Positions 1-64,000 of a stretch of DNA of 64,000 bases are shown one piece after another (within the stretch, counting starts at the first letter, position 1; the number at the start of each line of letters is the position of its first letter). The translations under genes and the position numbers were made by a program. The notes below the pieces were generated by a model. That model worked only from the letters and a program-made list of their open reading frames with translations, searched no databases and had not been told where the DNA came from. The stretch comes from an uncultured Pelagibacteraceae bacterium (GTDB lineage: Bacteria > Pseudomonadota > Alphaproteobacteria > Pelagibacterales > Pelagibacteraceae): assembly GCA_902552185.1 (NCBI GenBank), contig CACDFZ010000001.1:1-64000 (forward strand). The letters are read 5' to 3'.

Positions 1-592
1 TAATAATTTGTGCTAAATCTTCTATTCTTATTCTTGAGAAATATTTTTTCTCTTTAACGTAAATACTCTTCTTGGAAATTTTTTTTAATACGTTACTCTC
101 TTTTGAATAGATTCCTGAAACACGTAGAATATTTATATCAAGCTTGTATAGATTTCTAAATTTAATCCAAGACTTTTCAACAATTTTTCTACCTAAACCA
201 AATTTAGTATTTCCTTTCAGTTTTGAATTTTCATTAACCCATTTTCCGTTATGATTTCCATAAACACTTGTGGCAGACAAATAAATGAGTTTTTTAAACT
301 TCGATTTTTTTAAATATTTGCCAAAGATTTTAAGAACTAAGTCCCTTTTTTTTTGTGGAGGGATAGATACTAAAATGTAATCAGCTTCAGATAATATTTT
401 GATTAATTTTTTATCGTAAAGCTTATCTTTGAACTTAAATGATAAAAACCTTTTTTTGCCATAGGTCTTAAAAGTTGTTTTTTTTGTATTAGTAGCGCTA
501 AAAGTGAATTTTTTTTTTGATTGCTTTAGACTCTTTATAAGATATCTAGCAGTTTGACCAAATCCAAAAAAAAAAAATCTATCTTTATTCAT
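1..592 (-). CDS. NAD(P)-dependent epimerase/dehydratase-like protein (SDR fold), C-terminus beyond window edge
   Basis: Open reverse frame from ATG at 592 to the window edge, translating as MNKDRFFFFGFGQTARYLIKSLKQ...YLSATSVYGNHNGKWVNE...; Rossmann-like N-terminus and SATSVYG motif. Absent from ORF track because it is truncated. Confidence 0.75.
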   Translation of the reverse strand, partial: MNKDRFFFFGFGQTARYLIKSLKQSKKKFTFSATNTKKTTFKTYGKKRFLSFKFKDKLYDKKLIKILSEADYILVSIPPQKKRDLVLKIFGKYLKKSKFKKLIYLSATSVYGNHNGKWVNENSKLKGNTKFGLGRKIVEKSWIKFRNLYKLDINILRVSGIYSKESNVLKKISKKSIYVKEKKYFSRIRIEDLAQII

Positions 593-594
593 TA

Positions 595-3500
595 CTAGGC
601 TGATTTTGACTCAAGTTCTTTTAATGAAATAGGATGATCTAATTTATCCAGCATCTCTATAGGACAAACTTGAACGAAATTTTTTAGTTCATTTTCATAA
701 TCGTTAATGATCTTTTTTGAAATTTTTGAGTTAGTCTCTTTGCTAAATTCAAATATTAAATCTTTTAAATATTTTTTCCAGTAGTCTGTTTCTAAATTCT
801 GCCAAATAACAGATTGAGGATTTACATAGTTTTCAAATTTTTTATTAGGATCGTAAATAAATGCCATTCCGCCTGTCATGCCTGCAGCGAAGTTATCTCC
901 CACATCGCCAAGAATAACTATTTTTCCTCCAGTCATATATTCACATCCATTTGATCCACATCCCTCTACAACTGCGATCCCTCCAGAATTTCTAACGGCA
1001 AATCTTTCACCAGCTTTACCTGATGCATAAAGTTTACCATTTGTAGCTCCATATAAAACTGTGTTTCCTACGATTGCGTTTTGATTTGAAATTAAATTAC
1101 TATTTTTAACTGGCTTAACTATTATTGTCCCCCCTGACAATCCCTTTCCAACATAGTCGTTAGAGTCGCCATTAACTATTATTTTAATTCCTTTGGCTAG
1201 AAAAGCTCCAAGTGATTGTCCTGCAGAACCATTTAATTTTACAATAACAGTGTTCTCCGCTAGGGCGTTATTACCAAATTTCTTATAAACATAATGTGAT
1301 AATCTAGTTCCTACCGCTCTATGTGTATTTTCAACATCGTATTCACATTCAATTATTTTATCCTTAACAATTTTATTTTTAATATCTGTCCAAATTTTTT
1401 CGTCTAAAGTATCGGGGACTGCATTAATATCTCTTTTCTCACAATATCTAGTGTTTTCGCCTGGATCAGTTTTTACTAATAATGGGTTTAAGTCTAAATC
1501 ATCTAAATTTGATGAGCCTCTGCTTACTTGTTTAAGGAGATCAGTCCTTCCAATTATTTCATTTAGATTTTTGAATCCTAATGAAGCTAAAATCTCTCTA
1601 ACTTCTTCTGCGACAAATCTAAAAAAATTGACAACTTTTTCTGGCGTTCCGGTAAATTTTTTCCTTAGCTCCTCATCTTGAGAACAAACTCCAACTGGAC
1701 AAGTATTAGAGTGACACTGTCTTACCATTATACATCCCATTGCTATTAAAGATGAAGTACCCATACCAAATTCCTCTGCCCCCATCATTGCCGCTATAAC
1801 AACATCTCTACCTGTTTTAATTCCGCCATCTGTTCTTAAAGTAACTTTGTGTCTTAAATTGTTTAATGTTAAAATCTGATTGGCTTCAGTTAATCCCATC
1901 TCCCAAGGAATACCTGCATACTTAACACTCGTTTGTGGACTGGCGCCAGTTCCTCCTGAATGACCTGAAATTAGTATCACATCCGCTTTGGCTTTAGCCA
2001 CTCCTGCCGCAATTGTTCCAATTCCAGTTGCAGCAACTAATTTTACACCTATTCGAGCTTTGGGGTTTATTTGTTTTAAATCATAAATTAGCTGGGCTAA
2101 ATCTTCTATTGAATATATATCATGGTGTGGTGGTGGCGAGATTAGAGTTACACCTGGTGTTGAGTGTCTTAATCTAGCTATCTCTTTTGTAACCTTAAAT
2201 CCTGGTAATTGTCCACCTTCGCCTGGTTTAGCACCTTGAGCAATTTTAATTTCAATTTCATTACAGTTATTTAGATAGTCAATAGTTACTCCAAATCTTG
2301 CTGAGGCAACTTGTTTAACTCTTGAATTTGCACTATCTCCATTTTCTTGAATTTTAAATCTAGCAGAGTCTTCACCGCCTTCACCACTGCAAGAGGCTCC
2401 TTTAACTCTATTCATGCCAACTGCTAATGTTTCGTGGGCCTCAGCAGATAAAGCGCCATGGGACATGCTCCCGCTACCAAACCTTTTTGTAAGATTTTCT
2501 ATGGGCTCGACTTCTTTGATATCGATTGGATTATTTGATTTTTTGAAATCTAAAAGATCTCTTAAATTAATAGGAGACATGTTATTTATACCGTCTGTAT
2601 ATTTTTTAAATGTTTCGTAAGAGCCGACTGTTACGGCATGTTGTAATGTGTGAATTAGTTTTCCTTGAAACTGATGGTTTTCCCCAGTTTTTCTATACTT
2701 ATATATTCCACCGATTGGTAATATGTGAACATCTTTTTTATAGGCTTTCTCGTGAATTTCCTTAATTTTTTTTTCTATTCCTATCAAACCAATACCAGAA
2801 ATTCTTGATATCATTCCCGGAAAATAATCTGAAACTAATGCCCTACTTAGTCCAACAGTTTCAAAGTTACACCCTCCTCTATAAGAACTAATAACTGAAA
2901 TTCCCATCTTTGACATAATTTTTAATAATCCGTTTTCAATCGAACTTTTGAATCTTTCTACACACTCATTAAATTTATATTTGCCAAATAAATTTTTCTC
3001 AAACCTTTGGAATATACTATCTATTGTTAAATAAGGATTAACTGTTGTAGCTCCAACTCCAATCAAAACTGCAAACGAATGAGTATCTAAAGTTTCCGAT
3101 GTTTCGACATTTAAAGAGCAGTATCCTCTTAATCCTAATTTTACTAAGTTAGAATTAATCGCTCCTACTGCTAAAGCCATTGGAATATTTGCCCTCTTTT
3201 CAGAAATATTTTTGTCGCTTAATACTAAGGTGGTGCTACCTTCTCTTACTGCTATTTCGGACTCTTCTTGAATTTTTTTGATATTATCTTTTAAAGTTTC
3301 ATTAACATTAAACGTACAATCAATTAATTTGATTTTTTTTGAGAAGAGTTTTTTAAACTTTTTTAATTGAGAATTTGTAAGTATTGGGCTATCAAGAACA
3401 AAGATATCATCTTGAGTAAGATTATTAAAGTCAAGTATATTACCCAAATTACCAAATCTTGTTTTTAAACTCATAACCTTGTTTTCTCTTAACGAGTCAA

Positions 3501-5094
3501 TCGGTGGATTAGTCACTTGGCTAAAGTTTTGTCTGAAGTAATGTGATATGGGCCTAAAGTGACTTGATAAAACTGCTACTGGGGTGTCGTCTCCCATTGA
3601 ACCTGTAGCCTCCTTACCTTCTTCGACCATAGGATGAAGAATTAATTCTAAATCTTCCACACTATAACCAGATAAATACTGTCTTCTTCTTAAATTATTG
3701 CCTGAAAAATTTATTTCTTCTTCAGTGACTTTTAATTTTTTATCAAGGTCAACTATTTGACTATTAAACTGCTTATACTCTTTCGATATATAGTCTTTTA
3801 TCTCTTTATCTTGATAAAGCTTACCCTCTTTTAAGTCTACAGCTATTAGTTCTCCTGGTCCGAGTCTCCCTTTTTTAATAATGTTCTCTTCAGGAATTTT
3901 AATCATTCCTGTTTCTGAACCTGCGAATATTAGTCCATCTGAGGTTATTGAATACCTAAGAGGTCTCAAACCATTTCTATCGACAGCTGCTAAAATCCAT
4001 TTAGCATCAGTAGCACAAATTGCGGCAGGACCATCCCATGGTTCAATTGTACTATTTAAAAAGTTAAATAATTGTTGGTGATTTTTGGGAACAGTTTTAC
4101 TCCTTTTAGACCATGCATCTGGGATCATCATTAATTTAATCAATGGAGCAAGCTTTCCAGAATGAGTTAATAATTCAAATACATTATCTAATGATGCTGA
4201 GTCTGAATTGCCCGGGATTATAACTGGTTTTAAATCTTCTATATCTTTAAAAAGTTTACTAGTCATGTCTTGTTCATGAATTCTCATCCAGTTTACATTG
4301 CCTTTTAAAGTATTTATTTCTCCATTGTGTGCTAGAGTTCTAAAGGGTTGCGCTAAATCCCAACTTGGAAAAGTATTAGTGGAGTATCTTTGGTGAAATA
4401 TTGCAAATCTAGATTTAAAAGTTTTATCGTTTAGATCCAAATAAAAATCAGCAAGTGACTCGGCTAAAAACATGCCTTTATAAACTATAGATCTTGAGCT
4501 CAAAGAGCATACATAAAAACTGTTTAATTGGTTTTCCCGAGCATGTTTTTCTATTTTTTTTCTTGCTTCATATAGATCTCTTTCTAAATCATTTGTTTTT
4601 ATTACTTCGTTTTTTCTAAAAAGAACTTGTGCGATTTCAGGTCGATTAGAGTCAGCCGTGGGACCCAAAACTTTTGGATTAACAGGAACTTGTCTCCAAC
4701 CATAAATATAGTAATTTTTACTTAATAAAACTGTCTCAATTATTGATCTACATTTTTCTTGATCAGCATAATCATTTCGAGGCATAAAAACCATTCCGAC
4801 ACAAATTCTTTTATCTTGTTCATGTTTATGTCCGGTTTCTAATATTTTTTGAATAAAAAACTCAGGAGAAATTTCTAATTTAATACCAGCTCCATCTCCA
4901 GATTTACCATCAGCATCAACTGCGCCTCTGTGCCAAACAGCTTTTAATGCTTCTATTCCATAATCAACTACTTTTCGACTTTTTTTACCGTCCGTAGTTG
5001 CTATTAATCCTACACCACAAGCTTCGTGTTCTAAAGAAGGATCGTAAGCGTTGTTCTCTGTAAGATGTTTTTTGTTTTTTAAATAGTTTTTCAT
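595..5094 (-). CDS. gltB: glutamate synthase (GOGAT) large subunit
   Basis: 1499 aa; class II amidotransferase N-terminus (CGVGLIA), GOGAT central/FMN domain (GGEDSARF..., GAKPGEGGQLPG), C-terminal GXGXG domain. Confidence 0.97.
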   Translation of the reverse strand: MKNYLKNKKHLTENNAYDPSLEHEACGVGLIATTDGKKSRKVVDYGIEALKAVWHRGAVDADGKSGDGAGIKLEISPEFFIQKILETGHKHEQDKRICVGMVFMPRNDYADQEKCRSIIETVLLSKNYYIYGWRQVPVNPKVLGPTADSNRPEIAQVLFRKNEVIKTNDLERDLYEARKKIEKHARENQLNSFYVCSLSSRSIVYKGMFLAESLADFYLDLNDKTFKSRFAIFHQRYSTNTFPSWDLAQPFRTLAHNGEINTLKGNVNWMRIHEQDMTSKLFKDIEDLKPVIIPGNSDSASLDNVFELLTHSGKLAPLIKLMMIPDAWSKRSKTVPKNHQQLFNFLNSTIEPWDGPAAICATDAKWILAAVDRNGLRPLRYSITSDGLIFAGSETGMIKIPEENIIKKGRLGPGELIAVDLKEGKLYQDKEIKDYISKEYKQFNSQIVDLDKKLKVTEEEINFSGNNLRRRQYLSGYSVEDLELILHPMVEEGKEATGSMGDDTPVAVLSSHFRPISHYFRQNFSQVTNPPIDSLRENKVMSLKTRFGNLGNILDFNNLTQDDIFVLDSPILTNSQLKKFKKLFSKKIKLIDCTFNVNETLKDNIKKIQEESEIAVREGSTTLVLSDKNISEKRANIPMALAVGAINSNLVKLGLRGYCSLNVETSETLDTHSFAVLIGVGATTVNPYLTIDSIFQRFEKNLFGKYKFNECVERFKSSIENGLLKIMSKMGISVISSYRGGCNFETVGLSRALVSDYFPGMISRISGIGLIGIEKKIKEIHEKAYKKDVHILPIGGIYKYRKTGENHQFQGKLIHTLQHAVTVGSYETFKKYTDGINNMSPINLRDLLDFKKSNNPIDIKEVEPIENLTKRFGSGSMSHGALSAEAHETLAVGMNRVKGASCSGEGGEDSARFKIQENGDSANSRVKQVASARFGVTIDYLNNCNEIEIKIAQGAKPGEGGQLPGFKVTKEIARLRHSTPGVTLISPPPHHDIYSIEDLAQLIYDLKQINPKARIGVKLVAATGIGTIAAGVAKAKADVILISGHSGGTGASPQTSVKYAGIPWEMGLTEANQILTLNNLRHKVTLRTDGGIKTGRDVVIAAMMGAEEFGMGTSSLIAMGCIMVRQCHSNTCPVGVCSQDEELRKKFTGTPEKVVNFFRFVAEEVREILASLGFKNLNEIIGRTDLLKQVSRGSSNLDDLDLNPLLVKTDPGENTRYCEKRDINAVPDTLDEKIWTDIKNKIVKDKIIECEYDVENTHRAVGTRLSHYVYKKFGNNALAENTVIVKLNGSAGQSLGAFLAKGIKIIVNGDSNDYVGKGLSGGTIIVKPVKNSNLISNQNAIVGNTVLYGATNGKLYASGKAGERFAVRNSGGIAVVEGCGSNGCEYMTGGKIVILGDVGDNFAAGMTGGMAFIYDPNKKFENYVNPQSVIWQNLETDYWKKYLKDLIFEFSKETNSKISKKIINDYENELKNFVQVCPIEMLDKLDHPISLKELESKSA

Positions 5095-6539
5095 TATGCG
5101 GCGAATTCTTTTTTGGTATTTTTTCTTTTCGAAGTAATATATTTATCCATTTGTTCTGCAGCATCTCTTCCATCTCTTATCGCCCATACTACAAGTGATG
5201 CACCTCTCACAATATCTCCAGCAGCGAATACTCCTTCAATATTTGTTTGCATAGTTTTGAGGTCAATTTTTATTGTTCCCCACTTTGAAACTGCAAGATC
5301 TTCGCTGTTAAATAATTTAGGGATATTTTCCGGATCAAATCCAAGTGACTTGATTACCAAGTCAGCTTTTATTTTAAATTCTCCATCAACAACAGGTATA
5401 GGTCGTCGTCTTCCAGATGCATCTGGTTCACCTAGCTTCATTTTGCTAACTTCTACTTCATTTACTTTTTTATCTCCAATGAATGATTTTGGACTTGTTA
5501 ACCAAACAAAATCTACACCTTCTTCCTCAGCGTTTCCAACTTCTCTTGCTGAACCAGGCATGTTTGCTTTATCTCTTCTATATAAACATTTAATAGATTT
5601 TGCTTTTTGTCTTACCGCAGTTCTCACACAATCCATTGCAGTATCCCCACCACCAATTACTACAACGTCTTTCCCTTCTGCGTTTAAAGTTCCATCATCA
5701 AACAGTTTTACTTTGTCTCCTAAGCCTTTTCTATTTGAGGCAGTTAAAAAATCCATTGCAGGAAAAATATTTTCTAGATCAGATCCCGGAATATCAATCT
5801 CTCTAGCTTTATAAACACCAGTTGCGATCAGAATCGCATCATGCTGTGATTTAAGTTCTTCTAAAGTTTTATCTTTTCCAACCTCAAAATTTTGAATAAA
5901 TTTTATTCCACTCTCTTTTAAAAGCTTCGTTCTTCTTTCAACTACGAACTTTTCTAGTTTAAAATTAGGTATACCATATATTAATAATCCTCCTGGCCTA
6001 TCATAACGGTCATATACAGTTACTTGATACCCATACTTTCTCATTTCCTCTGCACATGCAAGACCTGCTGGGCCTGCACCTATTACACCAATGCTTTCTT
6101 TTAATTCTTTTGCAATCTTGATAGGTTTAACCCATCCTTTTTCCCATGCGGTGTCTGTAATATATTTTTCAACTGAACCTATTGTGACTGTGCCATGACC
6201 TGATTGCTCTATAACACAATTGCCTTCACATAATCTGTCTTGCGGGCAAATTCTTCCACAAACTTCGGGCATATTATTTGTGCTTTGAGATATTTCGTAT
6301 GCCTCTTTTAATCGACCTTCAGCAGTTAGTTTAAGCCAATCGGGAATATTGTTTTGCAAAGGACAATGTATTTGGCAAAACGGAACTCCACATTGAGAGC
6401 ACCTACTAGATTGCTCCTTAGCTTTGTCGGTTATATATTGATCGTAAATTTCATTAAAGTCTTTCTTCCTTTTATCAGTTTTTCTTTTGACAGGGGTCTC
6501 CTGACTTACGTCAACAAATTTCAACATTTTTTTGCTCAT
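5094..6539 (-). CDS. gltD: glutamate synthase small subunit
   Basis: 481 aa; Cys-rich Fe-S N-terminus, GAGPAGLACAEEMRKYGY FAD motif, GGGDTAMDC NADPH motif; TAATG overlap with gltB. Confidence 0.97.
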   Translation of the reverse strand: MSKKMLKFVDVSQETPVKRKTDKRKKDFNEIYDQYITDKAKEQSSRCSQCGVPFCQIHCPLQNNIPDWLKLTAEGRLKEAYEISQSTNNMPEVCGRICPQDRLCEGNCVIEQSGHGTVTIGSVEKYITDTAWEKGWVKPIKIAKELKESIGVIGAGPAGLACAEEMRKYGYQVTVYDRYDRPGGLLIYGIPNFKLEKFVVERRTKLLKESGIKFIQNFEVGKDKTLEELKSQHDAILIATGVYKAREIDIPGSDLENIFPAMDFLTASNRKGLGDKVKLFDDGTLNAEGKDVVVIGGGDTAMDCVRTAVRQKAKSIKCLYRRDKANMPGSAREVGNAEEEGVDFVWLTSPKSFIGDKKVNEVEVSKMKLGEPDASGRRRPIPVVDGEFKIKADLVIKSLGFDPENIPKLFNSEDLAVSKWGTIKIDLKTMQTNIEGVFAAGDIVRGASLVVWAIRDGRDAAEQMDKYITSKRKNTKKEFAA

Positions 6540-6707
6540 AGTTTTGGAGTTCTAGGCTAAAAAGAAGAAAATTGGAATAGTTTTTAAGTAAATAATATTT
6601 ACCTAAATATGTCGAAAAATAGGACTTATGCGGCTTTTTTTATGCATAGCTGATATGCCATTTAATTATATCTTTGGAATTCAATCTAAAGTTTATTAAA
6701 TATAAGA

Positions 6708-7469
6708 ATGTTAGAGATTCTAATTCTTTCTTTAGTGCAAGGTATAACTGAATTTCTACCAATTAGCTCCTCATCTCATATCATTCTTTTCTCAAAATTT
6801 ATGAATTTTATAAGTGAAGACTTAATACTAAATGTAAGTTTACATATTGGTTCATTCTTAGCTGTAGTTGTTTTTTTTCGAAAAGAAATTTTAAGCTTTT
6901 TAATCTACAGGAAAGTTTTTATGTTAATAATTTTAGCTTCATTACCAATTATTCTATGCGGATATCTTATTGCACAGTCAGGTATTATTAATGATTTAAG
7001 ATCACTGAAAACAATAGGTTGGACAACTGTGTTGTTTGGTATTTTGCTTTACTTCTCAGATAAAATGGAAAATGAAAAAAATCTTGAAATTAATTTAGAT
7101 ATTAAAGCAGCTTTAATAATTGGCTTTTTACATATTTTTTCTTTAATACCAGGAGTAAGTCGATCTGGAATAGCCATCACCGCTGCAAGATTTCTTAAAT
7201 TTGATAGAGTCAATGCAGCTAAAATTTCGTTTCTATTATCAATTCCAACATTACTAGCAGTATCAGTTTTTGGAATTTATAATATTTACGTAACCGATAA
7301 TTTTGATTTAATTAAACTTAATTTTAGTAGCATAATATTATCATTTATTTTTTCTTATATAACGATGGTAGCTTTTTTAGGCTATATTAAAAAAGCGAGT
7401 CTTGATGTTTTTGTTTTGTACAGAATAGTTCTTGGTGTTTTTATTCTTATATTTGCTTATCAAGGTTAA
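6708..7469 (+). CDS. uppP: undecaprenyl-diphosphatase UppP/BacA
   Basis: 253 aa; LVQGITEFLPISSSSH and PGVSRSGIAITAAR motifs. Confidence 0.95.
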   Translation: MLEILILSLVQGITEFLPISSSSHIILFSKFMNFISEDLILNVSLHIGSFLAVVVFFRKEILSFLIYRKVFMLIILASLPIILCGYLIAQSGIINDLRSLKTIGWTTVLFGILLYFSDKMENEKNLEINLDIKAALIIGFLHIFSLIPGVSRSGIAITAARFLKFDRVNAAKISFLLSIPTLLAVSVFGIYNIYVTDNFDLIKLNFSSIILSFIFSYITMVAFLGYIKKASLDVFVLYRIVLGVFILIFAYQG

Positions 7470-7547
7470 TTATAAAATAAATGTTAATGATAAAATTACT
7501 ACGAAAACTAATATAAAAAATACTATTACAGCTTTATTTAAACTCAT
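7470..7547 (-). CDS. 25-aa hydrophobic small ORF (MSLNKAVIVFFILVFVVILSLTFIL)
   Basis: Manual reverse translation; AAGGA Shine-Dalgarno-like sequence 4 nt before the ATG; lies directly 3' of tRNA-Arg on the same strand. Confidence 0.45.
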   Translation of the reverse strand: MSLNKAVIVFFILVFVVILSLTFIL

Positions 7548-7556
7548 AAAATCCTT

Positions 7557-7633
7557 TGGTGCGCCTGCTAGGATTTGAACCCAGAACCTCCTGGTCCGTA
7601 GCCAAGCGCTCTATCCAGTTGAGCTACAGGCGC
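7557..7633 (-). tRNA. tRNA-Arg(ACG), CCA encoded
   Basis: Reverse complement GCGCCTGTAGCTCAACTGGATAGAGCGCTTGGCTACGGACCAGGAGGTTCTGGGTTTGAATCCTAGCAGGCGCACCA folds as a cloverleaf; anticodon loop CTACGGA. Confidence 0.96.
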
Positions 7634-7695
7634 AATAATATACCAATTATCAAATATATTGTTGAAATTAAAGACTTTTAATTTATAAAGGAAAT

Positions 7696-8871
7696 ATGAG
7701 TAAATCTGTAGTTATAACTTCTGCAACGAGAACTGCCGTTGGCTCATTAGGAAAAGCTCTCAAAAACATACCTGCAGAAGAATTAGGTTCTGTAGTTATT
7801 AAAGAAGTAATAAAGAGATCAAATATCAAATCATCTGATATCGATGAAACAATAATGGGCCAGGTTTTAACTGGTGGAGCTGGTCAGAATCCTGCGAGAC
7901 AAGCAGCGATGAAATCTGGTATTCCAAAAGAAAAACCAGCTTACATTGTGAATCAAGTGTGTGGATCAGGATTGAGATCGATAGCATCAGGATTTCAAAG
8001 TATAAAATTAGGAGATTCAAAGATAGTTATCGCTGGTGGTCAAGAGAGCATGTCTTTAGCACCACATGCAATTCACTTAAGAGATGGAAAAAAAATAGGT
8101 GATACCGAATTAGTTGATACAATGATAAAAGATGGGTTGTGGGATGCTTTTCATGGGTATCACATGGGAGTAACCGCTGAAAATGTTGCTACTAAGTTTC
8201 AAGTAACTAGACAAGAACAAGATAAATTTGCTCTCAAGTCGCAAGAAAAAGCATTAAAAGCAATTAAAGAAAATAAGTTTAAAGATGAAATAACTAATTT
8301 CAAAATTAAATCGAAAAAAGCTGAGATAGATTTCAATAAAGATGAACACCCTAGAGATGGTATAAACTTAGAGGGTTTAACTAGACTTAAACCAGTTTTT
8401 CAAAAGGATGGAACCGTAACTGCTGGAAATGCTTCTGGAATTAATGACGGAGCGGCTGCAGTAACTTTAATGTCAGAGGAAGAAGCAAAAAAAAGAGATT
8501 TAATGAAATTAGTTACTATCAAGTCTTGGGCTAGTTGCGGTGTTGAACCTGCTCTAATGGGCACTGGACCTATTCCAGCAACAAAAAAAGCCTTAGATTT
8601 AGCAGGATGGAAAATTGATGACGTAGACCTTTTTGAAGTTAATGAAGCTTTTGCAGCTCAAAGTATTGCTGTTTTAAAAACACTGGGAATTCCAGATGAA
8701 AAAGTTAACGTTAATGGTGGAGCAATTGCAATAGGTCATCCAATAGGTGCGTCAGGCACTCGAATTCTCGTCACTCTTATTCACGAGATGATTAAACGCG
8801 ATGTGAAGAGAGGTTTGGCCACATTGTGTATTGGTGGTGGAATGGGTATAGCCATGAGTATAGAACGATAA
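7696..8871 (+). CDS. acetyl-CoA acetyltransferase (thiolase)
   Basis: 391 aa; VNQVCGSGLRSI active-site Cys, NVNGGAIAIGHPIGASG, CIGGGMGIA motifs. Confidence 0.95.
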   Translation: MSKSVVITSATRTAVGSLGKALKNIPAEELGSVVIKEVIKRSNIKSSDIDETIMGQVLTGGAGQNPARQAAMKSGIPKEKPAYIVNQVCGSGLRSIASGFQSIKLGDSKIVIAGGQESMSLAPHAIHLRDGKKIGDTELVDTMIKDGLWDAFHGYHMGVTAENVATKFQVTRQEQDKFALKSQEKALKAIKENKFKDEITNFKIKSKKAEIDFNKDEHPRDGINLEGLTRLKPVFQKDGTVTAGNASGINDGAAAVTLMSEEEAKKRDLMKLVTIKSWASCGVEPALMGTGPIPATKKALDLAGWKIDDVDLFEVNEAFAAQSIAVLKTLGIPDEKVNVNGGAIAIGHPIGASGTRILVTLIHEMIKRDVKRGLATLCIGGGMGIAMSIER

Positions 8872-9005
8872 TGGAAATATCAAAACCATATAAAGGCAGA
8901 GGAAAACGTAAACTAAGAAAAATGCCGTTTACTCCAAAGGGGTATATTTTATACTATGCATTTTTTTGGGTCGTAATAATTTCTATTTATCTAGCTTACA
9001 ACTAA
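8871..9005 (+). CDS. 44-aa small basic/single-TM protein
   Basis: Manual translation MEISKPYKGRGKRKLRKMPFTPKGYILYYAFFWVVIISIYLAYN; TAATG overlap with thiolase stop; ends 6 nt before the next CDS; missing from ORF track. Confidence 0.65.
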   Translation: MEISKPYKGRGKRKLRKMPFTPKGYILYYAFFWVVIISIYLAYN

Positions 9006-9011
9006 GATCTA

Positions 9012-9908
9012 ATGCAACTGCCCGTCATTAATCACCCCGATTATGTTGCAAAAATAAATGACGATAATAAATTCCCTATAAAAAAATTCGGCGCCTTAGC
9101 GGATCATCTATTAAAAGAGAAAGTTGTTAAAAAATTTTTTATTCCAAAAGAATGTTCTATCGAAACGATGAAAACTTCTCATTCTTTAGAATATATAAAT
9201 CAGATAAAAAATAAAACATTAGATATTAAATCACAAAAAAAAATTGGATTTCCAATTAATGATAGTGTTGTAAGAAGATCTTTTGTTGCAACCGGAGGAA
9301 CAGTGCTGGCAAGTAAATTAGCTTTAGATTCTAAACTTGCTTGTAATACTGCGGGTGGGAGTCATCATGCAACTTTTGACTTTGGAGCTGGATACTGTGT
9401 ATTCAACGATGTTGCAGTTGCAGCAAATTATCTCAAAAAAAAAGGGTATGCGAAAAAAATCCTAATTTTAGATTTAGACGTTCATCAAGGAAATGGTAAT
9501 TCTGAAATATTTAAGAACGATAAAGATGTACTAACTTTTAGTATGCATTGCGCTTCTAATTATCCTGCTAAAAAATCTAAAAGCGATATGGACATCGAAT
9601 TAGCTGAAAATACAGAAGATGAAGAATATTTAAATATTCTTTTTAGGAACTTAAAAATACTAAACCAAAACAAATATGATTTCATATTTTATGTTGCTGG
9701 TGTAGATATCCACTGTGAAGACAGATTAGGTAAGCTTAAAATAACAGATGCAGGCGTTAATAAGAGAGATCAAATTGTAATCGATAATTTTAATAGAAAA
9801 AATATTCCTTTATGTGGAGTTTTAGGAGGAGGATATAATAAAAGTTTTGAAAAGCTTATAGAACTTCACTCAATGCTTCATAAAAATTGTGCAGAAATTA
9901 TTAGGTAA
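9012..9908 (+). CDS. histone deacetylase superfamily protein (acetylpolyamine/acetoin-utilisation type deacetylase)
   Basis: 298 aa; GGSHHATFDFGAGYCVFND and LDLDVHQGNGN zinc-site motifs, GVLGGGYN. Confidence 0.9.
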   Translation: MQLPVINHPDYVAKINDDNKFPIKKFGALADHLLKEKVVKKFFIPKECSIETMKTSHSLEYINQIKNKTLDIKSQKKIGFPINDSVVRRSFVATGGTVLASKLALDSKLACNTAGGSHHATFDFGAGYCVFNDVAVAANYLKKKGYAKKILILDLDVHQGNGNSEIFKNDKDVLTFSMHCASNYPAKKSKSDMDIELAENTEDEEYLNILFRNLKILNQNKYDFIFYVAGVDIHCEDRLGKLKITDAGVNKRDQIVIDNFNRKNIPLCGVLGGGYNKSFEKLIELHSMLHKNCAEIIR

Positions 9909-10157
9909 AAATTTTTATTTTAAAAAGTATTTTTTAAGTATAATTTTTTGAACCAAATATTCGCTGTTAGTCGTTCGGTCTCTTTTTTTCAAAAAAATGT
10001 TTAATATCCACTTCACATCTTTATTGTCCAGATTTTGTTGACAAAAAATCGAGCAAATTGTGTCAAAAAAGGTTCATAAAGAATAAATTGCTTCAATTTT
10101 GGCATTTATTAATTAATCAATTTTTAATAAATTCCATTTCAGTTTATAATAAGAATT

Positions 10158-13100
10158 ATGGCTCAAAATATTTCAGTACCTGACATTGGCGATTTTAAAG
10201 ATGTAGAAGTAATCGAAGTATTGGTAAAACCGGGAGATCAAATTAAAAAAAACGATCCCTTAGTTACTATTGAGAGTGACAAATCAAGTGTAGAAATTCC
10301 ATCTCCATCAGAGGGTCAAATTAAAGATTTAAAAGTTAAAGTTGGTGATAAAGTTTCTGAAGGAAGCTTACTAGTAACATTAGAGTCTAAAGATAGCTCT
10401 AGTATTCAAGTCAAAAATGAACAGCAAAAAGTTCATAAAGAAATTAAAAAAGAAAAACCAAAAAAAAACGGGAATGTTGTTACCACTCAATCTTTAAAAC
10501 AAATTAAAAAAGTCTTTGCTGAGCCGGCATCCAAAGATGATATAGACCCGTTAGAAACAAATGAGTGGATTGAGTCTTTAAATTCTGTAATTGAAAATGA
10601 TGGGGCGTCAAGAGCAAGTTACTTATTAAACAAAGTAATCGATCAAGCTTATAAGGCAGGATTAGTCCTACCTGATACCAGAACAACGCCATATATAAAT
10701 ACTATTCCGCCTGAAGCAGAAGTTAAATCGCCAGGAGATCAAAATATTGAAAAAAAAATCCGTGCCTACATAAGGTGGAATGCCGCCGCTATGGTTGTGA
10801 AAGCAAACAAAAAAAGTTCAGAGCTTGGTGGACATATAGGAACTTTTGCATCAGCTGCAACATTGTACGATGTAGGAATGAACCATTTTTGGAGAGCAAA
10901 AAATAATAAATTTGGTGGTGACTTAGTATATTTTCAAGGACACTCAGCACCTGGTATGTACGCAAGAGCATTTTTAGAGGGAAGACTAACTGCTAAACAA
11001 TTAGATGGCTTTAGACAAGAAGTCGGAAAAGATGGATTGTCCTCTTATCCTCATCCATGGTTAATGCCAAATTTCTGGCAATTCCCAACCGTATCTATGG
11101 GACTTGGACCAATAATGGGTATCTATCAGGCTAGGTTTTTAAAATATTTAATTAATAGAGGATTGATTAAAGATGAAGGGAGAAAGATTTGGGTTTTTCT
11201 AGGTGATGGTGAAATGGATGAACCTGAGTCATTAGGTGCGATTGGATTAGCAGCAAGAGAAAAGTTAGATAATTTAATTTTCGTAATCAATTGTAATCTA
11301 CAAAGACTTGACGGTCCTGTTAGAGGAAACGGTAAAATTATTCAAGAGCTTGAGGGTAGTTTCAGAGGGACAGGATGGAATGTAATAAAAGTAATTTGGG
11401 GTTCTTATTGGGATCAACTTTTAGCAAAAGATAAAAGTGGGCTTTTAATTAAAAGAATGAATGAGTGTGTAGATGGTGAGTATCAAGCTTTTAAGGCAAA
11501 AGGTGGTAATTATGTAAGGGAAAAATTTTTTGGTAAATACCCCGAGTTAAAAGAATTAGTATCTACTTTAACAGATAAAGATATATGGAAATTAAATAGA
11601 GGTGGTCACGATCCACATAAAGTTTATGCCGCGTACGATGCAGCTATGAAAAATAAAGGCTCGCCGACAGTTATTATTGCAAAAACAATTAAAGGATACG
11701 GAATGGGTAAATCCGGTGAAAGTATAAATACCACTCATCAACAGAAAAAAATGGATGAGGGAGATTTGTTATATTATAGAGATAGATTTGGCGTTCCACT
11801 AACTGACAAGCAAGTCAAAAATATCGAGTATTATAGACCGGACGAAAATTCAGAAGAAATTAAATACCTTAAAGATCGTAGAATAAAATTAGGTGGATTT
11901 ATCCCAGAGCGTACGTCTTTTGCGAAAGCAATTAAAACTCCACCAAAAGATATTTTTGATAGTTTTATGAAGTCGACAGGTGAAAAAGAAATGTCTACTA
12001 CCATGGCCTTAGTAAGAATGCTTACTGCTCTATTAAGAGATAAAAATGTATCGCCAAGATTAGTTCCAATAATTCCAGATGAAGCTAGAACATTTGGTAT
12101 GGAAGGTTTTTTTCAAAAGATAGGAATTTACGCTCATGAAGGACAAAAATATGAGCCGGTCGACTCTGAACAACTTAGTTCATATCGTGAGGATAAGAGT
12201 GGGCAGGTTTTAGAGGAAGGAATAACAGAATCAGGGGCGATGTCATCTTGGATTGCTGCAGGAACAGCATACACCAATCATGATATAGAAATGATACCTA
12301 TATATATATTTTATTCTATGTTTGGATTTCAGAGAGTTGGTGATTTGGCCTGGGCTGCAGGAGACTCTCAAGCTAGAGGTTTTTTAATTGGTGCTACGGC
12401 TGGAAGAACAACTTTAGCTGGGGAAGGATTGCAACACCAAGACGGTCACAGTCATCTTATGGCCTCTAATATTCCAAATTGTGTAAGTTACGATCCAACT
12501 TTCGCATACGAAATGGCAGTAATCTTAAGGGATGGAATGAAAAGAATGCATGAGAAAAAAGAGAATATTTTTTACTATATTACAGCAATGAATGAGAACT
12601 ATCCTCATCCTGCTAAACCTAAAGACTCTGACGAGGGTATTTTAAAGGGCATGTATTTGCTTAAAGAGACAAGAAATAAAGGAAAGACTAGAGTCCAACT
12701 TCTAGGCTCTGGTACAATCCTGCGTGAGGTAATGGGTGCTGCTGAAATTCTTTCTAAAGAATATGGAATTGACTCTGATATTTGGAGTGTCACAAGTTTC
12801 AATGAGCTCAGAAAAGACGGGATGGAAACTGAAAGATGGAACTTATTAAATCCTGATGGAAAAAAGAAGAAATCTTACGTTGAAAAATGTTTAGAAAAAC
12901 GAGAAGGCCCTGTGTTTGCGGCTTCTGATTATATTAGATCATTTTCAGATCAGCTTAGACCATATGTAAATAAACCTTTTTACTCTTTCGGAACTGATGG
13001 ATATGGAAGAAGTGATACAAGAAAAAATCTGAGAAAGTTTTTTGAAGTTGATAAAGAACATATTGTTGCTTACACTCTAAGCGCATTAGCAAAAGAACAA

Positions 13101-13181
13101 TTAATTGCGTCTAAACATGCAGAAAAAGCGATTAAAAAATACAAAGTAGATAAAGAAAAAGTGTTCCCAACGAAATTATAA
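10158..13181 (+). CDS. aceE: pyruvate dehydrogenase E1 (homodimeric type) with N-terminal lipoyl domain
   Basis: 1007 aa; residues ~1-78 form a lipoyl domain (IESDKSSVE), followed by AceE (DIDPLETNEW..., GDGEMDEPES..., GLQHQDGHSH). Confidence 0.95.
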   Translation: MAQNISVPDIGDFKDVEVIEVLVKPGDQIKKNDPLVTIESDKSSVEIPSPSEGQIKDLKVKVGDKVSEGSLLVTLESKDSSSIQVKNEQQKVHKEIKKEKPKKNGNVVTTQSLKQIKKVFAEPASKDDIDPLETNEWIESLNSVIENDGASRASYLLNKVIDQAYKAGLVLPDTRTTPYINTIPPEAEVKSPGDQNIEKKIRAYIRWNAAAMVVKANKKSSELGGHIGTFASAATLYDVGMNHFWRAKNNKFGGDLVYFQGHSAPGMYARAFLEGRLTAKQLDGFRQEVGKDGLSSYPHPWLMPNFWQFPTVSMGLGPIMGIYQARFLKYLINRGLIKDEGRKIWVFLGDGEMDEPESLGAIGLAAREKLDNLIFVINCNLQRLDGPVRGNGKIIQELEGSFRGTGWNVIKVIWGSYWDQLLAKDKSGLLIKRMNECVDGEYQAFKAKGGNYVREKFFGKYPELKELVSTLTDKDIWKLNRGGHDPHKVYAAYDAAMKNKGSPTVIIAKTIKGYGMGKSGESINTTHQQKKMDEGDLLYYRDRFGVPLTDKQVKNIEYYRPDENSEEIKYLKDRRIKLGGFIPERTSFAKAIKTPPKDIFDSFMKSTGEKEMSTTMALVRMLTALLRDKNVSPRLVPIIPDEARTFGMEGFFQKIGIYAHEGQKYEPVDSEQLSSYREDKSGQVLEEGITESGAMSSWIAAGTAYTNHDIEMIPIYIFYSMFGFQRVGDLAWAAGDSQARGFLIGATAGRTTLAGEGLQHQDGHSHLMASNIPNCVSYDPTFAYEMAVILRDGMKRMHEKKENIFYYITAMNENYPHPAKPKDSDEGILKGMYLLKETRNKGKTRVQLLGSGTILREVMGAAEILSKEYGIDSDIWSVTSFNELRKDGMETERWNLLNPDGKKKKSYVEKCLEKREGPVFAASDYIRSFSDQLRPYVNKPFYSFGTDGYGRSDTRKNLRKFFEVDKEHIVAYTLSALAKEQLIASKHAEKAIKKYKVDKEKVFPTKL

Positions 13182-13182
13182 A

Positions 13183-14424
13183 ATGTCCTCAAAAGATATA
13201 TTAGTTCCAAACATAGGCGATTTTAAAGACGTTGAAGTCATTGAGGTTTTGGTTAAAACTGGTCAAAAAATTAAAAAAAATGATTCTTTAATTACAATTG
13301 AAAGCGACAAATCTAGCGTAGAGGTACCTTCTACATCAGATGGGATTATAGAAAAAATTGAAATCAAAATAGGTGATAAAGTAAGCGAAGGTGATCTTAT
13401 ACTTACTGTTAGTGAAGAGTCAAAAACAGAAGAAAAAGAAAAGCCTTCACGAGAAAACAAAATTAAAGAGGTAGTATCAAAAAAACCAGATCCGGCTCCT
13501 CCACCAGTCATTCAACCTATATCAGGTGTAAAATTAGCTAGTCCAAAGGTCAGAAAATTTGCAAGAGAACTTGGCGCAAATGTAACTGAAATACAAGGTA
13601 CGCAAAGATCGGGAAGAGTGACAGAAGATGATGTAAAAAAATTTGTTAAGTCTCAAGTATCTGTCAATCAAGGTAAAGTTGAAGCAAAAAAATATAAAGA
13701 TGAATATTCTCATGAGGAATTCGGAGAAATTGAAATTAAAGATATGCCAAGAGTGAAAAAGCTCTCAGGTCCTCAATTAGTAAGATCATGGACTGAAATA
13801 CCACATGTAACTCAACATGATGAAATTGATATTACAGAAATGGAGCAATTTAGAACATCACTATTTGATCATTACACTGGAGAAAAAATTTCTGTAACAC
13901 CTTTAGCTTTTATAACTAGGGCAGTTGTAAATGCTTTAAAAGATTTTCCTAATTTTAATTGTTCTATTGATCCTGAAAAAAATAAAATAGTTTATAAAAA
14001 ATATTATCATGTAGGTTTTGCAGTAGATACGCCTCACGGGCTGATGGTTCCAAAATTAAGAGATGTTGACCAAATGAATATAAAAGAAATTGGAGATGAG
14101 TTAAGAAGAGTAAGTAGAGAGTGTAGAGATCTAAAAATAAATAAAAAAGAATTTTTTGGCGGGTCGATGACTATTTCTAGTTTAGGAGGGATAGGCGGAA
14201 CTTTTTTTACTCCAATTATAAACCCTCCAGAAGTCGCAATTTTAGGAGTTGGAAGAAGTTATGATAAATTGGTTAAAACAAAAGGTCAGTTAGTAAATAG
14301 AAAAATCTTACCAATATCATTATCTTACGACCATAGAATTATCGATGGTGCGGAAGGTGCTAGGTTTTGTGTTCATTTAAATAAAAGTCTTGGTAAAGAT
14401 TTCGCTTTCAAGCTTGCTGTTTAA
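13183..14424 (+). CDS. aceF: dihydrolipoamide acetyltransferase (PDH E2)
   Basis: 413 aa; one lipoyl domain, E3/E1-binding segment (ASPKVRKFARELGANV), catalytic C-terminus [17 protein letters not shown]. Confidence 0.95.
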   Translation: MSSKDILVPNIGDFKDVEVIEVLVKTGQKIKKNDSLITIESDKSSVEVPSTSDGIIEKIEIKIGDKVSEGDLILTVSEESKTEEKEKPSRENKIKEVVSKKPDPAPPPVIQPISGVKLASPKVRKFARELGANVTEIQGTQRSGRVTEDDVKKFVKSQVSVNQGKVEAKKYKDEYSHEEFGEIEIKDMPRVKKLSGPQLVRSWTEIPHVTQHDEIDITEMEQFRTSLFDHYTGEKISVTPLAFITRAVVNALKDFPNFNCSIDPEKNKIVYKKYYHVGFAVDTPHGLMVPKLRDVDQMNIKEIGDELRRVSRECRDLKINKKEFFGGSMTISSLGGIGGTFFTPIINPPEVAILGVGRSYDKLVKTKGQLVNRKILPISLSYDHRIIDGAEGARFCVHLNKSLGKDFAFKLAV

Positions 14425-14447
14425 TCTAAATTACAATATTAAAAATT

Positions 14448-15350
14448 ATGAATAAAAGTTTTATTTCTATAACTTGTGCTGTTTCTTGCTCTTTTTTATG
14501 GGGCACTGCCTTTATAGCCCAAGATACTGGAATGGACTACATAGGTCCTTGGACTTTCTCTGCGGCTAGATTGATCTTAGGTTTTTTTGCTTTATTGCCT
14601 TTTTTTTTCATTTTCGAATTTAAAAAAATTAAAAAACTAAAGTTAAATTTTAAAGTAATCTTTTTTTACATGTTTTTATTGGGATTTTTTCTGGCTAGCG
14701 GAAATATTTTTCAACAAATATCACTTATATATACAGATGTAGCGAATTCAGCTGTGTTTACCGTTCTTTATGTAATTATAGTGCCTGTTCTCGCTTATTT
14801 CTTTTTTTCAAAAAAAATCCATAAGTCTGTTTGGCCAGCAGTATTTTTGTGTTTACTGGGTGGTTTGCTTTTAAGTGAATTGGACAATTATAGGGTTAGA
14901 CTTGGAGACTCTCTTGTCATAGTTGGAGCTTTTTTTTGGGCACTTCATATTGTTTATGTTTCAAAATTTCTAAAGATATTTAATTTCCCAATAACTATAG
15001 CTGCCTTTCAATGTTTAATTGCTGCAATACTGTCAACTATCCCAGCTGTATCAATTGAGTTTGTCTCTTTCAAATTATTAACTTTAGAGGCAAGAGAACT
15101 TATTTATGCGGGTGTTTTATCTAGCGGAATTGCTTTTTTACTTCAAATAATAGCTCTACAACACTTATCGCCTGCACCTGCCGCAATTATATTTTCATTA
15201 GAGGGCGTTTTCGCATCGATCGCTGCTTGGCTTTTATTAGATCAATATCTCAATGAGTTTAAAGTTTTGGGTATCATAATAATTTTATCTGCAGTTATTT
15301 TCTCTCAACTAGCACCAATTTATGGTAAAAAAATATATGGACGAAACTAA
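14448..15350 (+). CDS. DMT superfamily (EamA) transporter
   Basis: 300 aa; ~10 hydrophobic helices; CSFLWGTAFIAQDTG and SLEGVFASIAAWLLL EamA repeat signatures. Confidence 0.88.
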   Translation: MNKSFISITCAVSCSFLWGTAFIAQDTGMDYIGPWTFSAARLILGFFALLPFFFIFEFKKIKKLKLNFKVIFFYMFLLGFFLASGNIFQQISLIYTDVANSAVFTVLYVIIVPVLAYFFFSKKIHKSVWPAVFLCLLGGLLLSELDNYRVRLGDSLVIVGAFFWALHIVYVSKFLKIFNFPITIAAFQCLIAAILSTIPAVSIEFVSFKLLTLEARELIYAGVLSSGIAFLLQIIALQHLSPAPAAIIFSLEGVFASIAAWLLLDQYLNEFKVLGIIIILSAVIFSQLAPIYGKKIYGRN

Positions 15351-15714
15351 AAAAGGTTTTATGCAAAATATTGGTGATCTTTCTTTTAAAAAGATAGATG
15401 AAACTAATTATGAATTTAGTATTAAAGTAGAAGAAAAATTTCTCAATACAGGTAAAATTGCACACGGAGGTTTTATAGCAACAATAGCTGACACGGGTAT
15501 GGGGAATGCTGCTCATATAGCTGCAGGAAACAAAAGATCAGTTACTGTTAATTTAGATATAAAATATATCTCAGCGGGTAAGCTGGGTGACAATCTAGTA
15601 GGAAAAGTGGAGGTATTGAAAAGAACTAAAACTTTAGTTTTTATAAATTGTAAAATTTTAAATCCTAATGGTATTGTTGCGACCGCATCTGGAACTTGGA
15701 AAATATTATCCTAA
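15322..15714 (+). CDS. PaaI-family thioesterase (hotdog fold)
   Basis: 130 aa; GKIAHGGFIATIADTGMGNAA...VTVNLDIKYIS. The internal ATG at 15337 is an alternative start; either overlaps the upstream gene. Confidence 0.88.
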   Translation: MVKKYMDETKKGFMQNIGDLSFKKIDETNYEFSIKVEEKFLNTGKIAHGGFIATIADTGMGNAAHIAAGNKRSVTVNLDIKYISAGKLGDNLVGKVEVLKRTKTLVFINCKILNPNGIVATASGTWKILS

Positions 15715-16160
15715 TCAGGAATAAAAATTAAACATAAACCATTATTACAATATCTTTTGCCATTAGGCCCTGGTCCATCGTTAAAAACATGCCCATGGTG
15801 AGCGCCACATTTAGCGCAATGATACTCAATTCTTTTCATACCAAAGGAATAATCAACTTTAGTTTTAAAAGCTCCAGGTATAGCCTCATTAAAAGAAGGC
15901 CACCCTGTTCCACTATCAAATTTTGAAACAGACTCGAATAATTTAGCGTTACAATTTGCACAGTGATATGAGCCTTTACGTTTTTCAAAATTAAGTGGAC
16001 TAGTTCCAGCCCTCTCAGTACCTTCTCCAAACATTATTCTTTTTTGCTCATCAGTGAGATTGGGATTTATAATTTTTTTCTCTATTGCTGATATTTTTAA
16101 TGGCAATAAAAGAGAGACTAGTCCATAAAAAATTATTTTAATAAATGATCTTTTTTTCAT
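15711..16160 (-). CDS. msrB: peptide-methionine (R)-S-oxide reductase with N-terminal signal-like sequence
   Basis: 149 aa; CANCNAKLF...FDSGTGWPSF...CAKCGAHHGHVFNDGP...RYCNNG; hydrophobic N-terminus. Confidence 0.93.
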   Translation of the reverse strand: MKKRSFIKIIFYGLVSLLLPLKISAIEKKIINPNLTDEQKRIMFGEGTERAGTSPLNFEKRKGSYHCANCNAKLFESVSKFDSGTGWPSFNEAIPGAFKTKVDYSFGMKRIEYHCAKCGAHHGHVFNDGPGPNGKRYCNNGLCLIFIPD

Positions 16161-16167
16161 ATTAAAT

Positions 16168-16317
16168 TTAATTTTTCTGTCTTATTTTCGTAATACCACA
16201 ATCCTTACATTTAACTGTTTCTGTTGATCCCGCTGCCCCGAAACCATATTTTGTGTCAATAATATCGTATCTATGAATTCCAATATAGCAGAACCATCTG
16301 TAAATCTGCTTTAACAT
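16168..16317 (-). CDS. 49-aa Cys-containing small protein (zinc-knuckle-like)
   Basis: Manual translation MLKQIYRWFCYIGIHRYDIIDTKYGFGAAGSTETVKCKDCGITKIRQKN; fills the gap between the TRAP permease and msrB on the same strand; missing from ORF track. Confidence 0.6.
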   Translation of the reverse strand: MLKQIYRWFCYIGIHRYDIIDTKYGFGAAGSTETVKCKDCGITKIRQKN

Positions 16318-16323
16318 AATTAC

Positions 16324-18651
16324 TCACTCTTGTTTTCGCCTATAATTATTATACCCAAAAATTAATAATAATAAAAACGAAAATGGATAAACTATTGCTT
16401 TATTAGGTCTATCAGGATTTTCAATTTTAAAATTACTTATGATATCTCCCATTTGCATTCCTGATTTTTTAGCTTCACCTTTCCAGTTCAATTTGTCTAC
16501 TATTAATTGCTCGTTTTGTTCTGACAAGGTCACTCCATATTCTTCTAAGTTATATTCATTTTCAAATTTTTCTCTATCAATCACAAATAGCTTGTATCTT
16601 TCCCCATACTCGGTAACTCTAGTCACCTTAATGTGAACTTCTTTTGTAGGGTCAAAAGAAAGATCTTGAATATTTTCGGCTATAAGTTTCTGCTCATTAA
16701 ACTTAGGAAAGAATTTACTTAAAACATAATCTGGGGCCAGAAAGGATATGGAGATTATTAAGAATGCTATAATTTCATACCATTTTAATTTATTTATAAA
16801 CCATTGCTGAGTTGCAGCGGTAAAAACTAAAATTCCAATTAAAGATGTAACTATTACTATTAATGCTTGCCAAATGTTGTCTACACCGATTAGTAAAAGT
16901 TCGTGATTAAATAAAAAAACAATAGGTAAAATACCTGTTCTTAAACTGTACCAAATAGCTTGCAGACCAGTTCTGAGAGGATCACCACCAGAAATTGCAG
17001 CTGCAGCATACGAAGCCAAGCCAACCGGTGGCGTAACATCAGCCATCAAACCAAAATAAAATACGAATAAATGAACAGCGATTAATGGAAAGATGTAACC
17101 AGATGCATTCCCAACATCGACAAGAACTGTTGCCATTAGTGAAGCCACAACAACATAATTTGCTGTAGTTGGAAGACCCATACCGAGCAATAAACAGAGT
17201 ATAATTGTGAGTAAAATTAAGATGATCACATTATCTCTAGCTATTGTCTCTATGACTATAATAAGATTGGTACTTAACCCTGTTGAACCTACTGCTCCAA
17301 CTATTATACCTGCTGTTGCAATCGCAATACCAACTCCAACCATATTTATTGCACCCTTTTGAAGTCCAACGATTGTTTGATTGTACCAATCAGTTAAACC
17401 AGTTTTAAAGTCTGGATTTTTAATTATGCGATTTACTAAATTTACTAAGATCAAAGATAATGTTGCGTAAAAAATTGAAAATCCCGCTGTATATCTCATG
17501 TAAACAAGTAAAAAAATAAGGACAAAAATTGGTATTAAAAAGTGTAAACCAGAAAGAAAGGTTTTCTTTAAATGAGGAACGTCTGCATCATCCATTCCTT
17601 TAAGACCTAGTTTTAATGCCTCCAAATGAGATATATAAAACAAGGCAATATATGAAATTACTGCAGGTAAGAAAGCGTGTTTAACTACCTCAAAATAAGT
17701 AACACCAATAAAACTTGCCATAACAAAAGCGGCTGCACCCATTACAGGTGGCATTATTTGACCATTAACTGAAGATGAAACTTCTATTGCTCCAGCTTTC
17801 TCTTGTGAGAAACCAGTTTTTTTCATAATTGGAATTGTAAATGTTCCAGTAGTAACGGTGTTTGCAATCGAAGATCCAGAAATCATTCCTGTCATTCCCG
17901 AACCAAGAATCGCAGCTTTAGCTGGACCTCCTCGCATTTTACCAACCATTGCAAAAGCTAAATCTAAAAAATATTTTCCACCACCAGCGGTTTCTAATAA
18001 TGCTCCAAATAAAACGAACAAAAAGATAAAATCAACTGAAACACCAATTGGAATTCCGAATATCGCCTCTTGGTCAAACCATTGAAATCCTACTAATCTT
18101 TTTAGAGAAAGACCACCATGAGAAATAATATCTGGCGCATATTTTCCAAAATATGAAAATAGAAGAAAGCAAATCGCAATAATAACCAAAGGCAAGCCTA
18201 TAGCTCTTCTTGTTGCTTCTAATAATATTAAAATACCAAAAGTACCAATAATTAATTCAACAGGAACTTTAAAGCCAAAAAATTCTTTAACTAATAAAAT
18301 CCCTCCCCTATTAACTAAATCGTCATAGAAAAAATAGATATAAAGACAACAAAAAGCTGCAACTAAACTAATTAGAATATCTAAAAAAGAAATTTTTTTT
18401 CCTCTTGCTATTGGAAATATTAGAAAAGTTAGTGTAAGTGCAAATCCTAAATGAATTGCTCTTGCTGGTAAACCCTTGAACATGCCAAAATTAAACCAAA
18501 ACGGAAATGGTGAAGCATACCAAAGTTGAAACAATGTCCAAATGATTGCTATCCCCATAACAATCTTTAAATGTAAACCGGATAAATTTTTTGTCGGAGA
18601 AATATCTTCGCTTATTTTTTGTTTAATTTTATCTTTTATATTTTGACTCAT
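16324..18651 (-). CDS. TRAP transporter fused permease (TAXI type, DctQM-like) with C-terminal extension
   Basis: 775 aa polytopic protein; GSGMTGMISGSSIANTVTTGTFTIPIMKK and LLLGMGLPTTANYVV motifs. Confidence 0.93.
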   Translation of the reverse strand: MSQNIKDKIKQKISEDISPTKNLSGLHLKIVMGIAIIWTLFQLWYASPFPFWFNFGMFKGLPARAIHLGFALTLTFLIFPIARGKKISFLDILISLVAAFCCLYIYFFYDDLVNRGGILLVKEFFGFKVPVELIIGTFGILILLEATRRAIGLPLVIIAICFLLFSYFGKYAPDIISHGGLSLKRLVGFQWFDQEAIFGIPIGVSVDFIFLFVLFGALLETAGGGKYFLDLAFAMVGKMRGGPAKAAILGSGMTGMISGSSIANTVTTGTFTIPIMKKTGFSQEKAGAIEVSSSVNGQIMPPVMGAAAFVMASFIGVTYFEVVKHAFLPAVISYIALFYISHLEALKLGLKGMDDADVPHLKKTFLSGLHFLIPIFVLIFLLVYMRYTAGFSIFYATLSLILVNLVNRIIKNPDFKTGLTDWYNQTIVGLQKGAINMVGVGIAIATAGIIVGAVGSTGLSTNLIIVIETIARDNVIILILLTIILCLLLGMGLPTTANYVVVASLMATVLVDVGNASGYIFPLIAVHLFVFYFGLMADVTPPVGLASYAAAAISGGDPLRTGLQAIWYSLRTGILPIVFLFNHELLLIGVDNIWQALIVIVTSLIGILVFTAATQQWFINKLKWYEIIAFLIISISFLAPDYVLSKFFPKFNEQKLIAENIQDLSFDPTKEVHIKVTRVTEYGERYKLFVIDREKFENEYNLEEYGVTLSEQNEQLIVDKLNWKGEAKKSGMQMGDIISNFKIENPDRPNKAIVYPFSFLLLLIFGYNNYRRKQE

Positions 18652-18680
18652 TAATGAGAAGATACAATATTATAAAAAAA

Positions 18681-18704
18681 AAGGCCCAAAAAATATTGGG
18701 CCTT
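18681..18704 (-). terminator. intrinsic terminator/attenuator between TAXI receptor and permease genes
   Basis: Perfect 9-bp stem AAGGCCCAA/TTGGGCCTT with 6-nt loop, followed on the minus strand by about 10 T residues. Confidence 0.85.
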
Positions 18705-18726
18705 TTAATTTAATTATGAAGTAAGA

Positions 18727-19722
18727 TTACATTAATCCAGCTTCTTTGTAATACTTAATCGCTCCTGGATGTAATGGAGCTGATAAACCATCAGCTATCA
18801 TATTTTTCTTTTCAAGAGGTCCAAAAGCAGGATGTTGAGCTCTGAAATCATCAAAGTTTTCCATTACCGCTTTTGTAACTAAGTATACTAACTCTTCAGA
18901 AACATTAGCGCTTGTAACAACTGTAGCTTTAACACCAAAAGTTGTAGCATCTTTTTTCTGATTTGAGTAAGTACCCGCTGGGATTACTGCTTTAGCATAA
19001 TAGTCAGCTCCGTCAATTAAACCTTGAACTGGTGCTCCAGTTAAATTAATTGGGCTAGCTTTTGCTTTACAAGTTGCTGCTTGCTCCATAGCACCATTAG
19101 GAAATCCTACAGAATATCCGAATGCATCTATTTTACCGTCGCAAAGAGCTTTTACTTGTTCAGAAGAAGTAAGTTCTGTAGTTGCTTTGAACATACTCAT
19201 GTCTGCTCCCATAGCTTTCATTAACTCTTCCATGGTTCCTCTTTGACCAGAACCTGGATTACCAATGTTTACTGTTTTTCCTTTTAAGCCTTTAAAATCT
19301 TTTATTTTAGATTTTTTACTTGCCCAAATTTGGAAAGGTTCGTTGTGAACTGAAAATACAGCTCTTAAATCACTGAACTGTTTTCCTTCCCATTTGCTCG
19401 AACCGTTGTAAGCATGGAACTGCCAGTCTGACTGAGCTACACCAAATTGAAATTCGCCATCTTTAATTTGGCCAATGTTATAGTTTGATCCACCTGTTGA
19501 AGGTGCAGTGCATCTATAAGCTTTAGCTGTACCTTTTTTTCTACCGTGATCAGCACTTATTGCAGATTTGTGTAACATTTTACAAATGGCGTTACCAGTT
19601 TGGAAATAAACTCCAGTTGGTCCACCAGTACCTATAGTAAAGAATTCCGCTGATTTAGCGATTGGACTCGCAAATACGAACATCACTAAAAACGCTGAAA
19701 TCAATGACATTAGTTTTTTCAT
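18727..19722 (-). CDS. TAXI-family TRAP transporter solute-binding receptor
   Basis: 331 aa with signal peptide; FFTIGTGGPTGVYFQTGNAIC and GNPGSGQRGTMEELM TAXI motifs. Confidence 0.95.
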   Translation of the reverse strand: MKKLMSLISAFLVMFVFASPIAKSAEFFTIGTGGPTGVYFQTGNAICKMLHKSAISADHGRKKGTAKAYRCTAPSTGGSNYNIGQIKDGEFQFGVAQSDWQFHAYNGSSKWEGKQFSDLRAVFSVHNEPFQIWASKKSKIKDFKGLKGKTVNIGNPGSGQRGTMEELMKAMGADMSMFKATTELTSSEQVKALCDGKIDAFGYSVGFPNGAMEQAATCKAKASPINLTGAPVQGLIDGADYYAKAVIPAGTYSNQKKDATTFGVKATVVTSANVSEELVYLVTKAVMENFDDFRAQHPAFGPLEKKNMIADGLSAPLHPGAIKYYKEAGLM

Positions 19723-19787
19723 ATGTACCCCCGTTTGTTATTAATATTAATTTAACTATGGATAAAGGTTGAGGTCAAAGAGAATCT

Positions 19788-21023
19788 TTATAAATTTTTA
19801 GCCCAATTTGATAATTTTTGAATACCCTCAACCACATTTGGTGCATACTTTTCAATTATTTTATCACTTAAGAGTTTTACATTAATATCTGCTTTTAAAA
19901 ATTCATTTCCATCAAAATCTATATAACATAATCTAGTTAGTAGTCTTTTAGAATTAAATCCAAAATCAGACGCTGGTAACATGGCAACACCAGTTTCCTC
20001 TAATACTGCTTCACACAAATGTGTCGAGTTTTTAAATTTTTTATTTAAAAACTCAGGCATTAAATAAAAGGCTCCTTGAGGTTGATTAATTAAAACTTTG
20101 TTGGACTTAAGATTGTTATAAACATAGTTGCCCACTGATTGTAAAATATTTAATGTTTTTCTTTTATATTCTGTAAAATCTCCCTCATATGCTTCAACGG
20201 CAGCATACTGGGCTGGAGTATTAACGGTTGAATAGGATTCGCTCGCTAAAGTTACAATCGTCTCTAAAAAACTAGAAAGTTTTTTCGGTACAGCGAAAAA
20301 TCCCACTCTCCAACCACCTGCACCACACCATTTGCTTAATCCACCACTAATGAAAGTACCTTCAGGGTAAAACTTTGAAATTGATTCATATTTATTACAA
20401 AATGTTAAATCAGTATAAATTTCATCAGATAAAATTAGTAGTTTGTATTTTTTTGCTATTGCGGCTAATTCTCTCAAATTATTACAAGTTGTTCCGGAAG
20501 GATTATTAGGAGAATTAAGTATAAATATTAAATTTTTTTTATTAATAGATTTAATTTTTTTTTCAAGCTGTGTTGCGGTTGGAAACCAATTGTTTTCTCT
20601 TGTGGTTTCAATCCAGTGTACTTTGTTTCTGCCTATAATTGCCTGTGGTTCGTAAGACACCCAGCTAGGTGCTGATAAAATAATCTCACCATCAAAGGCT
20701 ACGTGCATTAAAAGCATTGCTTCTTTAGATCCTGGGGTTATAAGAATATTTTCAGTAGGATATAAATTTCCAGTTTTGTTTTCTAAGTATTTTGAAATTG
20801 AATTTCTAAGTTCTACTAAGCCTTGAATAGGTAAATACTCTTTTCTATGAGCATTTTCTTTTAGTTTAGAAACGATACTTTCAGGAACAGGAAATGGAGA
20901 TTGACCAAATCCAAAACTATAAACTTTTTTTCCCTCAGCAATAAGTTTTTTTGACTTTTCGTTTATAACTAAAGTTGAAGAAGGTTGAAGTTTTAAAATA
21001 CTTTTCTTAGTGTAATTCGTCAT
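19788..21023 (-). CDS. class I/II PLP-dependent aminotransferase
   Basis: 411 aa; NSPNNPSGT, SDEIYTDL, SGGLSKWCGAGGWRVGF PLP-Lys motif. Confidence 0.92.
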   Translation of the reverse strand: MTNYTKKSILKLQPSSTLVINEKSKKLIAEGKKVYSFGFGQSPFPVPESIVSKLKENAHRKEYLPIQGLVELRNSISKYLENKTGNLYPTENILITPGSKEAMLLMHVAFDGEIILSAPSWVSYEPQAIIGRNKVHWIETTRENNWFPTATQLEKKIKSINKKNLIFILNSPNNPSGTTCNNLRELAAIAKKYKLLILSDEIYTDLTFCNKYESISKFYPEGTFISGGLSKWCGAGGWRVGFFAVPKKLSSFLETIVTLASESYSTVNTPAQYAAVEAYEGDFTEYKRKTLNILQSVGNYVYNNLKSNKVLINQPQGAFYLMPEFLNKKFKNSTHLCEAVLEETGVAMLPASDFGFNSKRLLTRLCYIDFDGNEFLKADINVKLLSDKIIEKYAPNVVEGIQKLSNWAKNL

Positions 21024-21105
21024 AGTAGCTTTTTTAATAAAAGCTATTAGTCACCATACGGGGACTCTATGATTCAAGTCAATTAAAACTTTAAAAGAAG
21101 AACAT

Positions 21106-21134
21106 TTGACAAATTGATTCGGTCATGTTTTAAT
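21106..21134 (+). promoter_or_regulatory. sigma70-like promoter for the Suv3-like helicase
   Basis: TTGACA, 17-bp spacer, TTTAAT, 59 nt upstream of the ATG at 21194. Confidence 0.6.
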
Positions 21135-21193
21135 CTTATTTTGTTCTCAGAGGCGACCTATATATAGTATTAAAAATTTAATCAGACACAATT

Positions 21194-23659
21194 ATGGAAA
21201 ACTCATCAAATCAGGTACTAGCTCTCTTAGGCCCAACGAATACTGGAAAAACATACGTAGCTATAGAGAAAATGTTAAAATATGAGAGTGGTATTTTTGG
21301 ATTTCCTTTAAGATTATTAGCAAGAGAAGTTTACGATAAATGTATATCTAAAGTAGGTGCCGACAGAGTAGCATTAATCACAGGAGAGGAAAAAATTATA
21401 CCAAGTTCTGCGGATTATTTTATTTGCACCGTTGAGTCTATGCCAAAAGATAAGAATGTGGATTTTGTTGGAATAGATGAAATACAAATGTGTGTGGACA
21501 GAGAAAGGGGACATATTTTCACTGACAGACTTCTTAATTTTAGAGGCAAAAAACTTACTATGTTTTTAGGATCTCAAGTTATGCAAAATGTAATTGGTGA
21601 TTTAATAAAAGACATTACTTTTGAAAAAAAAGAAAGATTCTCAAAATTAAATTATGGTGGATTTAAAAAAGTATCTAGGCTTGAGAGAAAATCTGCAATA
21701 ATCGCTTTTTCAATTGAGGATGTTTACGCTATCGCTGAACTTATTAGGAGGCAAAAAGGAGGCGCCGCTGTAATTATGGGGTCATTAAGTCCAAAAACTA
21801 GAAACTCTCAAGTAGAACTTTATCAGTCGGGTGACGTTGATTACTTGGTTGCTACAGACGCAATAGGTATGGGTTTAAATATGGACATCAATGAAATTTA
21901 TTTTTCAAATCTTAAAAAGTTTGATGGAAAAAAAACTAGAAGACTAAACCTTATCGAGATTTCTCAGATAGCAGGAAGAGCTGGAAGATTTAAAAACGAC
22001 GGCTTTTTTGGAACCACTGGGGAGTGTGAAATTTTAAATTCAGATGAAATAGAAAATATTGAAAAGCATAACTTGCCAGAAATTAAGATGATTTATTGGC
22101 GAAATTCTAATTTAAACTTTAAAAGTCCAGATAAATTAATTTCATCCCTAGAACAAAGGCCTTCAAACAATAATTTAATAAGAACACAAGACTCTTTAGA
22201 TGAAAGTGTTTTAAGACATTTTTTAAAATTAGGAAGCAACAATATAATATATCATAAAAATTTAGAGTTACTTTGGGAGTGTTGTCAAATTCCTGATTTT
22301 GAGAAAAAAGCTTATGGACAACATATTAATATAATTGACAAAGTTTTCAAATATCTATCAACGAGAAAGAAAAGAATCCCAAATGATTACATGAAGGAGC
22401 AGCTTAAGGGATTGGAGAGAGAACATGGAAATATTGATGTTTTATCTCATAGAATTTCTAACGTTAGAACCTGGTCTTATGTTGCAAATAAAAAAAATTG
22501 GGTTGAAAATTCAGATTATTGGGTACAGCTAACAAAAAGCATAGAGGATAAACTTTCAGATAAATTACACCAAGAGTTAACTAATAGTTTTATTGATAAA
22601 AAAATCAGTATTTTGTCTAAAGGATTAAAACAAGATTTAGTTTTAGATACAAAAATTGATGAAGAGGATAAGATTTTAATTAATGATCAGTACGTTGGAG
22701 AACTCAAAGGTCTTAAATTTATAATTGCCCTTACATCTAAAACACTAGACACTGATATAAAATCAATTAAAAAAGCTGCAAGAAAAGGAGTGGGTGAAGA
22801 ATTAGAAAAAAGAGTTTCTTCAATAATATCTGGTGAAAATATTGAGCTAGATGAAAAATGTAAAATTATTTGGAAAAACAACATTATTGCAAGGCTTAAA
22901 AAAGGTAACAATTATTTAAACCCTGAAATTGAGATTTTAGCAGACGATGCTTTGGATGATTTATCAAAGTCTAGATTAGAAACTTTTTTGAAAAGCTGGG
23001 TTAATACTTATATTAAAGAAGTACTTGGAGACCTTTTAAATTTAAATAAAGAAGATGTAAAAAATAAATATATAAGAGCACTTATGTTTCAACTATTTGA
23101 AAATAATGGAGTTCTCAAACGGGAGTTAGTTGATGATATAGTAAAATCTATTAAAACTGATGAAAGAAAAAAAATTTGGGAGTTGGGTATTAAAATTGGA
23201 AGATATCATATTTATTTACCGAAAATGTTAAAACCAAGAGCAGTATCTCTACGTATTTCCCTTTGGAGACTGTTTTATCAAATGGCAGCTGATCAAAACA
23301 TACCTAGATCAGGATTAAACTACTTGACTGACAAAAAATACAACAAAAACTTTTTATTACTGTGCGGTTTTGAAAAGTTTAAAAATCATTACGTTCGTAT
23401 AGACATTCTTGAGAAATTGTTTATTAAAATTTTAAATAAAACAGAAAAAAGAAAGTTTAAAATAGACTCTGAAATGATGAATTTAATTGGTTGTAATAAG
23501 GAAAGTTTTTATAGCTTGATGCTAAGTATGAATTACAAAAAAAGTAATGAGGCAGATACTTATTTTTATGTTGGAGAAACTAAGAAAAAAAATAAATTTA
23601 TAAGTATAAAAAAAGATGAAAATCCATTTAAAAAACTTTTAAACCTAAACCTTAAATAA
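21194..23659 (+). CDS. Suv3-like DExH-box RNA helicase
   Basis: 821 aa; LGPTNTGKTY Walker A, DEIQMC motif II, QIAGRAGRF motif VI. Confidence 0.92.
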   Translation: MENSSNQVLALLGPTNTGKTYVAIEKMLKYESGIFGFPLRLLAREVYDKCISKVGADRVALITGEEKIIPSSADYFICTVESMPKDKNVDFVGIDEIQMCVDRERGHIFTDRLLNFRGKKLTMFLGSQVMQNVIGDLIKDITFEKKERFSKLNYGGFKKVSRLERKSAIIAFSIEDVYAIAELIRRQKGGAAVIMGSLSPKTRNSQVELYQSGDVDYLVATDAIGMGLNMDINEIYFSNLKKFDGKKTRRLNLIEISQIAGRAGRFKNDGFFGTTGECEILNSDEIENIEKHNLPEIKMIYWRNSNLNFKSPDKLISSLEQRPSNNNLIRTQDSLDESVLRHFLKLGSNNIIYHKNLELLWECCQIPDFEKKAYGQHINIIDKVFKYLSTRKKRIPNDYMKEQLKGLEREHGNIDVLSHRISNVRTWSYVANKKNWVENSDYWVQLTKSIEDKLSDKLHQELTNSFIDKKISILSKGLKQDLVLDTKIDEEDKILINDQYVGELKGLKFIIALTSKTLDTDIKSIKKAARKGVGEELEKRVSSIISGENIELDEKCKIIWKNNIIARLKKGNNYLNPEIEILADDALDDLSKSRLETFLKSWVNTYIKEVLGDLLNLNKEDVKNKYIRALMFQLFENNGVLKRELVDDIVKSIKTDERKKIWELGIKIGRYHIYLPKMLKPRAVSLRISLWRLFYQMAADQNIPRSGLNYLTDKKYNKNFLLLCGFEKFKNHYVRIDILEKLFIKILNKTEKRKFKIDSEMMNLIGCNKESFYSLMLSMNYKKSNEADTYFYVGETKKKNKFISIKKDENPFKKLLNLNLK

Positions 23660-23660
23660 C

Positions 23661-24053
23661 ATGCTTAAATTAGAACAAAAAGAAATAATTGGAATAGCCG
23701 CTTTACTCATTCATGCTGCGAAAATAGATGAAATTTATAGTGAAAAAGAAAAGAAAATTATTTTAAGTTTTGTAAAAAGTAATTTAAGTAACGAAAATGA
23801 AGTGAACAAAATTATTCAAGAAGCTGAGAGTCTTGAGAAAAACTCAAATCAACTTTTAAATTATACTAAAATAATTAAAGATAGTTCTGTTAAAATTAAA
23901 AGTGAGATAATTGAGCAATTGTGGAAAATTCTTATATCAGATAATAATGTTGATCTTTATGAATCAAATTTAATGAGAAGAATATGTGGTCTAATTTATT
24001 TTTCTGATAAAGAAAGTGGTGAAATTAAAATGAGGCTGATAAAATCAAAATGA
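23661..24053 (+). CDS. TerB-like (tellurite resistance TerB-fold) protein
   Basis: 130 aa all-helical; [22 protein letters not shown] and [17 protein letters not shown] acidic repeats. Confidence 0.7.
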
Positions 24054-24388
24054 CTTACATAGTTAAAGATGAATGTATCAAATGTAAACTAACAGACTGT
24101 GTTGAAGTTTGTCCGGTAGATTGTTTTTATGAAGGTGAAAACATGCTAGCAATTAATCCTGATGAATGTATCGACTGTGGAGTTTGTGAACCAGAATGTC
24201 CTATTGGGGCTATAGTACCTGATACAATGGATATAGAAAATAAGGATAAATGGTTGTTGCTAAATAAAAAGTTTTCTGCAATATGGCCTAATATTAATAA
24301 AAAAAAAGATCCTATGCCTGAACACAAAAAATATGAAAAAATCAAAAATAAGTTTGATGAGCATTTTTCAGAAAAGCCATTTAAATAA
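24050..24388 (+). CDS. fdxA: 7Fe ferredoxin
   Basis: 112 aa; [18 protein letters not shown] and [12 protein letters not shown] clusters. Confidence 0.95.
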
Positions 24389-24390
24389 AT

Positions 24391-25056
24391 ATGCCAAAAA
24401 AGAAAAAAACTAGAAAAGTCAAAAAAGCAAAAAAAACAAAAAACTTGTTAGCTAAAAAAAAATCTAAAGTAGAAGATAAATCAAAAAAACAGACGAGCTT
24501 AAATCAAGAAGATAAACCAGAAATAAAGAAGATTAAAAAACAAGCTACTGAAAAAAAACAATATAATATTAAAGATTTTGTTGTATATCCTAAGCATGGT
24601 GTCGGAAAAATTATTGCTGTTGAAAAAGCTAAAATTGGACAAATTGAAATTCAATTTTATAAAATTTTCATAGAAAAAGAAAAGCTGACTTTGACAGTAC
24701 CAATTAATCAACAGTCAAATCTTAGACCCATATCTTCTATTAACCAAATAAATAAGTGCGTTTCTATATTAAAAACTAAACCAAAAATTAAAAGAACGAT
24801 GTGGAGCAGAAGAGCTCAGGAATATGATCAAAAAATTAATTCTGGTAAAATTTATGAGCTAGCAGAAGTGGTTAAAGATTTAAATAAAAATACTGACATA
24901 ATTGCTGATCAATCTTATTCTGAAAGACAATTATTTGAAAAGGCTTATGATAGACTTAAATCAGAATTTGAAGCAGTTTTAAAAACTACTCCTGAAGAAG
25001 CGCAAAAAAAGATGGATAAGGCCCTTGGTAGAAACAAAAATTTACTTGAAGATTAA
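24391..25056 (+). CDS. CarD-family transcriptional regulator with Lys-rich N-terminal extension
   Basis: 221 aa; CarD core DFVVYPKHGVGKIIAVEK...; ~55 residue KKKK-rich N-terminal tail. Confidence 0.92.
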   Translation: MPKKKKTRKVKKAKKTKNLLAKKKSKVEDKSKKQTSLNQEDKPEIKKIKKQATEKKQYNIKDFVVYPKHGVGKIIAVEKAKIGQIEIQFYKIFIEKEKLTLTVPINQQSNLRPISSINQINKCVSILKTKPKIKRTMWSRRAQEYDQKINSGKIYELAEVVKDLNKNTDIIADQSYSERQLFEKAYDRLKSEFEAVLKTTPEEAQKKMDKALGRNKNLLED

Positions 25057-25063
25057 AAAATAG

Positions 25064-25097
25064 AAACGCCCTTTTTAACAAATTAAAAAGGGCGTTT
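25064..25097. terminator. convergent (bidirectional) intrinsic terminator
   Basis: Perfect 15-bp stem AAACGCCCTTTTTAA/TTAAAAAGGGCGTTT with 4-nt loop, between carD (+) and a tiny ORF (-). Confidence 0.85.
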
Positions 25098-25121
25098 AAT
25101 TAACAAAGAATGTAGAAGGTA

Positions 25122-25187
25122 CTATCTTCTTCTTCTTCTTCTTTTTTTAGCTTTTTTCTTTTTAGCTTTTTTTCTTCTTTTAGCCAT
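25122..25187 (-). CDS. 21-aa Lys/Arg peptide (MAKRRKKAKKKKAKKRRRRRR)
   Basis: Manual reverse translation; strong Shine-Dalgarno AGGGAG 6 nt upstream; TTGACA box upstream at 25260-25265 (-); terminator downstream. Confidence 0.6.
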   Translation of the reverse strand: MAKRRKKAKKKKAKKRRRRRR

Positions 25188-25259
25188 CTTATCTCCCTGG
25201 TTATTAAACAAATCTTAATGATTCGTTTGTTAATTAAACATTAATTATTAAAAGATTCA

Positions 25260-25265
25260 TGTCAA
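25260..25265 (-). promoter_or_regulatory. candidate -35 box for the small Lys/Arg transcript
   Basis: Minus-strand TTGACA followed by AT-rich sequence; -10 is poorly defined (AATGTT at 17-bp spacing). Confidence 0.4.
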
Positions 25266-25396
25266 ACATAAATTAATTTATAAAATTAAATTAATTTTAA
25301 ATTTTTTATTAAATTATTTAAATTTTATTAATTATTTAAAAAAGTTAGTAATACCAATGTTTTTTTAAGCAAATTAAATAAGTTTTAATTATATTT

Positions 25397-27073
25397 TTAG
25401 TAAAGATTTTCTAGTTGTTGTTTATAATTTTTTATTATTTCTTTTCTTTTTAACTTTAAAGTTGGTGTAAGCATTCCGTTTTCAATTGTAAATTCTTCGT
25501 TAATTAATACAAATTTCTTAATTTTTTCTATTAAAGTTAAACTTTTATTTATATTTTCAATTATAAGTTTAATTTTCTCTTTACTTATTTCTTTTTCACT
25601 AACAATTAATGCAACTAAATAATTTTTTTTATCTCCATAAACAAAAGATTGTTTAATATTTTCATTCAAACATAAAATATTTTCAACTTTACTCGGAGAA
25701 ATATTATCGCCGCCAAGATTAACAATAATATCCTTTTTTCTATCAGTAATTTTTAAATAATTGTTTTTATCCAATTCACCTATATCTCCAGTATGAAGCC
25801 ATCCATCTTTAATTACTTTTTTAGTCTCCTCTTCCAAATTCCAATATCCCAGCATAACATTTTCACCTTTAATAAGGATTTCTCCATCTTCAGCAATTTT
25901 GACTTTATTGGTTCTAAACGGAGGACCAACTGATTCGACTTTAACTAAATCTGGTAAATTACAACTAACTACTGGCGAGGCTTCGGTTAAGCCATATCCC
26001 TGAAGAGTAGGCAATCCAACAGCGTTTAAAAATTCTCCAATATTTTGATCCAAAGCTCCTCCCCCAGATACGAAGGCCTGAAGATTACCGCCAAATTGGT
26101 TTCTGATTTTTCTTCTCACTAATTTTTCACATAGAAAATTTACGATTTTTTCACCTAATTTTAAATCTACTTTGTTCAGTATTTTTTTTCCCAAAATCAA
26201 AGTTTGATTAATAAGTTTTCTTTTTAATCCTAATTGCTTTTCAAAATTCATATTTATCTTCGTAAAAAGGTTTTGATAAAATCTTGGAACAGCTGTCATG
26301 ATTGTAGGTTTAGCAACTGCCATGTTAGAAATCAGTTTTTCTAAGCTTTCAGCGTAAAAAATTTTTGCACCAACTATAATTTGTATAAATTGTACTGTGT
26401 GTTCATAGGAATGGGAAAGGGGTAGCCAGGTTAAAAAAATAGGATCCTTTTTATCTGTCAATTTTTTTAATAATTCAACAGCGCCCTCGCAATTTGATAA
26501 GATGCCTCCATGACTTAAAACTACACCTTTAGGATTTCCTGATGTGCCTGAGGTATAAATTATACAAGCGGGCATATTTCTTATTAGATTTTTGTTAATG
26601 ATTTTTTTATCAATATTATTGACGAAAATTTCAGAGATTAATAAGCTTTCTCTATCAATTTTTTCAAATGATATTATTTTCTTAACATCACTATTTATAA
26701 ACTTTTTAATTTTATCAAATTGAACTTGATTAGAGACAAATATTAAAGAGGGTTTACAATCATTTAATATGTATTCGTAATCACTTGCTGAGTAAGTTGT
26801 AAAAATAGGAACAGAGATCCCCCCTGCATTCATAATTGAGATATCGCTAATTAACCAATATGGTCTGTTCTCAGATAAAATCAGACATCTATCGCCCTCA
26901 TTAATTAAAGATTTGATCTTTAAAGTAAGTTTAAAAATTTTTTGAGTTATATCTCCCCAATTATAAGTTGGATTGTCTGATTTTAACCATTTTAAAAATG
27001 GTTTTTTTTCATCAAACTCTTCTGCTTTTTTAAAATATAATTCAACTAAACTATTTATTTTACTAATATCCAT
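25397..27073 (-). CDS. AMP-dependent synthetase/long-chain acyl-CoA synthetase
   Basis: 558 aa; IIYTSGTSGNPKGVVLSH, GYGLTEASPV, HTGDIGELD, DRKKDIIVNLGGDNISP. Confidence 0.93.
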   Translation of the reverse strand: MDISKINSLVELYFKKAEEFDEKKPFLKWLKSDNPTYNWGDITQKIFKLTLKIKSLINEGDRCLILSENRPYWLISDISIMNAGGISVPIFTTYSASDYEYILNDCKPSLIFVSNQVQFDKIKKFINSDVKKIISFEKIDRESLLISEIFVNNIDKKIINKNLIRNMPACIIYTSGTSGNPKGVVLSHGGILSNCEGAVELLKKLTDKKDPIFLTWLPLSHSYEHTVQFIQIIVGAKIFYAESLEKLISNMAVAKPTIMTAVPRFYQNLFTKINMNFEKQLGLKRKLINQTLILGKKILNKVDLKLGEKIVNFLCEKLVRRKIRNQFGGNLQAFVSGGGALDQNIGEFLNAVGLPTLQGYGLTEASPVVSCNLPDLVKVESVGPPFRTNKVKIAEDGEILIKGENVMLGYWNLEEETKKVIKDGWLHTGDIGELDKNNYLKITDRKKDIIVNLGGDNISPSKVENILCLNENIKQSFVYGDKKNYLVALIVSEKEISKEKIKLIIENINKSLTLIEKIKKFVLINEEFTIENGMLTPTLKLKRKEIIKNYKQQLENLY

Positions 27074-27077
27074 AAGT

Positions 27078-27164
27078 TGGTGGGCGAAGAGAGACTCGAA
27101 CTCTCAAGGTATTGCTACCACCGGATTTTGAGTCCGGCGCGTCTACCAGTTCCACCATTCGCCC
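27078..27164 (-). tRNA. tRNA-Leu(CAA), CCA encoded
   Basis: Reverse complement GGGCGAATGGTGGAACTGGTAGACGCGCCGGACTCAAAATCCGGTGGTAGCAATACCTTGAGAGTTCGAGTCTCTCTTCGCCCACCA; long variable arm; anticodon loop CTCAAAA. Confidence 0.96.
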
Positions 27165-27209
27165 TTAATTAAGTATATTATGAAATAATAGGTGAATTAA
27201 ACAGTTTTA

Positions 27210-28292
27210 TTAAAGATTTTTATTAATATTTGGATTTCTATAAAGCTCAAAGAATGTTGATATAAACTTACATAAATCAATTTGATTTTCAGAGAATACT
27301 TTTCCAAGATCTTTTAATTTAGCTTTATAAGATTTGCCAATAGTATAGAGCTGACGCTTATCCTTTAATATCATGCCAGTCTTTTCAGAAATTCTAAGTT
27401 TTCTAATAACCGTTGCCCTTGGAATGCCCGTTATTTCAGAAATTGAGGAAGCATTCATTCCAACTATAGTTTCTTTTGAAAGAATTATAAATTTTGCCCA
27501 CTCTAAGAAATTTTCTTCACCAAGGTCATCGGAATAAGTTTTTTTTGTTATTGGATTATCTTTATATTTTTCTTTAAGTCGTACAATATTATTGGCGAAT
27601 ATCGTACCATTAACTATAAAAGTTTCTAGATCTCCATGAAATTTTCTTTGTCTAATCAAAAAAGGAATTTTAAATCTAAAGAAAAACCTCCAAACCAATG
27701 TAAAATTTTTCCTGATAAATTCTTCTATTTTTTTGGCTTCAACAGGTTGACCAAACCAATCCTGTGTAGCAAGGTATTTTGAGCAAGTGTTTAAAAATAC
27801 AGATAACGTTTTTACTGAATGTTTTGGTCTTTGGTGGACAAAAGTAAGTGGTTTCAATACAATTTTTTTTCCTTTACGCATAATTATTTTATCTTCATTC
27901 AATTCATTAATTTTCCTTCTTACTGTTTCTTTAGCAATAGAGAGATCTTCGGAAATTTCAATTAGATTAATTTTTTCAATTTCAAATTCTTCTTTTGTAT
28001 AGAATTGTTCTTCAGAATGAATTATCAAAATATCTGCGTAGTGACGAAATGATTTTTGAACTAAATAAATTAAAATAAGATATTTATCCATATCCATGAA
28101 TGTTTGATAAGCGTTATAATTCCAAGTAGTAGAGAATTTAAACCATTGATCACTTATTCGACCAAAATTTGCAGATAAAATAGAATGAACTTCTGCCTTA
28201 CTTATGAATTCGTCCTTAAATTCAACCTGTTTATTTTTAAAATCTACCTTTGTAAGATTATTTAAATTTTTTATTTCTTTTTCGTCTGACAT
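27210..28292 (-). CDS. putative transcriptional regulator with two HTH-like segments
   Basis: 360 aa; ISEDLSIAKETVRRKINELNEDKII and ISEITGIPRATVIRKLRISEKTGMI both read as helix-turn-helix. Confidence 0.65.
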   Translation of the reverse strand: MSDEKEIKNLNNLTKVDFKNKQVEFKDEFISKAEVHSILSANFGRISDQWFKFSTTWNYNAYQTFMDMDKYLILIYLVQKSFRHYADILIIHSEEQFYTKEEFEIEKINLIEISEDLSIAKETVRRKINELNEDKIIMRKGKKIVLKPLTFVHQRPKHSVKTLSVFLNTCSKYLATQDWFGQPVEAKKIEEFIRKNFTLVWRFFFRFKIPFLIRQRKFHGDLETFIVNGTIFANNIVRLKEKYKDNPITKKTYSDDLGEENFLEWAKFIILSKETIVGMNASSISEITGIPRATVIRKLRISEKTGMILKDKRQLYTIGKSYKAKLKDLGKVFSENQIDLCKFISTFFELYRNPNINKNL

Positions 28293-28309
28293 GTTTATAT
28301 AAGTGATAA

Positions 28310-28906
28310 ATGTTAAAGAAATTATATGACAGATGTTTAGATTTAGCTAGACATAAATTATCGAAGCCATTTCTAGCTTTTGTATCTTTTATCGAAAGTT
28401 CGTTTTTTCCAATACCTCCAGATGTAATGATTGTGCCAATGGTATTGGCAAAAAAAGATCAATATTTTAGAATTTTTTTAATAGCAACAATATTTTCAGT
28501 TTTGGGTGGTATTTTTGGTTATTTTTTAGGAAGCTTATTTTTAGAATTTTCAATGTCTATCATAGAATTTTATAATTATGAGGAGAAAGTTTTTGCCTTA
28601 CAAGATAGACTTTCCAATAGAGCAGGTTTTGTTTTCTGGATTGGCACATTATTTTTAGCTGGCTTTACTCCTTTGCCTTATAAAGTTTTTACAATTACGA
28701 GTGGTTTTATAGACTTTAATCTTTATGTTTTTGTAATGATAAGTTTGATTTCTAGAGGACTAAGATTTTTTATTGTCTCTTATTTATCAATGAAGTTTGG
28801 TGATAAATTTGAAATTCTTCTCGAAAAAGAGGGCTCTAAATGGTTTGCAATAATTGGGATTTTAATTGTTTTAATTATTTTAGGGATATATTTTTATTTT
28901 AAGTAA
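28310..28906 (+). CDS. DedA/YqaA-family membrane protein
   Basis: 198 aa; FIESSFFPIPPDVMIVPMVLA, FLGSLFLEF, AGFTPLPYKVFTITSG. Confidence 0.85.
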   Translation: MLKKLYDRCLDLARHKLSKPFLAFVSFIESSFFPIPPDVMIVPMVLAKKDQYFRIFLIATIFSVLGGIFGYFLGSLFLEFSMSIIEFYNYEEKVFALQDRLSNRAGFVFWIGTLFLAGFTPLPYKVFTITSGFIDFNLYVFVMISLISRGLRFFIVSYLSMKFGDKFEILLEKEGSKWFAIIGILIVLIILGIYFYFK

Positions 28907-28907
28907 T

Positions 28908-29372
28908 ATGAATAAAAAATTTATTTTAAATTTATTAATAGCTTTTAGTTTTATAGCATTAAGTTTTGCTTATTTTGTTGAATTTGTTTTGGGTCACGAA
29001 CCTTGTAATCTTTGTAAAATAGAACGTATTCCTTACATTGGTACTATTATATTAGTTTCATTTTTAATTTTTACAAAAAAATGGGAAAAATCTATTTTAA
29101 TTGTAGTTTCATTGTTATTCATGTTTGGGGCAGTTACGTCAGTGTATCATGTAGGTATTGAACAAGGTATTTTTAACGAAAGTTTATTGTGTGAGCTTGG
29201 TATAAACACTAACATCCAAAATACTGATGAACTATTAAAAACTTTAAATAAAACCCCAATAAGTTGTAAGGACGTTACATTTAAGATATTTGGTTTATCA
29301 CTTGCTACATTTAATGCAGTTTTATCTATTTTAATAAGTTATATACTACTTAAGTTAGTTTTAAAAAAATGA
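28908..29372 (+). CDS. dsbB: disulfide bond formation protein B
   Basis: 154 aa; EPCNLCKIERIPY CxxC and periplasmic loop Cys (LLCELG, ISCKD). Confidence 0.88.
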   Translation: MNKKFILNLLIAFSFIALSFAYFVEFVLGHEPCNLCKIERIPYIGTIILVSFLIFTKKWEKSILIVVSLLFMFGAVTSVYHVGIEQGIFNESLLCELGINTNIQNTDELLKTLNKTPISCKDVTFKIFGLSLATFNAVLSILISYILLKLVLKK

Positions 29373-29902
29373 ACAAAACAGATAAAAAAACTTTAGAAGA
29401 AATTATAAGAGTGGACCACGCTGGTGAGCGAGGAGCAATTAAGATTTATGAAGGTCAATTATTGGCTTTGAAAACCTTTAAACAAGATGAACAATTAAAA
29501 AGAAAAATTGAAGATATGCGAGAGCACGAGAAAGAACATTACGAATTTTTTGATAAGGAAATACAAAAAAGAAATATCAAACCTACAAGGCTTTTACCTT
29601 TATGGGACTTAATGGGTATAACATTAGGATTTGGCACTGCCATGATGGGAAAAAAAGCAGCAATGTTGTGCACAGCTTCTGTAGAAGAAGTAATCGACGG
29701 ACACTACAAAGATCAGACTTATAAACTAAGAGAAGATGAAGAAGAATTAAAAAAGAAAATTATGAAGTTCAGACAAGATGAACTAGATCATAAAGATATA
29801 GCCTACGAAAGTGGGGCTACTAAAAAAGGTTTATATAGTGTATTAGATAAAGTTATAAAAACTTCCTCAAGAGTAGCAATTGCAATTTCAGAAAAAATTT
29901 AA
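29369..29902 (+). CDS. coq7: demethoxyubiquinone hydroxylase
   Basis: 177 aa; RVDHAGERGAIKIYEGQ, EHEKEHYEFF, ASVEEVIDGHY di-iron motifs. Confidence 0.93.
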   Translation: MNKTDKKTLEEIIRVDHAGERGAIKIYEGQLLALKTFKQDEQLKRKIEDMREHEKEHYEFFDKEIQKRNIKPTRLLPLWDLMGITLGFGTAMMGKKAAMLCTASVEEVIDGHYKDQTYKLREDEEELKKKIMKFRQDELDHKDIAYESGATKKGLYSVLDKVIKTSSRVAIAISEKI

Positions 29903-30472
29903 TTAAGGTTCTAACTCAATATCCCAGTATAAATAATCCATCCAGCTTTCATGTAAAAAATTTGGTGGAAAGTTTCTTCCATTTTTATGTAGATCGTCTA
30001 CTGTGGGCCTATAAGGTTTGCTAAACAATTTCATTCCACTTACTTCAAATAATTTTCCGCCTTTCTTAACATTGCAAGTTGAGCATGCTGTTACGACATT
30101 TTCCCAGTCTGTAATCCCTCCTTTTGATTTAGGTAAAAGATGATCAAAAGTTAGATCTTTTTTATCACCGCAATATTGACAAGTAAATTTATCTCTTAAA
30201 AAAACATTAAATCTTGTGAAATTTGGATTATCTGATGGTTTAATAAAATTTTTTAATGCTATGACACTAGGTAAATTCATTTCGAAAGATGGGCTTCTAA
30301 TTTTTCTTTTATAATTTGAAACTATGCTTACTCTATTTAAAAAAACAGACTTAACTGCATCTTGCCAACACCATAAAGATAGAGGGTAGTAGCTTAAGGG
30401 TCTGAAATCTGCATTTAAAACTAAAGCAGGACATTTCTCTAAAGGCACTTTCTCATTCGCAGAAATAATCAT
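29903..30472 (-). CDS. HNH endonuclease-like protein
   Basis: 189 aa; CQYCG...LTFDHLLPKSKGGITDWENVVTACSTCNVKKGG. Confidence 0.9.
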   Translation of the reverse strand: MIISANEKVPLEKCPALVLNADFRPLSYYPLSLWCWQDAVKSVFLNRVSIVSNYKRKIRSPSFEMNLPSVIALKNFIKPSDNPNFTRFNVFLRDKFTCQYCGDKKDLTFDHLLPKSKGGITDWENVVTACSTCNVKKGGKLFEVSGMKLFSKPYRPTVDDLHKNGRNFPPNFLHESWMDYLYWDIELEP

Positions 30473-30531
30473 ATCTAAAGCTAAATGATATAAAAAATTA
30501 AATCAAGTTATAATTTTGTGACATATTGTTG

Positions 30532-31185
30532 TTAGTATAATTTTTTTTTTATAAACTCAAGGCCAAGACTCGAGCCCTCTTGAGGTATTCTATGCTCACA
30601 GTTTTTGAAAATCTTAGTTTGTATCTTATAATCAATTCTGTTGAATAGCTCTATTGCTTCAAGCAAAAAACTTACTGGGACCACTTCATCTTTCTCCCCA
30701 TGCATCAATATAATGTCAGGTCTAGATTTAATATTGTTTTCTATATGTTTAATGTCAATTATTTTTCCTGAATAACCAATTACTGAATTAATCTTATCTT
30801 CCCTTTTCAAGCCAGTTTGCAAACTAATCATACATCCTTGGCTAAAACCACATAAAATAATTTTGTTTGCTGGTAATTTGTATTCTGTTTTAACTTCATC
30901 GATGAGTTTATTTAATTTTATTTCCGCAACCAGTGATTTCGTCAAAATTTCATCACTTGTTTGGTCCATTAAATCGAACCATTGAAAACCGTTTGGGCTC
31001 ACAGCACATCTTTCTGGTGCATCTGGACATATAAAAACTGTTTTTGGAAGATAATTTTTCCAATAATTTGCTAAGATTGAAATATCATTTCCATCTCCTC
31101 CGTATCCGTGGCAAAGTATTACAGCATTATCAGGTTTTTGTTTCTCAGATGAATTAATTATAGTTGTATTTAGTGAGTAGCTCAT
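30532..31185 (-). CDS. phospholipase/carboxylesterase family alpha/beta hydrolase
   Basis: 217 aa; ILCHGYGGDGND, ILCGFSQGCMIS, HGEKDEVVP. Confidence 0.9.
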   Translation of the reverse strand: MSYSLNTTIINSSEKQKPDNAVILCHGYGGDGNDISILANYWKNYLPKTVFICPDAPERCAVSPNGFQWFDLMDQTSDEILTKSLVAEIKLNKLIDEVKTEYKLPANKIILCGFSQGCMISLQTGLKREDKINSVIGYSGKIIDIKHIENNIKSRPDIILMHGEKDEVVPVSFLLEAIELFNRIDYKIQTKIFKNCEHRIPQEGSSLGLEFIKKKLY

Positions 31186-31200
31186 TATATATATCTCATT

Positions 31201-31401
31201 ATGTCTGAACTCTTATTTAACTTTATCGGTTTTTCTCTTTTAGGTGCTGTTGCCATAGTTTTAATATTAGGTATTTATACTTTATTCAAAGGTGGAAGTA
31301 CTAGTAAAAAATACTCAAATAAATTGATGCAGTTAAGAGTTTTACTTCAATTCATAGCAATTATTGTTTTAGTTTTGTTAGCCTATTTTTTCAAAGATTA
31401 G
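31201..31401 (+). CDS. HIG1-domain/twin-transmembrane protein
   Basis: 66 aa; two TM helices with basic loop SNKLMQLRVLLQ. Confidence 0.75.
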   Translation: MSELLFNFIGFSLLGAVAIVLILGIYTLFKGGSTSKKYSNKLMQLRVLLQFIAIIVLVLLAYFFKD

Positions 31402-31924
31402 CTTTGTTTTTCAAAATTTTTAAAAAGTTTTTTTCATTAAAGTCAAACTCACCCATAATTCTTCCAAACTCGTTTCCATCTTTATCTAACAAAACTGTGG
31501 TTGGCATTCCAATCAACTTAAACTTTTTAGCTAAATCTAATTTAGGATCAAAGTAAGTGTTCAAACTGACAACGCCAATGTCTTGTAGCCAATCTCTGAC
31601 TCTAAGTTTGTTTGGTGGCTCCATATTTATAGGGTAAACATCTATCTGCGGTAAATTTTGAGATAGTTTTTCAAGTGAAGGCATCTCTTTTTTACAGGGC
31701 ACACACCAAGTTGCCCAAAAATTTAGTACCATTATCTTGCCTTTATTTTTAGATAAATCCACATCCTGAAGATTAATATCTTTAAAAGTAATATTGTTAA
31801 TTTTTTTAGGTTTATCATGAATTACTAGATTGGTAGGAAGCTCTGCATAGGTAAATGGGTTATTAACAAATAAAAAGCCAATAAAAATGAATGTTATGAT
31901 TTTAAAAGATTTACTAATTTTCAT
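31391..31924 (-). CDS. TlpA-like thiol:disulfide interchange protein
   Basis: 177 aa; signal-like N-terminus; NFWATWCVPCKKEMP thioredoxin motif; GMPTTVLLDKDG. Confidence 0.92.
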   Translation of the reverse strand: MKISKSFKIITFIFIGFLFVNNPFTYAELPTNLVIHDKPKKINNITFKDINLQDVDLSKNKGKIMVLNFWATWCVPCKKEMPSLEKLSQNLPQIDVYPINMEPPNKLRVRDWLQDIGVVSLNTYFDPKLDLAKKFKLIGMPTTVLLDKDGNEFGRIMGEFDFNEKNFLKILKNKANL

Positions 31925-31953
31925 ATTAATTTAAATTGAAAATAACATAGTTT

Positions 31954-33342
31954 ATGACAAATAAAAATAAGACAGTTTGGTCAGGTAGATTTAAAAACTC
32001 AACTTCTAAATCGTTTCAAAGAATTGGGGCTTCAATAAACGTAGATAAAAGACTCTACGAACAGGATATTTTTGCCTCTAAAATTCATACTCAAATGTTA
32101 ATTAAGAAAAAAATAATTCCTGCTAAAGAGGGTAAAAAAATTATAAAAGGATTGGATAAAATCAAAGGACAAATTAGAAAAGGGAAATTTAAATTTAGAG
32201 AAAAATTTGAGGATATTCATTTAAACATTGAAAAAAAGTTATATGAAATCATTGGTGACTCAGCTGGTTATATGCATACTGCTAGATCAAGAAATGATCA
32301 GGTAGTAACAGACTTTAAGCTTTGGGTAAAAGACTCATCTTTAATTTTAATAAAAGAATTAAATTATTTAATGCAAAATTTAATAAATAAAGCAGACAAA
32401 AATGTAGGTACAGTTATGCCAGGATTTACTCACCTTAAAAATGCGCAGCCAGTCTCTTTTGCTCACTATCTTTTAGCTTACTATGAAATGTTTAAAAGAG
32501 ACAAACAAAGATTTCACAATAATTTGAAATTAATTGATGAATCTCCTTTAGGAGCTGCAGCTTTATCAGGGACCTCTTATAACATAGATAGAAGTTTTAC
32601 ATCTAAAAAGTTAGGTTTTAAAAAACCTACAAACAATTCGATAGATACTGTTTCAGATAGAGATTTCGCAATAGATTTTCTTTATGCCTGTGCAGTGTGT
32701 GCAATGCATCTATCAAGACTGGCTGAAGACTTTATTATATTAAATTCTGACGCTTATCAGTTAATTAGCTTTAATGATAAAATGCTTACAGGTTCATCTA
32801 TAATGCCTCAGAAAAAGAACCCTGATCCTGCTGAGCTTATAAGAGGAAGAACTGGAATTAATTATGGAAAATTAAATTCTATTTTAACAATAATGAAAGG
32901 ACTTCCGATTTCATATTTTAAAGATTTACAAGACGATAAAGCATTAGTATTTGATGGTTTTGATACATTAAAAGATACTTTAATCATGAGTAATGAATTA
33001 ATTAAAAATGTTAACCCAAACAAAACTAGAATGTCTAATATGGCAAAAAGTGGGTACACAACAGCGACGGATTTTGCAGATTACCTTGTTAAAGACAAAA
33101 AACTATCTTTTAGAGAAGCGTACAAAATATCTTCAAAAATAGTTAATTATGCTGAGAAGAACAAGAAAAACTTGGATGAGTTAAGTTTAAACGAGATAAA
33201 AAAGTTCTATAAAAACGTTAATAACAATGTTTTAAAAATTTTTGACGTAAAACACTCCATGAATTCAAAAAATTCTTATGGAGGAACATCTGAAAGAAAT
33301 ATAAAAAATATGATAAGAAAGTGCAAAAAGGAACTTAAATGA
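31954..33342 (+). CDS. argH: argininosuccinate lyase
   Basis: 462 aa; TARSRNDQV, GSSIMPQKKNPDPAELIRG signature. Confidence 0.96.
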   Translation: MTNKNKTVWSGRFKNSTSKSFQRIGASINVDKRLYEQDIFASKIHTQMLIKKKIIPAKEGKKIIKGLDKIKGQIRKGKFKFREKFEDIHLNIEKKLYEIIGDSAGYMHTARSRNDQVVTDFKLWVKDSSLILIKELNYLMQNLINKADKNVGTVMPGFTHLKNAQPVSFAHYLLAYYEMFKRDKQRFHNNLKLIDESPLGAAALSGTSYNIDRSFTSKKLGFKKPTNNSIDTVSDRDFAIDFLYACAVCAMHLSRLAEDFIILNSDAYQLISFNDKMLTGSSIMPQKKNPDPAELIRGRTGINYGKLNSILTIMKGLPISYFKDLQDDKALVFDGFDTLKDTLIMSNELIKNVNPNKTRMSNMAKSGYTTATDFADYLVKDKKLSFREAYKISSKIVNYAEKNKKNLDELSLNEIKKFYKNVNNNVLKIFDVKHSMNSKNSYGGTSERNIKNMIRKCKKELK

Positions 33343-33449
33343 AATTCATTATTACTCTAATATTATTAATGTTTGTGTTAGGATCGTGTGGAAAAAAATC
33401 AGATCCGCAGTACCAAGGATCAATTAATATTTTTACAAAAATAATTTAA
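33339..33449 (+). CDS. 36-aa small lipoprotein (LptM/YifL-like position)
   Basis: MKFIITLILLMFVLGSCGKKSDPQYQGSINIFTKII; lipobox LGSC; ATGA overlap with argH; directly upstream of lysA; missing from ORF track. Confidence 0.75.
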   Translation: MKFIITLILLMFVLGSCGKKSDPQYQGSINIFTKII

Positions 33450-33452
33450 TAC

Positions 33453-34682
33453 ATGTCTTATATAAGATATAAAAATAATAATCTGTTTGTGGAGAATGTC
33501 TCTGTAAGAAGACTGGCGTCAAAATTTAGCACTCCCTTTTATCTTTATTCTGAGAGTAATATTATTGAAAATTACAAATCATTTTCAAATAATTTCAAAA
33601 AAACTAAACCATTAATTTGTTTTTCTGTAAAAGCGAATTCAAATATTCAAATTTTAAAAGTTTTAAAAAAAATGGGATCAGGTGCAGACGTTGTTTCTGG
33701 AGGTGAATTGCTTAAAGCTATCAAATCTGGCATACAACCCAGTAAAATTGTTTTCTCTGGTGTTGGTAAAACAGAGGAAGAAATAAAATTGGCTATAAAA
33801 AGAAATATCTTATTGATTAATGTGGAGTCAGAAAATGAAGCAATATTAATTAATAAAATTGCAGGTAACTTAAAAAAAAAGATTGCCATAGGTATCAGGC
33901 TAAATCCTGATATCAATGCACCAACACATAAAAAAATTTCTACGGGTAAAGCGGAAGATAAATTTGGTCTTTCAAAAACAAATTTAATTTCTTTTTGTCT
34001 TAATGTTAAAAAATTAAAAAATTTAAGACTTAATGCAATAAGCGTACATATTGGGAGTCAAATATTAAGTGAAAACCCATTTAAAAAAACTTTAAAAGTC
34101 TTAGAGGAAATAATTAATAAAACAAAAATTTACTTCAAGTTCGTAGATCTTGGTGGAGGGTTTGGTATTACTTATAAAAAAAATGACAGAAAAATAAATC
34201 TTAAAAACTATTCAAATTTAGTAGAAAAGTTTAGACAGAAATATAATTGTAACATAATTTTTGAACCTGGACGGGCGCTTGTTGGTAATTCAGCTATCTT
34301 GGTAACTAAAGTTCAGTATTTAAAAAGAGGTTCTAATAAAACATTTGCAATTTTAAATGCTGGTATGAATGATTTTATGAGAACTGCACTTTATGACGCT
34401 GTTCATAACATAATTCCAATAATAAAAAATGGTAAAAAAAATAATGGCCCTTTAGAATTTGTCGGTCCAATATGTGAAACTACTTGTAAATTCATCAAAT
34501 ATAATAAATACCAAAGACTTAACCAATCTGATTACGTTGCCATCTCAGATGTTGGAGCTTACGGAGCTTCTTTGTCCTCAAATTATAATACTAAACCTTT
34601 GATAGCTGAGATAATAATAAATAAATCTAAAGCTAGAGTAATTAGGAAAAAACAGGATATAAAAAGCTTACTCAACCAATAA
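33453..34682 (+). CDS. lysA: diaminopimelate decarboxylase
   Basis: 409 aa; FSVKANSN PLP-Lys, HIGSQI, EPGRALVGNS, GPICETTCKF. Confidence 0.95.
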   Translation: MSYIRYKNNNLFVENVSVRRLASKFSTPFYLYSESNIIENYKSFSNNFKKTKPLICFSVKANSNIQILKVLKKMGSGADVVSGGELLKAIKSGIQPSKIVFSGVGKTEEEIKLAIKRNILLINVESENEAILINKIAGNLKKKIAIGIRLNPDINAPTHKKISTGKAEDKFGLSKTNLISFCLNVKKLKNLRLNAISVHIGSQILSENPFKKTLKVLEEIINKTKIYFKFVDLGGGFGITYKKNDRKINLKNYSNLVEKFRQKYNCNIIFEPGRALVGNSAILVTKVQYLKRGSNKTFAILNAGMNDFMRTALYDAVHNIIPIIKNGKKNNGPLEFVGPICETTCKFIKYNKYQRLNQSDYVAISDVGAYGASLSSNYNTKPLIAEIIINKSKARVIRKKQDIKSLLNQ

Positions 34683-35389
34683 TGCAATTTATAAGATCAG
34701 TCTTATTTACCGTATTATTTTATTTCACCTTAATATTAGTTTTTATTTTAGCTATACCAACATTAATTCTACCGAGTAAAGCCGCTTTAATCTGTGGAAA
34801 GGTATTGGCTTATATAATTATATTTTTATTAAGGTTTATATTAGGAGTTAAAGTTACTTTTTCTGGGATAGAAAATTTGAGAAAAAATGAAAGGTTTTTT
34901 GTTGCAAGTGCACACCAATCTTTACTAGAAACATTTATACTCCAAGCTCCTCTGCAATATCCCATTTTTATTCTTAAAAAGGAGCTTTTAAAAATTCCAT
35001 TATTTGGTTGGTATTTAAAAAAAATTGGTTCAATTGATATTATAAGAGACACTACTACAAAAGATAATTTAAATTTTTTCGATAAAATCAAAAATAATAT
35101 TGAAAATAGTAAAAGACCTCTATTAATTTTTCCTCAAGGGACAAGAGTAAAATTTGGTGAAAGACTGCCATTTAAAAAAGGTGCTGGTAGAATTTACGAA
35201 GCATTAAATTTGCCTTGTATACCTGTTGCATTGAACACTGGAAAAGTTTGGCCAAAAAACCGTTTTTTTCAACATCATCATGACATAAAGATATCTTTTT
35301 TAGAACCTATTGAGCCCGGAAAAGATAAAAATGTTTTTATAAGTGATTTGGAGACTAAAATATATTCTTCTATTGATAAATTAAATTAA
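34682..35389 (+). CDS. 1-acyl-sn-glycerol-3-phosphate acyltransferase (PlsC family)
   Basis: 235 aa; SAHQSLLETF (HX4-type, variant), FPQGTR motif. Confidence 0.88.
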   Translation: MQFIRSVLFTVLFYFTLILVFILAIPTLILPSKAALICGKVLAYIIIFLLRFILGVKVTFSGIENLRKNERFFVASAHQSLLETFILQAPLQYPIFILKKELLKIPLFGWYLKKIGSIDIIRDTTTKDNLNFFDKIKNNIENSKRPLLIFPQGTRVKFGERLPFKKGAGRIYEALNLPCIPVALNTGKVWPKNRFFQHHHDIKISFLEPIEPGKDKNVFISDLETKIYSSIDKLN

Positions 35390-36291
35390 TTTTTTTTTCT
35401 TCCAAAGTCAGGGTATTCAACGTCTTGACCTGCTTTAACAATTTCTTTTCTAACATTCTTGGTTGAAGCAAATATTTTCATAAGTTTGTCACCATTTTTC
35501 TCTATAATAGCTTTTTTGAAATCATCAATATTCTTCGAAAATTCATCTAAAATCTTTATAATATTTTCACTATTATCGATAAAAATATCTTTCCACATTA
35601 AAGGGTCTGAAGATGCAATTCGAGTAAAGTCTCTTAAACCTCCTGCGCTGTATTTAATGATTTCTTTTTTGAATTTTTCGTCTGTGTTCATTGCAGTTAT
35701 TACAATATTATATGCTACCGCGTGAGGTAAATGACTCGTAAGAGCAAGTATATGGTCGTGCTCATCAATGCTCATTAATTTTACCTTGCTTCCTAAAAAT
35801 TCCCAGAATTTTTTTAATTTTTCAACTTCATTTTTGTTTGAGTTTTTGGTGTCACAAATTATTGTCCATCTATTTTTAAATAAATCTTTAAAACCAGCGG
35901 AGGGACCACTTTCCTCGGTTCCTGCTATAGGATGAGATGCTATCCAAGAAATACTTGCTAGATTTAAATTTTCAAATATTTTATTTACTTCTTTTTTTAC
36001 TGATCCAGTATCTGTAATTATGGCCCCTTTTTTAAACATATCTTTTGCAGATAATAAGACTTCTTTGTAAGAACTTAGAGGAATAGCAAGAATTATTAGA
36101 TCTGAGTCTTTTACAGCAGATTGAATATCTTTTGAGACGTTGCTGCATAAATTTTCTTTTTTAATAGTTTCAATCACATCCTTTGATTTATCAAAAACTG
36201 TAATCTTTTTACTAATTTCATTATTATTTATGTTTCTAAGAATTGATGAGCCTATTAAACCACAGCCAATTATAGTTATTTTTTCAAACAT
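35386..36291 (-). CDS. prephenate/arogenate dehydrogenase
   Basis: 301 aa; IIGCGLIGSSI Rossmann, TDTGSVK, HPIAGTEESGPSAG. Confidence 0.92.
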   Translation of the reverse strand: MFEKITIIGCGLIGSSILRNINNNEISKKITVFDKSKDVIETIKKENLCSNVSKDIQSAVKDSDLIILAIPLSSYKEVLLSAKDMFKKGAIITDTGSVKKEVNKIFENLNLASISWIASHPIAGTEESGPSAGFKDLFKNRWTIICDTKNSNKNEVEKLKKFWEFLGSKVKLMSIDEHDHILALTSHLPHAVAYNIVITAMNTDEKFKKEIIKYSAGGLRDFTRIASSDPLMWKDIFIDNSENIIKILDEFSKNIDDFKKAIIEKNGDKLMKIFASTKNVRKEIVKAGQDVEYPDFGRKKN

Positions 36292-37367
36292 TAAATTATC
36301 TTCCTTAAAGTCTTTATAAATTTTTTATTTTCCAAATTATTTCCAATTGTTACTCTTAAAGAATTTTTTATCTTATATACATCCATTTTTCTGACCAGAA
36401 TTCCACTTTTGGCTAATTTTAAAAATATTTTTTTTGAGTTTCTTCTAATTCTGTTAAAGTTGACTAGTAAAAAATTTCCATAACTAAAATTGGTTTCTAT
36501 GCCTAGATTTTTAAAATTATTATAAAAAATTTTAGCCCATCTATTAACATGTTTTATTTCCTTGTTTAACCATTTGACATCTTTAATCGACTCCACAGCA
36601 GCGAATAGACCAGCTCTATTAATATTAAAAGGTGGTTTAACTTGATTCAATACATTTATCAAATTTTTGGGACCATATCCCCATCCAACTCTTAATGAGG
36701 CAAGGCCATAAATTTTTGAAAATGTTCTTGTCACAATAACATTGTTAGAATTACAGAATAACTTCATACCCGACAAATAATTTTTATCTTTTACATATTC
36801 AAAGTAAGCATCATCAACAACCAACAATATATTTCTTCTTAATTTTTTTCTTAGTCTTAGTAATTCCTTTTTATTGATAATTGTTCCAGTTGGATTATTG
36901 GGATTAGCTATAAAAACAATCTTTGTTTTTTTGGTTACCTTAGAAAGAATATTATTAATAGATATTTTAAAATTTTTTTCTTTGGCATATTTAATTTTTG
37001 CTCCGTAAATTTTACTATAAATTCTATAAATTATAAAACTAAACTCTGGAACAATAACCTCATCATTTTTATTAAGAAATGATTTGCATATTAATTCAAA
37101 TATTTGGTCAGAACCTGATCCTAGTATAATTCTTCTAGGATCAAGTTTAAATTTTTTAGCTAGTGCATTTCTGAGAAAAATGCCGTCTGAGTCGGGATAT
37201 CTTTTTAAATTTTTAGATACTTTTCGAAATTCTTTTATTGCCCTGGGACTTGGGCCCAATGCAGACTCATTAGCAGATAGTTTAATTTTTACTGCTTTCC
37301 GCTTAAATAAACTTAATCCAGCAACGTACTTTTCCGCGTTAATTTTTTTCGGCTTCGGTAAATTCAT
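36291..37367 (-). CDS. hisC: histidinol-phosphate aminotransferase family
   Basis: 358 aa; KLSANESALGPSP, NPNNPTGT, DDAYFEY, TRTFSKIYGLASLRVGWG. Confidence 0.9.
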   Translation of the reverse strand: MNLPKPKKINAEKYVAGLSLFKRKAVKIKLSANESALGPSPRAIKEFRKVSKNLKRYPDSDGIFLRNALAKKFKLDPRRIILGSGSDQIFELICKSFLNKNDEVIVPEFSFIIYRIYSKIYGAKIKYAKEKNFKISINNILSKVTKKTKIVFIANPNNPTGTIINKKELLRLRKKLRRNILLVVDDAYFEYVKDKNYLSGMKLFCNSNNVIVTRTFSKIYGLASLRVGWGYGPKNLINVLNQVKPPFNINRAGLFAAVESIKDVKWLNKEIKHVNRWAKIFYNNFKNLGIETNFSYGNFLLVNFNRIRRNSKKIFLKLAKSGILVRKMDVYKIKNSLRVTIGNNLENKKFIKTLRKII

Positions 37368-37424
37368 TTTATTTTAGTTAATATATAAAAAGCTACAGTA
37401 ATGCTAGTTTCATTACATATGAAT

Positions 37425-37453
37425 TTGACAAGTTTACGACTATTTAGTATTAA
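37425..37453 (+). promoter_or_regulatory. sigma70-like promoter driving metX leader
   Basis: TTGACA, exactly 17-bp spacer, TATTAA; predicted TSS ~37460, immediately before the riboswitch. Confidence 0.7.
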
Positions 37454-37460
37454 TTTCTTC

Positions 37461-37513
37461 AAGGCGCCGATTTAACCAAATTGCAGGCGCTTTATAAATG
37501 TAGCTAAACAGGA
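37461..37513 (+). ncRNA. SAM-II riboswitch upstream of metX
   Basis: GGCGCCGATTTAACCAAATTGCAGGCGCTTTATAAATGTAGCTAAACAGG closely matches the SAM-II core as I remember it (GAUUUAACC...UUGCA.GCGC..AUAAAUGUAGCUAAA). Confidence 0.92.
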
Positions 37514-37516
37514 GAT

Positions 37517-37543
37517 AGCCCAGTTTAGCTGGGCTTTTTTTTT
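37517..37543 (+). terminator. riboswitch-controlled intrinsic terminator
   Basis: AGCCCAG-TTTAG-CTGGGCT stem-loop overlapping a run of nine T; 2 nt before metX ATG. Confidence 0.85.
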
Positions 37544-37545
37544 GG

Positions 37546-38685
37546 ATGAAAAGTAAACTTGAAAATATAAAGAAAATTATAGTAACAAAACCACTTAAAT
37601 TAGACTGTGGAAAGACAATTAATAATTTTCCTTTAGCATATGAGACCTATGGTAAATTGAACAAAGATAAGGATAATGCAATTTTAGTTTTCCATGCCCT
37701 TACTGGTGATCAATTTGTTTCTGGTACCAATCCTGTTACAAACAAAGAAGGATGGTGGGTTACTGCTGTCGGTCCGGGAAAAGCTGTAGACACAAATAAA
37801 TATTTCGTAGTTTGTGCAAATGTTATAGGTGGTTGCATGGGTTCTTTAGGTCCTAAAGATATTAATCCGGAAACTAAACAGCCGTATGGTCTAGAATTTC
37901 CAGTAATTACAATTAGAGATATGATCAGAGCCCAAGAGTCTTTACTTGATCATCTTGGAATAAAAAAATTATTATGTGCAACTGGAGGATCTATGGGCGG
38001 TATGCAGCTTTTACAATTTTGCTCGACTTTTCCTAATAGATGTTTTTCAGCAATTCCAATTGCTTGTAGCGCAAGTCATAGCGCACAAAATATTGCTTTA
38101 AATGAGTTAGCTCGCCAGGCCATAATGGCCGATCCTGTATGGGACAAAGGTAAGTATTTTCTTAAAGATGTTCAGCCAAAAAATGGATTGGCTGTTGCAA
38201 GAATGGTTGGGCACATAAGTTATTTATCAGAAAAAGGTATGCAAGAAAAGTTCGGAAGAAAATTACAGGAAAAAGCAGATTACGAATTTAGCTTTAATGC
38301 AGACTTTCAAGTTGAAAGTTATTTAAGACACCAAGGCTATGCATTTGTCGAGAGATTTGATGCGAACTCTGTTTTATACATTACACGAGCGATGGACTAT
38401 TTTGATCTTTCTAAACAATTTAAGGGTGGTTTAGTTGAGGCTTTTAAGGGGCAGAAAACTAAATTTTTAATTATTTCTTTTTCATCTGATTGGCTTTACA
38501 CAACCAAGGAAAACAAAGATATAGTTATAGCTTTAAATGCCTCTGGTGCAGATGTTTCTTATTCAGAAATCGTCACAGACAAAGGGCATGACTCTTTCTT
38601 GCTACAAGTCCCAGATTTTTTAAAAACATTAAAAAGCTTTATAGACTCAATGTATGAAAAATTTAAAAATGAAAAAAGAATTTAA
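37546..38685 (+). CDS. metX: homoserine O-acetyltransferase
   Basis: 379 aa; FHALTGDQFVSG, GGSMGGMQ nucleophile elbow, DKGHDSFL; riboswitch context. Confidence 0.95.
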   Translation: MKSKLENIKKIIVTKPLKLDCGKTINNFPLAYETYGKLNKDKDNAILVFHALTGDQFVSGTNPVTNKEGWWVTAVGPGKAVDTNKYFVVCANVIGGCMGSLGPKDINPETKQPYGLEFPVITIRDMIRAQESLLDHLGIKKLLCATGGSMGGMQLLQFCSTFPNRCFSAIPIACSASHSAQNIALNELARQAIMADPVWDKGKYFLKDVQPKNGLAVARMVGHISYLSEKGMQEKFGRKLQEKADYEFSFNADFQVESYLRHQGYAFVERFDANSVLYITRAMDYFDLSKQFKGGLVEAFKGQKTKFLIISFSSDWLYTTKENKDIVIALNASGADVSYSEIVTDKGHDSFLLQVPDFLKTLKSFIDSMYEKFKNEKRI

Positions 38686-39262
38686 AGTAATTGCTGATTT
38701 ATTACCTATTAATACAAGAGTGTTGGATGTGGGTTGTGGAGATGGTTCTTTGATGGATTTACTTTACAAAAAAAAGAATATTGAAGTTCGAGGTTTAGAA
38801 CTTGATCAAATTAATGTTCAACAATGTATCCATAAAGGTTTACCTGTTATACAGGGTAATGCAGAAACAGAACTTCATCAGTTTCCTAACCAATCATTTG
38901 ACTATGTAGTTTTGAGCCAAACTCTCCAAGCTTTTTACGATCCAGAAAAAGTATTAAGGGAACTTTTGAGAATTGGTAAGTCAGTGATTATTTCGATTCC
39001 AAATTTTGGATATTGGAAAGTAAGAACAAAACTTTTATTTTTTGGTAAAATGCCAGTTACTAAAACTTTACCCAATACTTGGTATAACACGCCAAATTTG
39101 CATATGTGTACAATTAAAGATCTTTTTAGTTTTTGTGACGAAAAAAAAATAAAAATTAAAAAAGTAATTGGAGTAAACGAAGATAAAACATCTTTAATTA
39201 AAAGAAGTAATTTAGAAATAAAGAATCTTTTTTCAAAGCTAGGAATATTTTTAATTGGATAA
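38654..39262 (+). CDS. metW: methionine biosynthesis protein MetW
   Basis: 202 aa; RVLDVGCGDGSLMDLL; overlaps metX, classic metXW pair. Confidence 0.93.
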   Translation: MKNLKMKKEFKVIADLLPINTRVLDVGCGDGSLMDLLYKKKNIEVRGLELDQINVQQCIHKGLPVIQGNAETELHQFPNQSFDYVVLSQTLQAFYDPEKVLRELLRIGKSVIISIPNFGYWKVRTKLLFFGKMPVTKTLPNTWYNTPNLHMCTIKDLFSFCDEKKIKIKKVIGVNEDKTSLIKRSNLEIKNLFSKLGIFLIG

Positions 39263-40022
39263 TATGAAAATTGAGATAATAAAGTGCTTGAACGATAATT
39301 ACAGTTATTTGATATTTGAAGAAGAAACTAACACTGTGTCAATAGTAGATCCATCTGAGTTCATTTCGTGTAATAAAGTAATTCAAAAGTATAAGAAGTT
39401 AGATTATATACTTAATACCCATCATCATGCTGATCATGTTGATGGTAATATTGCGCTTAAAAAAAAATACAATTCTAAAATAATTGGGTATCACGGTGAT
39501 AAGGATCGCATCCCTGGAATTGATATTTTGTTAAAAGATGGCCAAATTCAAAAAATTGGAAACCTATTTTTTAAAACAATATTTATTCCAGGTCATACAA
39601 AAGGTCATGTTGCTTTTCACTTTAAGGACAAAAAAATTATATTTACTGGAGATACTCTATTTTCTTTAGGATGCGGTAGAGTATTTGAGGGGACTCATGT
39701 AGATATGTTTAATTCATTAAACAAACTTAAAATTCTCCCTCCTGAAACAAAAATTTACTGTGGACATGAATATACAAAATCAAATTTAAACTTTTGTTTA
39801 AAGTATGATCCAAATAATTCTAGTCTTAAAGAAAAATCTATTAAAGTTAATTCAAATATAAAAAGCAATCTTCCAACAATACCAACTACCATAGGTGAAG
39901 AATTAAAAACTAATATTTTTTTAAGACTTGAAGATGGCGATATTAGAGAGGTCTTAAATCTTAAGGACTCTTCAAATCAAGAAGTTTTTTCAAAATTACG
40001 AGATTTAAAGGATATATTTTAG
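39255..40022 (+). CDS. gloB: hydroxyacylglutathione hydrolase (glyoxalase II)
   Basis: 255 aa; THHHADHVDG, PGHTKGHVAF, TGDTLFSLGCGR, YCGHEYT. Confidence 0.94.
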   Translation: MDNMKIEIIKCLNDNYSYLIFEEETNTVSIVDPSEFISCNKVIQKYKKLDYILNTHHHADHVDGNIALKKKYNSKIIGYHGDKDRIPGIDILLKDGQIQKIGNLFFKTIFIPGHTKGHVAFHFKDKKIIFTGDTLFSLGCGRVFEGTHVDMFNSLNKLKILPPETKIYCGHEYTKSNLNFCLKYDPNNSSLKEKSIKVNSNIKSNLPTIPTTIGEELKTNIFLRLEDGDIREVLNLKDSSNQEVFSKLRDLKDIF

Positions 40023-40087
40023 CCTCAAAATTCTTGACTTGATATAATTGAAGGCTATATTGCGTGGAAACTAAAAAAAGGAAGTTT

Positions 40088-40495
40088 ATGTCATTTGCAA
40101 TAATTGAAACAGGCGGAAAACAGTACAAAGTATCTACAAGTAAAATTCTAGAAATAGAAAAGCTTGATGCTAAAAAGGGGGAAACTATTAAATTCAAAAA
40201 TGTTTTACTCTTGAATGACAATAAAACTACTGAGATTGGAAATCCTAGTATTGAAGGTGCTACAGTTGAGGCTAAACTCCTAGATAATGTCAAAGACAGG
40301 ACAATATTGGTTTTTCACAAAAGAAGAAGAAAAAATTCAAGAAAAAAAAATGGGCATAGACAGCAACACTCAAAAATTCAAATTACAAAGATTTTAGCAA
40401 AAGGTGGAAAAATAATTGATGAAGCTAAAATAGTTGAAAAAAAGAAAGCTACCAAAGAAACAAAAAAAGATATAAAAAAGACAGTAAAAAAATAG
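40088..40495 (+). CDS. rplU: 50S ribosomal protein L21 with Lys-rich C-terminus
   Basis: MSFAIIETGGKQYKVS...; GGAAG Shine-Dalgarno before ATG 40088, so start is probably downstream of the ORF-track start 40064. Confidence 0.95.
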   Translation: MSFAIIETGGKQYKVSTSKILEIEKLDAKKGETIKFKNVLLLNDNKTTEIGNPSIEGATVEAKLLDNVKDRTILVFHKRRRKNSRKKNGHRQQHSKIQITKILAKGGKIIDEAKIVEKKKATKETKKDIKKTVKK

Positions 40496-40503
40496 GAAAT
40501 TAA

Positions 40504-40758
40504 ATGGCAACAAAAAAAGCAGGTGGATCATCGCGAAATGGACGAGATAGTAAAGGTCGAAGACTCGGTGTTAAAAGATACGGTGATCAACTAGTTATAC
40601 CAGGAAATATAATAGTCAGACAAAGAGGAACAAAAATTCATCCCGGGAATAATGTTGGTATGGGTAAAGATCACTCAATTTTTTCTTTAATTAAAGGTAA
40701 AGTAAAATTTAAAAAATCAAAACTTAACAGAACTTTTGTTTCTGTAATCCCCAGCTAA
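40504..40758 (+). CDS. rpmA: 50S ribosomal protein L27
   Basis: 84 aa; [26 protein letters not shown]. Confidence 0.97.
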
Positions 40759-40766
40759 AAATATAA

Positions 40767-41780
<1,014 letters not shown>

Positions 41781-41814
41781 ATTTTTGAAATGGTTGCAAA
41801 ACGAAAAAGGGAAA

Positions 41815-42906
41815 ATGTTAATAGATAATTCAAAAAAAATAGTTATTAAACTAGGGTCTACCACTGTAATAGACAAAAAAGGAAATTTTAAAAAGGCTTG
41901 GGTAACTAGTTTAATTAAAGATATTAAGAAGTACAAAAAAAATAAAGATATAGTAATTGTTTCTTCTGGTGCTATTGCAATTGGACAAAAATATTTAAAA
42001 ATTAAACAAAAAAAGATAAAACTCGAGATGAGTCAGGCCATAGCATCTATTGGTCAAATACATCTAGCTGAGGAATTTCAAAAAATATTTAAAAAAAATA
42101 ACTTTAGAGTAGGCCAAATATTAATTTCACCAGACGACACAGAACAAAGAAAAAGAGCTTTAAATGTTAAAAGAACATTTGATAATTTATTTAAATTGAA
42201 AGCCATACCAATCGTAAATGAAAACGATACAACTGCTACTTCTGAAATTAAGTATGGTGATAATGACAGACTAGCAGCAAGAGTGGCTCAGATTATAGGT
42301 GCAGATACATTAATAATTTTTTCAGATGTTGATGGCCTCTATGATAAAGAAAATCAAGGAAAATTAATTAAAGAAGTTAAAAATTTAAACAGTAATATCT
42401 TTAAATTAGCTGACACTAAAATTACAAGTTACGGATCTGGAGGGATGATTACAAAACTTGAAGCTGCAAATATTTGTATGAACGCTGGTTGTCATATGTT
42501 TATAGGTAATGGAAATAGAAAAAATCCTATAAAGTACATGGTTGAGAAAAAAATATTTACAAAATTTATACCCAAAATATCTACTTTGGCTGCAAGGAAG
42601 AAATGGATAGTAAGTTCATTGAGTTCACACGGCACTATTTTTATAGATAAAGGTGCATCAAATGCACTTAAAAATGGAAAAAGTTTGTTAGCCGCAGGTA
42701 TAAAATCAATAAGTGGTAAGTTTGATAAAGGTGAAAATATTTTAATATCAGATCTTGATAATAATAAACTTGCTAGGGGCCTTGCATCTTTTTCCTCCAA
42801 TGAAATAGGAAAAATAAAAGGTCGACAAAGTAATGAAATAGAAAGAATACTCGGTTATTCTAGTAAAACTGAGGTTGTTCACAAGGATGATATGGTAAAA
42901 CTTTAA
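41815..42906 (+). CDS. proB: glutamate 5-kinase
   Basis: KLGSTTVID..., VSSGAIAIG, NENDT, FSDVDGLY, GSGGMITKLEAA; start 41815 preferred over 41785 (AAAGGG upstream). PUA domain C-terminal. Confidence 0.94.
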   Translation: MLIDNSKKIVIKLGSTTVIDKKGNFKKAWVTSLIKDIKKYKKNKDIVIVSSGAIAIGQKYLKIKQKKIKLEMSQAIASIGQIHLAEEFQKIFKKNNFRVGQILISPDDTEQRKRALNVKRTFDNLFKLKAIPIVNENDTTATSEIKYGDNDRLAARVAQIIGADTLIIFSDVDGLYDKENQGKLIKEVKNLNSNIFKLADTKITSYGSGGMITKLEAANICMNAGCHMFIGNGNRKNPIKYMVEKKIFTKFIPKISTLAARKKWIVSSLSSHGTIFIDKGASNALKNGKSLLAAGIKSISGKFDKGENILISDLDNNKLARGLASFSSNEIGKIKGRQSNEIERILGYSSKTEVVHKDDMVKL

Positions 42907-42907
42907 T

Positions 42908-44149
42908 ATGAAGAATATTTTAATAATTGGACAGAAATCAAAACTTGCATTTGAAAACTTAAAGAAAACAAATCATAAAAAAATCAATAAAGTACTTGAT
43001 GATTATATTAAACTTATTTCAGCTAGCAAAAAAAAAATTATTAGAGAAAACGCAAAAGATGTGAAAAATTTAAAAAGAAACAAAGTATTAGATAGGCTAA
43101 TTTTAAATGAAAAAAAAATTGATAGTATTATAAATTCAATAAAAGAAATAAAAAAATTTCCTAATCCTGTTGGTAAAATATTGGACAGTTGGGTCGGAAA
43201 AAACAGATTGAATATAAAGCGAGTGACGACACCTATTGGAGTGATAGGTGTAATATACGAGAGCAGACCAAACGTTACTGCTGATGTCGCAGCGTTGTGC
43301 CTAAAATCAAGTAATTGTGTAATTTTAAGAGGAGGAAGTGAAGCTTTTAACTCAAACAAAATTCTCTCAGATTTATTTCGAAAATCTTTGAAAAAAAATA
43401 GAATTAATCCAAATTGTCTTCAATTTATAAAAAATAAAAATAGAAAAATCGTAGATTTTTTATTATCTAAAATGAGCAAATATATAGACGTAATCGTTCC
43501 AAGAGGTGGAAAAGGTTTAGTGGCTAAGGTTCAAAAATACTCAAATATTCATGTAATTGGTCACTTAGAGGGTCTTTGCCATATTTATTTAGATAAAGAA
43601 AACAATCTTAACAATGCAATTAAAGTGATAATAAATGCAAAAATGAGAAGAACAAGTATTTGTGGAGCCCTAGAAACACTTTTAATAAATGAAAAGATTT
43701 TAAAAACAAAAGGTTTAAAAGTTATAGATTCTCTAATCAATAATGGTTGTGAAGTTGTAGTTGATAAAAAAATTAATAAATTATTCAATAACAAATTTAA
43801 ATTAGCGAGAGAATTAGATTGGAAAACTGAATATCTTGATGCCAAATTATCGATTAAAAGTGTCAGAAATGTTAGAGAAGCAGTATCACATATTCTGAAG
43901 TATGGAACAATGCATACAGATTGTATAATTTCTAATAATAAAAATAATACCTCATATTTTCTTAACAACGTTAACAGCTCAATAGCAATGCATAATGTAT
44001 CTACTCAATTCGCTGACGGAGGAGAGTTTGGTTTTGGAGGAGAAATAGGGATTTCAACCAATAAATTGCCGCCACGAGGTCCTGTAGGTCTTAATCAATT
44101 AACCTCCTATAAATATGTGGTAAAGGGTAAAAGTGTTACTAGACCATAA
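42908..44149 (+). CDS. proA: gamma-glutamyl phosphate reductase
   Basis: 413 aa; GVIGVIYESRPNVTADVAALCLKSSNCVILRGG, STQFADGGEFGFGGEIGIST. Confidence 0.96.
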   Translation: MKNILIIGQKSKLAFENLKKTNHKKINKVLDDYIKLISASKKKIIRENAKDVKNLKRNKVLDRLILNEKKIDSIINSIKEIKKFPNPVGKILDSWVGKNRLNIKRVTTPIGVIGVIYESRPNVTADVAALCLKSSNCVILRGGSEAFNSNKILSDLFRKSLKKNRINPNCLQFIKNKNRKIVDFLLSKMSKYIDVIVPRGGKGLVAKVQKYSNIHVIGHLEGLCHIYLDKENNLNNAIKVIINAKMRRTSICGALETLLINEKILKTKGLKVIDSLINNGCEVVVDKKINKLFNNKFKLARELDWKTEYLDAKLSIKSVRNVREAVSHILKYGTMHTDCIISNNKNNTSYFLNNVNSSIAMHNVSTQFADGGEFGFGGEIGISTNKLPPRGPVGLNQLTSYKYVVKGKSVTRP

Positions 44150-44154
44150 AATTT

Positions 44155-44703
44155 ATGGGAAAAAATAATTTTGCAAAAATTGGTATTCTAGGAGGAAGTT
44201 TCGATCCTCCTCATAAAGGTCATTTATATATAAGTAAAAAGAGTATAAAACTTTTAAATTTAAAAAAAGTAATTTGGGCAATTACAAAAAAAAACCCCTT
44301 AAAAAAAAGTCCTTTTTTTTCTTTAACTCTTCGAAAAAAATTATGTCGCAAATTAATAAAGCGTCACAAAAAAATTCAATTTAATTATTATGAGGACAAG
44401 TTAAAATCAAAAACTTCAATAGCTCTTGTTAAATTTTTAAAAAAACGTCATAAATACAAAATTTTTTTCATCATTGGTTCGGATAACCTTATTAATTTTC
44501 ATAAATGGAAAAATTACAAAGAATTATTAAAATTGAGTATTTTAGTTGTTTTTTCTAGAAAAGGATTTGACACAAAAGCAAAAAAATCTGTTATAATGAA
44601 GAACCTGAAAAATAAAAATATTAAATTTTTGAAAAATTTGAAGATAGATATATCTTCTACACGATTAAGAAGTAAAATTATTAATGGAAGTAAAAAAAAT
44701 TAA
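44155..44703 (+). CDS. nadD: nicotinate-nucleotide adenylyltransferase
   Basis: 182 aa; GILGGSFDPPHKGHLYI, IIGSDNL, ISSTRLRSKI. Confidence 0.93.
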   Translation: MGKNNFAKIGILGGSFDPPHKGHLYISKKSIKLLNLKKVIWAITKKNPLKKSPFFSLTLRKKLCRKLIKRHKKIQFNYYEDKLKSKTSIALVKFLKKRHKYKIFFIIGSDNLINFHKWKNYKELLKLSILVVFSRKGFDTKAKKSVIMKNLKNKNIKFLKNLKIDISSTRLRSKIINGSKKN

Positions 44704-45031
44704 AAAATTAATAGAAAATATACTTAATAAAAATAAAGCGAATAACATAGTTACTATTGACCTTAAGCGAAAATCCTATATTGCAGACTACATGATTGTC
44801 GCCTCAGGAACTTCTTCGAGACACTTACAATCTTTGTCAGAAAATCTTTTATCAGAACTTAAAAAATATGGTTTGGATAATTGTAGAATAGAGGGATATG
44901 AAAGTAATGATTGGAAACTAGTTGATGCTATAGATGTTATAGTTCATTTGTTTCACCCTGAGAAAAGAGCTTTTTATGATCTTGAAAAAATGTGGTCAGA
45001 AGATTTACCTAAAGAAAAGGCTTTAATATGA
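44684..45031 (+). CDS. rsfS: ribosome silencing factor RsfS
   Basis: 115 aa; IADYMIVASGTSSRHLQSL, EGYESNDWKLVDAIDVIVHLFHPEKRAFYDLEKMW. Confidence 0.95.
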   Translation: MEVKKIKKLIENILNKNKANNIVTIDLKRKSYIADYMIVASGTSSRHLQSLSENLLSELKKYGLDNCRIEGYESNDWKLVDAIDVIVHLFHPEKRAFYDLEKMWSEDLPKEKALI

Positions 45032-46167
45032 AATATTTGTTAAAAATAATTTTTGTTTTTTTTATTTTCTTTAACACAAAAACTTACTCAAACACCACAT
45101 CAGATAAGCTTTATGAAAAAATTGATTTATTTGGGGAAGTATTAGAAAAAATCAAACAAGAATATGTTGATGAAATAGATCAAGCTGACGTGATGGACTC
45201 TGCAATTAATGGGGTATTACAATCACTAGATCCATATTCTGCTTATATGTCTCCAGATTTATTTAAAAGTATGCAAACAGAGTCTAGAGGGGAATTCGGA
45301 GGATTAGGCATTGAAATCGGAATGGAAGCTGGTGTAGTAAAAGTAATTGCACCTATTGCAGATACTCCAGCAGAAAAGGCTGGTATTAAGGCAGGAGATT
45401 ATATTGTAAGAATAAATGAAGAGCAGGTTCAAGGAAAAACCTTAATGGAAGCAGTAAAACTTATGAGAGGGCCAGTCGGTTCTAGTATAGAACTAAGTGT
45501 TAGAAGAAAAGGAGTAAAGAAATCTATAACTTTTAATATACAAAGACAAATAATTGAGGTGAAGTCCGTCGAGTCCGAGATTTTAGGCATAAGTAAGAAT
45601 ATTGGATATATAAAATTAAAATCTTTTAATGAAAACAGTGATAAGCAATTTATTAAAAAAATTAAAAATTTTGAAAAACAAAAATTAATAGGATACATAA
45701 TTGATTTAAGAAATAATCCTGGAGGCCTTTTAAATCAGGCTGTTACAATTACGGACTTTTTTTTAGAAGAGGGGGAAATAGTATCCACCAAGGGTAGAAG
45801 AATTAGTGAAACGCGAAAATTTTTTGCTAAAACTGGTGATGGGATTAAAGGTAAACCTGTAATTGTCTTAATTAATAATGGATCAGCATCTGCGTCAGAA
45901 ATTTTTGCTGGTGCCCTTAAAGATCACAAAAGAGCAATAATTCTTGGAGAAAATTCATACGGAAAAGGATCTGTTCAATCTATAATTCCTCTTAAAAATG
46001 GTGGAGGTATAAGGCTTACAATCTCTAAATACTATTTGCCTTCAGGGGAATCAATCTCTGAGGTCGGTGTTTCACCAGATATTCTTGTAAAAGAACAAAA
46101 TCAATTTGAATTTAACACCGATAACGACAATCAATTAAATTATGCCATTAAACTTTTTCAATCATAA
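45028..46167 (+). CDS. ctpA: S41-family C-terminal processing peptidase
   Basis: 379 aa; PDZ domain, NNGSASASEIFAGALKDHKRA, GKGSVQ. Confidence 0.95.
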   Translation: MKYLLKIIFVFFIFFNTKTYSNTTSDKLYEKIDLFGEVLEKIKQEYVDEIDQADVMDSAINGVLQSLDPYSAYMSPDLFKSMQTESRGEFGGLGIEIGMEAGVVKVIAPIADTPAEKAGIKAGDYIVRINEEQVQGKTLMEAVKLMRGPVGSSIELSVRRKGVKKSITFNIQRQIIEVKSVESEILGISKNIGYIKLKSFNENSDKQFIKKIKNFEKQKLIGYIIDLRNNPGGLLNQAVTITDFFLEEGEIVSTKGRRISETRKFFAKTGDGIKGKPVIVLINNGSASASEIFAGALKDHKRAIILGENSYGKGSVQSIIPLKNGGGIRLTISKYYLPSGESISEVGVSPDILVKEQNQFEFNTDNDNQLNYAIKLFQS

Positions 46168-46170
46168 AAA

Positions 46171-46638
46171 ATGATAAGCAAACTACCAATGAGAAAAGGC
46201 ATTGGTGTAATAGTATTAAATCAAAATAATCAAGTTTTTGTTGCTAAAAGAAAAGATAATCCGGTAGATAAATGGCAAATGCCTCAAGGAGGTATAGATA
46301 CTAATGAAACGCCATTTAATGCAATGAAAAGGGAACTTGCAGAGGAAACAAGTATAACAAAAATCAAAGTATTAAAAGAAATTGAAAGTTGGCTTGAATA
46401 CGAGTTACCTCCAAATTTGCTAGGAAAAATATGGAAAGGTAAATACAGGGGTCAAAAACAAAAGTGGTTTATAGTTAAGTTTATTGGAAGTGACAGTGAA
46501 ATTAACCTAAATACAAAATATCCAGAATTTATTGAGTGGAAGTGGATAGATTATAATTTATTGACCGACGTAATAGTAGACTTTAAAAAAGATGTTTATA
46601 AAAGATTAATAACCGAACTTAAAAATTTTTTCAATTAA
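46171..46638 (+). CDS. rppH: RNA pyrophosphohydrolase (Nudix)
   Basis: 155 aa; WQMPQGGIDTNETPFNAMKRELAEET Nudix box. Confidence 0.93.
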   Translation: MISKLPMRKGIGVIVLNQNNQVFVAKRKDNPVDKWQMPQGGIDTNETPFNAMKRELAEETSITKIKVLKEIESWLEYELPPNLLGKIWKGKYRGQKQKWFIVKFIGSDSEINLNTKYPEFIEWKWIDYNLLTDVIVDFKKDVYKRLITELKNFFN

Positions 46639-47011
46639 TTTGTTTTAAAGTTTCTATTTTGTAATTTAAAATGTATTTTTGTTTGTCTGAAATTTGATTT
46701 GAAGATAACACCTTCTCAGCCTCTTGGATCATATTATTTTTTTGTTCAAGATTTATCATTTTTAAATTTTGGATTGTTGTCGATAATATTAGAAGATTAT
46801 TATCTGAGAATTCTACAGTCCCATCCTCTGTATAAAACTTTTCATTTTTACCAATCTCTATAATGCCAGGTCTTAAAAAAGTTATAAGCGGTATATGATC
46901 TTTAAGAACTGTAACTTGGCCCTCAAAACATGGTAAGGTAGCTTCATCGGCATTTCCTGAAAAAATTCTCTTGTCTGGACTAATTATTTCAATTTTAAAT
47001 TCTTGTGACAT
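46631..47011 (-). CDS. atpC: ATP synthase epsilon subunit
   Basis: 126 aa; IISPDKRIFSGNADEATLPCFEGQVTVLKDHIPLIT. Confidence 0.94.
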   Translation of the reverse strand: MSQEFKIEIISPDKRIFSGNADEATLPCFEGQVTVLKDHIPLITFLRPGIIEIGKNEKFYTEDGTVEFSDNNLLILSTTIQNLKMINLEQKNNMIQEAEKVLSSNQISDKQKYILNYKIETLKQIN

Positions 47012-47016
47012 TCAAT

Positions 47017-49309
<2,293 letters not shown>

Positions 49310-49310
<1 letters not shown>

Positions 49311-50842
49311 TATTTATAATCCTTTTTAATAAGTTCTATTACTTCGATTATTTTACCCTTAATATCATCCTCTAATTTTCCTGAGGAATTAATATTTTCC
49401 AATATATCTGCATGATCGTTTCTTACTTTTTCTAATAAATCTGTCTCAAATTTTTTTATTTTATTTAATTCGATATCGTCCAAATAGCCACTTACTCCGG
49501 TAAAAATTGAAACAACTTGTTCAGCAACTGTTAATGGTGAGTACTGATTTTGTTTTAACAATTCTGTAAGCTTTGATCCTCTATTTAAAAGTTTTTGAGT
49601 AGAAACATCTAAGTCTGAACCGAATTGTGCAAATGCAGCCATTTCACGATATTGTGCTAGTTCAAGTTTAATTGATCCCGCAACTTTTTTCATAGCCTTA
49701 GTTTGAGCTGCTGACCCTACTCTGGAAACAGAAAGTCCAACATTTACAGCAGGTCTAATACCTTGATTAAATAATTCAGTTTCTAAAAATATTTGACCAT
49801 CTGTAATTGAGATAACGTTAGTAGGAATATATGCAGAAACGTCACCCGCTTGAGTTTCTATTATCGGGAGTGCTGTTAAAGACCCACCTCCGTTTTTTTC
49901 GTTTAGTTTCGCTGCCCTTTCTAAAAGTCTGCTATGTAAATAAAAAACATCCCCTGGGTATGCCTCTCGGCCTGGTGGTCTCCTTAATAATAATGACATT
50001 TGACGGTAGGCAACTGCTTGCTTTGAAAGATCGTCGTATATTATTAACGCGTGCATTCCGTTATCCCTAAAATACTCTCCAATAGTGCAGCCTGTATAAG
50101 GAGCCAGAAATTGTAATGGTGCAGAGTCAGAAGCTGTTGCTGATACTACAGTTGTATATTTCATTGCTCCAGCGTCTTCTAAAGTTTTTACAATTTGAGC
50201 TACTGTCGATCTTTTTTGACCAATTGCTACATAAACGCAATAAAGTTTTTTCTTTTCATCACTAGAATCATTTATTGCTTTTTGATTTATTATTGTATCA
50301 ACTGCGACTGCTGTTTTTCCAGTTTGTCTATCCCCAATGATAAGTTCCCTTTGACCTCTACCGATCGGTATTAAAGTATCTATTGCTTTAAGACCAGTTT
50401 GCATAGGTTCATTTACTGATTGACGCGGAATAATACCTGGAGCTTTTACTTCAACTCTTTTTCTTGTAACTTTAGGCGGAAGGTTTCCTTTGCCGTCTAT
50501 TGGAACACCTAATCCGTCTACTACTCTTCCTAATAATTCTTTTCCAACTGGGACATCGACAATAGAATTCGTCCTTTTAACAGTATCACCCTCTTTGATT
50601 TGTCTATCATCACCAAATATAACTATACCAACGTTATCACTTTCTAAGTTAAGAGCCATTCCTTTTGAACCATCATTAAACTCAACCATTTCCCCAGCTT
50701 GCACATTGTCCAGACCGTAAACTCGAGCTATACCATCTCCAACGGTTAAAACTTTACCTACTTCAGACACTTCAGCTTTTTCACCAAAATTTTTTATTTG
50801 CTCTTTTAATAATTTTGTTATTTCAGAAGGATTAATTTCCAT
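49310..50842 (-). CDS. atpA: ATP synthase alpha subunit
   Basis: 510 aa; [36 protein letters not shown]. Confidence 0.98.
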
Positions 50843-50843
50843 T

Positions 50844-51401
50844 TTAGTTTTCTGTCATTAATTGTTTAATTCTTTTGAGTTTATTTCTCACAGAGGTATC
50901 TATCAATAGACTTCCTACTTGAATTTTTATACCACTTATAAGGCTTTTATCAATTTTAAAGGTAAATTCTATATTTGATTTTATAGCTTTAGATATTTCT
51001 TGACTAATTATATTTCTTTCATCCTGAGAAAGATTTTTGGAAGAAATGAGTGTCGCATCAATTTTACCTTTTCTTTTCGATGAAAGTTTAATAAATTTTT
51101 CTAAAATTTTATCTAAAAAAAATATCCTTCTCTTGTCAATTATTAATTGAAGAAAGTTACTGAAGCTTTTATTTAATTTCATGATTTTTGATATTTCAAT
51201 AAAAACTTTACTTTGTAACTCAATTTGATTAGTTGGATTTTTCAAAAAACTTTTGAACTCTGAGTTGCTATTACAGATTTCTAATAGAAATAATATGTTT
51301 TTTTCTATATCTTCTAATTCTGATTTCTCATTAGCTAGCTCAAATAAAGCTAAAGCATACCGCTCAGAGGTCTCATTTGAAAATGTTTTTATTCCGCTCA
51401 A
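50844..51401 (-). CDS. atpH: ATP synthase delta subunit
   Basis: 185 aa; [14 protein letters not shown]-terminus, [23 protein letters not shown]-terminus. Confidence 0.94.
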
Positions 51402-51481
51402 TTTTAGTCCTGTTTAAGAATTATTTAAGAAATAAATGGTCCTAGCATAGCTTAATACCGCCTTCAAGATGATATATTAAA

Positions 51482-53443
51482 TTATGTGAAATTAATTGGA
51501 TCAACATCAACTGTAAGTTTAATTTTAGACGATATTTTAAGATTTTCTAAAATTTTGGCCAAAGGTTTCTGGCAAATAATATTGCTTTCGGAACGTATTA
51601 ATAATCTTGTCCTAAACATTTTTTTTTTCTTAAAAATAGGTGAGTCTACAGGACCAAGAATTTGGATGTTATTTAATTTTTCAATTTTTCTTTTAATTTC
51701 TTGAGCACCTTGGTAACTGTTTTCTTTTTTTTCTGAAGAAATGATAATAGAAATTAATCTGAAATAAGGTGGTAGATTATTTTGTTTTCTTAATTTTAGT
51801 TCATTTATATAAAAATTTTCTGTTATATTTTCAGTAATATTTTTTAAGACTTCATTTTCGGGATTTATTGTTTGATAAACAATCATAGAATCTTTTGAAA
51901 ATCTTCCAGCTCTTCCACTGAGTTGATTATAGAGTTGAATATTTTTTTCGGTGGATCTTAGATCGTAACCTTTTCCAGTAAAGTCTGCATCAACAACAAC
52001 AATACAATTTAGTTTCGGAAAATTAAAACCTTTTGAAATCATTTGTGTTCCAACCAATATATCTATTTTATCTTCACTTATTTCTTTAATTAAATTTTCT
52101 GATTGTGTCTTTTTATTAAGATAATCACTGGAAAATATTTTCACTACTTTTTTTGGAAAAATAACTTTTAATTCTTCAAATACTTTTTCAACTCCGGGAC
52201 CATACATGGAAAATTCACATGATGATGATTTGTCTTTACATTTTTTTTCAGTTTCATTTTTGTAGCCACAGTGATGACAAATAATTTTACCTAATATTTT
52301 GTGATAAGTTAGATATATAGAGCAATTAGGACAAATATGTCTGAAACCACATTTTTTGCAAATAAGGAATGGAGCATAACCTCTCCTGTTTAAAAAGAAA
52401 AGTATTTGATTTTTTTTTTCTAAATAGAGATTTACAATTTTTATTGTTTCGTCGGAAATAGACTTTTTGTTAAGATTTTCTAAATTAAGATTTATTATTT
52501 TTGTTTTAGGTAAAGGAAAATTTTCAAACCTGTTTTTCAATTCAATTTTTGAATATTTTTTTATTTTGATATTTCTATAAGTTTCTAATGATGGAATTGA
52601 AGTTATTAAATGAATAGGAATATTTTCAATAGAGGCTCTTGATATAGCCATATCCCGTGCATTATAAATAACACTATCTTCTTGTTTGTAAGATGAATCA
52701 TGCTCTTCATCGACAACAATAAGGCCTAATTTTTTAAAAGGTAAAAATAAAGCTGATCTAGCACCTAAAACAATTTTAATTTTGTTTTTTGCAACTGAAA
52801 GCCAAATATCCTTTTTTTTATTTATGCTTACTTTTGAATGCCAAATTGCTGGTTCGAAACCAAAAAAGAGTTTAAATCTATTTTTAAATTGAGTTGTGAG
52901 AAATATTTCAGGAATTAATATTAATGCCTGCTTATTTTCTTGTATTAACCTACTAATTCTTTCAAAATATACCAGTGTTTTGCCTGAACCAGTAATTCCT
53001 TGTAATACTGAAACATTAAATTTATTTCCTAAACTTGTAAGATGTTCTAGAGCATTTTTTTGCTCATCATTCAAAATATATTTTGTCGCTTTTATTTCAG
53101 ATTTTAATATTTGATTTTTCTTTTTTAATTCAAAATCTTTTAAATTTCCAAGACACATTTTTAAGATTAAACCTTTGGGAACAATATTGTAAATAGAGAA
53201 CCAGTTGATAAATTTAATTATCTTTTTGTTCAAACATATATTAGAAATTTTCTTTTCAATTTTTTTAAGGTTGATTTTTTTTTCAGTATGATTAATTTTG
53301 TCCCAGACAACACCAATTTCCTTTTTTTTTCCAAAAGGCACTATTACTATATCCCCTTGATTAAGATTTTTTATTTTTTTTGAATCATTATTGTAAGTAA
53401 AAGGATAATTAAAAACCTTGGGCAATAGGACTGGGACTTCCAT
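51482..53443 (-). CDS. priA: primosomal protein N' (PriA helicase)
   Basis: 653 aa; GITGSGKT, DEEHDSSYKQED, paired Cys zinc motifs, GTQMISKGFNFP. Confidence 0.95.
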   Translation of the reverse strand: MEVPVLLPKVFNYPFTYNNDSKKIKNLNQGDIVIVPFGKKKEIGVVWDKINHTEKKINLKKIEKKISNICLNKKIIKFINWFSIYNIVPKGLILKMCLGNLKDFELKKKNQILKSEIKATKYILNDEQKNALEHLTSLGNKFNVSVLQGITGSGKTLVYFERISRLIQENKQALILIPEIFLTTQFKNRFKLFFGFEPAIWHSKVSINKKKDIWLSVAKNKIKIVLGARSALFLPFKKLGLIVVDEEHDSSYKQEDSVIYNARDMAISRASIENIPIHLITSIPSLETYRNIKIKKYSKIELKNRFENFPLPKTKIINLNLENLNKKSISDETIKIVNLYLEKKNQILFFLNRRGYAPFLICKKCGFRHICPNCSIYLTYHKILGKIICHHCGYKNETEKKCKDKSSSCEFSMYGPGVEKVFEELKVIFPKKVVKIFSSDYLNKKTQSENLIKEISEDKIDILVGTQMISKGFNFPKLNCIVVVDADFTGKGYDLRSTEKNIQLYNQLSGRAGRFSKDSMIVYQTINPENEVLKNITENITENFYINELKLRKQNNLPPYFRLISIIISSEKKENSYQGAQEIKRKIEKLNNIQILGPVDSPIFKKKKMFRTRLLIRSESNIICQKPLAKILENLKISSKIKLTVDVDPINFT

Positions 53444-53471
53444 ATTTGAATTTTATTTTATTTTATAATAA

Positions 53472-54875
53472 TTAAAAATGAATTGGTCTTTTATCAACAG
53501 CTAATGCAGCCTCTTTAATAGCCTCTGTGTGAGTTGGGTGCGCATGGCAAGTTCTAGCTATGTCTTCTGCGCTCGCACCAAATTCCATTGCTAAAGCCAT
53601 TTCAGCTATCATATCTCCGCAATGAGGCCCAATGATGTGAACGCCTAATACCCTATCAGATTTGCTATCTGCTAAAATTTTTACAAAACCCTCTGTCTCA
53701 TTATTAACTTTTGCTCTAGAATTAGCTAAAAAAGGGAATTTTCCAATTTTGTATGTTATTCCATCCTTTTTGAGTTGCTCCTCTGATCTACCGACATATG
53801 CTACCTCTGGTGAAGTATAAATAACTCCAGGTATTACGTCATAATTTACATGACCTGATTGACCAGCCAATAACTCTGCAACTGCTATTCCTTCTTCTTC
53901 GGCTTTATGTGCTAACATAGGACCTTCGATAACATCACCGATTGCATATATGTTCTTAACATCTGTTTGGAATTTTTTATTTACTTTAATTCTACCTTTG
54001 TCATCTTTTTTTACACCAATTTTCTGTAAATTAAGCCCCTCAGTATAAGGTTTTCTTCCCACAGCAATTAAGGTTTTATCAGCTGAAATTATTTCTTTAC
54101 TATTTTTTTCATTACTTTGGTATTCGATTTTTACCTCGTTGCCAAGATCTTTGATTGATAAAACTTTAGAATTTAGTTTAAATTTAATTCCTTGTTTTGT
54201 TAATATTTTTTGAAATTCATTTGAGACTTCTCTATCCATTCCTGGCGTTATAAAAGGAAGATTTTCAATAACAGTAACTTCAGATCCTAATCTTTTCCAA
54301 ACAGATCCCATTTCCAAACCAATATATCCACCTCCAATAACTACTAATGATTTCGGTACTGAGCTTAATGAAAGCGCTGCGGTAGAAGAGATTATATTTT
54401 TTTCGTTTATTTTTACCCCAGGTAATGAAGAGGCATGGGACCCAGTTGCTATTACAATATTTTTCGTGTTATATGAAGTTTTTTTTCCTTGCTCGTAAAC
54501 CACTACATTTGTTGGTGAAAAAATAACTCCTTTGCCTTTCAAATAGCTCACCTTATTTTTTTTAAATAAAAACTCAACACCCTTTGTTAATACTTGAACA
54601 GATTTATTTTTATTACTCATCATTTTTTCAACATTTAACCTCACGTCAGAGACCTCTATGCCCTGATTGAAAAAATTTTTTTTAGCTTTATGAAAATTTT
54701 CTGAGAGGTTAAGTAAACTTTTTGAGGGAATGCACCCAACGTTAAGGCAAGTTCCACCTAAAGTTCCCCTACTCTCAACACAAGCAGTTTTTAAACCTAA
54801 TTGAGCAGCTCGAATAGCACATACGTATCCACCGGGACCTCCTCCAATTACAATAAGATCAAAATTATTACTCAT
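53472..54875 (-). CDS. lpd: dihydrolipoamide dehydrogenase
   Basis: 467 aa; GGGPGGYVCAIRAAQLG, GGTCLNVGCIPSKSLL, HAHPTHTEA. Confidence 0.97.
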   Translation of the reverse strand: MSNNFDLIVIGGGPGGYVCAIRAAQLGLKTACVESRGTLGGTCLNVGCIPSKSLLNLSENFHKAKKNFFNQGIEVSDVRLNVEKMMSNKNKSVQVLTKGVEFLFKKNKVSYLKGKGVIFSPTNVVVYEQGKKTSYNTKNIVIATGSHASSLPGVKINEKNIISSTAALSLSSVPKSLVVIGGGYIGLEMGSVWKRLGSEVTVIENLPFITPGMDREVSNEFQKILTKQGIKFKLNSKVLSIKDLGNEVKIEYQSNEKNSKEIISADKTLIAVGRKPYTEGLNLQKIGVKKDDKGRIKVNKKFQTDVKNIYAIGDVIEGPMLAHKAEEEGIAVAELLAGQSGHVNYDVIPGVIYTSPEVAYVGRSEEQLKKDGITYKIGKFPFLANSRAKVNNETEGFVKILADSKSDRVLGVHIIGPHCGDMIAEMALAMEFGASAEDIARTCHAHPTHTEAIKEAALAVDKRPIHF

Positions 54876-54878
54876 GAA

Positions 54879-56225
54879 TTAAAGATTTAAAAATAATCTC
54901 TTCGGTTGCTCTAAAGAGTCCTTAACTATTTTCAAAAATGAAACAGCTTCCTTTCCATCAATTATTCTATGATCATATGATAATGCCAAATACATTATTG
55001 GCTTTATCTTTACTTCTCCATTTTCTACAACGGGTCTTTCAATTATATTATGCATACCAAGGACAGCTGACTGTGGAGGATTTAAAATTGGAGTAGATAA
55101 CATAGATCCATAGATACCTCCATTAGTGATGGTAAAAGTGCCTCCTTGAAGATCTTCAATAGTAATTTTTCCATCTCTTGCTTTCTGGCCTAGCATACCA
55201 ATATTCTTTTCAATATCAGCGAAAGATAGCTCATCTGAATTTCTGATAACTGGAACTACTAAGCCTTTATCGGTACCTACAGCTATACTAATATTGTAAT
55301 AGTTTTTATAAATAATTTCATCGCCTTGGATTTCTGCATTTATTGCGGGATAATTTTTTAAACCTATTATGCAAGCTTTAACAAAAAAAGACATAAATCC
55401 TAATTTGACAGAGTATTTTTTTTGGAATTCCTCTTTATAATTATTTCTCATTTGAATTACTTCAAACATATCAACCTCATTAAATGTTGTAAGCATTGCA
55501 GCATTTTCTTGTGCTTCTTTTAATCTTTTGGCGATAGTAAGTCTCAGTCTTGTCATTTTGATTCTTTCTTCTGGACCATGGGCTTTCCTTCTTTCTGATG
55601 GCGCAGGTTTAACACCCATTAAACTCATTACATCTTCCTTTAACACTATACCATTTTTGCCACTTCCTTTAATTGAATGAATATCAATTTTTTTTTCTGC
55701 AACTATTTTTCTTGCAGCTGGAGAAACTCTTGGTTTGATATCATTTATTTTATTATTTTCATCATGTGTCTCCTCTAAGACTAGTGGTTCTTCCTCTAAG
55801 ATAAGAGGTTCATCATCAAAAATTTTTTGATTAGTCTCTTGGTTGAGGGCTAGTGGCTCAGATTGTTTTTTTTCAATTTTGGTTCGTTTTGTTTGTTTTA
55901 AAATTTTTTCTGTTTTCTCCTTTTCTAATTTAGGAGGAGAATATTTTTTTTCACCTAAATCACTTTCAGGACTTGTTGAAGTTGATTTTGATTGAGTAAC
56001 TGATCCGAGTAAAGCACCAACGTTTACCGTTTCACCTTCTTTAACAGAAATACTGTTTAATACTCCATTTGATGGGGAGGGAACTTCTACATTTACTTTA
56101 TCAGTTTCTAATTCAACTATGGGCTCGTCAGAAGAAACTTTATCCCCCTCTTTTTTTAACCATTTTGCTACTGTGGCTTCAGTAACAGATTCTCCAAGAG
56201 TAGGTACAACGATTTTTTCAGACAT
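54879..56225 (-). CDS. sucB: 2-oxoglutarate dehydrogenase E2 (dihydrolipoyl succinyltransferase)
   Basis: 448 aa; lipoyl domain [14 protein letters not shown], catalytic domain [18 protein letters not shown]; adjacent to sucA. Confidence 0.96.
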
Positions 56226-59113
56226 TAATTAAGTTTCCCAACCACCTTTTCTAATATTTTTTTTTGTTCTGCAAGGTGTTTATTATAATTTCCAGTCGCA
56301 GTTGTGGATGAGGCATTTCTTCCAATATAATTGACTTTACTGTTTTTAAATTCAATTATTTCAAGAGTTCTATCGATATAGTTTCTCACAGTATTCCAAG
56401 CCCCCATATTTTTTGGTTCCTCTTGGCACCAAATAAAATCAGCATTTTGGTATCTTTTTAAAATTTTCGCTAATGTTTTTGCTGGAAAAGGATATAATTG
56501 TTCTATTCTTACGATTGTTATTTTATCATTTTTTGATTTTTCTCTTGCCTCTAATAAATCAAAATAAACTTTACCAGAACACATTACAACTTTCTCAATT
56601 TTTTCATCTTTAACTAGTTTAATGATTTTGGATTTATTGACATATGCATGATCCTCAAGAACTCTGTGAAAACTATTTTTTTTGGTAAAATCTTCAATAG
56701 ATGAAACACATCTTTTGTTTCTTAATAAAGATTTAGGTGTCATAACTATTAAAGGTTTTCTAAATGCTCTATGCATTTGTCTTCTTAAAGCATGAAAATA
56801 ATTTGCCGGAGTTGTGCAATTAACTACCTGTATATTTTCTCCAGCGCACATCTGTAAAAATCTCTCTAATCTTGCTGATGAATGTTCTGGACCTTGACCT
56901 TCATATCCGTGTGGTAACAATAAAACTAAGCCACTTGCTCTTCCCCATTTAGACTCTCCTGAAGTTATAAATTGATCGATTATTACTTGTGCTCCATTGG
57001 CAAAATCTCCAAATTGAGCTTCCCATATGACTAATGTTTCAGGTTCTGAGAGAGAGTAACCAAATTCAAATCCTAAAACTGCCAATTCAGATAATAAACT
57101 ATCTATTACTTCAAATTTTTTCTGGTTTTTAGTCAAATTATTTAAAGGAATATATCTTTCATGATTTTCTTGATTTCTCAGAACAGAATGTCGTTGGCTA
57201 AAAGTACCTCTAGCTGAATCTTGACCAGATAATCTTACAGAAAATCCGTCGATTAACAAAGTAGCAAATGCCAAGGACTCTGCTGTTGACCAATCTATAG
57301 GGGCATTCTCAGTAAACATTTTATGCTTTTGTTCTAATATTTTTTTTAAAGTTTTGTGAATATTAAAATTTTTTGGGATATCAGTTAGTTTTTTACCAGC
57401 TGATACAAGTGTTTTTTTGTCTACACCACTAACACCTCTTTTATCTTTTCCTAAACCTGGTTTAAACCTAGACCAAACTCCATCGAACCATTTAAGTTCA
57501 GATTTGTAGTTCTTTGAGTCATTAAATTGTGTTTCTAAAAATTTTTTAAAATCTTGTTTTTTCTTTTCTATTTGATTTTCATCTAACAAACCATCAGAAG
57601 AAATTTTTTTAGTATAAATACTTAGTGTTGTTGGGTGTGATCTTATTTTTTTATACATTATAGGCTGAGTAAAGGAAGGTTCGTCTCCTTCGTTGTGACC
57701 AAATCTTCTGTAGCAGACCATATCAATTACAACATCTCGATTAAACTTTTGTCTATACTCAGTAGCTATTTTAGCACAATGTACGACTGCTTCAGGATCA
57801 TCTCCATTGACATGAAATATTGGAGCTTGCGATAATTTTGCAACTTCTGAAGGATAAGGTGAAGATCTTGCAAATCTTGGAGCAGTTGTAAAACCGATTT
57901 GATTATTAACGATAACATGAATAGTTCCACCTATATTATGTCCAGGCAAACCTGACATTGCGAAACACTCAGCGACTACTCCTTGTCCAGCAAATGCTGC
58001 ATCACCATGGATTAAAACAGGTACAACTGATTTTCTACTTGGATCTTTGTGAAAAAATTGTTTTGCTCTTACTTGTCCTAAAACTACAGGATTTACTGCT
58101 TCTAAATGAGATGGGTTGTCAGTCAAACTGATATGCACGACATTTCCATCAAATTCTCTATTAGATGAAGCTCCCAAGTGATACTTTACATCCCCCTCAA
58201 AATCTTCTTTCGCTGAAATACCTTTTCCAAAAAATTCGCTAAAGATTGCTTGGTAAGATTTCCCCATCACATTGGCAAGAACATTTAACCTTCCTCTGTG
58301 CGGCATACCTATTTTAATTTCTTTAACCCCTAAATTTCCCCCTCTTTTAATAATTTGTTCTAAAGCGGGTATTAAAGACTCCCCTCCATCTAATCCAAAT
58401 CTTTTTGTTCCAACAAACTTAACCTGTAAGTACTTTTCAAATCCCTCTGCTTCAATAATTTTGTTAAGAATAGCTTTTTTTCCATTGTCTGTAAAAGTAA
58501 TGGCTTTTTCTGGCCCCTCTATTCTATTACGAACCCAAGCTTTTTCTTCTGGGTCGCTCATATGCATAAATTCGTAACCAATTGTCGAGCAGTAAGTTTT
58601 TTTTAATATTTTAAGAATTTCGTTTAAATTGCCGTATTGTAAACCTAGGACTCCATCCAAAAATATCTTTCGATTATAATCTTGTTTTTTGAATCCATAA
58701 GTCTCTGGTTTAAGTTCCTGATGTTCCTCTTTAATTTGAAGGTCTAAAGGATCTAAATTAGCAATTAAATGTCCTCTAATTCTGTAAGCTCTTATTAACA
58801 TAATAGCTCTTACAGAGTCTGTGGAAGCTTGTTTGACGGATGTTAGTTCATTAACTGGCTCTTCTGTTTTGATTTTTGTGTTTTGAAAATTGTCTAATCG
58901 TTTAATCTTCTTGGGGTTCCAACTAGGCCCTTTAATATTTTCTAAAATGTTTTTAGAGTCCTCATTTAATCCATCAAAAAATTCAATCCAGTCCTTTGTT
59001 AATAAATTAGGATTCTGTATGTATAAAGCGTAATTCTTCTCGATATAATCACTATTTACCCCAGATAAAAATGAAGTTTTTTTATATGTTTGATTGTTCT
59101 TATCAACTGACAT
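56225..59113 (-). CDS. sucA: 2-oxoglutarate dehydrogenase E1
   Basis: 962 aa; [68 protein letters not shown]. Confidence 0.97.
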
Positions 59114-59145
59114 TTCTACTTAATAATAACACATATTCTCTAAAA

Positions 59146-60023
59146 TCAAGCCTTTAGTTTTTCGAAAAGTGTTTTGCCTATGTCTGCTGGAGATTTAGAA
59201 ATAGTTATGCCGGCGGATTTCATTACTTCGATCTTATCTTGAGCGCCACCTTTGCCACCAGATATAATAGCTCCAGCGTGACCCATTCTCCTTCCAGGGG
59301 GGGGGCGGTTAAACCAGCAACAAAACCAACCATAGGTTTTTTAATTTTTGATTTTTTGATAAACTCTGATGCTTCCTCTTCAGCAGTACCACCTATTTCG
59401 CCAATCATTACAATAGACTTGGTTAAATCATCGTTCAGAAATAATTCTAAACAATCTACAAAGCTGGTGCCATTAATTGGATCTCCACCTATACCTATAC
59501 ATGTAGACTGCCCAAGACCATTGGAAGTTGTTTGTGCTACGGCTTCATAAGTTAAGGTTCCAGATCGGGAAACAATTCCTACAGATCCCATTTTATGAAT
59601 ATTACCTGGCATAATACCGATTTTACATTCATTAGGAGTAATTATTCCAGGACAATTAGGGCCTATTAATCTACTTTTACTTTTTTTTAAAATGTTTTTA
59701 ACATTTACCATATCTATTACTGGTATTCCCTCTGTAATACATACAATTAATTCAATTCCTGCATTAATAGCTTCAATAATAGCTGATGCAGCAAATTTTG
59801 GTGGAACATATATCATGGTTGCAGTTGCTTTAGTTTTATCCTTTGCTTCTTGAACTGTATCAAAAACTGGTAGTCCAAGATGTTTTTGACCACCTTTCTT
59901 TGGTGTGACCCCACCTACTAGTTGAGTTCCATATTTAAGTGCCTGCTCCGAATGGAAAGTTCCATGAGAACCTGTAAAACCTTGGCAAATTACTTTAGTA
60001 TTTTTATTCACTAAAATTGACAT
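59146..60023 (-). pseudogene. sucD: succinyl-CoA synthetase alpha subunit, apparent frameshift at a G9 tract
   Basis: N-terminal ~240 aa canonical SucD ([23 protein letters not shown]...[10 protein letters not shown]); the track ORF (59223..60023) then runs out of frame. The other frame continues [49 protein letters not shown] to a TGA at 59146. Confidence 0.88.
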
Positions 60024-61190
60024 TTATTTTATTGCATTCACTATTTTCTTAGCTGCATCATTTAAATCTAGCGCAGATAATATTTTAAGACCAGACGCAT
60101 CTAAAATCTTTTTTCCTTCCTCATAGTTTGTACCAGCCAATCTAACTACTAAAGGTACATTTAGTTTTGTCTCCTTAGCTGCTTCTACAACACCCTCGGC
60201 AAGCACATCACACCTCATAATGCCTCCAAAAATATTTATTAAAATTCCTTTAACATTTTTATCAGATAAAATTAGTTTAAATGCAGCCGAAACTTTTTCT
60301 TTCGATGCTCCGCCTCCGACATCTAAAAAATTTGCTGGTGCTTCGCCATACAACTTAATAATATCCATTGTTGCCATTGCTAAACCTGCGCCATTCACCA
60401 TACATCCTATACTTCCATCAAGTTTTATGTAAGCTAAATCATGTTTGCTTGCCTCTATTTCTTTTGGATCTTCCTCATTTAAATCTCTTAATTTAAGAAT
60501 TTCCGGTCTTCTAAATAGTGCATTATCATCAAAATTAATTTTTGCATCTAGACAAATTATTTTCCCAGACTTTGTTACAATAAGAGGGTTAATTTCAATC
60601 AAATTAGCGTCTTTTTCTATAAGTGTTTTGTATAATGATTTAATTAAGTTAAAAGCCTCTGTTATTTGACTTTTATTTAATTCAAATGGCTCAATTATTT
60701 TTTCAATATATGTTGGTTTTATCTCCTTAGATAACTCAACCTTTGTTGTAATTATTTTTTCTGGGTTTTTTGAGGCTACCTCCTCTATATCCATTCCTCC
60801 CTCTTTACTGCTTATAAAAGCAATTTTAGAGGTTTGTCTATCTATTAAACATGATAGGTAAAATTCTTTTGATATTTCAGAAGCTTCTTCAATATAAAGT
60901 CTTTTGACTTCTTTGCCGTTAGGACCTGTTTGTGGTGTAACTAATTTTTTTCCTAATAAAATTTTTGCTTCTTTTTTTAATTCATCAATATCTTTTACTA
61001 ATTTCACACCGCCTGCCTTGCCTCTGCCCCCAGCATGAATTTGTGCTTTTAAAACAAATTTGTTGGATTTTAACTCTTTTATTTTTTTATCAATTTCACT
61101 TAAGCTGTAGATTACAACACCTTTCGAAACAGGGGCTCCAAATTCTTTTAACAATTCTTTGGCTTGGTGTTCATGAATATTCATTGGCAA
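60024..61190 (-). CDS. sucC: succinyl-CoA synthetase beta subunit
   Basis: 388 aa; [55 protein letters not shown]. Confidence 0.97.
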
Positions 61191-61227
61191 AACTTAAATT
61201 TTAAAGTATTTTTATATTTTAATCATT

Positions 61228-62859
61228 ATGAAAGCAATCAACTTTTTTAAAAAAAAAATTTTCCTCTTTATATTTTTTATTTATTTTTTTATAGGAATAT
61301 CAATAGTTGAGGATTATGGCATTTCTATTGATGAAGAATTCCAAAGATTTTCTGGTTTTTATTGGTTGTGCTATGTTTTAGAATTTTTACCTTTTGACAA
61401 TGTAAGAATTGATGCTCTTAATAAACTTAATGATATACAGGGTTTAACTTTACCAAATCCAAAAGATTTTCCCTTTTATGGAGTAGTTTTCGATTTGCCT
61501 TTAGCTTTTTTAGAGACAATATTTAAAATTGATAGTTCTAAAAGCTACTTTTTATTGAGGCATCAAGCTACTTTTATAATTTTTTTTATAAGTGCAATCT
61601 ATTTTTACTTAATAATCAAATCAAGATTTAAAAACAAAATTGTGATTTTTTTTGGACTACTACTATATGTTAGTTCTCCAAGAATATTTGGTGATAGTTT
61701 TTATAACAATAAAGACTTAATATTTCTATCATTAGTCACGGTTTCTCTTTATTATTTTTTTAAAGCTATCAATAATTTAAATAATAAAAATGTAATTTTA
61801 TTTTCTTTTTTTGCAGCTCTTACAAGCGCTTTAAGAATATTAGGTTTATTTTTGCCTATAACTTTTTTAATTTTTTTAATACTGCAAAAAAGTTCTTACA
61901 AAAAAAAGATTTTCAGCTTTTCTTTGCTTTTAATCTTCTTTCTATCGTTTCTAATTTTGTTATGGCCATATTTATGGAGTAGTCCATTTAATAATTTTTT
62001 ATATAGTTTCAACATTTTTTCTAAATATATTATTGAGATTCAAATGTTATTTAATGGAGATTATATCTATTCAAATCGTTTACCTATGAGTTATCTACCA
62101 GTCTGGATTTTAATCACTACACCACTTATTACATTATTTCTTTTTATATATGGTTATATTTGCTTGTTAAAAAGATTATGCTCTAGGATTTTGCAAGTAA
62201 AAGATGATGTCCCTTTTAATGACTTTTGGAGAAGCAAAAATGAAAAAAAAGATTTAATTATTTTTTTTATTTTCAACTCAATCTTTTTTTATATTATTTT
62301 ATCTTCTACAGTTTTGTATACGGGTTGGAGACATTTATACTTTCTGCATTCTTTTATGATCTACTTGGGTTGTGTTGGGCTAAGCTTGATAAATATTAAC
62401 TTTAAAAATACAAAAATTATTTTTACTTCAATAGGTATTTTAATTTTATTTACCTTTTATGAGATAGTAAAATATCACCCCTTTCAAAGTTTATATTTCA
62501 ATCAATTAATTCAAAAAACGAAGAAGAAGGACTTTGAAATAGATTACTGGGGACTAGCTGGAAATCAATTTTTAAAAGAAATATTGGCTTTAGAGGGCTC
62601 AGGCAAAAGAATTAACATTGGTGTGGCTTCATATATACCTCTAGAAAGAAGTATAAAACTTTTAGATGATAATGAGAAAAAATTAATCAATATAGTTGGT
62701 CAAGAATATGAGAAAGCAAAATATATATTTAACAATAATTTATCTGAAGTTAATAAATTAAAAAATAAAAAATATTTAATACCAAGTAATTTTAAGAAAA
62801 TAAGTTATTATTCAATTAATGATTTTATTGTTTATGAATTATACAAAAAAATTAATTAA
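61228..62859 (+). CDS. polytopic membrane protein, GT39-like glycosyltransferase candidate
   Basis: 543 aa; many TM helices; early acidic motif (GISIDEEFQR) and DSFYNNKDLIFLSL; GT-C-like layout. Confidence 0.6.
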   Translation: MKAINFFKKKIFLFIFFIYFFIGISIVEDYGISIDEEFQRFSGFYWLCYVLEFLPFDNVRIDALNKLNDIQGLTLPNPKDFPFYGVVFDLPLAFLETIFKIDSSKSYFLLRHQATFIIFFISAIYFYLIIKSRFKNKIVIFFGLLLYVSSPRIFGDSFYNNKDLIFLSLVTVSLYYFFKAINNLNNKNVILFSFFAALTSALRILGLFLPITFLIFLILQKSSYKKKIFSFSLLLIFFLSFLILLWPYLWSSPFNNFLYSFNIFSKYIIEIQMLFNGDYIYSNRLPMSYLPVWILITTPLITLFLFIYGYICLLKRLCSRILQVKDDVPFNDFWRSKNEKKDLIIFFIFNSIFFYIILSSTVLYTGWRHLYFLHSFMIYLGCVGLSLININFKNTKIIFTSIGILILFTFYEIVKYHPFQSLYFNQLIQKTKKKDFEIDYWGLAGNQFLKEILALEGSGKRINIGVASYIPLERSIKLLDDNEKKLINIVGQEYEKAKYIFNNNLSEVNKLKNKKYLIPSNFKKISYYSINDFIVYELYKKIN

Positions 62860-63568
62860 TAGATTTATTAACATACAATCTATCTTCCCAAGTAGTAAAT
62901 GGGAACTTAAACTTTTTAACAAGTTCAAAGTTATTAGAAATTAAAAATTGATGTAAAAATTCAGGATTATAGGAAATATAAATTTCATCTATATGAAATT
63001 CAACTAAAATACGCCTTACTTTATTTATCTTTTCTCTCATTCCTTGAAGTACCTCTAATTCATGACCCTCAGTATCAATTTTAAGAAAATCAATACTCTC
63101 CATATTTTCTTTTTCTAAAATAGAAAATAATGTTGTCGTCTGAATAGTTTTTGTATCAATAATCATTCCTTTGGATGTAGTTCCAAATAACTTAGCTTTT
63201 AACTTTAAATAACTATTATCTGGATCTAAGCTAGATAAAGATGATGTTAGGTTATGTTTATTAAAATTAAATTTTGCTGACTTATTTTCGTTGGATAATG
63301 CTTTGTTAAACAAATAAACATCTTTGTTATCACTATATTTTTTTTTCAAAAAGTTAAATATTTCTTCCTGAGGTTCAAACATTAATATTTTTTTTGGTTT
63401 GAAATTATTTAAGATTAAATCTGTATAGGTTCCTTTATAAGCTCCAACATCAACAAAATTATTTAAATAGGATACTTCTTTTTTCAAAGTTTTGATAATT
63501 CTTCTTTGATGGAAGAATTTATCTAAATAATCAAAAAAAATTATAGCTAGTTTTTCTAATATTTTCAT
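62852..63568 (-). CDS. FkbM-family methyltransferase
   Basis: 238 aa; FVDVGAYKGTYTDLIL, IDFLKIDTEGHELEVLQGM. Confidence 0.9.
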   Translation of the reverse strand: MKILEKLAIIFFDYLDKFFHQRRIIKTLKKEVSYLNNFVDVGAYKGTYTDLILNNFKPKKILMFEPQEEIFNFLKKKYSDNKDVYLFNKALSNENKSAKFNFNKHNLTSSLSSLDPDNSYLKLKAKLFGTTSKGMIIDTKTIQTTTLFSILEKENMESIDFLKIDTEGHELEVLQGMREKINKVRRILVEFHIDEIYISYNPEFLHQFLISNNFELVKKFKFPFTTWEDRLYVNKSIN

Positions 63569-64000
63569 CTAAATTCATCACAGTCTTTTTTGATTAGATA
63601 TCTAAAAGTTATTTCACCAAGTTTTGTTTTTTTAAAACAACTTGCATTGAAAGTTAATGCTAGTAAATCTTCTAGTCCATTACCAACTACAATTATTTTG
63701 TTTATTTGATTTATTTGTAATTTTTTTACAAAAAAACTTTTATAATTGTTATAATACTTTGTATCTTTCAAAGGATAACTCACTGTAGGATGATACCATT
63801 GGTTGGGGGAATAATCATTGATGTTCAAAACTGCTGGAATAAACAAATAATCAGTAATTACAGAGAACTTTCCCTTTTCATCTTTAAGAAGATCAATAGA
63901 TTCTAAAATTATTTCAATTTCTTTATTTGGTTCTTTACTAAAAGTTTTTGTAATCCATTTTAGACCTTTTAGCTTAGTATGTATTATATTTGCGTCTACA
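63565..64000 (-). CDS. C-terminal part of a protein extending beyond the window; possible membrane glycosyltransferase
   Basis: The frame is open past the track's alternative TTG start (63846) to the window edge: ...VDANIIHTKLKGLKWITKTFSKEPNKEIEIILESIDLLKDEKGKFSVITDYLFIPAVLN...; upstream part missing. Confidence 0.6.
   Translation of the reverse strand, partial: VDANIIHTKLKGLKWITKTFSKEPNKEIEIILESIDLLKDEKGKFSVITDYLFIPAVLNINDYSPNQWYHPTVSYPLKDTKYYNNYKSFFVKKLQINQINKIIVVGNGLEDLLALTFNASCFKKTKLGEITFRYLIKKDCDEFR

Follow-up and report, generated by a model that had tools for sequence, protein, structure and literature searches.

The stretch of DNA analysed here (the window) comprises 64,000 nucleotides from the genome of an uncultured Pelagibacteraceae bacterium. 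On its minus strand lies a very small gene that converges on carD (24391..25056, plus strand), which encodes a protein with CarD_TRCF_RID and CarD_C domains and served as our synteny anchor. Upstream, on the same strand as the mini-gene, an acyl-CoA synthetase-like gene (25397..27073, minus strand) is the neighbour found in the window's family. The mini-gene opens with a -35 box, TTGACA (25260..25265, minus strand), of which TTGAC is invariant across the aligned sequences of the window's genus (g1), followed after a 16-nt spacer by a putative -10 box, TAATGT (25238..25243, minus strand), a weak match (3/6) whose TAaNG columns are conserved in the g1 alignment. Close to the presumed transcript start there is a conserved 9-bp leader hairpin, AAACGAATC-ATTAA-GATTTGTTT (25206..25228, minus strand), which contains the motif CGAATCA (25225-25219). 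A Shine-Dalgarno (SD) sequence, GGGAG (25193..25197, minus strand), lies within CCAGGGAGATAAG directly 5' of the ATG (25187-25185). The open reading frame (ORF) of 66 bases (25122..25187, minus strand) ends with TAG and encodes the 21-amino-acid peptide MAKRRKKAKKKKAKKRRRRRR, in which 9 of the 21 residues are Lys, 8 Arg and 3 Ala (computed pI 12.0, 2.77 kDa).

The unit closes with an intrinsic terminator (25064..25097, minus strand) formed by a perfect 15-bp stem with a GGGCG/CGCCC base and followed by CTATTTTTTA. It is the sole terminator-like site within 24.5-25.8 kb, where 0.1 would be expected, and being palindromic it may also serve carD in a bidirectional manner. An earlier note on this DNA had described the TTGACA box, the SD, the ORF, the perfect 15-bp hairpin and the convergence on carD, all of which we recovered at the same coordinates; the leader hairpin is not among the features it lists. 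It had also ascribed a Lys-rich tail to the carD product; the Lys-rich stretch is real but sits in an N-terminal extension instead. Such long, Lys-rich, low-complexity N-terminal extensions are found in SAR11 CarD proteins, and versions with Ala/Pro-Lys repeats occur in a few other alphaproteobacteria as well (window 24391-24560; loci L073-L096, L102, L105 and L124). The extension is shorter in the genera with the shortest mini-protein, a parallel that may or may not reflect a connection.

A peptide of such low complexity escapes BLAST, so the gene was located in other genomes through CarD, which was detected in 96 of 121 related genomes; loci were taken across the order. Of 95 Pelagibacterales loci, 93 contain the Lys/Arg-rich ORF in intact form, convergent to carD and preceded by a strong SD; the remaining two, L017 and L070, are truncated by contig ends, and the 93 are all loci with enough flank. 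They span six genera of the window's family plus a sister family. A further set of 81 loci (80 from named genomes, e.g., PRT-SC02, HIMB058 and MED-G40, and in part from the same genomes as before) had the ORF in 74 cases; seven were truncated by contig ends, and none had lost it. The 26 alphaproteobacterial loci from outside the order, two of them cut early by contig ends, showed no Lys-rich ORF downstream of carD. Since the feature is conserved, it lies far beyond chance. The earlier note's view of an independent small gene is confirmed by an ORF that is intact at all uncut Pelagibacterales loci examined: in the other SAR11 genomes, SD, start, frame and K/R content persist with synonymous changes, and copies with a frameshift or a lost ATG or SD beside a retained terminator, which that note had named as evidence against its reading, were looked for and were absent from every genome with an uncut locus. 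The acyl-CoA synthetase had no match beside the mini-gene at the sister-family loci examined, so the mini-gene stays with carD and looks like its own unit. Judged from these sequences, all sampled Pelagibacterales (SAR11) share it as a protein-coding gene.

Selection on the codons was assessed in close copies of equal length. These show 45 distinct single-base codon differences, comprising 32 synonymous changes, 12 Lys-Arg exchanges and one other change (Pro-Ser), whereas a model of random mutation in these codons gives expected shares of 19% for synonymous changes, 10% for Lys-Arg exchanges and 57% for other changes or stops. The synonymous excess (p = 7e-14) and the shortage of other changes (p = 2e-15) carry approximate p-values, as differences were counted as independent events and frames were picked as open, but the synonymous excess is too large to be affected. 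Furthermore, length changes within the ORF in the g1 alignment are all whole codons, and the flanks vary freely. By this pattern of change, the ORF is a genuine protein gene under coding selection.

The region upstream of the ORF is conserved as well. TTGACA/T occurs in all clades, 38-42 nt 5' of CGAATC, and the pattern TTGACN{28,45}CGAATCAN{15,45}GGRRG was found in 210 of 248 genomes of the order, with one site per genome in the window's family; a reversed-pattern control gave near zero matches, and outside the order the leader pattern yielded scattered unrelated matches only. A purine-rich SD of the GGGAG kind is kept in all genera, at a slightly shifted position in some. The pattern search also picked up another conserved locus, in which TTGACTATATATAGTAGTTCAGGTCTCATAGTTATATTACGAATCAAAAACTCC precedes a G run (G073:C2:86606-86671; the same in other sister-family genomes). 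CGAATCA, nearly invariant order-wide, opens the leader hairpin, which folds in almost every leader. Its 3' arm reads GATTTGTTT in the window's genus, GATTCGTT in g7, (G)TGATTC in the sister family, TAAGTGA in g8 and g9, and TATGTGA in g6. Compensatory base-pair changes occur in g6, g8 and g9 (U-A to A-U and A-U to G-C; 98% of helix cells paired); in the other clades covariation is weak, with its score reached by 25 of 500 shuffles. The leader RNA thus appears to be under selection too. The transcript likely starts just before the leader hairpin, which would fit a stabilising 5' stem-loop. SAR11 promoters have been mapped in a Red Sea transcription-start-site study.

Several other elements were noted around the leader. 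In sister-family leaders (L053-L069), the SD is directly adjoined by a further small hairpin, CCC-AAAT-GGG, which reads CGC-AAAT-GCG in L066; within L085-L096, ACTCC...GGAG can pair in g9, as can GCTCC...GGAG in g6. A role of these structures in translational control is possible. The idea that TTAA-N7-TTAAC, immediately 5' of the leader hairpin, is a CtrA box was set aside, as its spacing is not kept in the g1 alignment. GAATC, contained in CGAATC, is an instance of GANTC, the target of CcrM-type methylases. An N6_N4_Mtase gene was present in all eight SAR11 genomes tested, and the RAMA domain of CcrM-like enzymes was found in the one protein scanned in full. Cell-cycle control through the GANTC site within 25219-25225 is possible. 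GANTC is under-represented in the window, with 113 occurrences versus 179 expected from base composition, though other 5-base palindromes of like composition also fall below 179.

The length of the encoded protein differs between clades. It measures 20-24 amino acids in the window's genus (g1), 22-23 in g10, 23-35 in the Pelagibacter-type genus g7, 31 in g8, 36-38 in g6, 34-58 in g9 and 40-99 in the sister family. In genome G126, a form of 29 amino acids is predicted at 410512-410601. In a tree of CarD, the sister family is split from the window's family, which falls into three clades (g7; g8, g6 and g9; g10 and g1), and ORF lengths group by clade. The sister-family gene occupies the same position, has promoter, leader motif, SD and orientation in common with the window gene and encodes MEELKVIFAKARKKAKKKAAPKKKRKAAKRKPAKKKAAPKKKK..., a typical histone-H1/AlgP-like tail (given as FAKARKKAKKKAAPKKK... 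/ MEELKVIFAKARKKAKKKAAPKKKRKAAKRK...). Its FAKARKKAKKK segment aligns with MAKRRKKAKKK of the window peptide, from which the sister-family N terminus MEELKVI is absent. Intermediate versions with APAKK/KPAAKK repeats occur in g9, within the window's own family. The sister-family proteins contain 50% Lys, 25% Ala, 9% Arg and 7% Pro, and those of the window's genus 49% Lys, 34% Arg, 15% Ala and no Pro. A Lys/Ala/Pro-rich, H1-like composition is therefore found in the sister family and g9 and in part in g1. Differences in repeat number change the length both order-wide (20-99 amino acids) and within the sister family. The long Lys-Ala-Pro protein at the same locus lends support to the earlier description of the 21-mer as a minimal histone-H1/AlgP-like tail.

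From position, the shared leader and about 10 low-complexity residues, a basis that lies beyond confirmation by profile search, we infer that the 21-mer is homologous to the long proteins. Since Pro-Ala-Lys repeats occur on both sides of the deep split between the two families, the simplest account would be a longer H1-like ancestor with later shortening, a putative direction of change. A query of 10 genomes with the sister-family protein matched the sister family's own locus and nothing else, and no second H1-like gene was found by this search, whose reach is limited by low complexity.

Searches of Pfam and NCBIfam found no family for the window peptide (E up to 1) or its longer relatives (E up to 10), and none of them matched a profile of the Hc1, Hc2 or AlgP type. 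We therefore describe the peptide as H1-like in its working and do not file it in a named family. No PDB chain matches the 21-mer, and the only weak match of an 85-mer relative, the eukaryotic protein L29 (E 0.52), is most likely compositional. Rfam returned nothing at the gathering score and nothing credible among sub-threshold matches. In the openly accessible literature, to which our search was confined, no account of the mini-gene was found, and the main text of a paper on Pelagibacter structured RNAs mentions neither carD nor the gap adjacent to it. H1-like tails are a known kind of protein; what is new here is a tail-only gene of about 20 residues kept across an order.

Among known systems, the C-terminal KPAA-repeat domain of Pseudomonas AlgP/PhaF is a disordered Lys/Ala/Pro H1-like tail, and Lys-Ala-Pro repeats are likewise found in the SAR11 sister family and g9. 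In AlgP, whose H1-like tail binds DNA, a 124-amino-acid helical N-terminal domain precedes a 154-amino-acid repeat (PMC9239181), whereas the SAR11 proteins consist of the tail alone; the window version has just 21 residues, lacks Pro and is Arg-rich. Hc2 of Chlamydia and BpH1 of Bordetella are, like the SAR11 proteins, stand-alone H1-like basic proteins whose length varies by repeat number, and Hc2 binds both DNA and RNA (PMC2848022). They are considerably longer, with pentamer repeats (Hc2, 165-237 amino acids; BpH1, 182-206; PMC2848022), than the 20-99 residues in SAR11, where no profile match is detectable. Protamines and other short Arg-rich peptides that condense DNA are comparable to the window peptide in size and charge density, and its C terminus has a similar Arg run; they are eukaryotic and differ in residue pattern.

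Taken as a whole, the locus is best explained, and we think quite likely, as a SAR11-wide gene, forming its own unit, for a tail-only, H1-like polycation that binds nucleic acids and has a role in the nucleoid. The mini-gene would be transcribed alone from its predicted sigma-70-type promoter into an mRNA of roughly 170 nt that begins at or close to the stem-loop, has a strong SD and runs to the intrinsic terminator. The product, probably a miniature DNA/RNA-coating protein, would be a histone-H1/AlgP/Hc2-like tail lacking a folded domain, expected to bind the phosphate backbone of DNA, and probably of RNA, electrostatically and without sequence preference. Charge neutralisation of this type would aid compaction or organisation of the nucleoid in a cell that is very small. 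Shortening of the protein to 20-35 residues would have taken place in Pelagibacter and the window's genus, with longer Lys-Ala-Pro repeat forms kept in related clades.

A small ribosome-associated basic protein that threads into rRNA and stabilises the ribosome is an unlikely alternative. Tiny ribosomal proteins are typically short, polybasic and universal, and their genes typically combine a strong SD with an isolated promoter, all of which applies to the mini-gene order-wide, and bTHX, bS22 and bL37 resemble the SAR11 peptide in size and basicity. However, these proteins have a fixed length and a recognisable sequence, whereas the SAR11 proteins range from 20 to 99 residues by repeat number and match neither a ribosomal family in Pfam or NCBIfam nor, for the 21-mer, a PDB chain, the L29 hit being probably compositional. 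Length that varies while charge stays constant argues for a disordered polyelectrolyte instead.

Somewhat less probable again is a protein whose main ligand is not DNA but RNA or polyphosphate, and which would serve as a condensing counter-ion or modulate translation. AlgP associates with polyphosphate granules (PMC9239181), Hc2 has a higher affinity for RNA than Hc1 and represses translation (PMC2848022), and the leader hairpin could permit self-binding and autoregulation. A Lys/Arg 21-mer would bind any polyanion, so that the true target could be rRNA, mRNA or polyphosphate; no sequence feature distinguishes between these targets, which makes this explanation a variant of the nucleoid reading.

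The earlier note had also considered that the RNA is the functional molecule. A small RNA with an incidental or secondary ORF could account for the CGAATCA hairpin conserved order-wide, with compensatory changes in some clades, but it sits poorly with the strong codon-level selection, the whole-codon indels and ORFs of up to 99 codons in relatives. A 14-bp pairing of the two transcript ends in the window was rejected because, by eye, it is not conserved in the g1 alignment, and Rfam offered no match above threshold. RNA-only function thus appears largely refuted and very improbable; it is not needed where selection acts on codons, even with a leader RNA hairpin that is also conserved. An attenuator leader peptide sensing charged tRNA, suggested by Lys/Arg codons followed by a terminator hairpin, is excluded for practical purposes by gene order, as no gene follows the terminator on the same strand and the next gene, carD, is convergent, and by relatives that encode up to 99 residues.

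Returning to the H1-like polycation, SAR11 bacteria rank among the ocean's most abundant cells and are considered to have highly streamlined genomes. The mini-gene keeps its place in all uncut genomes examined and is very likely important, although it is probably below the length that gene finders accept and its product is nearly invisible to trypsin-based proteomics. A further-reaching proposal, which we put forward tentatively and at slightly less than even chances, is that SAR11 universally encodes a "chromatin-tail" microprotein, reduced in some lineages to about 20 residues of near-pure Lys/Arg; it would be protamine-like, among the smallest nucleoid proteins known, translated from an mRNA with a conserved stem-loop, and overlooked in annotation because of its small size. 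The series from 20 to 99 amino acids offers natural length variants for probing the role of the tail, and, if DNA/RNA compaction is its true function, the mini-gene would show how little sequence an H1-like function needs.
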